DNA of 64,000 nucleotides, from positions 1-64,000 of the forward strand of contig CAXIUP010000234.1 of NCBI GenBank assembly GCA_964035015.1, in the 5' to 3' direction. The notes beneath the pieces are model-generated. The model was not told the DNA's origin, did no database searches, and was given only the letters and a program-made list of their open reading frames with translations. Positions 1 to 64,000 of this stretch are shown piece after piece. Numbering within the stretch: position 1 is the first letter of the stretch; each line of letters opens with the position of its first letter. This DNA comes from Corallium rubrum (lineage: Eukaryota > Cnidaria > Anthozoa > Scleralcyonacea > Coralliidae). The position numbers were made by a program, and so were the translations under genes.

Positions 1-170
1 CAACCGATTCGCGGTCATGTTTGCGGATTCCTTGCGTGCGATTGGCGGCTGCGGCTGCGGGCACTTAGCGGTTGCGGCTGCGGGCACTTAGCGGTTCGGT
101 TGCGGGCGCCCTTGCGGCAGCCGGACTACAGCGTCAAGCCAGACGCAGACGTCGTAACACGATCGGCGCC
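1..170. repeat. GC-rich short tandem repeats
   Basis: This GC-rich stretch stands out from AT-rich surroundings. It holds two adjacent 23-bp copies built on GCGGCTGCGGGCACTTAGCG, plus scattered CCGCA/GCGGT words. It runs up to the start of the Tc1-type gene. A similar GC-rich stretch, apparently in the opposite sense, lies at 8330-8490, so the two could be the diverged ends of one element. That link is inference. Confidence 0.5.
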
Positions 171-247
171 GATCGTTTGCTACTCGCTTCCGAAGTTAAG
201 CGCCATGTTTTGAAATCAAGTTCAGTGCATGTGTTGAGATCAATGAA

Positions 248-2089
248 ATGGGAAAACTTTCAGAATTTGCTAGGAACAGAATTGTTACGCTCAAGTCGTT
301 CGGCGTTTCTATTGTTGAAATAAAGCGAATTTTAGAAGAAGAAGGATTAAAAACTTCGAGATCTGCGATAAGTTTGTTTCTCTCTCGGTATCGTAGAACT
401 GGAAGTCTAGCTGACGCTCAACGCAGTGGAAGAAGACCCCTTTTAAATGCTGATGGAAGAAGATTCATTGATGATGAAATGAACAAGAACGACGAATTGA
501 CATCGGCAGAATTACAGAATTTGCTCAGTGAGAATGGTCAAAACGTTTCAAGTTCGACCGTTCGACGTACCAGACGTAAACTGGGATGGAAGCACGAGAG
601 GGCACGATATTGCCAACTGATCAGGGAGCCAAATAAAATAAAACGGCTATCCTTCTGCTTGAAGGCATTGCGAGACGCAGATACCTTTAGAGATGTAATT
701 TTCACCGACGAGACAAGCGTGGAAATTCAGCAGTACACAAGATATTGTTTTCGAAAGGGTGATAATCTACCAAAACGCAAAGGTCGCCCAAAACACCCGC
801 TGAAAGTAAGTATATCTACAGTATTTTTAGTTTTTTTTTAATTTAAAACACTGTACTTAATAATACTTCTTGGTGTTTTTACTTCTAACTTTTCTGAGAC
901 AGTAATTTAATACTTTAATAACAGCAAAGGATCTGCTCGAAATGTTAGAAATGGTTTTAAATAAATGACAAGGGGGGGGGGGGGGGTGCAGTGCAGAAAA
1001 TCACCTGAATTACATTTTAGGCCATATAAAAAAAATTCCTTGATTCTCATTACAACATTTTGAAAATGTCGAAGAGGCGGGAGGTTTATATTTTATATTT
1101 TATATTAAAATATAAAAAATATTCCATAAAATTTTGAAATTGGAGAGGGAGGTGTTTTTATATTTCCTTGTTTTCCAAAATGTATATAATAAAATACATA
1201 CGTAAAAAGGTTGACAGTTCCTATATTTTACTTCAAAGTCACACCAAGGGCAAGGTCCCACCACACACGCAATGAAATAATTCTGTTGCAGAAATTCTCG
1301 GCTTGGGACATCAAAAAAATTGAATATAAAATATAAAAAAATTAACTTTCTGCAGATTTTTGGTCGGGCGGCACATTTATATTTACCACAAATTTCTTTT
1401 TTTCTAAGGTTCATGTATGGGCAGGTATATCACATCGTGGTGCTACACAAGTCTGTGTATTTACAGGTTACATGGAAAGCCTTGGATACCAAAGCATTTT
1501 AGAAAGAAACTTGTTGCCATTTATTTTAAACACTTACCCTGATGGTCATCGTTTATGGCAGGACAATGATCCCAAGCACACCAGCAATTCAACAAAAAAA
1601 TGGATGAAAGATAATGGTGTCAATCACTGGGCTACACCTCCAGAATCACCGGTTTGTATTCTTAGCTACTGTAACTATAATATACTGAGCTTGAGATTAA
1701 GGTTTGACATATCACTGAAAAGCATATTCTTTACCTCTACAGCACACGAGAATGTACCTAATTTGTATTAGTTACATGTGTAGGCAATACTGTATTTTGT
1801 TCTTAGTATTCTTTTGATTTGGTGGATATTCCCTTGTTGAAAATGTACATCTAACTTTATTATTTCACTAACCAATTGATAGGATTTAAATCCAATTGAA
1901 AATCTGTGGGCAAGCCTCAAACACCACATTAGAAAAAATACAAAACCAACAACCAAAGAAGAACTTGTTCAAGGGATTTTGGACTACTGTAAGACAGTAA
2001 CACCTGATGTATGCAAACGTTATGTAAACCATGTACACAAAGTTGTGCCTGCGGTGGTTGCAAGTGGTGGTGGACCATCTGGATTTTAG
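248..2089 (+). CDS. Tc1-type (DD34E) transposase, three exons
   Basis: Cut-and-paste transposase of the Tc1/mariner superfamily. Predicted exons are 248-805, 1409-1651 and 1883-2089, with GT-AG introns at codon boundaries, giving 335 residues, the usual Tc1 length. The N-terminal ~110 residues are a paired-type double helix-turn-helix for TIR binding (GKLSEFARNRIVTLK; RRTGSLADAQRSGRRP). The catalytic triad is visible: first Asp in FTDETS (exon 1), second Asp in QDNDPKHTS (exon 2), Glu in LNPIENLW (exon 3). There are 34 residues between the second Asp and the Glu. The catalytic core therefore forms only after splicing, which is odd because most Tc1 transposases are intronless. No stop or frameshift is seen. 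No flanking TIRs were found, so it may be an old insertion, part of a larger element, or a domesticated gene. Confidence 0.85.
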
Positions 2090-3156
2090 AGTAAATATAA
2101 TTATATTTAGTTATTAGTAATAGCATGGTTTGAAAGTTTTCTGTGTTTAAAGGAGGATTTCATAAATAAGCCTGCAACAATACATTTTCACATGATTCAA
2201 TATGTAAATTGACACAACTATCACAATTTGATACACAATTAAACATTTCTTTTAGCCATTTGGAAAGTTTTGGCATGATGTTTGGAAGCTTGTTTTTGTC
2301 CACAAAAAATAAATATCAACAGTGTTTCGAATATCGATATTCATGTTTTGTAGGAAGAAATATTGACAGTGATGCATGGATATATAGATGTATCATTACA
2401 GGCCTATTTACATTATAAACTGTCCCAAAGCTATACTGTAATAATTAACTTTGTGTTTTTTTGCTTTTAAGTTGTCATAGTACTTGTACCGTCTTTATTT
2501 AAAAGGCATCTGCAATGAATGCATGAATGTAATTATATAACAAGAAATTAAAAAGTCAAACAAAAAAGGTTGTGTTTCTAGTTACTAAGTTACTTGACTG
2601 ACCTGAAATTGTTTTTTCCATATTTTCCAAGATTTGAAATTGAAAACAGACCACATTTGAACTAAATAATTATACGGTAGTTTTTCCTAGCTGTACTGTA
2701 TGTATCTTACCAAAATTATTTCAAAAATCTTAAAAGTGGTGAACTGCTAGATTTTAATAGGAGAACGTACTTTGTCAATAGAGTTCTTCAGGATATTTTT
2801 TTTTCTAATATAATCTGAAGTACTTCTTTTCTGAGAGTTAAAGAGTCAAACAAAAAGAAAACATATTTACCACCATATTTTACCAATTTGGCATATCATT
2901 ACATGCAAGAGAAAGTAAAGGTCAAAGAGTTGAGCCCTGCATGAGGCACTCCCCTTGTAGAACATCTGTGAGAGGCCAGGAATAACGCGTTTTGCAAAAT
3001 TCAATGTTAGGAATAAAATCAAATTTTAATTGAGAAACAGCAGTTTGCAACTTTTTTCAAATAACCTTTCACATTACTTTTAATGACATGCAATATTCTA
3101 TTAAGATGAAAGTTATTATACACAGTATCAGAAAACAAAATAGTAATAAAAAGTGT
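2090..3156. other. AT-rich stretch, no gene seen
   Basis: Between the 3' ends of the convergent Tc1-type and BEN genes. It holds only short chance ORFs, no RNA gene and no clear repeat. It probably contains the 3' untranslated parts of both genes. Confidence 0.5.
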
Positions 3157-6100
3157 TCATTTAAGTTTTCTCAATGCGGAGTCAATTGCCTTCCGACACA
3201 AGGTCCAAGCCCTTGATCTATCGACCACACCATACTTTTTAAACACACATTCTTTAACTTTGTCAATTCGAGGGTCTTTTTCAATTCCTCTCTTTCCTTT
3301 CACACCAGCACAATTTGTACCTATAAGTTCATTCCTACTAAACATTTCGTACACCAAGTTTTTAGCATAATTTGGCATAGATGAACTTCTTCGGAAAATT
3401 TCATCAAACATTTGGGGACTATTGGAAGACACCTGCTTCACCCCAAATGCTTGCACATCAGAAAATTCTTGGGTGACTGTGGGCTGAATGCTTTCTATCG
3501 TTGACTGGCTGGCTTCGCTTGACTGGCTGATTTGGCTGGTTTCACTTGGCTGGTTGATTTGGCTTGCTTCACCTGGTTGGCTGATTTGACTTGGCTGGTA
3601 GATTGGGCTGGCTTCACGTGATTGGCTGGCCTTCACTTGATTGGCTGGTTTCACTTGGCTGGCTGGTTTGGTTTTGCTGCATTGGACTAACCCATATTGT
3701 ACATTCGCTGTTGCTGAAATCTGAAACATCAGCTTCATCATACGTCAAAATTGTTTGTTTTTTTGTCAGTAGCTGTTTAATTTCTTCCAGCTTTTCTATA
3801 ACATGATGTTGACAACTGCATGTAAATGTACATGTAGCTGGCACTGTTTGTGTACTTGCATTTTCTGACACAGGAATAGCTGTTACTTGCTTTGAGATTT
3901 TTTGTGAGATGTCTTCGGTCTGTGTTGACACTTCCTTTCCTACTCCTTTGTCATATATATCCAGCATTCTCTTCACCCTTTGTTGCTCTTCTGGACAAAG
4001 GAAATTAAGAGAGCCTGGTTCTCTCTTTACTTGTTTGGGGTCGACGTTCGGAGTTGGCTGTTCAATGCCAGGTGCATCTTCAGCTTCGATTGTAATAATC
4101 TGCAACACAATTTGCAACAAACCATTATGTAAATTAAGTAAAATGGCATGTAAAGATAGAGTTCGCTTAAAAATAGACCTTTCCGCATGAAGTGTGATGA
4201 TAACGCGTTGAAAGATTTGATTGGCTCTCACAAACCTTTGGACATCCAAAAGTTTGGACAAACAATGGACATTAGCCAATCAGATTTGTCAAAAAAGAAA
4301 GATCACATGATCCATTCACTTCGGAAAGGTCTATTGTATGAAACTAATTCCAGTGCCATAATGAAAACACATAAATAAATAAATAAATAAGTAAGTAAAT
4401 AAATAAGTAAGTAATAAATAAATAAATAAATAAATAAACAAAAAAAACCCAAATAAGTAAGAAAGAAATAAGTAAAAAAAAACCAAATAAAAAAACAAAA
4501 AACAAATAAAAAGTAAATAAATAAATACATAAATAAATAAATAAATGAATAAATGAATGAATGAATAAATACATAAATAAATATGTCGATGACCTTGCAA
4601 CTGCAGAAGTTGTTCCGAAGGGATCATCAAGTGATATGCAGTCAGTCGTAGACAGTATCCACGACCAGTCAGCCAATATAAGATTCACACTGAACGAGGA
4701 TAAGTGTAAAGAAATGCGCATACAGTTCTCAAAAACCAAAAGTCAATGTTGCCCCTTGACCATAAATGTTAGTCAAGTGAAAGTTTTAGGAATTATTATT
4801 AGCAACGACCTAAAATGGAACTGTCATGTTGATTGTGTTATAAAAAAGCATCTAAACGCATGTACTTAAATTCTGAGACAACTTAAATGCACCAAAGTCT
4901 CTATCAATGACATGGTCCTACTTCTACTGTACGTGTATTCGTAGCATTGTGGAATATGCATCACCCGTGTTCCATTATGCTCTAGCTGGATATCTTAGTC
5001 ACGAGCTTGAACGCATTCAAAAACGAGCTCTTCTTATCATTTTGACCTTGGGATATCATAGTGATAGTATAATAATCTGCAATCTCTCCACACTTTCTGA
5101 CCGTCGTCAAGTTTTTAGTCAGAAGCTATTTAAGTCAATAGTTAACGACCCTAATCACAAGTTGTTCAAATTATTACCGGCTTTTAATGTCAATTCTAGA
5201 TACTCTTTAAGACACAAACAACTTTTTATAGAACCTCGTTATCATACTGCTAGATTTAGGAAGTCATTTATTCCCGCTTCAATATGTTCTTGTAATTTAT
5301 AGCATCTACGGTATATTAGTTAGTTCATCCAATGTAATTCAGCATATTGCTGCAATATTGGTTCTTAATAAATTATTATTATTAAATAAATAAATATTTA
5401 ATAAATAAAAAACAAATCAAGAATAAATAAATAAATAAATAAACAAATAAGTAGAAAATAAATAAATAAATAAATAAACAAATTAATAAATAAATAAATA
5501 AATAAAAAACAAATAAAATAAAATAAAAAAATCAATAAAAAGTAAATAAATAAAATTAAAAAATGAATAAATAAATAAAGGTGAGGGTGAAAAGCAGGCG
5601 AAAGAGAAAGGGTGGAGAATTTTCCTTGCCATCGTCTGCTTTTTCACCCTTGTCTGCTTTTTCTGACCCCAAACGCCCAGGACCCCAACCCCTTAAAACC
5701 ACTAGCTACGCAGGCTATCACAAGTTAATAGGGGTAATGCAGCCTCAGGGTCCATACAACTAAATGTTAGCTAGTGACAATATAGTGAATAACCATGTAG
5801 CCAGTGACCATATAGAAAATAAACATGTAGCCAGTGACCATATAGTGAATAACCATGTAGCCAGTGACCATACAAGGCTCATTAAATTTCTTTATTTAAT
5901 GATTAGACCAGCTTTCAAACAAATTTGTGACCAATCATTTAGATTTTGATGTCTTAAGGTCACTTATAGAAATAACAAAGCTAAAACTATTTATTCTTGC
6001 ATGGACTGAGTTGCTAAAGACCTAAAGTTGTTTCCATATCATACATGTTGCTAAAGACCTAAAGTTGGTTGCATAAAAACCCAAACCAACGACTAAGATT

Positions 6101-6705
6101 TGTCCAACAACTTGCTACAATTGACAAAGCTATTTGTAATCGCAACAAACATTCGCTACAGACGTTAAAAATCGTAATAACTGCTTACCTTCTTTGTCTT
6201 CTTTTGGTTTTCTTTGTGTTTACGCGCTACATGTGGGCCTAAGGGTTTCTGACACTTTTTCTGGTTGAGGATTTTGGTGAGGTTTGATCTCTTGGCTACT
6301 GGTGAACTAGGGCAGATATTTTCCTTGTCGTCTTTGGCAAGCTTCGGTTCTGAGTCTTTTGGGAAAACAACTTTTTGCAACTCTGCTTCTCTGGACAATA
6401 CGGTCGGATCATCTTGATAAAATAATTGAGAATGGTAAGTTGATAAGCTACAGTATTGTTTCGAGTTGATATTAACCCATAATTACAATTTAAATTGCAT
6501 CATACTTACCATGAAGTTTCAGAACCAGCGCTTCATATTCCATGTTTTCGTAATCGACGATAACGTTTGCCCCCTCTTCTAATTTTTCATTTCTGCTGCA
6601 AATTTTTCTCACTTTGTTGGTTGGCAGTATTGAATGGCTCTCGTCGGCTTCAAAGTAAACCAACATTCGTTTTGGTGGAGCGCGTGTGAGAGAACGGAGA
6701 CTCAT
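3157..6705 (-). CDS. BEN-domain protein, three exons, one frameshift
   Basis: Predicted exons are 6705-6510, 6412-6189 and 4099-3157, with GT-AG introns that keep phase. Exon 1 begins MSLRSLTRAPPKRMLVYFEA and looks like the small N-terminal module of many BEN proteins. Exon 2 is basic and Lys-rich. Exon 3 has an acidic linker, a Cys-rich patch (CTFTCSC), a Ser/Gln/Pro tandem repeat of the type SQPSEASQ, and a C-terminal BEN domain (from about NYAKNLVYEMFSRNEL to the stop). BEN domains bind DNA or chromatin partners in animal regulators and also occur in some virus and transposon proteins. One extra base in the repeat region (CC at 3630-3631 where other units have C) throws the upstream frame out of register with the BEN domain. 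Intron 2 (4100-6188) has accumulated a MITE, microsatellites and a LINE piece. Whether this is a host gene or transposon cargo is unknown. Confidence 0.7.
4174..4333. mobile_element. MITE copy 1, TA-flanked (160 bp)
   Basis: Non-coding element inside intron 2 of the BEN gene. The ends are inverted (TAGACCTTTCCGCATGAAGTG against CACTTCGGAAAGGTCTA), with TA at both edges as for Tc1/mariner-type MITEs. A second copy lies at 12865-13000 with the same ends and the same internal GATCACRTGATC palindrome next to one end. Confidence 0.8.
4372..4582. repeat. (AAATA/TAAA)n microsatellite
   Basis: Imperfect AAAT/AAATA repeat with G and C interruptions. It abuts the 5' end of the LINE piece. Open frames on the minus strand here are low-complexity artefacts. 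Confidence 0.9.
4583..5302 (+). pseudogene. 5'-truncated LINE ORF2 fragment (reverse transcriptase end)
   Basis: Begins at the reverse-transcriptase YVDD motif and continues through the thumb and C-terminal region typical of CR1/L2/Jockey-like non-LTR elements (VKVLGIIISNDLKWN; IVEYASPVFHYALAGYLSHE; ERIQKRALLII). At least two frame breaks (around 4863-4905) separate 4583-4869 from 4907-5302. Everything upstream of YVDD is missing, as expected from incomplete reverse transcription. The 3' end runs into another AAATA microsatellite, matching LINE clades that end in short tandem repeats. Dead copy lying in an intron of the BEN gene. Confidence 0.85.
5375..5580. repeat. (AAATA)n microsatellite at LINE 3' end
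   Basis: Imperfect AAATA/AAAT repeat directly after the LINE fragment, probably its 3' tail that later expanded. Confidence 0.85.
5764..5875. repeat. 30-bp tandem repeat, about 3.6 copies
   Basis: Units of the form GCCAGTGACCATATAGTGAATAACCATGTA repeated head to tail with a few differences. Lies in intron 2 of the BEN gene. Non-coding. Confidence 0.85.
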
Positions 6706-6756
6706 CTTGGCCAGAAATAAAATCGTAAAGTGTAGCTCGAAGCGATCGATGTTCAA

Positions 6757-8316
6757 CGTCCAAAGAGTAAAACAGACTGAACTATCACTTGTCAGCGATG
6801 CTTGCTCATTTTGCTTAAAAGCTTTTTGTCACTTACAGTAAGTCACATTCCCAAAATAGGTTATAGTCGTTAATAACTGATGTGTCACGTCGCAGTTATG
6901 AGCATGCCTGAATTGAACCGGAACAAGTTTATGTCAGTGGTTTATGTGCGGTGTGGCGACACCAGCTGTATCAGGCCGTTTTATAGTTTAAAAACCCCCA
7001 AAATAAATTTTATAATCCGCGAAGACTCGAAAGATTTTGCACGACTTTTTCCAAGCGCTAGGCTTCGTGATTCACGAACCCCTAACCGGGCTAAAAACTT
7101 AATAACTGTTAATAACTGCTAATATAAACAAACATGTTTATCACCAATCATACAGAGTCGTACTTAGCGATGAAAAGTTATTTAGTCCGTCTCCAAATTA
7201 ATTTGTCGAATTGAGTTTGTAGCCACTCAAGTTTAGGAATTTGTGGTCCTGACAACTGTTACGCAAAAAAAGCACTTTTTAACACAAAATACAACGTGGG
7301 GTCCTAAGCCGCTAGGAAGTACAAATGAGCGCCTTGGGAATTAGCCTACCTCAGGCTATGACGTATATAGCTACCGAAATTGCATAAATTGTTAGAAATT
7401 AATAGTTTCACCGTTTAAACCACTGGAATCTTGAAAGAAACGTTCGGAAAATTCTAAGAGTGTCCTTGTAGTAAAACTTTAATTTCCAAAACTGCTTTTT
7501 GGGAAACTCCGCTGCCGGGCTTAGCGTTTTAGTACGGGCGAAATATTAGATCAGTTTAATCTGGTCGGAATGAAACTTTCAATCATGCAATTTGCAGGCC
7601 GTAGGGTCATATAAAATTAATTAAAAAGCAATATAAATAAGTTTGTGGAAATACCACGTGAAATATTTCTTTGCTAAGCTTTCGGCCTGTTGACTCAGGC
7701 CTTCATCAGAGCAACTTATTTATATTACTTTATCGCCATGAAAACGTTCAAAGAATTAATAATTAAAAAGCGTTTAATACTGCCGAGGTAAGTTTTTAAT
7801 ACATGCATTTTGATAAAGTAGTTCACTGTGACTGATTTAACTTCATTCAGACGGCGAAGTTTTGACGTAAAATCGATCTTCTATCCCTAAAGTTCCGTAC
7901 GTCTTTAGCACACCATCCACGCGCCACGGTTCGGAAGTTCGGATGTTAAATTTCAAATTCGCCTTTATGGAAAATATCTTGTCAATCGCTCGTTGAAAGT
8001 CTTTACCTGTAGCGCTTAGATAGACTAGGTTCTATATCTCATCTACTCGTTCGGGCAATCTTTGTATTTATATAGCTGTGGTTAGATTTACTGGATTCAG
8101 AATCTCAGCGACTCGTTCGTTGGTGATTTAGATTGGATGACGAGATTCAAAATGTCACCGACTCTTTCGTTGGCAGTCATTTTACCTGTCGCTCAGATTG
8201 ACTAAATTCTCGACTTAACGACTTATTCTTTGGCGGTTTTGTACCTGTATCTATTGCTCCATACAGTTTGGTTTAGATAGACAGAATTCTACTGTATATC
8301 ACAGTATAACACTTCG
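6757..8316. other. Intergenic region with a hairpin and a degenerate tandem repeat
   Basis: No convincing gene. A hairpin with exact 14-bp arms (7630-7643 and 7713-7726, AATATAAATAAGTT) encloses CTAAGCTTTCGGCCTG..CAGGCC. From about 7985 to 8290 a degenerate unit of 70-80 bp recurs about four times (words CGACTCGTTCGTTGGCAGT and GCTTAGATAGACTA). Such strings of diverged units are common just inside transposon ends. Confidence 0.5.
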
Positions 8317-8329
8317 GTGTTCCGACGTT

Positions 8330-8490
8330 TGACGACTATCAACTGCGGTTCCTGCGTCTGCAGAACCTCAGCCGCAAGGCGGACGCAAAACCGCACGCAG
8401 ACAATCTTCAGAGCGGGCGCAGACTCAGACGCACAGCGACCTCGCGGCAGCCGCACAACCGCACGCAGAGCGCCCGCAGACGCAGTGTTA
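8330..8490. repeat. GC-rich stretch of CCGCA/CGCAGAC words
   Basis: Repeated CCGCACGCAGA / GCAGACGCAG words in otherwise AT-rich DNA, directly before the RING-like gene. Composition and words resemble the reverse complement of 1-170. May be a transposon end or a CpG-rich promoter. Confidence 0.4.
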
Positions 8491-8557
8491 GGTTATTTCT
8501 GCACAGTACTGTATGTAATTATATAAAAATCCCCTAGGTGAAATTAATGGCCAAAAA

Positions 8558-8932
8558 ATGAAAAACATTGTAAAAGTGGCAGTGATGGAAGGCATAGAAC
8601 AAGCACTTCCTACAGCAGTCCAGACATTTCAAGAAAGCATGGATGAAGCTTTGAAGCGTCATATGAGCCATGAAGCATTCATAGCAAAAGCAGTACAAAG
8701 TGCATTATTGCAAGAAATAGTTGAATGCTTACAGTGTATTATTTGCAAAGAAACATCAACTCCCCCTATTATTATAACCAGTTGTTGTGAGTCAGTTATT
8801 GGTTGTCATCAATGCACAAAAGCATGGTTAGATTCAGGGAAAACAACATGTCTTAAATGTAGAGAAGAAGGCTTTAACAGTGCAACAATAACGATGAGAG
8901 GTTTTGACGACTTTCTCACCAAGATGCATTGA
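8558..8932 (+). CDS. Small RING/U-box-like zinc-finger protein
   Basis: Single-exon frame of 124 residues starting MKNIVKVAVMEGIEQ. The first ~55 residues look helical. The second half has a compact Cys/His cluster: CIIC, then a CC pair, GCHQC and CLKC, a cross-braced arrangement like a RING finger of the class with CC..GC.xC..W. Such domains usually recruit E2 ubiquitin-conjugating enzymes, so an E3-like role is inferred, not shown. The gene ends about 100 bp from the stop codon of the integrase-core gene on the other strand. This tail-to-tail arrangement suggests both could belong to one transposon. An upstream exon cannot be excluded. Confidence 0.6.
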   Translation: MKNIVKVAVMEGIEQALPTAVQTFQESMDEALKRHMSHEAFIAKAVQSALLQEIVECLQCIICKETSTPPIIITSCCESVIGCHQCTKAWLDSGKTTCLKCREEGFNSATITMRGFDDFLTKMH

Positions 8933-9033
8933 TGAACTGTCAGACTGAATGACAAGCATTTTAATATCAGCATAAAAACTAAAACAGCAAAGATTATACA
9001 TGAACATGAACAGTTTCAGGTTTACAGTTCAAA

Positions 9034-12000
9034 TTAATTTGACAGTTCTCTTGTGATATTCAAGTACGTCATGATTGCAACACAGAAATGAGTGTCTTCG
9101 TTGTTCACAAGCTTGCCATAAATCAGTTCCCAGTTCACGTTGTTATTAAAACGTTGTTTTCTCTCATGTTGCAGTTGTATATTTGTGGACAAGGGGTCTC
9201 TACCAAAAACAGGAAATCGTGTTATATGTCCACCCATCTGCTCATAATTTGTAATGGCTTCTTCACTTGTTGGAACCATTTGTGGTAAAACATGTGATAC
9301 TCTGTTGTTGTTATTTCGTAGATTCACAGGCTTTCCAACTCCTGTTAGTGTCCAATAATAAATGTAAGTAAAAATGGGGTTCCTATGAACAAGGAAAGCA
9401 TATTGTTTACCAATTCAAATTATAAGGGATAAAATAATCAAATTACCTGGAATAGTGTGATTATTCCACGACTGCACTACTTTCTGCATACCTATATATG
9501 CAACCCTTAAGGTAACTGAAGAAACACAATACTTGACATCTTCAAGTTCCATATCGATTAAATTGTTTTCTTCCATTTTCCGGAGAGCATTTTTGATTGG
9601 ATAATTCACCCTAGCATTCACTTCAACCCAAATCCTCTCAATAACAAGGTTCTGAAGAAAATTAGAAAAAATAACATTCAACAGACACAACCACAAAACA
9701 ACACTGCCACTCTGTGATTATATTGTCGAATATAACTATTAAACTTACTGCATAGTTTCACAAGAAATATCATAAAACAATATCAGTGTATAGTGGTTAA
9801 TAACTGTGTGTGCAGTGGTAGGGGGTGGGTTAAAAGTTGGGTAATTTTTGACTGGGACACTGCGACAGATACAGTACCTGACCCCTGGGGGTAGTAAGGG
9901 AAAAAAGCATTTTATGTATGGCCCCACTGCCACATCTAAATTTCATGGGCACTACCATATTACCTTTTTTGACTCAGTTTGACGGTGTGGATCTCGATTG
10001 GGATTTGTACGAAGGTGGGCCAGAGTCTCTTGAACATATAAAACTAGATAAAATTCTTTACCATGATCAACTCTGACCTGATCAAACAACCCTTCATCAA
10101 GAACTGTTTTCCTAAACAATCACAATTATTTGTGTTAGTCTAAATGTCTAATATTATTGGCTGATGCCAACATCAGCAGTAATGGTTAAACTATTAAAAG
10201 CAAATAAAGTTATAAAAATTTTAATAATTAAATAATAAAATTATTGCAGAGATGTTATACATAATGATCACAAAATACATGTACTGTACATGTATAAAGG
10301 TTGGAATAGCTGGGACAACATTCTTAACCCAATCCTGCCTGAGACAGCCTTTATATGTTATGCTGGCTAACTCTAGACAGTTTTATCCTGGCTAATTAAC
10401 ACAAGTCAATTTGATTCAGTACAGGGAATGGTTGGCTGATGTTGGGCTGGGCATTAACCCATTCCCTCCTAGGCTGCCCTGAACCACTCTGACCTCTTCC
10501 CTCTGCTGAATAAAATCATCTGGCCTTAGCCAAAATAAAAGTATAAACACTTGGCTCAGGAGAGAAAGGGTTAATGTGTTGAACCAAAAGCAAATGAAGT
10601 TGATTGAAAATAATAATTAAGTATTAAATTATTGCAAACCTTATACATGTACATTGTAATATAATTATACTGACAATCATTTATATACATTATATATATA
10701 TATATATTTAAGAAATAGAAAACATTTTCCGTGTTTCTATAGAGTTATAGAAACACGAGTGGAAGTTTGGGAGAACGAGAAATTACAGTGGGAACACGAG
10801 CCCGCAGGGCGAGTGTTTCCACGCTATTTCGAGTTCTTCCAAACTTCCACAAGTGTTTCTATAACTGTATAGAAACACAGGAAAAAATGTTTTCTATTTC
10901 TTTTATAATATAACTCAAGAAAAAGATTTTATATAAAATGTTTAATTCGATTAAATTATAAATTCTCATTACATTATTTACACGAGCAAACCCACGGGGG
11001 GTCCATCGTTCGCTGTTCGCTTGTCAATTTGACTACAACAGAAGCATCAAGGAGCGACAGCAAATTTGTTTGAAAATGAAACAGTTCAAACAGTCAAAAT
11101 TAGTAAAAAATTGTCTTAAAAGACACACAAGGGCAACAGTCACAACCTGTTATCAGCAACAACAAATCAGATTACTTTTAGCGACGATTGTTGAAATTGA
11201 TTTGAACTGAGCCAATTGAACAGCCAGAAAACATGTTCGCAAAAGCAGTATTTTCAACCATCGAGTTCGTTTGAGCGGACAAATTTGTTGATGAACATGG
11301 CCTCGAACACGGCAACTGTTGACAGATGGCAGATTCGTTGATTTCAGACTGAAAAGAGAAATCATCTCTCGTTGTAAGGACTCTCGAAAGGACATCGCTG
11401 CTTTGCTGAAGTTGCATCGAAGATGGCCGGGAATTGTAGCTTTTCAAGGACTGCTCGTTTCGGTGCCCAGAAATGGCCATAATATGTCGATTTGACAGAC
11501 CTGCATCAGACCACAAGGTTATCGCTGTAGCTCGTACGCAATGGTTGGTGTAAAGCTGAGAAAGTTGGGCTTCCTGGCTGATTTCTTTCATCATACATCC
11601 CAACTTGTTAACGCCAAGAGGACGATTTTCGAACCAGATTAAGCTTTCGGGAGACCATTTCCGCCTCGGATACTGGTAAAATGCTTCGCAATTCGGGTTC
11701 AGCTTTGAAATGTAGAATCGTAAAGCATTATAACCATCGCTTGGATCTTCACTGGTCTTGTACATCCGTCCGCTTTTCTCGAAACTTTCGGGATCGCTGA
11801 TACCACCTGGATGGTTCTTCGAGGACTCGTCGTGAGCCATTGTGGCATACGGGCGGCTGTTTTCGTCGAGCAGAAACTTAAAACTTTCCGAAGTAAGTCG
11901 TCGCTGCCCTTCTCTACCTCTACGGCACCAGAAGAGAGTTGTATGGAACCAAACATTTCGTAACAGGCCAAGAGGAGTCGAGGGAGACAACACCGGATGA

Positions 12001-14214
12001 ACCTTCAGCTTCTGAAGATCGGGAACTGCGATGGCAGGTTTGTGGTTGACGTCTTGTTTCCCTTCTCGTTTTAGCTTCTTTATTTTGGCATCCAGCATCA
12101 TGTTAGATGTCTTGAAGGTGGAATCCTGTGAAAACCTTAGACCTCGGTTGTAGGGAGGGAAATTAAGGTGTCTTTCGATACCACTTCGGAGGCACATCAA
12201 AGTTGACTTCCCATACTCTTCGCCGTTTTTGTTGCGAACTTCGGCGTAAAACACTCGCAAGGTTTCATTCAACTCTTCCTTGGACTGCTCGTGTAAAGGT
12301 TTTTGAATTCCTTTGTGCAAAGCCCAGTCTAGAACAACATTACAGGTAAAGAATTTTGCTTTTTTTGTTTTTTAACGGGATATATAAATCAGTAGTCTTA
12401 CCTTTGAACACAGAAACTGCGTACGCTGTATTATATTTTGTGCTTTGTGACTGGGCTGAGTCCAATAAAGAGTCTAGTTCTCCATTATTTAAACTGAGAA
12501 AGCGTTTTTTGTTCGGTGGTTCCTCAATTTCGTTATTATTTAACATTTTTTTCCAGTATAGTACATATTAAAATTGTTTTTGTTTACGTTTTTAAATTTA
12601 AAGCCGCGAGGCGGGAAAATGTCCGTGTTTCTATACAGTTATAGAAACACGCTTCTCGACCAATCAGCACGCGCGTACTATAAATGTTATATTATAAATA
12701 TATATATATATATATTAATATATATATACAGCCAGGGTTTTATCCAAGCACTTTTTTAGGTCCGGTAACCAGACCTACAAACTCAATCTGGACTCAATCT
12801 GGGATTGAGTTTTAATACTCAATCTGAATTACAAATAAATTATTTTTGTGTATGCATGATACAATAGATCTTTCCGCATGAAGTGTGTGGATAACATGTT
12901 GAGAGATTTGATTGGCTCTTGCAAAACTTCGGACTTTGTCAATCAGATTTGTCAAAAAAGAAAGATCACGTGATCCATTCACTTCATGTGGATAGGTCTA
13001 TTATTAAATGACCTTTCTTTGACTTTCAAATCTTGACTTTTTCCAAGTATTCATCTGTTGCTATTAATACCGTCTTACACTTCACCTTTAAGTATGAACA
13101 GTACCAAATTACCTGTAAGTTAGGTGTTTTTGCCATTAATCTTCCAGTGCCTACAGACAGAAGCCACAATCCTTTTGGTCAGCGCAAAGGATTGCAGCCT
13201 TTACATCTACTTCATGTTAGGTCCACATAATAGTTTGGGTTTCACGACTTCATGACATTAATAATTAGATGGTTTTGGTTAGGTTTAGGCATGTGTATTT
13301 TAATTCGTAATGGTTACTCTGGGATTAGGGTTAGGGTCAGCACTACCATAAACAACTACGAACCAAACACATATATCTTAATTAATGCTGTAATTTTCTC
13401 AATAACAAAATGTGCCCTTAAAAATATATTTTAAAACTTTCAAAATTTTGCTCAAAATATAAGCCCACACATATATAGTATCCTATGCTTGTTTATATGT
13501 TAACCTTTACTGTATATGATTTGTATACTGTATATGATTTTAGTCATACCTGAAAATATCATTATATATCACAACGTTATTCTTAACTGGCATACAAGAG
13601 AATGCTGGGATATATTTTGAAAATCCATCGATGGCACAAACGTGAGTTACACCATACATCGCCAGTTTCTCATTTTGGTCTAAATGGAGCTTATGTCCAT
13701 AATATTCAGCTATATATGGGTGTGGATTTGTTTGCCGTTCAGTTCGTGTCTGACGTTGTTGTTGGTAGATTGGTGAAACTCTAGCCAGTGACTTTCGCAC
13801 GCGTTGTTCCGAAGCAACAATCGATCCTAATTTGCTATCCAGATAGCCTTTCATCATCTTTCTTCCATACACTGGGCCCACCTTTTAAGACACAATTGTC
13901 AAAATTACCAGTGGTAGCGTAAAAATTCACAAATTTTCTGTTAATGTAGATAATATAACAAAAAAACAACTCTATTTGAGTTTCAAAACTACCTCAGAGA
14001 CGGCAACTCTTACAGCATTATCAAGTTGTTCATCTGAGACAAGTCCTCTTCGTTTAATTCCTCTTTCTCTACAAAAGCGTTTGATACTACGAGAACTGAA
14101 ACCTCTCAGTCCTGGATATGTTGCTTGCAGAACATCCGATAAATCCTGTATGGTGTTTTCTTCCTTTGACAAGAAATCTCTGATAAAAATTTCGTGCTCT
14201 TCCAGAGCAGCCAT
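9034..14214 (-). CDS. Integrase-core (DDE) transposase-like protein, five exons
   Basis: Predicted exons are 14214-13993, 13881-13550, 10111-9964, 9651-9447 and 9341-9034. All have GT-AG introns and phases fit, giving 404 residues with no stop. The N-terminus is a helix-turn-helix-like region (LRGFSSRSIKRFCRERGIK). The core begins at HLDQNEKLAMYGVTHVCAID (first Asp pair). The second Asp is in VRVDHGKEFYL (exon 3) and the Glu in VIERIWVEVNARVNYPI (exon 4). The C-terminus is a family-specific region (MVPTSEEAI). This is the eukaryotic integrase-core family related to retroviral and IS3-type integrases. I recognise the family pattern but not a certain superfamily name (IS3EU-like is possible). 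Intron 2 (10112-13549) contains the tyrosine-recombinase gene and several repeats, so those inserted later or the genes are nested. Confidence 0.8.
10290..10580. repeat. Dispersed non-coding repeat fragment
   Basis: Low-complexity mix ending CTGCTGAATAAAATCATCTG...CCAAAATA and GAGAAAGGGTTAATG. A shorter related piece occurs near 32785-32880 (AACCCTTT..GCAGAATAAAATCATCT..CCAAAATA), so it is a dispersed family. Family identity unknown. Confidence 0.4.
10719..10899. mobile_element. Foldback MITE with loxP-like palindromes
   Basis: A near-complete inverted repeat of about 180 bp with ends AAATAGAAAACATTTTCC and GGAAAAAATGTTTTCTATTT. Each arm contains a 26-bp near-palindrome, GTGTTTCTATA-4 bp-TATAGAAACAC, at 10731-10756 (spacer GAGT) and 10853-10878 (spacer ACTG). 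A third copy of the palindrome (spacer CAGT) lies on the other side of the tyrosine-recombinase gene at 12625-12650. A related but diverged element is at 38126-38274. The arm-spacer-arm design matches the general form of tyrosine-recombinase sites, but function is inferred. Confidence 0.75.
11178..12546 (-). CDS. Crypton-type tyrosine recombinase, two exons
   Basis: Predicted exons are 12546-12402 and 12328-11178, phase-consistent, 431 residues. Exon 1 ends at VFK and exon 2 resumes DWALHKG, a junction typical of DUF3504/Crypton-derived recombinases (relatives of the C-terminal domains of KCTD1, QRICH1 and ZMYM proteins). N-terminal SAM-like helices come first. The catalytic domain shows the R..HxxR..H..Y pattern: Arg in the GRREGQRR-like stretch (FWCRRGREGQRRL), HCVR, GH in AISGHRNEQS and Tyr in LKSYNS. 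These enzymes cut and rejoin DNA through a Tyr-DNA intermediate. No stop or frameshift is seen, so it may be active. The gene lies within intron 2 of the integrase-core gene and is flanked by palindromic sites (10731, 10853, 12625). Confidence 0.85.
12625..12650. other. 26-bp palindromic site downstream of recombinase (candidate recombination site)
   Basis: GTGTTTCTATA arm, CAGT spacer, TATAGAAACAC arm. It is identical in both arms to the sites at 10731 and 10853, and its spacer is the reverse complement of that at 10853. It lies 78 bp upstream of the recombinase start codon. Followed by GACCAATCAGCACGCGCGTA and an AT-rich run. Confidence 0.6.
12865..13000. mobile_element. MITE copy 2, TA-flanked (136 bp)
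   Basis: Second copy of the 4174-4333 MITE. Same inverted ends (TAGATCTTTCCGCATGAAGT against CTTCATGTGGATAGGTCTA), same GATCACGTGATC palindrome, TA edges. It lies in intron 2 of the integrase-core gene, upstream of the recombinase. Confidence 0.8.
13001..13549. other. Intron remainder, nothing recognised
   Basis: AT-rich intron sequence of the integrase-core gene. Only short chance ORFs are present. Confidence 0.5.
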
Positions 14215-14355
14215 GTTGCCTTTGAAAAGAGATACGGGGGGATACGGTGCGTGACAAAAAGGCTTCTTTATACAATAATCAACTACAGAAAACGGAAAAC
14301 CAAATTCGTCTTGAAATTTGTTTTCCGTATTTGCAGAAACAGAAAACAAAAAACG

Positions 14356-14592
14356 CGTTCTATTTTTGTTTTTAAATTGTTTTCAGTTAACAATGAATAA
14401 TGGAAAACGAAATTTAAAGGCTGTTTTTCTTCTTCAAGTGGCTCTGAAAACGGTTGGCCCCTTGATAAACGAATAACCGTTCTATTTTTGTTTTTTAAAC
14501 TGTTTTTCAACATTGTAAAACGAAAAACGGAATTTAAAGACTGTTTTTCGTTTTTCTAGAGCTCGGAAAACGGTTGGCCCTTTGATACACGC
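14356..14592. repeat. About 120-bp direct repeat, two copies
   Basis: Units at 14356-14475 and 14479-14592 share CGTTCTATTTTTGTTTTT at the start, AATTTAAAG.CTGTTTTTC in the middle and CGGAAAACGGTTGGCCC near the end. They lie upstream of the integrase-core start codon and just before an exon of the OTU-hAT gene, so they may be subterminal repeats of either element. Confidence 0.7.
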
Positions 14593-14606
14593 ATTTTCTG
14601 CCTCAG

Positions 14607-17600
14607 TAGAAATTTTGGTGCCGAATCTTTCATCCCGAAGTATGTTCGAGAAAGAAAAAACAAGTCTTGTACGGCCATAAGGTAAATATATTCTATTTTA
14701 ACTAAATTTGACTCTTATTATAATAGTTTTGGACTTGTATTAACCGAACAATCTGTGCGCCATGACCGGCTGGCATGAATATGATCGTTTATGAAATTAG
14801 CATATTACTGCGGTCAAAAGTTTATTAATATTAAATATCTCACTTATATACCACGAACCCAGCCGAACCAATATACTGTATACTGTACAGTAGCGTCGCC
14901 AGGGAGGGGACTGGGGGGGACACGTCCCCCCCAGTTCTCCTCAAAATCACTTTTCAGATTCTCTCAAATCCGATGGAAAAAAGGGGGGGGGTACGCTATG
15001 ACTCTAAATTGACTCTAAATGTTCATGTCACATCAACAAAGTCTGAACAGTCTTTAAAAGCATTAATGTGAGAATGTCTGCTGTAGAAAATAACTCGGAA
15101 TAACCACGATTGTATTGAATGTTTTATAATAGTTTAACATGAAGTACTGGCAATCTCGCTAATTTTTACGCGGGCTCATAAATATGCATTAAACATGAAT
15201 GCATTTGAAATTTTGAATGCATGATGGTTTTAATATTAAATAGCCATAGAATTAATATGTTATGGAAGCCCGAGACCCTTCCACCGAGATCGTTAACGAA
15301 GCTAGACGGACTTTGGTTGTAAAAGAGTTAGGTCCTATAAGGCCAGTTATCGAGTTTCCTGAATCAACACAAGGAAAACGAACTTTTAGGTTCCAGGCTC
15401 GTTGGTATGATATATTTTCATGGATCGAGTATTCATTGCAAAAAGATGCAGCGTTTTGTTTTTACTGCAGATGCTTCGGGACACTTGGTAAGTTAATCAG
15501 ATTTTTATTTTCAGTTTTTAGCATTTAATAAGTGAAGAAATTGTTAGAAAAATTGACAGTACAAAATATGTCAAATTGACACTAGTTTAATGACGGTGAA
15601 ACTTTTTTAGTTGGAAGTTCCGAAGAAACGTTTACGAAGACAGGCTTTCGCTCATGGAAGAAAGCTACAGGCGAAAGTGGAAAACTGGCGAAACATGCCA
15701 AAACACGCATGCATATTTTGTCGCAGGAACGCATGCACAACTTTAACAGTGTAAATCAGCCCATCGATGTTCAACTTGTTGGAATAATTGAAGCGACGAA
15801 GGCAAGGAAAGAAGAAGAAAAAGAAGAAAATCGACAGGTGGTTCAGACGATTTTTGACGTTGTCCGACATTTGGCGAAGCAAAACTGCGCTTTCCGTGGG
15901 CATGAAGAGGATTCAAGTTCATCCAATCGTGGAAACTTCCTTGAAGAGCTTTGTTTCATTGCCAAATTCGACAAGCCGTTGAAACGTTGGATGGAAAGTC
16001 ACCCGGAGAATTTGTCGTATTTTTCTCCCAGCATTCAGAATGAGATGATAGCTATTCTCAATAAATTGATTAACGAATCGATAAAGTCCGAAGTGATATC
16101 CGCCATGTATTATTCAATTGAATGCGACGAAGTCACATCGCACAAATGGGCATTTATGTCTGTTGTTGTACGATATGTGTATAACTTCACCATTTGGGAA
16201 AGGTGCATCAAGCTAGAGCGTGTGACTAGTTTGACAGGGAAAAGCCTTGCAGACGTTATCATTTCCATACTGGCAAACATGAACTTACCAATCGGTAATT
16301 TAGTTGGTAAAGGTTTTGACGGAGCCAGCAATATGTCAGGCAAGGACGAGGGTGTACAACAGCATCTCACTGCAGCTGGTGCAGACAAGTCAGTGTATTT
16401 TCATTGCTTTGCACATAGACTAAACCTTGTGTTAGAGAAGAGCGTCAACAACGTTCCTTCAGTGAGTGATATTTTCGATACTATTGGTTCCATATATCAT
16501 TATCTTGAAGGATCTCCCAAGCGGCATGCAGTGTATGAAGAGCAGTTGCGAATTCATGGCATATCAACAGGAAAACGGGCGTTGCACACGCTTTCAGACA
16601 CAAGATGGGCAGCCCGATCCGACAATTTAGAGGTAGTTGTCAACACTTTGCCGGCTATTATCTCAATGTTGAAAAAAATGTCAGAAGGAGGGGAGTCAGC
16701 CGCTGATGGCCTGCTCGTGCGTCTACAAAAGGTGAAGTTTGTTGTCTCCTGTTTGGTTTTAAAGAAGTGTTTCGGTCTCAGCAAGTCGGTCTCAGTATAT
16801 CTGCAGCATGAAAACATGGACTTGGTCTCTGCGGTATCCGGCGTGCAATCCCTTAAAGATCAGCTGTTATCCCTTAGGAACGAAGAGAAGATGGACGAAT
16901 TTATAAAAGAGGCGCAAGAATATTGCACGAAGAAGCAACTGGTTGTGAAGGACTTCGATGACAACGATTTAAATCGCCCAAAGCGTCGGCGCACAGTTCC
17001 TTCAAATCTCATCGATGGCTTCTTTTTGGACCAAGACGCTTCTGTACTTCGAGAAGACCACGACCGCGAAAGAGATCTGTTTAAGCGAGAGTTTTTCTTT
17101 TCTTTTCTAGACTGGATGCTCAACGAACTTGAGAAAAGATTCTCGTCGAAAGCTTGCAAGATTTTGTCTTTGTCCAACGTCTTTCACCCTACAAATTTGA
17201 AAGAAGAAAATTCGCGTGACACCAAAAAGCTGGCCAACTTGTACGAAATTGATGCTGAAATTGTCGAAAATCAGTTCATTTTGTTTTCTAAGTCGAAAGA
17301 GATTAGAGATTGGGTAAAGCAATACGAAAAATTCGTCAAAGCGAAAGAGAGAAGTGAAAGAGATCCTACGTTGGAAAAACCCAAACCGTGGCTTTGCCTG
17401 CCGTCCCTCTTAAAGGTTTTTGGAAAAAATCTAATCAGCAACCTTTATCCTCAACTTTTTGAGCTAGTGAAGATTGTCGCAACACTTCCTGCAACAGTTG
17501 CCTCTTGTGAACGAGCACATAGCAAAGTGAAGATCGTCAACAACTACCTTCGAGCGTCGATGTCCGATGAGCGCCTCGAAAGCCTGGTTCAAATCAGCAT

Positions 17601-20600
17601 AGAAAGAGACGTCGCAGATAAGATTGAATTAAAAACCCTTGTTGATACGTTCAAATTAGCCAGCAACAGAAGGTTGCCGTTGTAGAGCAATAAACTGTTT
17701 ACTTCAGTATAATTGTATCGAATATACTATTGTGTTAATTGTTAATATGTTTAGAAGTTGATAATTTCGCAAAATAAACTTGTTTCCTTTCTCTTCTTTA
17801 TTTGGTTTCATCGCTCACCGCTATATAGAGGGCATTTTGTATCGCAATTTTGTATGTAAATTTCGACATGCTATAACGCCGTTTTCTGACCATCAGAATT
17901 CTGTCAAATCGTCCGCCAAAGTCCAGGAAATGGCATTTCAGAGACTCTAAATTCAAAATTTTCCCGGGGGAGCATGCCCCCGGACCCCCCTAAAAAGTTC
18001 GCGCTTTCAGCCCCATCAATATCATTTAGTCCCCCCCACCTTTCCAGGTCTGGCGACGCCACTGATACTGTAGTGTAGGCATTTTGTTTATGCTTTTTGT
18101 CACCTGATATTAGTTTAAGATTTTGATTTGGATATCTATTATCCATATAATGTATATGGACTGTGTCAGTGACAGTGTCTTCACTGTCTTGTTAGACCAC
18201 ATGGCTTGGTGTAATACGATCTCTAGACATCAATTGATGAAATTCATATTTTAATCAACAGCCTTTGGCTTTCCAGGACAAAAAGTATTTTATCCGTTTA
18301 CTATTTAGACATACTGTATAACATATTGACTGATGTCATGTTTGTAACTTTGTGTAAACTATATATTATTAAAACTAGATAAGCTAAGAGTGAAAAGTAC
18401 TAAACTGGATTAATATTTAACTTACTCAATATCTGGTTTGTTTATTTTAGATCTGATGCTACTGGGAATTGCTTGTATAGCTCTGTGTCTTTGGTACTGG
18501 TAGGTGACAATAGTCTAGTGCAAACGTTGAGAATCTTGACATCACTTGAGCTTTTCATCAGTGCTACTTTTTATTCTCAGCACCCCTGCTTTTCGTCTGT
18601 TGTAAATGAGCATGCTGAATACTTCAGCAAAAGTATTAACAATCTTTTACCTATGTCTGTTTCTAAGGAATGCTTAGACACGGGTTCTACAAAGGATGAC
18701 TTGGTTAAGCAGGAGGCCATTTTAAATTGTAATGATAAGAAATGGTCATCATTTCTCTGCATTCTGGGTCTCTCTTCTGTTTTAAATAGAAATATTTTTA
18801 CTTATCACCCTGATTGTGGGGAGTGTAGGTATAAATTGTTATTTAACTGCATGGTTCAGCCACGCTTAACTGCTAAGAAAGATTTAGATGATCTTCATAT
18901 TTTATTTTGCCATGAAGGTACTATTAAACCTGGAGAAACCTTTCAGCCAAATCATTTTGTTCCTCTTCTCTTTCATCCACACCAGCGTAAAAGAAAATCT
19001 GCAGCTGCTTCACAGGCATCTACAGCTGCTTCACAGGCATCTACAGCTTCCAAGAAACAAAAAGTTTGTCCAATTCTCCCTAAGAAAGCCTCAAAAAAAC
19101 CTGATACTAGTATTACTCAATTTTTTAATGTAGCAGAAAAACCTGTTGTGAATCCAACATCTCATAAGGCACATGATGAGTCTTTTTCTTCTGCCGCAGC
19201 ACTTGATATTCATAAATTAGATCAACTTAGTAAACCTAGCACTTCAACTAACACACAACAGAGCACTATTTTGCATTCAGAAACAGATAAGATATCCATT
19301 GGGGAAAAGGTAAAATTGAACTTTAATAATTTTGATGTTGCATTGTATAGAGATAAAGTTAAGGGTATGAGTACGTCGGAAATTTGTAATCTAATTAAAA
19401 ATGTCTTTAGGCCAGACAAGCAATATTCTTTTCCTAAGAATATGTATGATTGGCTACAATTATATTCCTGGCTTTGTTATTCACCTTCTGAAGATGGTGC
19501 ATACTGCTTATCATGTGTACTATTTGGAGATCGCTTTCCTGGTAAAGCTGGGAAAATTCAGAAATTGTTTTCTGAACCCCTTTGCCGTTGGAGTGGTGCA
19601 GCATTTACTTTCAAACGCCATGCCGGGCATGGTACTGGAGGGGAAATGGGCCTGCATGCTTGTACTTTTGCAATATTAACATCTTTACTTTCTCAAATGT
19701 CAGGGGCAGTACTGCCTATAGAGGTAATTTTGGATGCCAACTTCAAAAAGGAAATAGAGGAAAATAGAATGAAACTTGCCCCGATTATAGATTCTGTTGT
19801 TTTTTGTGGCCGTCTTGGTTTGCCATTGCGTGGTCATCGTGATGATGCTAAATACCACCCAGAGGTTGGCAGCTACTCTACTGGGGGAGTTGGTAATTTT
19901 GTAGAATCACTTAATTTTAGAGTTCGAGCAGGGGACAAAATTTTAGAGGACCATTTAAGGAATTGTGGTAAGAACAAAAGCTATATTTCTAAGACCAGCC
20001 AGAATAAGATAATTAAGTGTTGTGGTCAGGTGATCAGTGAGCAGATCATTCAGGATGTTAAGGCTAGTAAGTTCTTTTCTATAATTGCAGATGAGGCTGC
20101 AGACTCTTCTCATAAAGAGCAAATGTCTCTTGTTTTACGTTTCGTTGATAGTGACATGAATATTAGAGAAGAGTTTATTGCATTTCTTCAATGTAAGTGG
20201 GGCTTAAGTGGTGAACAACTTCCTAAATTAATCTTAGGAGCTTTAAACGACCTAACCTTATCCATTGAAGATTGTCGAGGACAAGGATATGATGGTGCAG
20301 GTGCTGTGGCTGGGCGCATCAGTGGTTTGTCTGCTCATATTTTATGGCTTAATGAGAAAGCTCTTTATACCCACTGTTACAGCCATAGACTTAATTTAGC
20401 TGTTTGTGATTCTTTGTCTATAGTTGAGGTCAATACCATGATGAAACATGTAAAAGATGTTTCAAATTTTATCAACATTTCCCAGACACGTAATATACCT
20501 TTTGAGGAAACCATCCGCAATAGTTCTGAAACAGAAAAAAAGAAGACAAAGCTGGTAGATGTTTGTCGAACTAGATGGGTTGAGCGTATTGATGGTTTGG

Positions 20601-21372
20601 ATACATTTGAAGAGCTTTTTGTCCCATTGTACCACACACTTCAAGAGATGACTGATAACGTCGAACGAAAATATAAACCTTCTCTTGTCACTGACGCATC
20701 TTCTTGTCTATCTCTTATTTCAAAGTTTGAGTTTGTTGCAGCATTAGTTATTTCCAGAAATATCCTTGATAAACTTCTTCCTGTAACACTATTATTGCAG
20801 GGAAAGAGTATAGATATTATGGATGGCACTCATTTAATAACTAGTTTAAAAAACGATTTCACCAACTATAGGAATTCTATTGATTCTTTTCATGATGCCT
20901 GGTATGCAGATGCATTGAAGTTAGCTAATAAAGTTGGCCTGGAAGAGAATAAATCAAGGACAGTAGGAAGGCAGACAACTAGGGCAAATCACCCGTTGCT
21001 ACTTTTTATAGTGATGATTTGCCATATCCCTTAGCTTTAGATGCTGAGCTGTCATTGTGGAACACATATTGGGAAACCCACGCAGGACCTCTACCTGACA
21101 ATATAGCCACAACTTTAAAAGCTGTCAGTTTTGATGGTTTTGAAAACATTAAAGTTATCCTTCGCATTTTAGGAACACTTCCCATCACTTCCTGTGAGTG
21201 TGAACGAACCATATCATCACTTAGGATACTTAAGAACTATCAGCGTAGTACCATGGTTGAGGATCGTTTAAATGGTCTGGCCTTGATGAAGATTCATCAG
21301 GAAATTGTTCCTGATATTGAAAAAGTTATAGATAAATTTTCTGTTGGAAACACTAGGTTGAAATTTACTTGA
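14607..21372 (+). CDS. OTU-like peptidase / hAT transposase fusion, 5' incomplete, one frameshift
   Basis: An internal exon 14607-14681 joins in phase to a long exon from 18451. The joined frame reads SCTAIR then SDATGNCLYSSVS, an OTU-like (also Vertnin-like) fold with Cys in GNCL and His in FQPNHFVPLL, so the Cys/His pair is intact. Then follow a Lys-rich linker, a TSITQFFNV motif resembling a degenerate PCNA-binding box, a TTF-type zinc-finger region (DGAYCLSCVLFG), and a DUF4371/hAT core. Core markers are SIIADEAADSSHKEQ, QGYDGAGAVAG, CYSHRLNLAV and the hAT dimerisation end (LPITSCECERTISSLR). A net one-base shift near 20995 separates the 18473-21034 frame from 21019-21372. The first exon(s) were not found. 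A complete second hAT element occupies the 14682-18450 intron. Confidence 0.75.
14888..18064 (+). mobile_element. Complete hAT transposon, 3177 bp
   Basis: Terminal inverted repeats CAGTAGCGTCGCCAG and CTGGCGACGCCACTG (14 of 15 bp match), flanked by a perfect 8-bp target duplication ATACTGTA (14880-14887 and 18065-18072). It carries one two-exon transposase gene. Inserted in an intron of the OTU-hAT fusion gene. Ends, duplication and open transposase frame together suggest a fairly recent insertion. Confidence 0.93.
15262..17685 (+). CDS. hAT transposase (TTF zinc finger / DUF4371 type), two exons
   Basis: Exons 15262-15487 and 15611-17685, GT-AG and in phase, 766 residues without a stop. 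N-terminal TTF/BED-like zinc finger (FRFQARWYDIFSWIEYS; CFYCRCFG) for end binding, then WKKATGESGKLAKHAK. The RNase-H-like core has the first Asp in IECDEVTSHKWAF and the second in KGFDGASNMSGK, followed by HCFAHRLNLVLEKS and TRWAARSDN. The C-terminal dimerisation domain is LPATVASCERAHSKVK..YLRASMSDERL. This is the ZMYM1-like branch of hAT transposases. It acts in the nucleus on the CAGTAGCGTCGCCAG-type ends that bound this element. Stop at 17683-17685, followed by AATAAA near 17773. Confidence 0.93.
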
Positions 21373-22213
21373 ATTTTTCTTCATTAAGAACTGAGGAAAA
21401 ACACAACACCTCGTTGAATAAAAATGTGAAATAGCTGCCGAGTTTTTATTTGAATACGGTGAAGATTTTGCACTTTTTATCTATGAAAATAATATAATCT
21501 CATTGCATTACAAGTTTTTGGTACGTTTTTATCTTTCCTTGCAAAGAATCAGATGTTCAGTTGAGTTTATCAGTTTAATCTGAATAGGATTAAGTTAGGT
21601 TGGAATAGGTTTTAGGTTGGAATAGGTTTTAGGTTAGGACTTAGGTTAGGTGGGTGGTATTAGGGTGGGGGGTATTAAAAGGGTTGGAATAGACTGGGAT
21701 GGTGTGAAAAATTGAGCAATTTCACATCCACGAAATGTCCCATATAGTCACCCATTTCTAACCAAACTCCTTTTGCTTTGTGGCAAAGGTGTGAAAGGCG
21801 AGTGTCTGGCGCCTTAAAACCAGTTTGCTCTTTGTCGGCCTTCCAAATCTGTCCATGTCGGAATCACAAGCTTGCCGTGTGGTATTATGTGTTTCCTAGG
21901 CATGCTGATGAGCCCTGATATTGGGCGAAACAGTCATTTTTGCACCTCACGTTTTATTTACCGAAAATCCTGAAAAAGATCTTGTGTGGGTATTAATAAC
22001 TAATCATACCCCCCGGGAAAATTTCCGTCCCCCCCCTTGAATGTTCACAAACAAAAATTTTGACTAACGTACGAAAAATCCTGGATCCACCCCTGTGCTC
22101 ATAAACAATGACATTGTTGTGTTTCATTATTCTGTTGCGTTCTACATTTTATTTCGTGTAATACAAGAAATATTAACTAATAATATAAGTACAACTATGT
22201 ACTGTAAAGTACT
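21373..22213. other. Intergenic; short GGTTAGGT-type repeats and a possible solo hAT end
   Basis: No gene. Around 21590-21660 short units GGTTGGAATAGGTTTTA repeat. Near 22075-22096 the sequence reads AAAATCCTGGATCCACCCCTG, which looks like a hAT terminus in reverse (CAGGGGTGGATCC...), but no partner end was found. The part just left of 22214 should be the severed 3' flank of the DD38E element. Confidence 0.4.
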
Positions 22214-22222
22214 TTAAATTAC

Positions 22223-25200
22223 TAAGGTGTAGTGAAAAAAGAAAATATGCTATTCATGCTTAGCCTGGTTTATTTTATTTTGTATTAGACTTTTATTAAG
22301 CTGGGGAAAAAATTATTTTGAATTTGACACACATCTTCTTTTGCGAATTCTGCTTTTTTTAAAGTCGAGAAAACCTGTTTTTTTCATTTTTTTGTCATGT
22401 GTTACTTTTTTTTTGGTACGTTTCATGTACAATATTTCATCTTTCGGTATATTTCAGGGCAATATATAAATGTTTTCACTGTAAATGTGTCAAACTAGCA
22501 TGTACTGTAATTGTAGCCTAAAATAATTGCGAACTACCACTTGTCAAACTTGCTTGTCAATGCACAAAAGGAAGTAGAATATTATAAATTGTAAGCTAAG
22601 ACAATCCCAAAATATTTGTACCATAAGAGTACCATAGCTTTCATCCAATGCAGATTGGAAGAAGTCCCAGCTTTGTTTCCATGTCAGAAATTTAATATAG
22701 CAGTCCATATACTTTTGCAACACAACATCTTTATTACATTTACCCCAACTTTTATGTTTTCTATCTTTCCAACTCTCAATTTTTCCCCAGTTTTTTTATT
22801 ACTTTCTACTTTTTTGGTGTGTTTTAGATTTTAGTGTATTTCTTAGATAAAAATTAACAGCTGTTCATTTTCCACTCAATAAACCCAACAGATGTCTCTT
22901 GGTATTATTGACAGGCATAAGTTCCCTGTTTGCAGCCCTAGAGCGGATGTATCCATCTCTTCTCTCAAACCCATTCACAGCGGCTGATGCAATAGTAACT
23001 TCCTTGACTATACGTTCTATTGACTGTCCGTGCACAGGAAACTCAAACACAACCATTCTCTTGTCTAAAAATTGTCGGATCTCATCCTGGGTAAGGTTAC
23101 AAGTGAGGACAGGCTCATACACGTTCTAATCCCAAGATATGAGCTCGCTCAGCTTCTCTGCTTGCCAATTCAGAGGCGGAATTTTATAGGGGCGAATATT
23201 GCTGTCACCTAATTTACTTTTACCCCTAAGACCAATAATGATCTTAACTGCAAAGTGACGCTCTGTCTCGTCGTCACTAGCAAGTAAAGTTTGCAAAATA
23301 TGTTCACTGTGAGCAAACCAGGCCCCAGACTCAACATATTTGGTTACAATTGCCACTACATCTTTTTGCATGTAGTCTCTGACAAGTTTTAGCTGAGTCA
23401 AGACATGACGTGGTCCATCCACCATATGGGAAAGAATCTTCGCTTCAAACCAGCATGGGTAGTACACAACAACAATGTATTCTACCATCAGGGTAAGGTG
23501 TCTAAGGTTTTTGCCCACAAATCCGTGTTTTGAAACATACAGCCGACAAAGGCGATTTGCCGTTGTAAGCCATCGGCTATGGTTAACTGGACCACAATCT
23601 AAATTTTCAAGATCTTTTGGCACATGTCCCGAACGTATGGCATTAACAATCCTGTATCCATAATGCTGATCAGTTGACAAATCATCAACAATCTCTGGTC
23701 GCAATGGACGGATGGCAGGTCCCTTATTTATCTTTTTAAATCTCTTATTTATTTCTAGAGATGTTGTTTTATCTAGTGCTCGTCCAATGGACCCTGCAAA
23801 TGTGTGGTCAGAGTTCGTTTTGCCATCTAAACTGGTAATGAGATGTCTCAGTGGCAACTCATTAGTATGAAGAAAACACACTAGCCATATAAGTTTTCGA
23901 GAAAGTTTTTGCTCAACAAACTGTATAGTACCACCCTTCCACCCAGTGTTTATATTAGTTGAGTCTCCACCCAAAGCTTGCAGTGTCTGATCAACACCAT
24001 GGGCACTGAGCCAGTCCACAATCTGGATAGCAACCTGCTCAGCAGCTGACGTATCATTGGTGGCCTTCTCTGGCACAAAGTGGTGGATATACTGCCCTCC
24101 TGGTTCAGAGCTCATACTGTAGTGCTCCTCCATTATCATAATGGGATGAGGTTGGTCACGCCCATCAATTGGTGAAATCAACTTCGTAAGATCCTTGCGC
24201 CCATCAAAAAGAATGCACTTAACTGGACTATGGTGTAAACTTTCTTTAAATTGAACTTGAAGTTCTTGCATTATTCTATCTTTTTCTCTCTGAATCTTAC
24301 TATGATCCACAATGCCTGTTTGGTCAAGAGAGCTAATGAACCCATGATCAATAAGTGTAGCTGTAGCCAGTGCTGCTGTAGCTCTCGCACTGATGCCGTA
24401 TCTCATGCTTGTCAATGCCAGGGTTGGATACTTTGTTCGATTTTGCTTTGAGTTCTGCAAGAGTCTGTCTGTTTCAACATGTCTAAATTCTGGGTCATAT
24501 TTACCTCCTACCAGGCTCTCATCTGACAAACTAACTTCTCCAAACTCGTCTACCAAAGACAACTGCTCCATCTGAGCTTCCAGTTGCTTACACTCTTCTT
24601 CAGCATACACATCTGCCTTCAGTTGCTTCTGTTTTCCCTCAGTCTGCTTTCTTTTAAAAGCCTTTATTTGCCGTTGTGTCTCCACAACATCAATAGAGCC
24701 AAGTTGAAACTTACTTTTGCTACCATTTTTAGCACGTTGAGCTTTAATATATTCAAGCTCCAAAACTGGAATCCTTGATTCTCTGGCACATGTGCAGTGA
24801 ATGTGAAGTTTATCAGGGCAAGTATCTTTACAGACAGACTGTTTCTCTGATTGAATAGGGCACTTGCAATGAAGAATGTCAAACAGTTTATCTAGCCTGG
24901 AAGTAAACTTTTCCCTTGCATTCTTTGTATTACCAGTTCTCCTGTACACAAATATGCACATTCTCTCCCATAATTCTACAATTTTTGCAACAACCCTCTG
25001 CTCACTGATGATAACAGGAAATTTAAACAGAGCATTGCCATGTTCCCACTGAGCTGTTATTATACTGGCCAAGTCAGAAGCCATCAGCTTATTTGTATAG
25101 TGTTTACCCCCCAAAGCACTCTCCTTTAACAATTGTCCATGGCAGAGTACATCACGAATAGTTGGGAAATCCGAAACTGGCATTTCTTTGGAAGGTCCAA

Positions 25201-26107
25201 GAAAATTAGTAATCGCATTACCAAAACCAAGCCTTGTTCTCACAGCCATAACTTTCGGGAAGAAGATGTTCTGTAATTTAATCCCTCAAATGTGGATATA
25301 CAACACGAACTAAAACCTTGAAACCTTGTATTCTTGTCTGCAAGTCTGTGAAGTTTTCGCTAGGTTGATATGGCTGTAACCGCTGTACAAATAAGATTGC
25401 ATCTTCAGAAATAGTAAAATATACTATTGTAGCTAGCAATGCTTGGCTTAAAATCACTCAGAAATGTAACTCAGGTAGAATTTCAATCAAACTTCATATT
25501 AAATTTTCAATTCTATTGTGCTATCGTCCAAATACGATACACTTAGTTGAATACTATGGTGAACTTGTAAAGTTAAACAAAGTGATTAAGTGAACACAAT
25601 CATTTGCATGTTACATTTTTATGAAGATTAATATTTTCCTAGCATTTCAATGCAAAACATGCAGTTATTCCTCTCTCTATATAAAAATGTTTCCCCTGGC
25701 TGAGTGATTCACAACTACAAGTTTAAACAACCAGGCAAACGAACAATTCTTTTTTTGACTTTCTTATATACGTCCTAATTTAGAAGTAAGTTGGGCTAAT
25801 TCTTGTATCAAAATTATTCGATATAACAGTAAAGTTACATGCCAGTTCTGAATCATTATGGTGACATTGCCTCAAATTCACTTTAAGATAAAATATTAAA
25901 CAAAATAGAAAACAAAGAAGGAATTTATAAAACAGGTAAAAAATTATTAAAATGCATTTTTTCATGATTTTAAAAAGGAAAATTCGCCAAAGAAGATGTG
26001 TTTGAAATTTGATAAAATTTTTTCTCTAGCTCAATAAAGGCCTGCTACAAAATAAAAATGTCCAGGCTAAGCATGAATGACAGATTTTGCTTTTTCGCCA
26101 CACCTTA
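22223..26107 (-). mobile_element. Long-TIR element of unassigned type, 9-bp TSD (3885 bp)
   Basis: Outer ends TAAGGTGTAGTGAAAAA and TTTTTCGCCACACCTTA are inverted repeats. Diverged similarity continues inward about 300 bp on both sides (22223-22540 against 26107-25800). The flanks are a perfect 9-bp direct repeat TTAAATTAC (22214-22222 and 26108-26116), read as a target-site duplication. Long TIRs with a 9-bp duplication are typical of MULE-type elements. The single gene inside codes a protein I cannot place with certainty. The right duplication overlaps the stop codon of the neighbouring DD38E gene. Confidence 0.8.
22865..25249 (-). CDS. Unassigned transposase-like protein, one in-frame stop
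   Basis: Open from 25249 to a TAG at 23128-23126 (707 residues), then the same frame continues for 85 more residues to 22865, so the intact product would be near 793. I do not recognise a named family. Visible features: a Cys/His cluster at about residues 128-153 (CKCP..CKDTCP..HIHCTC); a Lys/Gln-rich coiled stretch around 185-225; then CILFDGRKD (about 345), ALGGDSTNINTGWKGG (about 425), CFLHTNELPLRH (about 455), DDLSTDQHYGY (about 520) and CGPVNHSRWLTTANRL (about 550). Asp-rich motifs with a CxxH between them fit an RNase-H-fold DDE/D transposase of the hAT/MULE type, which agrees with the flanking TIRs and 9-bp duplication. Assignment is inference. Confidence 0.7.
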
Positions 26108-27124
26108 TTAAATTACAAACCCACAATGCTGAAAAAAGTTCTGTGACATTGCCGGAGTTATTGTTTGCAAGCCTTCTATTATAGCCACTTCAGTGTAATT
26201 TATTGCGAATTGTTCGTGTTTTCTTAAATAAAGCTTCATATTTCTAAAACAAAATTCGCAAGTATTAAAGTCAGGGCTGTAAGGTGGCTGAAACACTAAA
26301 TCAACACCCCTGTTTCTGAACATCGCTCGCAATTCATTTTCGGCTAATACTCCATGATGAAACCCACAGTTGTCCATCACAACGATGTCACCATCGGCCA
26401 GAACGGGGTTGCCGTAAACAGGATCAACAAGGGCCAGACACTCTTGGAAAAAATTAAGCATTTCTAGTCCGTTAGAAGGGCCATCCAATACATTAAAATG
26501 TGTAACGCCAAAACGGCTATGCAGAAGGTTAACAGTATAATTACAATTTGAAGTAAATCGTTTGACCTCTATAGCCGGCTGACCTCTTTTGCCGTGTCCA
26601 TATGTTCGATTTGGTGTTGTCTTTATCACCGACGATTCGTCAAAAAAATGAACCCGTGATGGGTCAACTCCAGACATAAACATGACATAATTTAAAGTTC
26701 TTAGTCGATTTTGAACAGTAAGGGATTCTTCGGGAATTGGTGAAAGTTTCTTGAATGTGAAGTTCAGATCTTTTCTTACAATGTCGCTTATTGTTGAACG
26801 TTTAGGAACTTGGTCTGGAGCACATATACCGTTATCAATCAAACCCTGCTGAATCTCCGAAGTAAAAGTGCTAGGTTTAGTAGTCTTTATATATTCAACA
26901 AACTCTACAACGTCCGGCGTTGAAATCGTTCGCTCTTTGCCACCCGGTTTGCCAGGGAGAATTGTTTCCTTTTGTAAGAAGTGGTCGATTATGTTGGAAA
27001 CTGTTTGGCGAGTTAGTTTTAACTTATGTGCGATATCCTGTTGATGAAAACCAGACGACCATAGACTCACAATGCTTTCTCTTTTAGACAGTGAGGTTGT
27101 AGCGTTTCGATTTACATAAGCCAT
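26108..27124 (-). CDS. Tc1/mariner-superfamily transposase, DD38E spacing
   Basis: Single intact frame of 338 residues, ATG at 27124. N-terminal helix-turn-helix (LSKRESIVSLWSSGFHQQDI; LKLTRQTVSNIIDHF). The catalytic Asp residues are in HFFDESSVIKT and VVMDNCGFHHG, and the Glu in PPYSPDFNTCEFCF. There are 38 residues between the second Asp and the Glu, unlike the 34 of Tc1 or mariner Asp. The NTCE replaces the usual NPIE. The TAA stop lies within the 9-bp target duplication of the neighbouring long-TIR element, so the insertion left the frame complete but cut away the 3' flank. TIRs of this element were not found. ACACGGGAATCAGTCCCGTGT, a palindrome, lies just upstream of the start. Confidence 0.88.
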   Translation of the reverse strand: MAYVNRNATTSLSKRESIVSLWSSGFHQQDIAHKLKLTRQTVSNIIDHFLQKETILPGKPGGKERTISTPDVVEFVEYIKTTKPSTFTSEIQQGLIDNGICAPDQVPKRSTISDIVRKDLNFTFKKLSPIPEESLTVQNRLRTLNYVMFMSGVDPSRVHFFDESSVIKTTPNRTYGHGKRGQPAIEVKRFTSNCNYTVNLLHSRFGVTHFNVLDGPSNGLEMLNFFQECLALVDPVYGNPVLADGDIVVMDNCGFHHGVLAENELRAMFRNRGVDLVFQPPYSPDFNTCEFCFRNMKLYLRKHEQFAINYTEVAIIEGLQTITPAMSQNFFQHCGFVI

Positions 27125-27475
27125 TTACAAAAACACGGGAATCAGTCCCGTGTGAATTTACTAGTGTTTACTTAGTACCGTTGGGGAAGTTATTGGCGCC
27201 AATTGCAAATTGATCGGGGCAATTTGCTAATGAATATTGCAATGTTGTTGGTCAATATTGCAATGTCGCGCACAAGAGAACATCCGGTTTGACTGTAAAT
27301 ATTTATTTATTTTATTTTTATTTATTAACTTTGCCTCAATACAAGACACACAATTAAGATATGAAACTACAAAGTTATACTATATGAGGCTGGGTAACTG
27401 CAACAGCTAAAGCCAATTACTGTGGACCCTTGTAAGTGCCATCATCTCACAACCTGCTCCCAACTTGAGCAAGTA
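27125..27475. other. Non-coding flank of the DD38E gene
   Basis: Contains two ATATTGCAATGT direct repeats and an AT-rich (TTTA)n run around 27298-27330. No gene seen. Confidence 0.4.
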
Positions 27476-27545
27476 CAGGCACAGTCAGCTCAGTCAGTGG
27501 AGTGTCAGATTAATAAATTAAAGTTGCCAGTTTGAATCTGAAAGC
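27476..27545 (+). repeat. tRNA-like SINE head (boxes A and B)
   Basis: CAGCTCAGTCAGTGGAG resembles a pol III box A, and GCCAGTTTGAATCTG about 30 bp later resembles box B, at tRNA-like spacing. The acceptor arms do not pair and the internal loops are irregular, so this is more likely the head of a tRNA-derived SINE than a tRNA gene. The SINE body would extend to the right without a clear end. Confidence 0.5.
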
Positions 27546-28635
27546 CTTGGTCAAATAGAGTTTTCCTCTATCTGACACTAAGTATGGTTCATCGCTCAGA
27601 GTAGCACATATACCATTAGTCTCCCCATCTGGTTTACTGTTCCACATCAATTATTCCAGTCCATAGACTGTTTAGCTCAACTAAACTCATTATTTGTAAA
27701 TAGTGAATTATTTGTATAAATCATTGTTTCTTAAATTTTCACATTTGAAACCCCAACCCAGGTTGAAATGACAAAGGTGCCCAAGTATCAGGGATAGTCA
27801 TTTATATTCTAAAAGTAAAATTTTCAGGCTGAATATCCCATTCACCCTGTAACTTTATCTTCGTGTTAACAACATATTTGGTTCTAAATGAGGGTGACTA
27901 CTGACCAGGTCATTAGGTAAGGAGTGACTGAGTCAACAAATTTAGGTTTATTAAGAAAACAGCAAAATTATAACACTTGTTATAAGTTAATAAATTAAGA
28001 TTTATACCTCTCAATATTGGACAGTTCAGTCAGCCTGTCGCCAGGTCCATGTCGATAAAAACCAGTCGATGTTGAACAGACTTTCGTCTTCCCCATACAG
28101 TGTATATATATATAATCCCCGAGCCCGGGCGTAGGGTGCTAATCTCGACACGCGTAGAATTCACTTACACGCGAAATTACACGCAAGTGGGAAAGAAATT
28201 CTGCGAGATGTTTATATATATGTATATATATATATATATGTCAACAAATCCGCAACTTTCGCAGTTCGGATAGCAGGGTACTGGCACAGTATTAACTGTT
28301 AATACGATGAAGACCGAAAACGACACTGTCCTGAAACTGGCCAAAGCCTGTAAAGAATTCTGCTCTGGTGTATTATTCTACTTAACTCGAGGGACAACGA
28401 TGAGGAAATCAGTTTGAAACAAGCGGCTTTTAGATCTTGAAGAGAATTGAATCATGCCTGGTCATGGAAAAAGTAAGAAACCGAACGAGAAAAACAATCT
28501 GAATTCTGAAAAGAGTATAGACTGAATTGGCAGTGTTTGTGGTGACAAAAGCAGAAGAAAGTTTAACGGTAGGAGATTCATATTTACCAGTTTAGCTGAG
28601 TCTTGAAAAAGAAAATCATGCAATATAAATACATA
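27546..28635. other. Intergenic, AT microsatellites only
   Basis: (TA)n runs near 28100 and 28213-28240 and a GC-rich patch GAGCCCGGGCGTAGGGTG between them. No gene recognised. Confidence 0.4.
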
Positions 28636-28891
28636 CAGTCGTTGGCACCTAAGCGTGTACACCATCCGTCAAAACATGTTCTAAATTTAAGTCAAAGTTA
28701 ACAGTTTTGAAATCAACACCGTGGGATTGGTGAGATGTGATTGACCAAGGGCACATTCATGTGACAATAATGTATTGGTTCGAATATATTGAATGAAAAC
28801 CTAATATCTTTCCAAAGGTAAACATTTAACTTTGACGTTGACATAAAACGTGTTTTGACTGGCGGTGTACACGCTTAGGTGCCAACGACTG
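28636..28891. mobile_element. Tc1/mariner-type MITE, TA TSD (256 bp)
   Basis: Long inverted ends CAGTCGTTGGCACCTAAGCG and CGCTTAGGTGCCAACGACTG, matching over about 30 bp, with TA on both sides. Non-coding. Ends starting CAGT after TA are typical of Tc1/mariner elements. Confidence 0.92.
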
Positions 28892-29235
28892 TAATATTCT
28901 TGTCTACAGTTGTCCTTTGGACGCCAGGACGTGGCATTGTGTCTTTTTAACTATTTTGGATGAAAATTTGTTATTTGGTTCATCTCGTTTCTTTTTTAAT
29001 ATTGACTTTGTATGCTCTTTCGGTGTGTCAATACATGTACATGACTACAGATGAACTTTGCCAATGAATTTACTTTGATGTTATACTGGTTTGTTTCTCT
29101 CTTTCTATTCGAAATTTTTCAGGCTGTTAATTTTATTATTACATACTAAAAGTATAATAGACTAAATATAAAAATATAAAGACTATAATAGACTTAAATA
29201 CAAAAAAACCCCAAAAAACAGAAGGTTTAGCATGT

Positions 29236-29244
29236 AAGTATGTA

Positions 29245-29293
<49 letters not shown>

Positions 29294-29311
29294 GTGTGTA
29301 TGTATGTGTAT

Positions 29312-29362
<51 letters not shown>
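29236..29362. repeat. (TATGTG)n and (TG)n microsatellite
   Basis: About nine TATGTG units followed by a pure TG run. Open frames on both strands here are artefacts. Confidence 0.95.
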
Positions 29363-29363
<1 letters not shown>

Positions 29364-30465
29364 TGGTGGGGGTGGTTTACAAAAATGTATATGTTAAAAG
29401 TGGGCGAGGGGTTGTTGCGATCATGTATTTCTAGTATCACTATGAGTATATCCATCATCCATGTTGATTGTTGTCTGTTAACTTCGCATCAGTGGCAAGT
29501 CTTCGAATCCAAACACGGCCCACTTCACTTTTGGGTGAAAATAACTGATTATTAACTTATCCAGCTAACTTACAAACAATTTAAAATGCCGGTGAATACT
29601 TTAAAATAGTTAATTTGATGCCCACTCGCCAAGAATTTACACAAACCATCACGACCACGAACCAACGCTATCCAAACGACGCTATCCCGCAATGCAACGC
29701 TGGCGCTAGTTTCCAGTCGGGCATGGCATCATGGGTATGTTTGAAAAAATATATACTGGCGAACAAAATTTATTGCTAAAAGCCTAAAACGATGAAGTGA
29801 AGGAGTTTCAAACAACTTGTGGGCATTTACTTTTTTAGAACTTTCACATTTATACTAGAATCAGACAACGGCCTGATTTTGTATTTAGTCTACTTAATTG
29901 CTCGGCGCGGCCGGCTTTTATGCACGCTTTCGCGATGATGATCCATGATACCTTATACCGGTTACGTATTATGACTTAGTGTATATTTTATTATAAAATA
30001 TTAAAATTTTACTTACTATAGAAAAGTTTATTTCTATAGGAATTCCTATGGATCCTATAGCATTTTTTCGTAAGGGACTTATAGTATTAGTATTTTAACC
30101 TGGTTGCTGCCAGAAAATTTAACTTTAACCAGAAATTTAACCGGAAAATTTCACTTTGATGTTGTTTACTTTGAATGACACAATACGCCATTGGGCCTAG
30201 CGTAAACAATTCACGAGAATGTAAATTAAAAGCATTAACAAGTTGTAGAATTACTGGTGTAAAATTACCCATTTTTGGTGCGTTTATACACTAAAGTACT
30301 GTTAATGTATGACTCAGTTTTCACACCAAATCAGTGTGTAATGACATTTTCCTGGTGTAAAATTACACGAAAGAAGTGTCAGCCTACCATTTATTGGTGT
30401 TGAAATTTTGCATTGCAATTTACACCAAAATAGTGTATTAGCACACCTTCGTTAGTGTAATGTCA
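29363..30465. other. Intergenic; GGTGTAAAATTACAC-type degenerate repeats near the right end
   Basis: No gene. From about 30245 to 30460 the words TGGTGTAAAATTACAC and its complement recur several times, a degenerate short repeat. CTATAGGAATTCCTATGGATCCTATAG-like palindromic text occurs near 30037. Confidence 0.45.
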
Positions 30466-30466
30466 C

Positions 30467-30555
<89 letters not shown>

Positions 30556-30975
30556 GAGACAGAGAGACAGAGAGACAGAGAGACAGAGAGACAGAGAGAC
30601 AGACGGACGGACGGACGGACGGACGGACGGACGGACGGACGGACGGACGGACGGACGGACGGACGGACGGACGGACGGACGGACGGACGGACGGACGGAC
30701 GGACGGACGGACGGACGGACGGACGGACGGACGGACGGACGGACGGACGGACGGACGGACGGACGGACGGACGGACGGACGGACGGACGGACGGACGGAC
30801 GGACGGACGGACGGACGGACGGACGGACGGACGGACGGACGGACGGACGGACGGACGGACGGACGGACGGACGGACGGACGGACGGACGGACGGACGGAC
30901 GGACGGACGGACGGACGGACGGACGGACGGACGGACGGACGGACGGACAGACGGACAGACGGACAGACAGAGAAA
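30466..30975. repeat. Tetranucleotide array (ACAG)n-(GACG)n, about 510 bp
   Basis: (ACAG)n, then a short AGAGACAG run, then about 340 bp of nearly pure GGAC/GACG repeat, then mixed units. Long frames on both strands (poly RTDG or PSVR) are artefacts of the repeat. Confidence 0.97.
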
Positions 30976-30984
30976 GAAGTATCG

Positions 30985-31158
30985 GCATTTTTGTAACCTT
31001 AATAGGGAACTTTGGCAACCTTCATAGGGCATTTTTGTAACCTCATAGGACATTTTTGTAACCTTCTAAAATTCCGGACATTTTTGTAACCTAACAGGGA
31101 ACATTTGTAACATTTATAGGGAACTTTCGTAACTTCGTGCAGCATATTTTGTAACCAT
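30985..31158. repeat. Tandem CATTTTTGTAACCT-type repeat
   Basis: About seven imperfect units of roughly 22-27 bp containing CATTTTTGTAACCTTNATAGGG. Non-coding. Confidence 0.85.
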
Positions 31159-31459
31159 GTTTCTTGTTATATTTGCAGTTTAGTGATAGCAAAGTTTAGT
31201 ATAGAAAAGCAAAGTAAAGTAGAACAGGAAGGAGTGCATGGTGCAGGCAATTAGATGAGAGCCTTCTTAACTTCTGTGAAATAGAATCTGGACATATATT
31301 GTGACCATTGTTGGAAAGAAGCTAACGACATTGTGTATCTATTTATACGTATCTAAAAGTAGCGTGATGCGTAGGCAGTGCTGGCAGAACTTCTCGAAAC
31401 GTTATACTCCCACATTCTCTGTTTCGGCTGTAGTTAGTAGTTCTCTGTTGAGGCATTAG

Positions 31460-32104
31460 TTAATACTGTGTTGAGAAAAGTTAAAGAATGGTGTGACATA
31501 AATAGATTGTCTATAAATTTCAAGAAAACTAAGTATGTGATTATTAAATCGTCGAGAAAAAAAGAAATAAATATTGATGTTAATAGGCTTAGAAATAAAT
31601 ATTGATGTTATAGGCTTAGACATTATTTATCCCTTGAACAATTAAAACGAATTTATCACAATCTAATTTATCTTTATATTTCCTATGCAATTTTAACATG
31701 CGGTAGTGCTTGCAAAACTCATATACAAAAAGTACAAGTAAATCAAAACAAAGTTATAAGGTCAATGTTCTTTGCTGTCTCTTATGGAAAACATACTGAA
31801 AGTGCTCTCCTGTTATTAAACTTGCTAAATATCCTTAATGTTAATAATGTGTTTCATCTACCTGCCTCTTTCATTCCAAAATTACTTCTGCTATGCATCT
31901 AATGTTCATTCTTATAATACCAGATATGCTTCTAAGCAAAATTTATATAAATCATCTGTTCGAACAAACACTGGCAAACAAACTTTATCATATATTGCAA
32001 GTGAATATTGGAAAGAACTTTCAAATTCAATAAAGGAACAAATCGCCTTCTCTTTTTCTAAAACTATTAAGCAGCTCCTATTAGTAAAACAGTTTAAAAG
32101 TTAA
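31460..32104 (+). pseudogene. LINE ORF2 fragment (L2/CR1-like), decayed
   Basis: Pieces of a reverse-transcriptase C-terminal region in several frames: VKEWCDINRLSINFKKTKYV (from about 31468), then LSLEQLKRIYHNLIYLYISY (about 31625) and HSYNTRYASKQNLY with KQTLSYIASEYWKEL (to the stop at 32104). These are the usual thumb and tail motifs of non-LTR retrotransposons. The stretch between the first two parts is shortened, and short AATAAATATTGATGTTA units are duplicated at 31565-31615. Dead copy. Confidence 0.8.
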
Positions 32105-33252
32105 ATGAACTATTTGCGTCTTAAATATTTGTTACTTCATAAATTAAGCTACACATTAAAATAGAAACTACTATTGACTAGGGGCTAACTAGAAAACCTT
32201 ACGGTTACCTTAGGCTCTAGGCACTTCATTTTTTTCTTCTTTGGAACTATATTTGTATATTATCTATGTAACTTATGTAAACCTTATTTAATTGTAAAAA
32301 AAGTCAAAAAAGCGTGAATAAAAAAATGTATTGTAAAATGTATTGTAGTACATCAAACCTTACCATATTTCGATTATAGTAGAGAAAACACTTCTTCGGT
32401 TTTTTAGATCTGAAATGTAATATGATGTTCTTAATAGAAAATTTGCAAGAATTCGAAACTTCATGCATGTGAACCCGAAACATAACGAATAGTTTACATA
32501 TGTAAGTACTATAAAATTCTCCTAAACTCAGTCGAGTGTTTGCCGAACACATGCACAGTCTAATTGTCCGAAAATGCAAAAACAAGAATAACATTTACAA
32601 CATATATATTTAATATAATCCCAATAGTTAGAAAAGTTACATAATTTGTAGTTACAATAAATTTGTTCATTTGTTACAATAATCCAATACAATATACTGA
32701 TCGTTCTACAAGTAGCCGTTTTAAATAACATGGCTCGTTAATACCTATTACAACAATTGTAAAAGTAAAGTTAAACAATTATACATTAACCCTTTTATAA
32801 CATAAAACTTTCCTTTGTGCAGAATAAAATCATCTAGCCAAAATAGAATTCTTATGGCGTTACCCAGAATAAGATTCCTAAAGTGACCATGAAGTGCCCA
32901 TATGTATGAATAATATTTGTTCTATCAGTAATTCACAAAAAGTTCAATTTCAATGTTGGACAATTGAGATAGACCTGATATGTAAATGTATACAGGCTCC
33001 AGTGGTTGTATCACATTTACATGTACTGATTAAACGTTAATTTCTTTTAAATTGTCGTCATGAATTAAAACATGAACAGTAGTGTTTTTCAAGGTTAAAA
33101 TTCGAGCGTGCAGCGCGAAAATTTTTAGACTTTTGAACAGCTTCTACAAACAAAAGCGATCATTATTGGTTGTTTTTGCTTTCTCGTCAAATTGCTAATT
33201 AGATGACAATTTTATGTAGAATTCTATGTCCAATACCACTCTTTCGAACGTT
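32105..33252. other. AT-rich intergenic region
   Basis: No gene recognised. A short piece near 32785-32880 is related to the dispersed repeat at 10290-10580. Ends at the target duplication of the large MULE-like element. Confidence 0.4.
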
Positions 33253-33261
33253 ATTATCATC

Positions 33262-33963
33262 GAGTGTAACTATAAGTCGAGGGTCGAGAGTCGAGAGTCG
33301 AGGTCGAGAGTCGAGAGTCGAAGTCGAGAGTCGAAGTCGAGAGTCGAAGTCGAGAGTCGAGGGTTGAAGTCGAGAGTCGAGGGTTGAAGTCGAGAGTCGA
33401 TAAATTGACCAGAAAATACCAAAAAATCACTATAATACTATAACCGATTATATATCGCAACATTGTGTCTTATTTCTACGCGCCGCGGGATATATTTATA
33501 ACCTTTGAGCCTTTGATCTAAAAACCGGGGGAAAGCGGCCACTTTCACGAACAGCTTACATAGAAATAGTGATCTATTCAATAAAAACCGGGGGAAGGCG
33601 GCCACTTTCACGAACAGCTTACACAGGGGTCTAAGGACCGGGGGAAAGCGGCCACTTTCACGAACAGCTTACATACTTTCACGAACAGCTTACATAGAAA
33701 TAGTTATGTATGCGTCGCTTTTTAGCAAATATATATTTATATACTGCGTAACGCCAGGCGCCGTTTTGTTTGAAAGGATAATTCGGGAAGCTGAAATGAA
33801 GGCTTAACGGCGTATGATATTCTATACCCGAATAAAGTAACAGATACTTCTACAATGCGATGACAGATATTCGTTTCCTGCTGTTGTTGTAAAAGAAACT
33901 TCACAAAAGTTACTTGTGTACCTTCATTCTAGACTTAGAGACTTGCCGAGTGCGTTTCGTTTT
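33262..33963. repeat. Left TIR of the MULE-like element with subterminal tandem repeats
   Basis: Contains TCGAGAGTCGAAG-type units at 33276-33400 and three copies of a unit with CCGGGGGAAAGCGGCCACTT between 33523 and 33680. The right TIR (43073-43756) carries the same blocks in reverse with small copy-number differences. Repeated blocks near ends often serve as transposase binding sites in MULEs. Confidence 0.85.
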
Positions 33964-34095
33964 CTTATTTATAAAGATTAAAAGAATTTTCAGTCGAATT
34001 TAATTGTTTTTATTTAGGCTCGTCAAGCCTGAAAACGACTTCTTGAAAACATGGCGCCGAATTATCACAAACAGAAGAGAAACACTCGAACACGC

Positions 34096-34260
34096 ATGTA
34101 TATCCGTCTGACTCAGACGAATTTAATTGTTGAGACGAATTTAATTCTTGTGTCGAATTTAATCATGTTATACGTCGCATTTTCTTCCAATAAAATTTAA
34201 ACAGTTAAATTCGTCTGTGAAATTAAATTCGTCTGAGTCAGACCGTCAGACGGATACATG
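34096..34260. mobile_element. Small foldback MITE
   Basis: Inverted ends ATGTATATCCGTCTGACTCA and TGAGTCAGACCGTCAGACGG, with ACGAATTTAAT words repeated inside both arms. Non-coding, lies between the left TIR and the transposase 3' end. Confidence 0.6.
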
Positions 34261-34779
34261 AATTATCGTCGCGTAGACTTCTGCCTGTGAAATCTCTAAA
34301 AAAATTGTTTTCATGTTTTACACGTCCAAGTAAAAACAATTAAATTCGAGTGAAATTCGACGTTCAACTCGACGTCGTATTTACGTCGCATTACCGACTA
34401 AGTTAATTCGAATTAAATTCGGAACGTCTGAGAATTCGTCTATTGTGCGACGTTTAGCGCAGGCCTACGATTTGGTATATTCCCATATTCAAAATGGCCA
34501 CAGACGAGAATTTGTATTTATACATTTATTACTCAATAATTGTTAAATAGAATGACTTAAATCGTTCTTTCAAGGAAAGGCGGTGAATAGCCTTTATAGC
34601 TTTAGTCATTAAAAATATAGAGTCTGACAAATTTAGCTACAATAAACTGGTATACACAACAACATTAAACTACCGTAGATTTTTTATTTGACGAGCTTGT
34701 CGCACAGTGGTCATTTAAACGACAAACATAAATCGGTGCAAAATAAATAAAAACGAATTACACGAAAATGAACAGACAT

Positions 34780-37700
34780 TTACCGTATTATGGTATTAAA
34801 GGAAAACGCATTGAGGATTCTACGTTGAGCCTCGTCTAATGATTCGTACAATTCAAAACTTATATACACCAACCCAGTAAAGAGAGGATTTTTTTGATGA
34901 ATGTGGGAGGCTATCGGGTGATAATACGTGTTGCTATAATTACTACTATAAAGTATATGGCCTGTTCGTTCATCTCTTCCAATAACTCTTTTATCAATAT
35001 GTTTGATAATTATGTTGTGCGGCGCGGTCCTATATTTATTTACAAAATTACTGCCACAACCATAGCATTTCTTCACCTTCGATGGCATTAATATAAATTC
35101 GTAGGCGTTTGGCGACATCCCCGAGTGCCATGGAGGTTCTTGTTGGCTCATGAATGCTGGCAACATCTGCGACGATCTGTCCATTGTCTGCGTGGGGTTT
35201 GGTTGTGGTGCCGGGAAAGACATCATTGGCAAACCGAAAACATTGGTCTCTCTCGCGATTTCGTGTTGTTGAAGAGCAAATGGAAGAAGCTGTGGTGTTT
35301 GCAGACTGCCTTTGGGCCGTGCATTTATATGGTTGGCGGATCCTATATGAGTTGTCCTTTCGGGTAGCGGAGCAGAAGCAGGTGTAACGGATTGTGTAGC
35401 ATAATTAGAACTGACTGGCTGCTTCGTTGGGATCTTTTTCTTATTTGCGCTATCTTTCTTCGATTGTTTTTTTTTCTGGGAAGGAGGTCGATGAGAGGAG
35501 TTAGGATCCACTTTACGGCCATCGAACATTTCTTTTCCCATTTGCCTTGCTCGATTTACCTCTCGTTGATATCGCTCACGCCTATGGTCGATAAAAGTGG
35601 GCCCTCTACCTTTGATGGTCGAGCCAGCCTGCAAACCCTGAAGCTCCAGCTCCAGCATAAGATTGTCACGTGCGTCTGCTTGGCAAACGTCTAGGAGCGA
35701 CAATTTGGGCTGATCTCTGTGAGCCCACCCAGCATGTATGACTTCGGCCTGATTCATGTTAGGCGCGTTTGTGGGAGCGAAAGCGTGAAAAATGAAACCT
35801 CTGCGTTCGTTCCACCAAGAAATCCATGTTTTTAAAAATTCGCGATCAGGGTCAGCATTGATGAAAGTGTCCAAACTTTCCTTAGCAGAATTGTATTTGG
35901 CTTCTGTTGTCGCATTTAATAAATTGTTACACAGAGTTTTAAACTGCTCGACACTGCTTTTCTTCAATCTATTAGCTTTTTTGTTGCGCTGGTCTTTAAA
36001 ATGAAATTCGCAAGACTTGATCCTGGTTTTGGAAGCTTCTCCAAATATCTTGGAAATCCCTGAAATTAACGCACCTGACATATCAGTGCACCAACCGATC
36101 GGGTTAAAGGATTTTTCACCATTTGAAATTTTGGAAATTGCTTCATTCAGGAGTTTCCAAAATAGTTCCACATTTTCAGTTTTCTCACCTTCTGCTTCCA
36201 TTATGGCGAGGGCGATTTGTTTTCGAAGTAGAGGATGATACACGCTTGCTGTCAGTGTCGTGAAACCCTTACATCGGTTGTGTTTGCCATCAAAAAAGCA
36301 AAATTCTTCGCTTAAGAAACCTTCGTTTCTTCTGTCCATAGCAATGGCGATCTTTAGTTTTTCTGTACTCGTTTTAAATACAAAGGATGGTTGGTCTGGG
36401 TTACCGCGCTTGTCATTAACTTTATACACATAGAATTTGTCCTTCTTATCGCAATACTCCTTAAAGTTCACGACAGCTTCGAAATTATGGCCATACGGCT
36501 GAACTTCTTTTTTGATTTTCTCTTTCATGTTGCCAATTTTCTTCTTGTTAAGAACACTACGTGCCTCTTTTTCAACGGTTTCCCAGTCCAAATTATCACG
36601 AAAAGCGGAAAGAACAATAGACGATTGTACCTCTGCGGGCTTAATTTTTGGATTGTTTTTAATCAATTCCTTAATCTTGCCTATATTTCCAGTTGTCTTC
36701 ACTGATGCCTGGCAGGTATGCTTTCCGCAGTGAAAAACGTTTACACTGTTCGATCCGTAGCTGATGTAACGCCGTGCACCACATGGAATGTGCTGACCTG
36801 TATGACCACATGCTTTACACGTGTTTGTGCGTGTATTTTCAAACTGGGTGGTGTTGGTTACTTCATATTCGACCATGTAAGGACAGTCTGAAAATGTACA
36901 TGCATAAGAGCCTTTAGAATTCGCGTACCGAACACGTGTGTGCCTACTCCACTTTGAAGGACAGTTCTTGTTCCATTTCCTACCATCTTTCAAAGCATTG
37001 TGAAGATCTTCAGCTGCTACATCTTTTAACTCAAAAGCAACTAGACCATCAATACCTTCAGGTAGTTCATTCACCTCAATCACGGGCACATCTTTCCACA
37101 TGCTTGGATGATATTTGCGCTGCTTAAGTTGCTTTTCGTTAATGTGTGAATCTATGTCACTGCTCGAACTCATGTCCTCATTATTTTCAGAAACTACTGA
37201 AGGTGAAGGTGATAGGGAAACCAAATCTACGCACAGCGGTTTTCCTAACGTTAGTTGTCGTTCAGATTCGCTTTCGTTCTCGTGGCACTGAGAGAAAATT
37301 AAACGTTAAAAGAGAACAGTTAGTTTCATGACCGTTATTTATACATTATCTAGGTTATTTACAAGGGCAAATGTCACAATTTTCAAGTTTCAAGTTGTGG
37401 AAGCTGCAAGTCCAGAAATTTTGGCGTACGCGTACCTGGTGCGTAGATTTACTGGATTCGCCTTCTTTTTTAACAAGCTGTTGTTGGTGCATTGTTATTC
37501 GACTGTTGTTAACGGCGTGCTGTGGAATAAAATAAAATGAGAGTTTATGAAGTCATGTCAGTTATGCGTAACCTGGTTAATCATTTATGCATACCTGCAG
37601 TCGTTTTTCGTCTTCAGACTCTGAACTACTTATATCTATAACTGAAAATCAACTTGAATTACTCATCAACGTATTGCACAATCTAATTAACTTTTAGCAT

Positions 37701-40700
37701 CTACAACTGTGTTGTCCATATTAGTATTGATGTTAAAAGGGGCAATTTACCTTCATTCGGTACAGATGATGTTGAGAATTTTTTCCTATAAATAAAAATA
37801 GACAGCGGGTCAGTACATAAATGCCAGTTAGCATTTTGAGATACAAAATGAATAAATACCAGCTTGGCAAAATTGCTTTGCTTTTCTCTTTTCCGCTGCC
37901 TCCTTTTCCCTTTTTCCACTTGGCATCTTTCTTTGGTTGCGGAGATGACTGCTACATACAAAAAACAATTATAAAGTAATAGACTTCCTATTTTGAACGA
38001 AACACTTTTCACCTAGTATAAAGAAAAGCAAACGATAGCCACCATGACCAACTGGCCAAGGGGTATAATACAAAGCACGATTGTGTTAACTTGTTGACTA
38101 AGCAGAAAAACCCATAACAAAGAGATAGAAAACATTTTTTCCGTGTACCCATTTCCGTGTATAGAAACACTTGTGAGAACTCAAAATAACGCAAAAACGT
38201 CGTGTTCTCACTACAATTTTTCGTTATCCACTCGTGATTCTATAACTGTTTGGAAACACGCGAAATGTTTTCTACTAGTTTCTCAAATATATTTTCTCTG
38301 TTCGCCTTATTGGTGTGGGTTTATCTCGTCCACAGATCTATAACTGTTGGCGGAGGGAACTTTAGTTGCAAACATTTAAACTTTTATATGCGTACAGCGT
38401 AGATTGGCATAAGTCGCTCTTTGATTGATATAATTTAATTTTGTCAGTTTTTGTTCAATATTGTGTTTTAAGAAATGAACTCGATGAACTTACCTTTTGC
38501 TTTTTCCAAAACGGTTGACCGGGTGGAAGTACAGGCTCTCCTGGAGTCGTCCCGCGACTCGAATGTCAATGCCTTTTACGGTGAATGGATAAAAATTCAT
38601 AGTTTCAGTTACCAATCTATAACTATTTGTATTAATTTGTTACAAGTTATATGCACTCACTTTGCGGTCAACCCGTGATTTTCTAAAGTTACGCATCCCT
38701 GGTTTCAAAATAGAAGGACTCTGCTCCTCGGTGGTCGTATCGTCGTCACTATATAAACGGATAACCGTATAAGAAGGTGTAAAATCTGGACTGGATTCAA
38801 AAATCCATGACTGTTCTTTTTAATGATTGTTAATTCTTGTTAACGAGCTGACGTGTATTGAAATTAGAATTTGAGTTGTAATTACAACAATTTAAAGTGC
38901 TTATATCACTTGTGGGGTTTTAACGTACTTAAATAGAGCAGAAAAAATCAGTTTATAAGTTATTTTGCCGTTTTTGATTTAGTCAAATAGTTCCTGACAT
39001 ATTGACTTCTGAACATCGGCCAATTCTCAAAAATTTCCGTCGTTCATTTTAACACCTTGGGGACCTGGGACTCCGGAACGAGTCAATCCAAAACAACTAC
39101 GTTTCGACTTATTGATTCACAAAAACACATATATTTGACTGAAAAATCGAAATGTCGAGCTCACACCCGTTATCCAATACCCAAGAGAGTTCCAACTAAG
39201 AAGACGGTCGGCTTAGGTTCCTGAGTCCCAGGCCCCCGTGCTTAAAAATGAACGACGGGAATTTTTGGCGAAAAGCCGAAATTGGCATGTTTAAAGGCTT
39301 ATATCTTAGAAACTATTAAAATAAATCAAAAACGGAAAAATAACTTCTTAACTAACTTTTTTTGCTCTATTCAAATACGTTAAAACCCCACAAGTGATAT
39401 AAGCACTTTAACACTTATTTCCTGGCGCCGAGGGAAACCTTGTGATTTATGGCCCCGCGAGACTGCCGTTGTTTCCTGAGGCCACAGAATAAGGATCAAC
39501 CAGAAGTCCAACTCGCGAAAAAAAGTGTCCCATTATTTTTATGCGCATGCGTCAGTTGGCCATTTTGAAAGTAAGTGCCCTGGAAAATTTGCCTTCTCGT
39601 CCTTGCGACCCTCGGGCTCCTGTACTCAATTACTCTTGGCCTTCTTGTGACCTTTTATTTAACTTCATATTGTTATCTATATATATAAATAAGATTTAGT
39701 TAAGTAATTTACTTTAGAAAACGTTTCGTTGGAGATGAAATTCTTTGACCACGAGGTTATTAAAACTTCAGCACGTGGATACTACGGGTAAAAGTCCGTG
39801 GCAAAAAAGTCCTGTACTCACGAAGCGGAGTTTTACATTTCTCGATGATGCCGACACAATTGTTTATAGAGAAAGATGGCTAAAAATTTCGGAACTACGC
39901 ATATTGTGGAAATACATCCAGCACGTATGTTAGAAATTTTATAAGCTTTCATTCCGTGTACTTTAGTGTTACCTGTAACTTTTTTAAATGTTCAAAATGT
40001 TCTCACCATTAACCATAAATTTTTTATTATCTTTTCATATGTTCACAAGGTATGATCACTATAATTTGCACCAAAAACGTTTTCAACTTCAACTAGAAAT
40101 CTGCAAACTTTTCCACTCCTTTTCATATTTGAATTAGCTTTTGTTTAAGAAATATCTGAGCTTCATATACCAGAAGTCTTTCTGAGGTTATAGCAAACAC
40201 CAAAACAGTGAAAACAAACTTAAGAAATTCATCCATTTCAGACGGTCCAGACCAAAATAATGTTTTTTTATTTTTTTAAATACTTAGTTCCCAGCAAGAA
40301 AATTAAAAGTTCTGACATGAATGGCACTTCACAGTATCCTATGTTTAATATGTTGTTCAGGGCTGTGCGTTTAGTATTTAAAAACAATATCCAAAATTCT
40401 ATAACACTTGTGAGGAGTCCATTTCCCATCATATAATTCTTATTTTACGAACAATGGTGTGCACATTTTGAACAGGTAACATAACAATTTGAACTATAAA
40501 CCAAATGAATGCTTTTAAAATTTCTCACAACATACTTACCCCATGTATTTCAACAATGCGTAGTTCCGAAATTTTTAGCCATCTTCTTCTATATATAAAC
40601 AAATGTATCGGCATAAATCAAGAATTGTAAACTCCAGCCACAGAATAGTAATACAACCAGAAGTCCAACTCAAGTGAAAATTTGTCCGCATTTCTTCAAT

Positions 40701-43025
40701 GCGCGGGCGCGATATTTTAAATTATCCGTCGCCACCCTACGCCATCCTGGCAAGTTCCCCCGGCAGTTTTAACCTGCTTTTGAAGGTCCAAACTGCCGGG
40801 GAAACTTGCCAGGATGGCGTAGGGTGGCGAGGAATCAAGATGCGCTTGGCGACATGCGCGAGGATATAAACTTCAAAGGTTCCGACGCGAGTTGGACTTC
40901 TGGTTGTATACACTATTCTGTGCTCCAGCTTTGCGAGTGCAGGACTTTATTGCCACGGATTTTTACTCGTAGTACCGCGTACTGAAGTTTTAATAAGCTC
41001 GTGGTCAAATAATTATATCGCCAAAGAATCGTTTTCTAAAGTAAATTACTTATTTACTTAACTAAATATTATTTATATATATATATATATATATAACAAT
41101 ATAAAATTAATTAAAAGGTCACAAGAAAGGCCAAGAATAATTGACTAAAGGGGCCCGAGGCCCGAGGGTCGCAAGGACGAGAGGGCTAATTTCCCGGGAG
41201 CACTTACTTTCAAAATGGCGCCGAGATCGCGAGGCCGACATTTTCCGAGGACGCTTACATCAAAGGTGCCGACACTGAGTCGGACTTCTGGTTGATCCTT
41301 ATTCTGTGCCGAGGCGAAGCCAAAAAGTTTTAATGAAAAAAATTGGGAGTCACCAAAGTTTTTCCCGTATTAAATTAGTTTGAAGGGTAATTGGCAGCCA
41401 TTTTGAAACGTCATTGTTACCATAGCAACAACTGTTGCTATTTATTTGGTAACAGTTTTTGATTGTCAGACTGTTTAACTATGCATAACATTTAGTTTTA
41501 TTCTTTTTCCGAATTGTTTATGCACGTTTTTTGGACTCTCAAATTTTCCATTTTTCTAGGAACTGTATGCAGCCACCATAAGTTAAATTAGTTAACGTAT
41601 CTTAATTACCTGTGCCATTGTTACCCCGCAAATTAGTGTTTAGTTAGCTAAAAGTTACTATTTGTCGACGAAAATTCACCCTAGGCGGACAGCAGCATCA
41701 CCTATCCCCCAGCTACTACGCCAGTATGACCAATACGGATCGCTTTTGAGAGTCTCGCTCATTGAAAAAGGCGTCTCTGCGTTTGCGAATCATGACTACC
41801 ATGCATAATAAATACTCCGGTATATACCGGGTTTTTTTGAAAAACGGTAAACTACACTATTATATTAATAACAAAGCAAGAAAATGGTGAGCTGCTGAGA
41901 ATTTCGACAACGAATTACTGAAGTTTCAGCGGAGCCTTCATTAACCTCGAGCCAACGCGCTCTTTAGAAAAAAAGAGTTTCTTACTCTTATCTAAATATA
42001 TATATATAGCTATTATAATTTATCATTCAGAAATATATATTTTTTACTTTTAAAAAGTTCTGTCCACATCACACGTATATCAATTATCCTGTAAGGGATT
42101 ATTCTGAGGGGGGGGGGGCAAATTTCCGAAGAGAGGGACATACTTCCTAGGAAATATACTGTATGTCCCACTGGGACAACGGCAAGCGGTTAGCAATGCA
42201 CTTCCATACAGTAGGTGGTTTCAAATTCCAAACAAAGCAGTAAAAGAAACAACCGCCCGTTCTGCAAGGGAAAAAGCGAATGTTCTTTTGCGGAATTTCG
42301 TTGTCCGTTTTCAGCTTATCCCTTTCTACAAGTCCTTTTTTACAAATCAGTGGCCCGATGTTAAAACATATATTTGCTTTGTAGACCGCAGGAAGTGGTC
42401 GAAACAAATTGATAGCACTGCAGCATGGTCTAGGGCTAGGCATTTACCAAATAGTCTTTAATAATAATAATAATTTCTTAAAAACGCATTTAACATAAGT
42501 CTCAATGCTTTTTACAGTGGTTCTACATGCTAAAAACTATAGTTTATGGTTTAAACAAATAGTTCATATATATATATATATATAATTAGTTAATGTAATG
42601 TATATCTATGTGTCCCTAATGTAATGTATATCTATGTGTCCTTACCGATTGTCATACCGTAGACTAGTCTTATAGGTTCTACTTCCAATATCTACAGTAA
42701 CTAATTCATATTGCACTTACCCACAAATTGAGGTGGCACTTTCACTGGTTTCTGACTCACGGCTATGCACTTCGAAATGTTGCTGGAAAAAATTGAAGGT
42801 GAAATTTCTATTACACGATATGAAAAAAATATCTACTGGGTTTATTTTACGGCGGCTTACCTCGACGTCTTCGTCCATCGATCTTTTAATTGCGATTTTT
42901 ATCGCCTCTTCTTCGTTCTCTTCTTCTTGGATGTGCCCCCAATCATTTTCGGATTCAAACGCAACCAAATCTTTTTTCAATGCGTCAGCAAAATTTAAAT
43001 TAGATATAGCTTTCTCATCCATCAC
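34780..43025 (-). CDS. MULE-type transposase with UIM and SIM, eight exons
   Basis: Predicted exons: 43025-42861, 42782-42721, 38748-38661, 37948-37860, 37785-37751, 37641-37595, 37519-37436, 37287-34780. All boundaries are GT-AG and every phase fits, giving about 1025 residues without a stop. Exon 1 holds a clean ubiquitin-interacting motif (EEEAIKIAIKRSMDED). Exon 6 begins VIDISSSESEDE, a SUMO-interaction motif. Exon 7 has VKKE, a sumoylation consensus. Exon 8 carries a Cys/His zinc module (YACTFSDCPYMVEY; CKACGHTGQHIPCG; FHCGKHTC) like FLYWCH/WRKY-GCM1. The DDE core follows: FFDGKHNRCKGF, WCTDMSGALISG, CEFHFKDQRNKKA (CxxH) and NQAEVIHAGW. Then come a basic linker and a C-terminal CYGCG zinc motif. 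The 4-kb intron 2 is full of nested MITEs. Confidence 0.82.
38126..38274. mobile_element. MITE related to the 10719-10899 foldback element
   Basis: Ends TAGAAAACATTTTTTCCGTG and CACGCGAAATGTTTTCTA are inverted. Inside, TATAGAAACAC and GTGATTCTATAACTG are decayed versions of the 26-bp palindrome that flanks the tyrosine recombinase. About 150 bp, non-coding. Confidence 0.7.
38896..39407. mobile_element. Foldback MITE with TTAA TSD (512 bp)
   Basis: Inverted ends AGTGCTTATATCACTTGTGG and its complement, over about 50 bp, flanked by TTAA at 38892-38895 and 39408-39411. TTAA duplications are typical of piggyBac and Kolobok elements. The ends do not start with CCC, so Kolobok-type is favoured. 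Non-coding, within intron 2 of the MULE gene. Confidence 0.82.
39483..41308. mobile_element. Long-TIR non-autonomous element, CACAGAATA family
   Basis: Ends CACAGAATAAGGATCAACCA and its complement, with inverted similarity that continues inward about 450 bp (39483-39935 against 41308-40525). Flanked by CTGAGGC and CCGAGGC, a 7-bp duplication with one mismatch. The right arm is split by a smaller member of the same family at 40639-40922. No coding frame. Confidence 0.8.
40639..40922. mobile_element. Nested MITE of the CACAGAATA family, 7-bp TSD
   Basis: Ends CACAGAATAGTAATACAACC and its complement, flanked by a perfect CTCCAGC duplication (40632-40638 and 40923-40929). Its centre is a stem of about 39 bp per arm (40731-40770 and 40791-40829, GCCACCCTACGCCATCCTGG) around a 20-nt loop. 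Inserted into the right TIR of the 39483-41308 element. Confidence 0.88.
41309..42720. other. Intron of MULE gene, nothing recognised
   Basis: AT-rich, with a G run near 42110 and a (TA)n run near 42567. No exon could be fitted here. Exon 2 (ending 42721) joins in phase directly to the exon at 38748. Confidence 0.45.
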
Positions 43026-43072
43026 TAACAGTGTAACACACGACGAAAAGTATATGCTTTAAGCCTTTAAAC

Positions 43073-43756
43073 GAAACGCAATCGGCAAGTCTCTAGAAGG
43101 TAACTTGACTCACTTGAAACAAGTAACTTTTGTGAAGTTTCTTTTACAACAACAGCAGGAAACGAATATCTGTCATCGCATTGTAGAAGTATCTGTTACT
43201 TTATTCGGGTATAGAATATCATACGCCGTTAAACCTTCATTTCAGCTTCTCGAATTATCCTTTCAAACAAAACGGCGCCTGGCGTTACGCAGTATATAAA
43301 TATATATTTGATAAAAAGTGACGCATACATAACTATTTCTATGTAAGCTGTTCGTGAAAGTATGTAAGCTGTTCGTGAAAGTGGCCGCTTTCCCCCGGTT
43401 CTTAGACCCCTGTGTAAGCTGTTCGTGAAAGTGGCCGCCTTCCCCCGGTTTTTAGTGAATAGATCACTATTTCTATGTAAGCTGTTCGTGAAAGTGGCCG
43501 CTTTCCCCCGGTTTTTAGACCAAAGGCTCAAAGGTTATAAATATATCCCGCGGCACGTAGAAATAAGACACAATGTGGCGATATATAATCGATTATAGTA
43601 TTATAGTGATTTTTTGGTATTTTCTGGTCAATTTATCGACTGTCGACTTCAACCCTCGACTCTCGACTTCGACTCTCGACTCTCGACTTCGACTCTCGAC
43701 TCTCGACCCTCGACTCTCGACTCTCGACTCTCGACCCTCGACTTATAGTTACACTC
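43073..43756. repeat. Right TIR of the MULE-like element
   Basis: Inverted copy of 33262-33963, with the CCGGGGGAAAGCGGCC blocks at about 43380-43520 and the TCGACTCTCGAC minisatellite at about 43637-43742. Followed at once by the 9-bp duplication. Confidence 0.88.
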
Positions 43757-43904
43757 ATTATCATCAGGTTTAAAACCATCGACATAGTACTGATTTGCTT
43801 TCTCTCTTCCTCATGAGTTATTTTTCCTAAAATTTCGATAAGACTAAAAAATATCAGTAGTATTATAGGGGCCGATCGACCCGTATTTTTAAGGCGGCGC
43901 TAGG

Positions 43905-44045
43905 CGGCACTCATTAATATTCAGGCGGCGTTCTCATTAATATTCAGGCGGCGTTCTCATTAAATATTCGGTGTGATGCACGGTATGATGCACGGTATGA
44001 TGCACGGTGTGACGCCCGGTGTGACGCCCGGTGTGACGCCCGAAG
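43905..44045. repeat. Terminal tandem repeats of the foldback left arm
   Basis: Three units with AGGCGGCGTTCTCATTAATA, then about six 11-12-bp units CGGTGTGATGCA / CGGTGTGACGCC. The mirror copy is at 60480-60625. Confidence 0.85.
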
Positions 44046-44827
44046 TGTCTGAATTGGCAGAGATAACTGCTCTGGTCAAACCTGAATATTATTTGAATAA
44101 TATGGAGACTTTGAATATTATATTAGTCAGAACCTAAATGACCAAACAGTTTTATACACGTTTGGTGGCAATAAGTGTTAACAATTTTAGAGAGTTATCG
44201 TTTACTTTGGCCTAGTTTGTAGAGGAACGAAACAGAAATGGATAGAGGCACTTTATATTTTTTATCTTAAACTTGGTTTGGAGGAATATAGCGGGTTTTT
44301 GGTTAAGTAATCCGAGTGTTATTTTCGAAGAGATGAATGTTGACAGTTTTGGTCGAATTATTGCCTATCTAACCTTAGTCTATAACCTACTAGTGATTCC
44401 TTGGATGAAGAAACAGTTCGAGAAGTCGTAAGAAGACACAAATCAATTCGAAAAGCGAAGAGCAAAGACTTGTCCATATATAACTGAGATACATCATGGT
44501 TACTAGGCTTTCTGTTAATAAGAACGATATAAACAAGATTCTCGCAGGTGCAGAACACAAAAGGGAAAGCTCGTTAAAGTTACTAATGACCTAAATCTAA
44601 CCGAATTTGCATACACTGTAGAATATGTAATTATTTATGGGGTTGTGAAAGAATAATAAGGGGTATGAACAGCGGCAAGTTTAGGCGAAAAGGTGATTAG
44701 CGTGTATTTTGCAAAAGACAGAATTCACAACAATCAGTTTAAAGTATTTATTTAGGCTTTGGTTTAAACTTACACATATCAAAACAAATTACGGTTACAT
44801 ATAAAAAGTTTTAGTAAGGTCTGCTTC

Positions 44828-45067
44828 TTAGATTATATATTTAGGTGTTTTTATTTTAAAAGTAGCACGATAGTCTTTTTTGTCCTCTGATGATAATTGG
44901 GACACATCTTCTTTTGTCATAGGTAAATATTTTGATCTAGTCATCATTAGATGGTGTTCATACTCTCCTCTTTCACCCGGGGACATCTTTGCCAAGTCGC
45001 TTTCTTTCCACTCCGAAGAGCTTTCCCAGTTATGAAAGAAATTATGTTTAAGTGTTGGTTGTTCAAC
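44828..45067 (-). CDS. Arm-encoded 3' exon, left copy (unknown protein)
   Basis: Frame with SSEWKESDLAKMSPGERGEY and LPMTKEDVSQLSSEDKKDY, ending KTPKYII. Same frame and stop as 59462-59701 in the other arm. Looks like the last exon of a gene whose body is missing or was never in this copy. Family not recognised. Confidence 0.45.
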   Translation of the reverse strand, partial: VEQPTLKHNFFHNWESSSEWKESDLAKMSPGERGEYEHHLMMTRSKYLPMTKEDVSQLSSEDKKDYRATFKIKTPKYII

Positions 45068-45109
45068 TTTTGGAGGCGGTGTTATAAAATAAGAGAAACA
45101 GGAGGATGA

Positions 45110-45497
45110 AAGGGCTCGGAGCCTGAATCCGGGGGCTCGGAGCTCGAAGCCGGGGCTCGGAGCTAGGAACCAAGAGATTGGACCCCGGGACTCGGAGCGG
45201 GAGCCGATGGCTCGGAGCCAGGAGCCGTGGGCTCGGAGCCAGGAGCCAAGGGCTCGGAGCTAGGAGCCGAGGGCTCGGAGCCAGTTGCCGGGGGCGCGGA
45301 GCCAGGAGCCAAGAGCCGGGGGCTCGGAGCCAGGAGCCGGGGGCTCGGAGCCAGGCGCCGGTAGCTCGGAGCCAGGAGCCAGGGGCTCGGAGCCAGGAGC
45401 CGGGGGGCTCAGAGCCAGGAGCCCAGGGCTCGGAGCCATGGGCCGGGGCCTCGGAGCCGGGAGCCATGGGCTCGCAGCTCGCAGCCGGGAGTTCAGA
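45110..45497. repeat. 18-bp GGCTCGGAGCCAGGAGCC minisatellite (left arm)
   Basis: About twenty GC-rich units with small changes. The inverse array in the right arm is split by the Rep element: 54773-54898 and 59196-59425. Its long frames (SEPGARG-type) are artefacts. Confidence 0.95.
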
Positions 45498-45980
45498 GTC
45501 TTATCTTCCTTATCTTCCTCTTATCTTCCCATTATCTTCCTTTATCTTCCCATTATCTTCCTTGTCTTCCTCTTATCTGCCCCTTATCTTCCCCTTATCT
45601 TCCCCTTATCTTCCCATTATCTTCCTTATTTTCCTCTTATCTTCCTCTTATCTTCCCATTATCTTCCTTATTTTCCTCTTATCTTCCCATTATCTTCCTT
45701 TATCTTCCCATTATCTTCCTTATCTTCCTCTTATCTTCCCCTTATCTTCCCATTATCTTCCTCTTATCTTCCCCTTATCTTCCCATTATCTTCCTTTATC
45801 TTCCTCTTATCTTCCCCTTATCTTCCCCTTATCTTCCCCTTATCTTCCCCTTATCTTCCCCTTATCTTCCCCTTATCTTCCCCTTATCTTCCCCTTATCT
45901 TCCCATTATCTTCCTTATTTTCCTCTTATCTTCCCCTTATCTTCCCATTATCTTCCCATTATCTTCCTCATCTTCCTCTT
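45498..45980. repeat. TTATCTTCCYC minisatellite, first part
   Basis: 11-bp pyrimidine-rich units, e.g. TTATCTTCCTC and TTATCTTCCCC. Continues on the far side of the BEL element at 53210. Its proline/serine-rich frames are artefacts. Confidence 0.95.
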
Positions 45981-46392
45981 TGTTTAGGATATAGTTTATT
46001 TCGTTGTCCACAGCATTCTGGAGCATGTGATTTAGTTATGCGAACACGCGGTCGTTGTGTCCTGCACACAAAACGTAAATGAAACGTTTTGGACAAGACT
46101 TTGAAAGTAAATGTGCTTGTAGAGGTCATACTTAACCAGTTATTATAAGTTATCTAAACTGGATACGGACATTTCTGTTGATATTAACTTTGTGACGAAT
46201 TGCTGGCACAGATTGTAAGTACAGTTGCGAGTATAACGTATATTTTAGTGTTTGTAGTGAAAGTTATAGTGATGTAGTTTGTAGTGTAATTGTGTGCCTC
46301 GTGTTATTTGTTATAGTTTTCACCGTTTTAAAATAAAGGCCAATGGGCAAATGACGCGTTGGAGAATGTGTCGCGTGCAGTTCGACTAAACA
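45981..46392 (+). repeat. 5' LTR of BEL element
   Basis: 412 bp, starts TG and ends CA, with an AATAAA signal near 46332. Confidence 0.95.
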
Positions 46393-46457
46393 CAGTGAAA
46401 AAATCTTTGGAAACATAAATAATTGAGTAAAATCGAGTTCGTAAACAGTAGAACTAA

Positions 46458-49214
46458 ATGGCCACCGGAAGTCTTCGTGATGAAGACATTTATAGCGATG
46501 AGAGCGTTATTAATTATGAAACTATTGATCAAGCAGGGCATAGTGAACAGCAACATGACCCTAACAAGCACGCTGATCCCAGTAAGATCCTACAGCAAAG
46601 GGCCACTAAAAGGCAACGAAGCCTCGCTACAATTTGGTCAAAATGTACTCGAGATCTTGAAATTGACATAGCATACATTGAGGAGAACCTTGATGCTATA
46701 ACGGATCCTCCAGTTATTCAGGAACTCCTTAGCCGGGTTGAGACCTTGTGGCTTTCATTCGAATCAACCCATGCCAAATATTATCCTGGAATAAAGAAAT
46801 CTAAACGTCAAAAGGAAACCGAACAACGATTCATTCTTTTGCAAAGGAGGTTTTTTGATATTATGGGGAGGTGCAGGCAACAATTACATTTTAAATTGCC
46901 TCAGCGAGTTGAAGATGATAATATCTCAATGTGCAGTAGAATTTCCATGAGTTCTCATGGGTCAAGGTTGTCAACAGTCTCTTCTGGTTCTTCCCAGAAA
47001 GAAAAATTGAGAACTGTCCTCTTGGCAAAAAAGAAGGTTGAGTTAGCAAGAGCTAGAGCGAAGGAAGAAGAAGAAGAGGCAAAGAGAAAGGCTCAACAAG
47101 ACTCAAGGAGAGAACTAAGGAGACTGGAAGAAGCAGCCACTCTAGCTGAATTAGAGTGGAAAATCGAAACAGAATATGATGAAGAAGCTGATTTGGTGGA
47201 CTTGATGAAAGAGTGTAAGCCCTTTGTACAAGATGGTAAGACCAAGTTCAGATTACAAAATAACACCATTACACACAGCCCACCTTCTCAAGGATTTTAC
47301 AAGGCTCCTGAAGTTTCTGGCCCAGTAAAGGAGACATCAAGCAAATATGGGGTTCTCCCAGAACACCCACAAGACTGGTCTACACCTTTCGATAACCTTG
47401 AAACTGTGGAAGAAGTCAATGGAATTGGAACAAAGACAATGAACAACAAACATAGAGTTACACTTCCTAAAACACCGAAATTAGGAAATTACCACAGCCC
47501 CACTCACAGCCTTTGCGAAGGGGATGAAACTAATGATAACCTTCCCTCGGACCCAGTTGCTGCAATGTGGAAAATCCAACTACTGAATGGTATTACTCCC
47601 AATAAGTTTTCTGGCAATCCATCAGAATTTCCTTTCTTCCGTGCACAGGTTCAAACACACCTGGAAAGTAAGCTACTTTCCGATGCTCAAAAGGTAGAGT
47701 ACCTACCCAAATTCCTTACTGGCGAAGCCCTCGAGGTGATCAAGAGGAACAGAGGTTGCTCATTCAGGGTCCTAATGGAAACACTCGAACAACGCTATGG
47801 ACAAGCGATCCAGATAGCTCAAGCATGCATAGAAGACCTTGTATCTGGCCCAAAATTAGCTTCTGGTGACAGTGCTGGGCTTCTCAATTTTGCAGAAAGG
47901 CTGAACACAGCCACGAAAGTGCTAACAGGGAGAAACGAGCAAGAAGTTAGTGTCGCCACCAATCTTAAAAGGATCGTTAGTCGTCTGTCAAATGATATTA
48001 TTGGAAGATGGCAAAATGAGAATTATAAGATTACCAGTCGTGGAGAGGTAGCTCGCCTTAAAGATATTGCAACATTTGTAAAGAAGCAAGCAGCAATAAA
48101 GAATGATCCAGTGTTCGGAAGCACCAAACAAGACAGCACTGGCAAAGATGGAAAACCCACTGTAGACAAATCATGGAAGAAGATGGATCAGACTGGGCCC
48201 CCTAAGCCAAGTACTATCGCTGCCACATCTGTCGATGACTCAGGTGAACACCCAAATGTCAACTGTGAAATTTGCAAAGGTACTTTGCATAAGTTCCACC
48301 AATGTCCCACCATCAAAGGTTGTAACAAGCTGGCAGTTAGAAGGCAATATGCAGCCTCATATGGATTTTGCTTTAATTGTGGAACACAATGTCCTGGCCA
48401 TTCCTCCAATAGCTGTCCTGATCCACCAGCCTGCCCTCACTGCCCTGGTCGCCACTTAGAGATCCTGCATAAGGACTATACAGGTAGATTTAATAACCGA
48501 ATGCTTCGTGCCAAGAATCAGGATAAAGTTGTGGGCCCAGATCCTCCAAAGGAAACCGTTCCAAGGGATCCTCCAAAACAACTACCGCAACAAGTAGACA
48601 GCAGTAAGGGCAGAATCACCGATAAAAAACCAGAAGCAGTTGTGAGCGTCGCTGGCCATGGAATAAGTAGAACAAAGACCCAAGTCCTGTTAAACGTGAT
48701 CCCAGTCATTATCACTTCCGAAGATGGGAACGCCACTTCTACATACGCCTTTCTGGACAATGGCTGCACTGATATCCTTATTGACCAAGAACTTGCCGAT
48801 CTTCTTCAAATCAAAGGCACTCCAGAAGATATCCAAATCAATACCATAACAACAAGCGACCAACCAACAAAAGCACAACGTGTGAAGTTTACCCTAAGCC
48901 CCGTCGAAGGGTCTGGAGACGACCTCAAAGTTGAGAATGCTTACATACTTCCAGACTTAAATCAGTCAGCGCGAGTACTACCAGGAGAAGTCAATGTATC
49001 ACAGCATCCTCACTTACAAGATCTGGAATTTCCCGATGTTAGTCTTAAGCGTGTCTCAGTTTTGGTAGGAAGCAACGTACCAATGGCACACCTTCAGAGA
49101 GAAGTAAGAGCCTTACATACTTCCAGACTTAAATCAGTCAGCGCGAGTACTACCAGGAGAAGTCAATGTATCACAGCATCCTCACTTACAAGATCTGGAA
49201 TTTCCCGATGTTAG
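46458..49214 (+). CDS. BEL Gag and protease part, frame cut by a duplication
   Basis: 918-residue frame, ATG at 46458. In order: a DUF1759-type Gag region (KFSGNPSEFPFFRAQVQTHL, FLTGEALEVIKR), a coiled Glu/Arg/Lys-rich stretch near residues 180-260, Cys/His knuckles (CEICKGTLHKFHQC; CFNCGTQCPGHSSNSC) and the aspartic protease (TYAFLDNGCTDILI, active Asp in DNG). The proper reading ends where the second copy of the 172-bp duplication begins (49112); residues after that are out of frame. Gag packages RNA and the protease cuts the polyprotein. Confidence 0.9.
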   Translation: MATGSLRDEDIYSDESVINYETIDQAGHSEQQHDPNKHADPSKILQQRATKRQRSLATIWSKCTRDLEIDIAYIEENLDAITDPPVIQELLSRVETLWLSFESTHAKYYPGIKKSKRQKETEQRFILLQRRFFDIMGRCRQQLHFKLPQRVEDDNISMCSRISMSSHGSRLSTVSSGSSQKEKLRTVLLAKKKVELARARAKEEEEEAKRKAQQDSRRELRRLEEAATLAELEWKIETEYDEEADLVDLMKECKPFVQDGKTKFRLQNNTITHSPPSQGFYKAPEVSGPVKETSSKYGVLPEHPQDWSTPFDNLETVEEVNGIGTKTMNNKHRVTLPKTPKLGNYHSPTHSLCEGDETNDNLPSDPVAAMWKIQLLNGITPNKFSGNPSEFPFFRAQVQTHLESKLLSDAQKVEYLPKFLTGEALEVIKRNRGCSFRVLMETLEQRYGQAIQIAQACIEDLVSGPKLASGDSAGLLNFAERLNTATKVLTGRNEQEVSVATNLKRIVSRLSNDIIGRWQNENYKITSRGEVARLKDIATFVKKQAAIKNDPVFGSTKQDSTGKDGKPTVDKSWKKMDQTGPPKPSTIAATSVDDSGEHPNVNCEICKGTLHKFHQCPTIKGCNKLAVRRQYAASYGFCFNCGTQCPGHSSNSCPDPPACPHCPGRHLEILHKDYTGRFNNRMLRAKNQDKVVGPDPPKETVPRDPPKQLPQQVDSSKGRITDKKPEAVVSVAGHGISRTKTQVLLNVIPVIITSEDGNATSTYAFLDNGCTDILIDQELADLLQIKGTPEDIQINTITTSDQPTKAQRVKFTLSPVEGSGDDLKVENAYILPDLNQSARVLPGEVNVSQHPHLQDLEFPDVSLKRVSVLVGSNVPMAHLQREVRALHTSRLKSVSASTTRRSQCITASSLTRSGISRC

Positions 49215-49283
49215 TCTTAAGCGTGTCTCAGTTTTGGTAGGAAGCAACGTACCAATGGCACACCTTCAGAGAGAAGTAAGAGC
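48940..49283 (+). repeat. 172-bp perfect tandem duplication in BEL pol
   Basis: Copies 48940-49111 and 49112-49283. Since 172 is not a multiple of three, it shifts frame between the protease and reverse transcriptase. Confidence 0.95.
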
Positions 49284-52200
49284 GCCAGAAGACAAGAGCA
49301 ATGGTCTATACGCATACAGATTTCCACTCGGATGGAGTCTTTCTGGTCCCCTCGACACCAACGGCAGTAAAACAAGTTCGGTCAACTTCGTTTCATTAGA
49401 CCAGAATTTGAATGATCAAGTGGAACGCTTTTGGGCAGTTGAAGATTACGGCGCAGTAAAGAGGAAGGAGAAATCCCTGTCAGTGGAAGACAAGCGCGCC
49501 CTACAAATCATTCAAGACACAACTCAATTCGAAGACGGACATTACCAAGTCGGCCTGTTATGGAAGGAAGACGAGCCTCGTTTACCAAATAATCGAGCTA
49601 TGGCTGAAAGGCGACTAGAGTCAACGCGACGACGTTTGGCGAGACCCGAAAATGAAGAATTAGCAGGTAAATATCGAGCCGTGATGACGGATTACATTAA
49701 AAAAGGGTATGCACGTCGACTCAGTCCAGAAGAAAGTGCTAAAAACGGCCCAAAATGCTGGTACTTACCTCACCACCCTGTAACAAACCCCCATAAACCG
49801 GATAAAGTTCGAATAGTTTTCGACGCCGCAGCAGAATTTGAAGGGACGTCCCTCAACAAACATCTTCTGCATGGCCCCGACATGACAAACAGCTTGACAG
49901 GAGTATTGTTACGTTTCCGACAAGGCAGTGTTGGCATGGCTGCCGACATCGAGGCTATGTTCCATCAGGTGAAAGTTCAAAAGCAAGATCAAGACGCCTT
50001 ACGATTTCTGTGGTGGACAGATAGCTACACAGACTCACCCGATGTCTACGTTATGCAAGTACATATATTCGGAGCTACCTCATCCCCTTGCGTCGCCAAC
50101 TCTACTCTGCGACGGACCGCCATCGATAATGCTGAAAGTTTTGATAAGGAAGTCCTCGAAGCGATAAACACTAATTTCTATGTTGACGATGGTTTGCCCT
50201 CCTGCAATGATCCCGACTCAGCCATACGATTGGCCACTGGAATGATGGGTATACTGAATCAAGGTGGTTTTCACTTGACGAAATTCACGTCGAACAGCAA
50301 ACAAGTGCTGTCTGCCATTCCGGCTGAGAGAAGATCATCGCCTAACTTGAATCTTGATCTAGATGAACTGCCAATAGAGAGAGCCTTGGGAGTGCGGTGG
50401 TTCGTGGAAACGGACGAGATAGGATTCGAAATTCGAGATTTAAAACGACCAGAAACCAAACGTGGAATATTATCCACAGTCTGCTCTGTATACGACCCAC
50501 TTGGAATAGCTGCCCCGGTGACGCTTTCTGCAAGAGCAATTATACAGCACTTGTGGAAGGCGAAAGTTAATTGGGACGATCCACTAGATCCTCGGACATC
50601 GCAGAGATGGAACAGATGGAAGAATCAACTGGCATCGTTATCCAATCTTCGCATCCCACGCTGCTATTTCTCGCCTGAGACGGATTCGTCTCAATGTCAC
50701 CTGCAACTGCACCACTTCTCCGACGCCTCTGAAGTTGGCTACGGCACGTGTTCGTATTTGCGAATTGAATATCCCGACGGTACTATTCGGTGTGCTTTCA
50801 TCATTGGCAAATCTCGAAACGCTCCAGTCAAATTTACGAGCATCCCCAGATTAGAACTGCAGGCTGCCGTTCTGGCAACACGCATGAACAAAATGCTGCA
50901 AGAGGAACTAACTCTTTCCATTAAGAAGACCGTGTATTGGACCGACAGCGAAATAGTGCTGCACTACCTCAGGAACAAAAACCGCCGTTTTCAAACCTAT
51001 GTGGCCAACCGAATTGGGGAAATTAAGGAAAACTCGCAAGTGGAAGAATGGAGGCACATTCCAGGAGTAATGAATCCCGCAGACGACGTATCGCGAGGCC
51101 TGGATCCGTCAGAGCTGTCCCCTAAACACCGTTGGCTGCACGGCCCCGAGTTCTTGTGGCATCCCGAAGCTTCCTGGCCCACCGCAGACCTAGCTTCAGT
51201 CTCAGACGACCAACTGGAACTACGGAAGGAAAGCAACCTATATTCCTCAACTGTCGTAACACAGACGGAGTCAAGCGAAGTAAATGAATCAACCTCCACC
51301 AAGGGTAAGCTTCATCAAATAATTGACCGCTGTTCCGACTGGTCGCAGCTAAAGCGAAGAATGGCTTGGCTGATCAGATTTACGCAATTTATTCGTGATC
51401 GTAAGAGTCTGAAGAACGGAGGGCTTTTGCCCGAAGATTACGAAGCTGCCACCAACGCAATTGCAAGGGTTGTTCAAAAGGAAGCGTATGGAAGTGAAAT
51501 CGCAGATCTAAGAGGTGGACGACCCGTTAAAACTACCAGCAAGATTGCCAACTTAAATCCTGTTCTCGACGACCATGGCGTGTTAAGGATAAATGGGCGC
51601 ATTAAGAACGCTTCTGTGGATCACGACGCCAAGCATCAAATAATCCTCCCAAGGAATTACCACGCGTCCTCAGTCTTAGTGCTACATATCCACAAATCCA
51701 TTGGGCACTTAGGACGTGAACATGTAATAGCCCAACTTCGACAGAAATTTTGGATTCCCCAAGTTAGAGTGTTGGTTCGCTCAGTTCTTGGTGGATGTTT
51801 CAAATGCAAGAAGATCCATGCAAAACCAATGACACAGCAGATGGCACCTTTGCCTAAGGATCGTCTGACAGCCTACCAACCTCCATTTACTTCTACTGGT
51901 ATGGACATGTTTGGTCCTTTATATGTCAAGCACGGGAGAGGAACTGCCAAACGCTGGGGTTGCTTGTTTACTTGCCTGACCACGCGTAGCATTCATTTAG
52001 AGTTGACGAACTCCCTTGAAACAGATGATTTCATAATGTGCCTGAGAAGATTTATCAACAGACGAGGTGAAGTTATCGAGCTACGATGTGATAATGGGTC
52101 CAATTTCGTAGGCGCGGAACGAGAGTTGAAGGATGGTATGAATTCTTGGAACGATGACCGGATTACGAAGGAACTTGCGGAACAGGGATGTAAGTGGGTG

Positions 52201-52572
52201 TTCCAGCCTCCCACGGCCTCAAGTATGTCAGGAGTGTGGGAACGATTAGTTCGTAGCGTTAAAAGGGTTTTGAAGTCAGTCATCGGTTCACGCCTTGTTA
52301 CCGACGTGGTCCTGCAAACTTTGTTTACAGAAGTGGAACGAATCTTGAACGGGAGAGCCCTTACCGCAAATTCTGACGACCCAAACGACCTTGAACCACT
52401 CACGCCAGCTCACTTTCTAATGCAGCGAAAGGTTGTGCCCTTGCCACCTGGAGTTTTTACCAAGAATGATACGTATAGCAGAAAGAAGTGGAGGCAGGTG
52501 CAATATTTAGCTGGGGGAAATGGCAACGATGGAGAACGAACCTACAACCAAATGACCTCGTCCTACTCGTAG
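49234..52572 (+). CDS. BEL Pol: reverse transcriptase, RNase H, integrase (3' end damaged)
   Basis: 1112-residue frame in the register that would continue Gag if the 172-bp duplication were absent. Reverse transcriptase with AADIEAMFHQVKV and FYVDDGLP (catalytic YVDD). RNase H with HHFSDASEVGYG, the metal-binding LELQAAVLA and YWTDSEIVL. Integrase zinc-binding HIHKSIGHLGREHV..CFKCKK. Integrase core: first Asp in GMDMFGPL, second in LRCDNGSNFVGAE, Glu in SGVWERLVRSVK. The C-terminal DUF5641-like part (FSWGKWQRWRTNLQPNDLVL) is present only in another frame from 52488, after an internal loss near 52500. Nuclear DNA integration step of the retrotransposon cycle. Confidence 0.9.
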   Translation: MVGSNVPMAHLQREVRAPEDKSNGLYAYRFPLGWSLSGPLDTNGSKTSSVNFVSLDQNLNDQVERFWAVEDYGAVKRKEKSLSVEDKRALQIIQDTTQFEDGHYQVGLLWKEDEPRLPNNRAMAERRLESTRRRLARPENEELAGKYRAVMTDYIKKGYARRLSPEESAKNGPKCWYLPHHPVTNPHKPDKVRIVFDAAAEFEGTSLNKHLLHGPDMTNSLTGVLLRFRQGSVGMAADIEAMFHQVKVQKQDQDALRFLWWTDSYTDSPDVYVMQVHIFGATSSPCVANSTLRRTAIDNAESFDKEVLEAINTNFYVDDGLPSCNDPDSAIRLATGMMGILNQGGFHLTKFTSNSKQVLSAIPAERRSSPNLNLDLDELPIERALGVRWFVETDEIGFEIRDLKRPETKRGILSTVCSVYDPLGIAAPVTLSARAIIQHLWKAKVNWDDPLDPRTSQRWNRWKNQLASLSNLRIPRCYFSPETDSSQCHLQLHHFSDASEVGYGTCSYLRIEYPDGTIRCAFIIGKSRNAPVKFTSIPRLELQAAVLATRMNKMLQEELTLSIKKTVYWTDSEIVLHYLRNKNRRFQTYVANRIGEIKENSQVEEWRHIPGVMNPADDVSRGLDPSELSPKHRWLHGPEFLWHPEASWPTADLASVSDDQLELRKESNLYSSTVVTQTESSEVNESTSTKGKLHQIIDRCSDWSQLKRRMAWLIRFTQFIRDRKSLKNGGLLPEDYEAATNAIARVVQKEAYGSEIADLRGGRPVKTTSKIANLNPVLDDHGVLRINGRIKNASVDHDAKHQIILPRNYHASSVLVLHIHKSIGHLGREHVIAQLRQKFWIPQVRVLVRSVLGGCFKCKKIHAKPMTQQMAPLPKDRLTAYQPPFTSTGMDMFGPLYVKHGRGTAKRWGCLFTCLTTRSIHLELTNSLETDDFIMCLRRFINRRGEVIELRCDNGSNFVGAERELKDGMNSWNDDRITKELAEQGCKWVFQPPTASSMSGVWERLVRSVKRVLKSVIGSRLVTDVVLQTLFTEVERILNGRALTANSDDPNDLEPLTPAHFLMQRKVVPLPPGVFTKNDTYSRKKWRQVQYLAGGNGNDGERTYNQMTSSYS

Positions 52573-52797
52573 ACGACAAAGTACCACGAGGAAGATGGAG
52601 CTTAGGACGAGTACTGGAGACATACGCTGGCCCTGATGGACTGGTGCGGACAGTGAAAGTTAAGGCGAAAGATTCTACCTATATACGACCTATCCAGAAG
52701 CTTTGTTTTCTAGAAAATGACAAACAGGACAGGATTGGAACAAGTGACAAATCTTGAGACTCTGTCTGGACGTTACGTCGTCTCAAAGGGGGCGGGA

Positions 52798-53209
52798 TGT
52801 TTAGGATATAGTTTATTTCGTTGTCCACAGCATTCTGGAGCATGTGATTTAGTTATGCGAACACGCGGTCGTTGTGTCCTGCACACAAAACGTAAATGAA
52901 ACGTTTTGGACAAGACTTTGAAAGTAAATGTGCTTGTAGAGGTCATACTTAACCAGTTATTATAAGTTATCTAAACTGGATACGGACATTTCTGTTGATA
53001 TTAACTTTGTGACGAATTGCTGGCACAGATTGTAAGTACAGTTGCGAGTATAACGTATATTTTAGTGTTTGTAGTGAAAGTTATAGTGATGTAGTTTGTA
53101 GTGTAATTGTGTGCCTCGTGTTATTTGTTATAGTTTTCACCGTTTTAAAATAAAGGCCAATGGGCAAATGACGCGTTAGAGAATGTGTCGCGTGCAGTTC
53201 GACTAAACA
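52798..53209 (+). repeat. 3' LTR of BEL element
   Basis: 412 bp, nearly identical to the 5' LTR. Preceded by a purine-rich tract. Confidence 0.95.
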
Positions 53210-54772
53210 CTCTTATCTTCATCTTATCTTCCTTATCTTCCCATTATCTTCCTTATCTTCCTTATCTTCCTCTTATCTTCATCTTATCTTCCTTATCTTC
53301 CCATTATCTTCCTTATCTTCCTCTTATCTTCCCCTTATCTTCCCCTTATCTTACCATAATCTTCCTTTATCTCCCTCTTATCTTCCCCTCATCTTCCCCC
53401 TATCTTCCCATTATCTTCCTTATTTTCCTCTTATCTTCCCCTTATCTTCCCCTTATCTTCCCCTTATCTTCCCCTTATCTTCCCCTTATCTTCCCCTTAT
53501 CTTCCCATTATCTTCCTTATTTTCCTCTTATCTTCCCCTTATCTTCCCATTATCTTCCCATTATCTTCCTTATCTTCCTCTTATCTTCATCTTATCTTCC
53601 TTATCTTCCCGTTATCTTCCCATTATCTTCCTTATCTTCCTTATCTTCCTCTTATCTTCATCTTATCTTCCTTATCTTCCCATTATCTTCCTTATCTTCC
53701 TCTTATCTTCCTCTTATCTTCCCCTTATCTTACCATAATCTTCCTTTATCTCCCTCTTATCTTCCCCTCATCTTCCCCCTATCTTCCCATTATCTTCCTT
53801 ATTTTCCTCTTATCTTCCCCTTATCTTCCCATTATCTTCCTTATCTTCCTTATCTTCCCCTTATCTTCCTTATCTACCTCTTATCTTCCCCTTATCTTCC
53901 CCTTTACCTTTCTTATCTTCCCTTTATCTCCTTCTTATCTTCCTTATATTCCACTTATCTTCTCATAAGATTGATTCAATCTTAGGATACAATTATTCAA
54001 GCTTGTAAGAATCAATCTTATGGGAAGATATAAGGAAGATAAGAAGGAGATAAAGGGAAGATAAGAAAGGTAAAGGGAAGATAAGGGGAAGATAAGGGGA
54101 AGATAAGAGGTAGATAAGGAAGATAAGGGGAAGATAAGGAAGATAAGGGGAAGATAATGGGAGGATAAGAGGAAAATAAGGAAGATAATGGGAAGATAGG
54201 GGGAAGATGAGGGGAAGATAAGAGGAAGATAAAGCAAGATTATGGTAAGATAAGGGGAAGAGAAGGGGAAGATAAGAGGAAGATAAGGAAGATAAGGAAG
54301 ATAATGGGAAGATAAGGGGAAGATAAGGAAGATAAGATGAAGATAAGAGGAAGATAAGGAAGATAATGGGAAGATAATGGGAAGATAAGGGGAAGATAAG
54401 AGGAAAATAAGGAAGATAATGGGAAGATAAGGGGAAGATAAGGGGAAGATAAGGGGAAGATAAGGGGAAGATAAGGGGAAGATAAGGGGAAGATAAGAGG
54501 AAGATAAAGGAAGATAATGGGAAGATAAGGGGAAGATAAGAGGAAGATAAGGAAGATAATGGGAAGATAAAGGAAGATAATGGGAAGATAAGAGGAAAAT
54601 AAGGAAGATAATGGGAAGATAAGAGGAAGATAAGAGGAAAATAAGGAAGATAATGGGAAGATAAGGGGAAGATAAGGGGAAGATAAGGGGCAGATAAGAG
54701 GAAGACAAGGAAGATAATGGGAAGATAAAGGAAGATAATGGGAAGATAAGAGGAAGATAAGGAAGATAAGAC
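53210..54772. repeat. TTATCTTCC minisatellite and its inverse (palindrome centre)
   Basis: 53210-53965 continues the TTATCTTCCYC array. Then comes a short hinge (CATAAGATTGATTC..GAATCAATCTTATG), and 54010-54772 is the reverse-complement array (GGAAGATAAGG). Frames on both strands are repeat artefacts. Confidence 0.95.
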
Positions 54773-54898
54773 TCCGAACTCCAGGCTGCGAGCTCCGAGC
54801 CCATGGCTCCCGGCTCCGAGGCCCCGGCCCATGGCTCCGAGCCCTGGGCTCCTGGCTCTGAGACCCCCCGGCTCCTGGCTCCGAGCCCTTGGCTCCTG

Positions 54899-55150
54899 CA
54901 ATCGTGGACAAAACTGTTAATAAAATTAATAAAAATAGTAACAAAAGAGTAGTAACTAATGTTTGAAGGACTTTCTGTCCCCCCTCCCCCATTCAATGTT
55001 GAATTTATATTTCGCACATGGTTACATCATACCAACATTGTTCGGGGGAGGTGGGGGGAAGGTCTTTCCTGTAAATCGAACGAATTAAGTAGGATTAAAC
55101 AAAAAGTTTACACGTTGGAACATTTTATTGACAGGTTTTGTCCACGATTG
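54899..55150 (+). repeat. 252-bp terminal direct repeat, left
   Basis: Identical to 58944-59195. Foldback structure with 16-bp inverted ends. Confidence 0.93.
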
Positions 55151-55303
55151 TCTGAATTTGACGGGTTCATATATGCATCTTTTTAAACGCTTTTAAAGCC
55201 ATATGGCCTTGCAATTAAGAACTTAAGTTCATATGTGTGTAGCCTAGTACCTTAAGTGTTGTACCAATTACAATTAATTATTAGATAATTAATGACGTCA
55301 TAG

Positions 55304-55330
55304 AAAACGCTATAAACTGTTATAAAGTGG
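55304..55330 (+). promoter_or_regulatory. Possible TATA region before the transposase gene
   Basis: CTATAAACTGTTATAAAG lies 25-45 bp before the ATG at 55350. Position and words fit a core promoter; weak evidence. Confidence 0.3.
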
Positions 55331-55349
55331 GTTCAATCGAGGGTTCAAT

Positions 55350-56447
55350 ATGGCGTTTAGTGGAAAGTTTTCACCGGAAAAAAGAGCCTACATAAAACTT
55401 ATGGGCAAAACTGGTACGCATACTGCTAGAGAAGTTGCTGATGAATGTAAAGTGTCTGTGCCAAGCGTTTATAGAATCTGGAAGGAGAAATTTTCAAAGG
55501 AATTAAAAAGAAAGCAGAAAACAAAGAATAGAGGTGGCAGGCCGGAGAAAATAAATCTAAGACAAAAGCGGTCTATTTTGCGAAATATTAACATTTTGAG
55601 AGAAGAAAATAGCAATTTTACATCGAAGAAATTACTTCTCAGTTCTGGAATAAACCCTAATGCTATTTCGTCGCGGACATTGCGCCGTTTCTTGAATAAA
55701 AACGGATACCATTATTTGCAAGCGAGGAAAAAAGGTGTATTAAGTAAGACTGATATTCGAAAGCGATATAAGTTTGGGAGAACAATGAAAAGGGAATTCA
55801 GTAGTGATGTTTGGACGAAACAAATTGCATTTTATCTAGATGGAGTAAGCTTTATACACAAAACAAATCCAGCGGATGAAGCTAAGGCGCCAAAAGGAAG
55901 GATTTGGAGAAGAGCAAATGAAGGCATGGATCGAGGGTGCACAGCCAAGGGTAGTCACGAAGGATCTGGCGGGAAGGTTGTCAAGATGATGGTTGCAGTA
56001 AGCCACGGAGCAGGCGTTGTGTTATGCGACCAGTATCAGAAGTTAGACGGACAGTATTTTAAAGATCTTGTGCTTAGAGAATTTCCCCAAATGTTTAAAA
56101 AGGCACGCAAAGGTCGGTCTCGTCTCTGGTTACAAGATGGGGATCCTAGTCAAAATAGTGCATTGGCAAGAATGGCAATGAAATCAATACGGGCAAAATT
56201 ATTATCAATACCTGCACGTAGCCCAGACATAAACCCCGTCGAAAATTTGTTTCACCTCATAAAGCGAAAACTTAATAATGATGCAATTGTGCGAAATATA
56301 AAGAAAGAGACTTTTCAAGAATTTTCCGCTCGAGTTCAATCTACGATACTTCATTTTGATAAAACTCATATTGACAAAACTATAGAAAGTATGAATAATC
56401 GCATCGAAATGATTATAGCTAAGAAAGGAAACAGAATCAGATACTAA
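55350..56447 (+). CDS. Tc1-like (DD34E) transposase of the Rep-bearing unit
   Basis: Single intact frame of 365 residues, ATG at 55350, slightly longer than typical Tc1. N-terminal helix-turn-helix (GTHTAREVADECKVSVPSVY), a GGRPEK hook, and a second helix-turn-helix (ISSRTLRRFLNKNGYHY). The catalytic core has Asp in FYLDGVSFIH and WLQDGDPSQNS and Glu in RSPDINPVENLFHLIK, with 34 residues between the last two. It could insert the unit into DNA, but the ends do not show the TA duplication expected of Tc1 elements, so its target and mode are open. Convergent with the Rep gene, which ends about 820 bp away. Confidence 0.88.
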   Translation: MAFSGKFSPEKRAYIKLMGKTGTHTAREVADECKVSVPSVYRIWKEKFSKELKRKQKTKNRGGRPEKINLRQKRSILRNINILREENSNFTSKKLLLSSGINPNAISSRTLRRFLNKNGYHYLQARKKGVLSKTDIRKRYKFGRTMKREFSSDVWTKQIAFYLDGVSFIHKTNPADEAKAPKGRIWRRANEGMDRGCTAKGSHEGSGGKVVKMMVAVSHGAGVVLCDQYQKLDGQYFKDLVLREFPQMFKKARKGRSRLWLQDGDPSQNSALARMAMKSIRAKLLSIPARSPDINPVENLFHLIKRKLNNDAIVRNIKKETFQEFSARVQSTILHFDKTHIDKTIESMNNRIEMIIAKKGNRIRY

Positions 56448-56703
56448 GTATATAATCACGCTGTGCGTTTTAATTGTTACTATTGTCTATTATGTGCCGA
56501 GCCTAACAAACTGGAATTTAAAGTGTAATAATCAAACAGTAATTTCTTATATATCATACATGTAAAATATCGTAAAGTGTTTTAATTATCTAAGTATTTT
56601 CAACAAATGAAATGCCTCGATCTTCACTGCACAGTGAGTTACAAGACAAGTGTGAAATATTTACATGGGGAGACTTTAATTACTTATGTGTGTCCTACGC
56701 GAC

Positions 56704-57109
56704 GGTTAACCACGATTAACCCATGTTCGTACGATTGAATTTTATGTTAAGAAAAACATATACTTTCAACATGGACGTTCACATAGCATTATAATACGTT
56801 GTTAATAGAATAAAATACAACGCGTCACATAAAAACTATGAAACAGCTACTTTAGAACGGTTAACCACGGTTAACCTCGATGATCATAAGGTAAATAGAG
56901 TGTGATGTTTATTTAATTGTCGTGGTTAACCGTGGTTAACCGTCGTATTTTCGCAAATTCAAGACATATAATATACTTAATATCACGTCATCTTTTGTGT
57001 ATATAACTATAATCCAATCGTGAGAAAGTAAAACACATTTGAGTAACATTCTTAGTGTTAAATTTAGTTTAAGCGAGTGGTTAACCGTCATGGTTAACCG
57101 TGGTTAATC
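56704..57109. promoter_or_regulatory. Iteron-like GGTTAACC repeats between transposase and Rep genes
   Basis: Four clusters: 56704-56721, 56859-56876, 56924-56941 and 57079-57109. The first two read GGTTAACCACGRTTAACC, and the last two read the opposite sense, GGTTAACCGTGGTTAACC (with a third half-site in the last). Paired 8-bp palindromes, arranged as inverted pairs, next to a Rep gene resemble Rep-binding iterons at a replication origin. No nonanucleotide hairpin was recognised. Confidence 0.6.
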
Positions 57110-57269
57110 GTCAGCTACATGAGCGAGGTCACGCGGTCAATTCTATTTTTAATACCGTTTAATCAGTTCACTATTTTAACCCAAAATATATTATATAATA
57201 GTCCCTTAAAATGTTTAACTTTTCAATAGTCAATATGAAGCATTATATAAAACGTCAACGATATAATAT

Positions 57270-58612
57270 TTATCTGCTAAGGATAAGGTCAGCAAAGCAC
57301 TTGCAACACGATTCCATTTCCTTTTGGCGTGTCTCGAATATTTGCCAGTTGAAACGGAATATTTTCCAACGGACAGACATCATCTCCGTCTCGCGGTCAT
57401 CAATGCATCCATTCTTCACAAAGCAGATGGGATTCTTGCCTGTCGCGAAAATTGGGGTATCACTTGCAAAACATATATCTTTCGCATAGTGCGTCTTCGG
57501 CGCGGGTAGATGAACTAATTGTCCTTCTAACAGGAGCAATAAATCGTGCCATGGGATAATGGCTTGCGACCACCGGAAATCGTTCAGAAACAAACATTCC
57601 GCCTTCTCAGCATCAACCCAAGCAAACGTACTTGACGCAGGATTAGAAAATGTGGAAAATATTTTCGTTATTGGATTAATTATAAACGTTTTCCCACAAT
57701 TAGCAGGCCCGATGATCATAACGTTTCGGTACTTCCCCCGTCCTTTCGTTAACAAATTTATCACGGCTTGTTGAAATGAACTTCGTATAATCCCATTGTT
57801 CTCCAGTAGCTCTTTCGCTAATTGTAGCCAAACTCCATTACAGCCTTCGACACAACTACCTTCCCGAGCCTCATGCAACAATTGCATTCTCGACTTTTCC
57901 CTACGAAGCCTTTTTTCTTTAGCACACTCCATTTCCCAGGCTGTATCTAGAATTTCTGCAACAACCTTCGAGCCACGATTCACAATGAACTCTGCGATAT
58001 CTTTCTTTCCTTCGTCTTTTTGCTCTTTAGCCAAAATCAGAAGCTCCTCTCTTGATCTTATTCCTTTTTCCACAATGATTTCTGACATTTCAAAAGCCGT
58101 TAGGCGCTTGCGTTTTTTGCCCCTCTGTTCTCCTTCGCCGCCATCTTCGTCTTCGAGCATGTCATCACACGTGTCATGTCGTGCTTTTTTTGCTCGCAAT
58201 CTTCGCGTTTTGGTTGCCTCCGTAGTTTTCGGTTCCTTTTTTGAATTCCAAAGGTCTGGATGACCTTCACTTTCGATTGCATCTTTGTCGTCTTTCGTGG
58301 TATATGCCCATGCACTATAATAATTATCATGGACAGCGAATAGTTGACGGATATACCATTGTTGCTCGTTAAATACCGCTTACTTGAGAGCCATCGTTGA
58401 TTTTTATTGAACTTCATTGCCATATGATAGTGCTTTCCAGACATCTGGTGTTCCTCTTGACTACAACACCACTGTTCAATAGTTGCAGACACACCACTGA
58501 ACGACGCGACAACCGCATCGGCGAATGAACGTCGCGTAGGAAACTTAACCAAGTCAGCTTGGCTATAAGTTATCAAATAAACTTGCCGAATACATCTTGA
58601 ACTTAATTCCAT
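57270..58612 (-). CDS. Rep-like protein: HUH endonuclease plus SF3 helicase, one frameshift
   Basis: Start ATG at 58612. HUH domain motifs: motif I in VYLITYSQADL, motif II in GKHYHMAMKF (H-x-H), motif III YTTKDD (Tyr plus Lys, seen after the shift). The frame jumps by one base near 58337, between VNYS and the following HDNYYSAW. It then stays open to 57270 through a Lys-rich linker and a superfamily-3-type helicase with Walker A GPANCGKT, a Walker-B-like ECLFLNDFRW and a motif-C-like ICFASDTPIFATGKNP. About 445 residues in all. Such Reps nick an origin and unwind DNA during rolling-circle or rolling-hairpin replication of small ssDNA viruses (CRESS-like) and related elements. The motif I and YxxK style resembles CRESS Reps. 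Whether this is a captured viral gene or a transposon gene is open. Confidence 0.78.
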
Positions 58613-58943
58613 GACTTGTAGCGATTCGTTTGCCTAACTATCGATTTCTCACTAAACGCAATTATAACTTTTCTATATTTTCTCAGCAGAGTATATGTAT
58701 GTGTTGTGTCAGCCACGTGAAGATATGCTTATGTGATATTTAAGCACAACAAGGGGTCCTTCATGCCATGTTGAAATATACAATGGAAATAATTTAAATA
58801 AATACAATGGAATGCAAATTAGCTTAAATATGTCTTTTAAAGAGTTGATTGAGTTATTTTTGTGGCAATTTCCAGTATAAATCCATGCAAATGTTAGTTT
58901 TGGGAGACATAAACGTGTGCTTGCGTGCGTAACATTTCCCAGA
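58613..58943. other. Upstream region of Rep gene
   Basis: AT-rich, no gene. Presumed promoter region of Rep on the minus strand. Ends in TTCCCAGA next to the right 252-bp repeat. Confidence 0.4.
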
Positions 58944-59195
58944 CAATCGTGGACAAAACTGTTAATAAAATTAATAAAAATAGTAACAAAAGAGTAGTAA
59001 CTAATGTTTGAAGGACTTTCTGTCCCCCCTCCCCCATTCAATGTTGAATTTATATTTCGCACATGGTTACATCATACCAACATTGTTCGGGGGAGGTGGG
59101 GGGAAGGTCTTTCCTGTAAATCGAACGAATTAAGTAGGATTAAACAAAAAGTTTACACGTTGGAACATTTTATTGACAGGTTTTGTCCACGATTG
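58944..59195 (+). repeat. 252-bp terminal direct repeat, right
   Basis: Same orientation and, by eye, same sequence as 54899-55150. Confidence 0.93.
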
Positions 59196-59425
59196 TGGCT
59201 CCGAGCCCTTGGCTCCTGGCTCCGAGCCCCCGGCTCCTGGCTCCGAGCCCTCGGCTCCTGGTTCCGAGCCCCCGGCTCCTGGCTCCAAGCCCTCGGCTCC
59301 TAGCTCCGAGCCCTTGGCTCCTGGCGCCGAGCCCTCGGCTCCTGGCTCCGAGCCATCGGCTCCTAGCGCCGAGCCCCGGCTTCGAGCTCCGAGCCCCCGG
59401 ATTCAGGCTCCGAGCCCTTTCATCC
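59196..59425. repeat. 18-bp minisatellite, right arm (inverse orientation)
   Basis: GGCTCCTGGCTCCGAGCC-type units, mirror of 45110-45497, continuing the short part at 54773-54898 across the inserted unit. Confidence 0.93.
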
Positions 59426-59461
59426 TCCTGTTTCTCTTATTTTATAACACCGCCTCCAAAA

Positions 59462-59701
59462 GTTGAACAACCAACACTTAAACATAATTTCTTTCATAAC
59501 TGGGAAAGCTCTTCGGAGTGGAAAGAAAGCGACTTGGCAAAGATGTCCCCGGGTGAAAGAGGAGAGTATGAACACCATCTAATGATGACTAGATCAAAAT
59601 ATTTACCTATGACAAAAGAAGATGTGTCCCAATTATCATCAGAGGACAAGAAAGACTATCGTGCTACTTTTAAAATAAAAACACCTAAATATATAATCTA
59701 A
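59462..59701 (+). CDS. Arm-encoded 3' exon, right copy (unknown protein)
   Basis: Mirror of 44828-45067, same residues as far as read, stop followed by AATAAA near 59776. A 66-codon frame is also kept in both arms (44358-44558 minus, 59971-60171 plus), as expected from arm identity rather than selection. Confidence 0.45.
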   Translation, partial: VEQPTLKHNFFHNWESSSEWKESDLAKMSPGERGEYEHHLMMTRSKYLPMTKEDVSQLSSEDKKDYRATFKIKTPKYII

Positions 59702-60479
59702 GAAGCAGACCTTACTAAAACTTTTTATATGTAACCGTAATTTGTTTTGATATGTGTAAGTTTAAACCAAAGCCTAAATAAATACTTTAAACTGATTGTT
59801 GTGAATTCTGTCTTTTGCAAAATACACGCTAATCACCTTTTCGCCTAGACTTGCCGCTGTTCATACCCCTTATTATCCTTTCACAACCCCATAAATAATT
59901 ACATATTCTACAGTGTATGCAAATTCGGTTAGATTTAGGTCATTAGTAACTTTAACGAGCTTTCCCTTTTGTGTTCTGCACGTGCGAGAATCTTGTTTAT
60001 ATCGTTCTTATTAACAGAAAGCCTAGTAACCATGATGTATCTCAGTTATATATGGACAAGTCTTTGCTCTTCGCTTTTCGAATTGATTTGTGTCTTCTTA
60101 CGACTTCTCGAACTGTTTCTTCATCCAAGGAATCACTAGTAGGTTATAGACTAAGGTTAGATAGGCAATAATTCGACCAAAACTGTCAACATTCATCTCT
60201 TCGAAAATAACACTCGGATTACTTAACCAAAAACCCGCTATATTCCTCCAAACCAAGTTTAAGATAAAAAATATAAAGTGCCTCTATCCATTTCTGTTTC
60301 GTTCCTCTACAAACTAGGCCAAAGTAAACGATAACTCTCTAAAATTGTTAACACTTATTGCCACCAAACGTGTATAAGACTGTTTGGTCATTTAGGTTCT
60401 GACTAATATAATATTCAAAGTCTCCATATTATTCAAATAATATTCAGGTTTGACCAGAGCAGTTATCTCTGCCAATTCA

Positions 60480-60625
60480 GACACTTCGGGCGTCACACCG
60501 GGCGTCACACCGTGCATCATACCGTGCATCATACCGTGCATCACACCGAATATTTAATGAGAACGCCGCCTGAATATTAATGAGAACGCCGCCTGAATAT
60601 TAATGAGTGCCGCCTAGCGCCGCCT
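60480..60625. repeat. Terminal tandem repeats of the foldback right arm
   Basis: Inverse of 43905-44045: GGCGTCACACCG / TGCATCATACCG units, then GAACGCCGCCTGAATATTAA units. Confidence 0.85.
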
Positions 60626-60661
60626 TAAAAATACGGGTCGATCGGCCCCTATAATACTACT

Positions 60662-61044
60662 AATATCACTATATATATATTTTGATAAAAATATACATTA
60701 AATGTTTTAGCACAAAAACGTTCACCAATATTTTTAATATAGTATGATTCATCATCATCGAGCAATGTAGTCCAAAATATATTCCTGTGACAGGAGTGAA
60801 AAAATTATCAAATACCTAAGGCAGTATTTGAATGAAATTTAGGTGTTAATAAAGCATTCTAAAGAAGCACAATTAATGTCCCTAAATTTCAAAAGTGCTA
60901 ATGCTTTAAAGACCACTGTGAAGTATGCACCACATTCAGCCTTCGATTCAAGCCTTCGATTCGGCCTTCGATTCAGCCGTCGATTCAATTATCGCATGTT
61001 ATTGCGAAGTTATCTCCATGTTCATCAGGTGGTCGCTATAACAG
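60662..61044. other. Spacer before the satellite
   Basis: AT-rich, with a short run of CCTTCGATTC units at about 60940-60990. No gene. Confidence 0.4.
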
Positions 61045-63667
61045 AATATCATACAAATACACAATTTTCTCAGGCGCTATTCGATACGATTTTTTTAAAA
61101 TTAACATATCTTGTACAGAATTTCATGCTCTTTCATCTAGTATAAGTCTCCAGAGTAGCAAAGACCCATGAACGACGTAGGCAAGCTTTAAACAAATTGC
61201 GGCGCGGCGTTATTAATACGACTGACGGGGGTTGTGTTGTATATTGCATATACATCAGATTATAAACACGATTTTCTCAGCCGCTATTCTATACGATTTT
61301 CTAAAATTTACATATGTTGTAGAGAATTTCATGCTCTTTCATCTAGTATAAGTCTCCAGAGTAGCAAAGACTCATGGACGACGTAGGCAAGCTTTAAACA
61401 AATTGCGGCGCGGCGTCATTAATACGACTGACGGGGGTTGTGTTGTATATTGCATATACATCAGATTATAAACACAATTTTCTCAGCCGCTATTCTATAC
61501 GATTTTCTAAAATTTACATATGTTGTAGAGAATTTCATGCTCTTTCATCTAGCATAAGTCTCCGAGTGGCATAGACCCATGAACGACGCAGGCAAGCTTT
61601 AAACACATTGCGGCGCGGTGTAATTAATACGACCGACGGGGCTTGTGTTGACATTTACTGTTGTACATTGCATTATACATCAGATATAAACACAATTTTC
61701 TCAGCCGCTATTCTATACGATTTTCTAAAATTTACATATGTTGTAGAGAATTTCAAGCTCTTTAATCTAGTATAAGTCTCCAGAGTGGCATAGACCCATG
61801 AACGACGCAGGAAAGCTTTAAACAAATTGCGGCGCGGTGTTATTAATACGACTGACGCGGGGGTTGCCTTGCATGTCTCAGATTACATCGGAAAAAGTAC
61901 AATTTTCTCAGCCGCTATTCAATACGATTTTTTTTAATTTACATATGTTGTAGAGAATTTCATGCTCTTTCATGTAGTGTAAGTCTCCAGAGTGGCATAG
62001 ACCCATGAACGACGCAGGAAAGCTTTAAACAAATTGCGGCGCGGTGTCATTAATATGAATGACGGGGTTGTTTTGTATATTGCATATACATCAGATATAA
62101 ACACAATTTTCTCAGCCGCTATTCTATACGATTCTTTTAAATTTACATATGTGGTAGAGAATTTCATGCTCTTTCATCTAGTATAGGTCTCCAGAGTGGC
62201 ATAGACCCATGAACGACGCAGGAAAGCTTTAAACAAATTGCGGCGCGGTGTTATTAATACGACTGACGGAGGTTGCCTTGAATGTTTCAGATTACATCGG
62301 AAAAAGTACAATTTTCTCAGCCGCTATTCTATACGATTTTTTCAAATTTACATATGTTGTAGAGAATTTCAAGCTCTTTAATCTAGTATAAGTCTCCAGA
62401 GTGGCATAGACCCATGAACGACGCAGGAAAGCTTTAAACAAATTGCGGCGCGGTGTTATTAATACGACTGACGCGGGGGTTGCCTTGCATGTCTCAGATT
62501 ACATCGGAAAAAGTACAATTTTCTCAGCCGCTATTCAATACGATTTTTTTTAATTTACATATGTTGTAGAGAATTTCATGCTCTTTCATGTAGTGTGTCT
62601 CCAGAGTGGCATAGACCCATGAACGACGCAGGAAAGCTTTAAACAAATTGCGGCGCGGTGTCATTAATACGACTGACGGGGTTGTTTTGTATATTGCATA
62701 TACATCAGATATAAACACAATTTTCTCAGCCGCTATTCTATACGATTCTTTTAAATTTACATATGTGGTAGAGAATTTCATGCTCTTTCATCTAGTATAG
62801 GTCTCCAGAGTGGCATATACCCATGAACGACGCAGGAAAGCTTTAAACAAATTGCGGCGCGGTGTTATTAATACGACTGACGGAGGTTGCCTTGAATGTT
62901 TCAGATTACATCGGAAAAAGTACAATTTTCTCAGCCGCTATTCTATACGATTTTTTCAAATTTACATATGTTGTAGAGAATTTCAAGCTCTTTCATGTAG
63001 TATAAGTCTCCAGAGTGGCATAGACCCATGAACGACGCAGGAAAGCTTTAAACAAATTGCGGCGCGGTGTAATTAATACGACTGACGGGGGTTGTTTTGT
63101 ATATTGCATATACATCAGAAATAAACACAATTTTCTCAGCCGCTATTCTATACGATTTTTTAAATGCCACTCTGGAAATTTATGAAAGAGCTTGAAATTC
63201 TCTACAACATATGTAAATTTAAAAATCGTATAGAATAGCGGCTGAGAAAATTGTGTTTATATCTGGTGTATATGCAATATACAAAACAACCCCCGTCAGT
63301 CGTATTAATTGCACCGCGCCGCAATTTGTTTAAAGCTTTCCTGCGTCGTTCATGGGTCTATGCCACTCTGGAGACTTATACTAGATGAAAGAGCATGAAA
63401 TTCTCTACAACATATGTAAATTTAAAAAAATCGTATAGAATAGCGGCTGAGAAAATTGTACTTTTTCCGATGTAATCTGAAACATTCAAGGCAACCTCCG
63501 TCAGTCGTATTAATAACACCGCGCCGCAATTTGTTTAAAGCTTGCCTGCGTCGTTCATGGGTCTATGCCACTCTGGAAACTTATACTACATGAAAGAGCT
63601 TGAAATTCTCTACAACATATGTAAATTTAAAAAAATCGTATAGAATAGCGGCTGAGAAAATTGTGTT
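61045..63667. repeat. ~206-bp satellite array with orientation switch
   Basis: Ten forward units, counted by GCTTTAAACAAATTGCGGCG near 61185, 61391, 61597, 61815, 62022, 62226, 62431, 62636, 62840 and 63045 (spacing 204-207, once 218). A three-unit higher-order period of about 614 bp is visible (GCATGTCTCAGATTACATCG near 61875 and 62489). Near 63165 the array flips, and about 2.5 inverse units follow to 63667. The short frames within are artefacts. Confidence 0.95.
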
Positions 63668-64000
63668 TATATCTTTATTTATTTACAGTTATTTAAACAC
63701 GGTTAGTAGCCTTTCAACTTGTAACTAAACCTAAGAGTTATAAAAGTACCAAAAGTCATATAAATCAAGAGAAAGAAAAGGAAAAAAAAAGAAAGTTGAT
63801 TTTCAAAGGGCCGTGTAAGAAATAAGATAAAAACTATATTTACAGGAATAAGAAAACACTAAATAGATATATTTACATAAAAAATTTATGATATATTAAA
63901 AAGAAAAGTGACACACGTATAAAATTTGATAAGAATATTATGGTATTAAACAGCCACTGGGCTTCTAAAATTTTCCATAAACAGGGAGATCGTTCCAGAC
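63668..64000 (-). other. AT-rich edge; possible LINE 3' tail
   Basis: On the minus strand the last bases read VWNDLPVYGK, like the end of a LINE ORF2, followed by an AT-rich tail ending in TAAATAAATAAAG. Too little is inside the window to be sure. Confidence 0.3.

What the first reader, a model, noticed from the sequence alone, without database searches (positions are those of the whole stretch)
54899..59195. Unit with identical 252-bp direct repeats carrying both a DD34E transposase and a HUH/SF3 Rep
Seen directly: two 252-bp repeats in the same orientation with no difference that I can find, enclosing a Tc1-like transposase (+) and a Rep with HUH and helicase motifs (-). Neither Tc1 elements (TIRs, TA target) nor known Rep-bearing transposons are normally built this way. 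Each repeat is itself a foldback, as hairpin termini of some ssDNA viruses are. Inference: a replicating element, possibly circular or with hairpin ends, that uses a DDE transposase or homologous recombination for integration.
Basis: partly seen in the sequence, partly recalled or inferred. Interest (0 to 1): 0.92.

Follow-up and report, generated by a model that had tools for sequence, protein, structure and literature searches.

The report
Transposon carrying a viral-type replication gene
In what is probably a cnidarian genome (sea anemones and corals), a jumping gene related to Sleeping Beauty also carries a virus-like replication gene, and its copies often sit in the chromosome as head-to-tail strings, which suggests that it is copied as a circle before it is pasted in.

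Summary
Two identical 252-bp repeats (R) enclose a DD34E Tc1-type transposase and a HUH/SF3 Rep whose frame is interrupted in this copy. R has 28-bp terminal inverted repeats and a palindromic core. In the window's own 474-Mb genome R adjoins the Rep-transposase body in 14 of 15 near-identical places; one is solo. Five Rep families keep R's terminal motif and core. All 20 insertions with both ends read have 2-bp target duplications (15 TA), including arrays of up to seven units (28 kb). All 19 R pairs read are direct, against hairpin flip-flop ends. At six inner junctions R is missing, leaving 3-4 bases (CTG, CATG, CAGG, CAG), as Tc1/mariner excision does. Of 132 Rep copies scored (of 564 candidates), 56 lie in head-to-tail runs. 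Best reading: Rep makes circles or concatemers of body plus R, and the transposase inserts them using the outer ends of two R copies. Transposition is well supported; replication as circles is inferred. Rep and transposase appear to co-diverge elsewhere. I found no description in nine searches of an open-access library; nearest is a Tuber melanosporum Rep+transposase element.

The parts
54897..54898 (.). left copy of the 2-bp target duplication (TG)
54899..55150 (+). R (252 bp), left copy: 28-bp terminal inverted repeats and palindromic C-rich core; its left end is the outer end of the element
55151..55154 (.). TCTG: start of the body, inverse of CAGA at the other end; TCT is kept in families 1 to 5
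55350..56447 (+). DD34E Tc1-type transposase, 365 aa
56704..57109 (.). GGTTAACC iteron region between the 3' ends of the two genes; candidate Rep-binding origin (inferred)
57270..58160 (-). Rep, SF3 helicase part (Parvo_NS1-like), 296-aa ORF
58100..58612 (-). Rep, HUH nuclease part, in another frame than the helicase part (interrupted in this copy)
58940..58943 (.). CAGA: end of the body, next to R; also CAGA in families 2 and 4, AGGA in family 3, not read in family 5
58944..59195 (+). R, right copy, identical to the left; its right end is the outer end of the element
59196..59197 (.). right copy of the 2-bp target duplication (TG)

Best explanation
An integrating replicon of animal genomes. 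A ~3.8-kb body encodes a Rep (CRESS-type HUH nuclease plus parvovirus/papillomavirus-like SF3 helicase) and a Tc1-type transposase, and carries one 145-254-bp cassette, R, just before a TCT at the body's start. Shown: the transposase's marks on the genome. Complete elements and whole arrays end in R at both sides and have 2-bp, mostly TA, duplications; R can be missing from inner junctions leaving 3-4 bases. Inferred: Rep copies the circular body+R by rolling circle, giving head-to-tail concatemers; the transposase cuts the outer end of one R and the opposite outer end of a later R (next one: monomer R-body-R; further one: array; the same R: solo R) and inserts that piece. Direct repeats follow because R exists once per circle.
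Against: No circle, nick or single-stranded form was seen; only an assembly was read. Arrays could also grow by unequal crossing-over after a single insertion. The origin and nick site are not located. Rep is interrupted in this copy, and 4 of 8 family-1 helicase matches hold stop codons. Transposase differences of seven copied regions from the window are 2 synonymous against 30 nonsynonymous (two of the regions from one dimer), so these copies show no sign of selection to keep the protein. Two family-1 copies lack a right end (L026, L027). The foreign Rep/transposase pairs rest on equal contig lengths, not on contigs read.
Confidence: 0.76

Rival explanations
1. Plain composite transposon: two R mini-elements flank a cargo and the 4.3-kb unit moves by cut and paste; Rep is a passenger and arrays arise later by unequal crossing-over.
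For: 2-bp duplications, TIRs and footprints need only the transposase; Rep is interrupted in this copy and has stops in 4 of 8 family-1 helicase matches.
Against: R reversed at both ends together and shared R variants within copies need one R at some stage; runs are common at many loci and in several families; key Rep motifs are invariant in 38 of 38 aligned relatives and Rep appears to co-diverge with the transposase.
Confidence: 0.13
2. A circle integrates by homologous recombination into a solo R that had been inserted earlier by the transposase.
For: Gives direct repeats and keeps the old 2-bp duplication; one solo R with TA exists.
Against: Solo targets should outnumber filled ones; 1 of 15 near-identical family-1 R copies is solo. 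Solo copies of R in other families were not counted.
Confidence: 0.06
3. Integrated linear virus with hairpin ends (parvovirus-like), the direct repeats being a flip/flop state.
For: R folds strongly; the helicase is parvovirus-like.
Against: Independent flip/flop would give inverted pairs half of the time; 19 of 19 are direct. No further unspliced ORF of 100 aa or more lies within the element for a capsid. Runs are head-to-tail, not head-to-head.
Confidence: 0.02
4. Assembly artefact (collapsed or expanded repeats).
For: Direct repeats and arrays are hard to assemble; this window is rich in repeats.
Against: The same layout with different flanks and target duplications at 20 places; R-less units give periods of 4005 and 3756 in one array.
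Confidence: 0.03

Closest known systems
Tc1/mariner transposons (Tc1, Mos1, Sleeping Beauty)
   Same: DD34E transposase with that fold, TIRs, 2-bp mostly TA duplication, 3-4-base footprints
   Different: 4.3 kb, second gene for a Rep, direct repeats of a palindromic cassette at the ends, frequent head-to-tail arrays bounded as one unit
Geminivirus-like transposon of Tuber melanosporum (PMC3198968, passages read)
   Same: Rep-like ORF together with transposase ORFs in one repeated element with TIRs
   Different: there 37-bp TIRs, no obvious target duplication, transposase ORFs interrupted or truncated, geminivirus-type Rep; no R cassette, arrays or footprints in the passages read
Parvoviruses and parvovirus-like elements of animals (AAV; Saccoglossus element in PMC3198968, passages)
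   Different: no capsid ORF found, direct rather than inverted ends, a transposase beside Rep, nuclease fold with CRESS Reps as its best solved matches
CRESS-DNA viruses and integrative rolling-circle plasmids (PMC6668415, passages read)
   Same: single-tyrosine YxxK HUH Rep with a helicase domain; plasmid-sized replicon that integrates
   Different: eukaryotic element with a Tc1-type transposase as its presumed integrase, no capsid ORF found

Membership tests
Tc1/mariner | DDE transposase of the Tc1/mariner fold with DD34D/E | tested here: met
Tc1/mariner | terminal inverted repeats | tested here: met
   28 bp at the outer ends; five families
Tc1/mariner | 2-bp TA target duplication | tested here: met
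   2 bp in 20 of 20; TA in 15, others TG 2, CT, AA, TC
Tc1/mariner | compact element with the transposase as its only gene | tested here: not met
   Rep gene beside it in five of five families looked at
Parvoviridae | parvovirus-type SF3 helicase | tested here: met
Parvoviridae | hairpin ends, inverted or flip/flop | tested here: not met
   19 of 19 R pairs direct
Parvoviridae | capsid gene | tested here: not met
   no further unspliced ATG ORF of 100 aa or more within the window element; spliced genes not tested
CRESS-DNA replicon | HUH with single-tyrosine YxxK plus SF3 helicase | tested here: met
CRESS-DNA replicon | circular ssDNA form | not testable with these tools
   no reads held; arrays fit it
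CRESS-DNA replicon | stem-loop origin with a nicking motif | tested here: inconclusive
   R folds and iterons lie elsewhere; no nick site identified
Helitron | Rep joined to a PIF1-type helicase, insertion without target duplication | tested here: not met
   SF3 helicase; 2-bp duplications

The most novel reading that the evidence does not exclude
A separate class of eukaryotic mobile element: a rolling-circle replicon that uses a Tc1/mariner transposase as its integrase. Its small palindromic cassette R works as a ticket: two R ends of a concatemer let one or many genome units be inserted in a single transposition, R alone can jump or be cut out, and bodies that lost R remain trapped between others. 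Five families of the host genome share the design, and Rep relatives occur in other anemones and in corals.
Probability: 0.68. Interest if true: 0.93.

Novelty: categorically new. Interest (0 to 1): 0.88.

Why it matters
It would join two strategies usually treated as separate in eukaryotes: copying as a rolling-circle replicon and cut-and-paste transposition. That would explain how a cut-and-paste enzyme can insert tens of kilobases of concatemer, offers a link between single-stranded DNA viruses and transposons, and makes the origin of Rep-bearing transposons testable. The label 'categorically new' is conditional: the library holds open-access papers only, no Repbase and no preprints (searches), and the Tuber element is a partial precedent.

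Tried and rejected
Hairpin-ended virus: rejected by 19 of 19 direct pairs. R as an abundant MITE: 1 solo of 15 in family 1. Nested Tc1 inside a Rep element: no TIR pair of its own showed around the transposase (self-comparison at E 0.01) and the pairing recurs in five families. Nine diverged matches of R in the own genome (70-76%), in eight fetched loci: no Rep or transposase by tblastn within 6-8 kb; one has an ORF that looks PIF1-like to me (no family search); left open. Rfam: two hits far under the gathering score. Viral contigs and genome-contig scans found no relative. The contig-length coincidence 3819 (Rep 98%, transposase 48% identical) was dropped from the seven as probably chance; the seventh pair is the window family, paired by identity. 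The transposase was never searched in the own genome, nor R of family 2.

Full report

Host. Among the 120 listed of 1054 Rep relatives, the few with an organism name are from a sea anemone (Actinostola) and corals (Acropora, Porites), so a cnidarian host is likely but inferred.

Copies in the own genome. R occurs 15 times at 98% identity or more, one of them partial. Fourteen adjoin a body and one is solo. Outer flanks of seven family-1 insertions give 2-bp duplications: TG (window), CT, TA (solo), TG, AA, TA, TA. Two more copies (L026, L027) have no readable right end and were left out of that count. With right dinucleotides shuffled among these seven, all match in 0.2% of trials. R pairs are direct in 6 of 6, but relative to the body R lies one way in window, L009, L011, L012 and L026 and the other way in L013, L014/15 and L027. 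Within pairs, the variants shared between copies (alignment columns 176 and 204) agree; other differences sit in one R only. Both facts fit a stage with one R per molecule. Against active upkeep of these copies: transposase differences from the window are 2 synonymous and 30 nonsynonymous over seven copied regions, and 4 of 8 family-1 helicase matches hold stops.

Arrays. L013 is a dimer of bodies with no R between them: CAGA-CTG-TCTG. Its two bodies differ at 0 of 3787 positions; they differ at 29-38 from the other full copies, and the remaining pairs of full copies differ at 15-42. L027 has the same junction, then breaks off. A search with the helicase part scored 132 of 564 candidates and listed 134 matches, 132 after merging split ones, so counts are lower bounds. 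Of these 132, 56 lie in 18 head-to-tail runs with spacings of 3.0-4.6 kb; one run of two (C1:80.6 Mb) joins copies 46% and 58% identical to the query, so different families. There are 38 neighbouring pairs against 0.17 expected under random placement, and none head-to-head within 5 kb (partial list).

Other families. Family 2 (C32 and other contigs; Rep 56-58%, transposase 36% identical) has R of 254 bp with the same terminal motif and core, and the same CAGA/TCTG body junction (fold z -7.2). Eleven of eleven insertions with both ends read have TA at both sides; five are arrays of seven, six, four, three and three units, six are single. In the array at C32:10.19 Mb R is missing at the second and fourth of five junctions. 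Missing-R junctions read CATG (twice, that array), CAGG and CAG; one more R has an internal deletion (L047). Varied footprints point to separate excisions. Family 3 (C30; R 145 bp, TA; Rep and transposase on the same strand), family 4 (C37; R 254 bp, TC) and family 5 (C12; R 155 bp, left end only) keep the layout; the base run before R is CAGA in families 1, 2 and 4, AGGA in family 3 and unread in family 5. R pairs are direct in 19 of 19 over families 1-4. Further runs (C15, C25, C56 and others) were not fetched.

Linkage elsewhere. In the listed hits (120 Rep, 119 of 120 transposase rows), seven contig lengths are shared, against 1.5 expected after jittering lengths (p 0.00055). Six of these plus the window family give correlated distances (r 0.73, best of 5040 pairings). 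Contigs were not read, so this is support, not proof.

How it works. Shown: the transposase type, the ends it uses, the 2-bp target, single units and whole arrays each bounded by one duplication, and loss of R with footprints. Inferred: rolling-circle copying by Rep of a circle with one R, and choice of two R ends in a concatemer. Simple cut and paste with later array growth is the main rival; it does not readily explain R reversed at both ends together, nor arrays at so many sites whose R copies are still nearly identical.

Known or new. Each protein is of a known kind. The nearest published case found is the Rep+transposase element of Tuber melanosporum (PMC3198968, passages), without the R cassette, arrays or target duplications in what I read. 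Passages of PMC6668415 and PMC5013282 and the abstract and outline of PMC2872659 describe nothing of this design. That Tc1 and Sleeping Beauty leave short footprints of this kind, and that AAV ends flip and flop, are recalled, not from a call.

Noticed in passing
window 46458-52572 (+): Two long ORFs of a BEL/Pao-like retrotransposon (gag- and pol-like), hAT-like, Tc1-like and IS630-like ORFs elsewhere; names are by eye, not from a search. A 172-bp unit is exactly duplicated in tandem at 48940-49283.
   Followed up: no
window 45180-45967, 53212-54897, 59196-59418: Minisatellites of a 21-bp GCTCC unit and an 11-bp CTTATCTTCCC unit in inverted arrangement; the Rep element sits inside one 21-bp array. 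The flank 59460-60460 is a repeat (40 of 1852 candidates scored), often as inverted pairs a few kb apart.
   Followed up: partly
window 61048-63673: Satellite with a 205-bp unit, about 10 copies and then a shorter block.
   Followed up: no
L018-L025: A repeat that carries a stretch 70-76% like the R core, with an ORF in L021 that looks PIF1-like by eye: a possible distant R in another element.
   Followed up: partly
L047 (C32:80000-80900): An R copy inside a seven-unit array with part of it missing, like an interrupted repair after excision.
   Followed up: no
L014/L015 (C1:66.45 Mb): A family-1 copy split by about 7 kb of other sequence in the iteron region and by about 0.5 kb in the transposase gene.
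   Followed up: no
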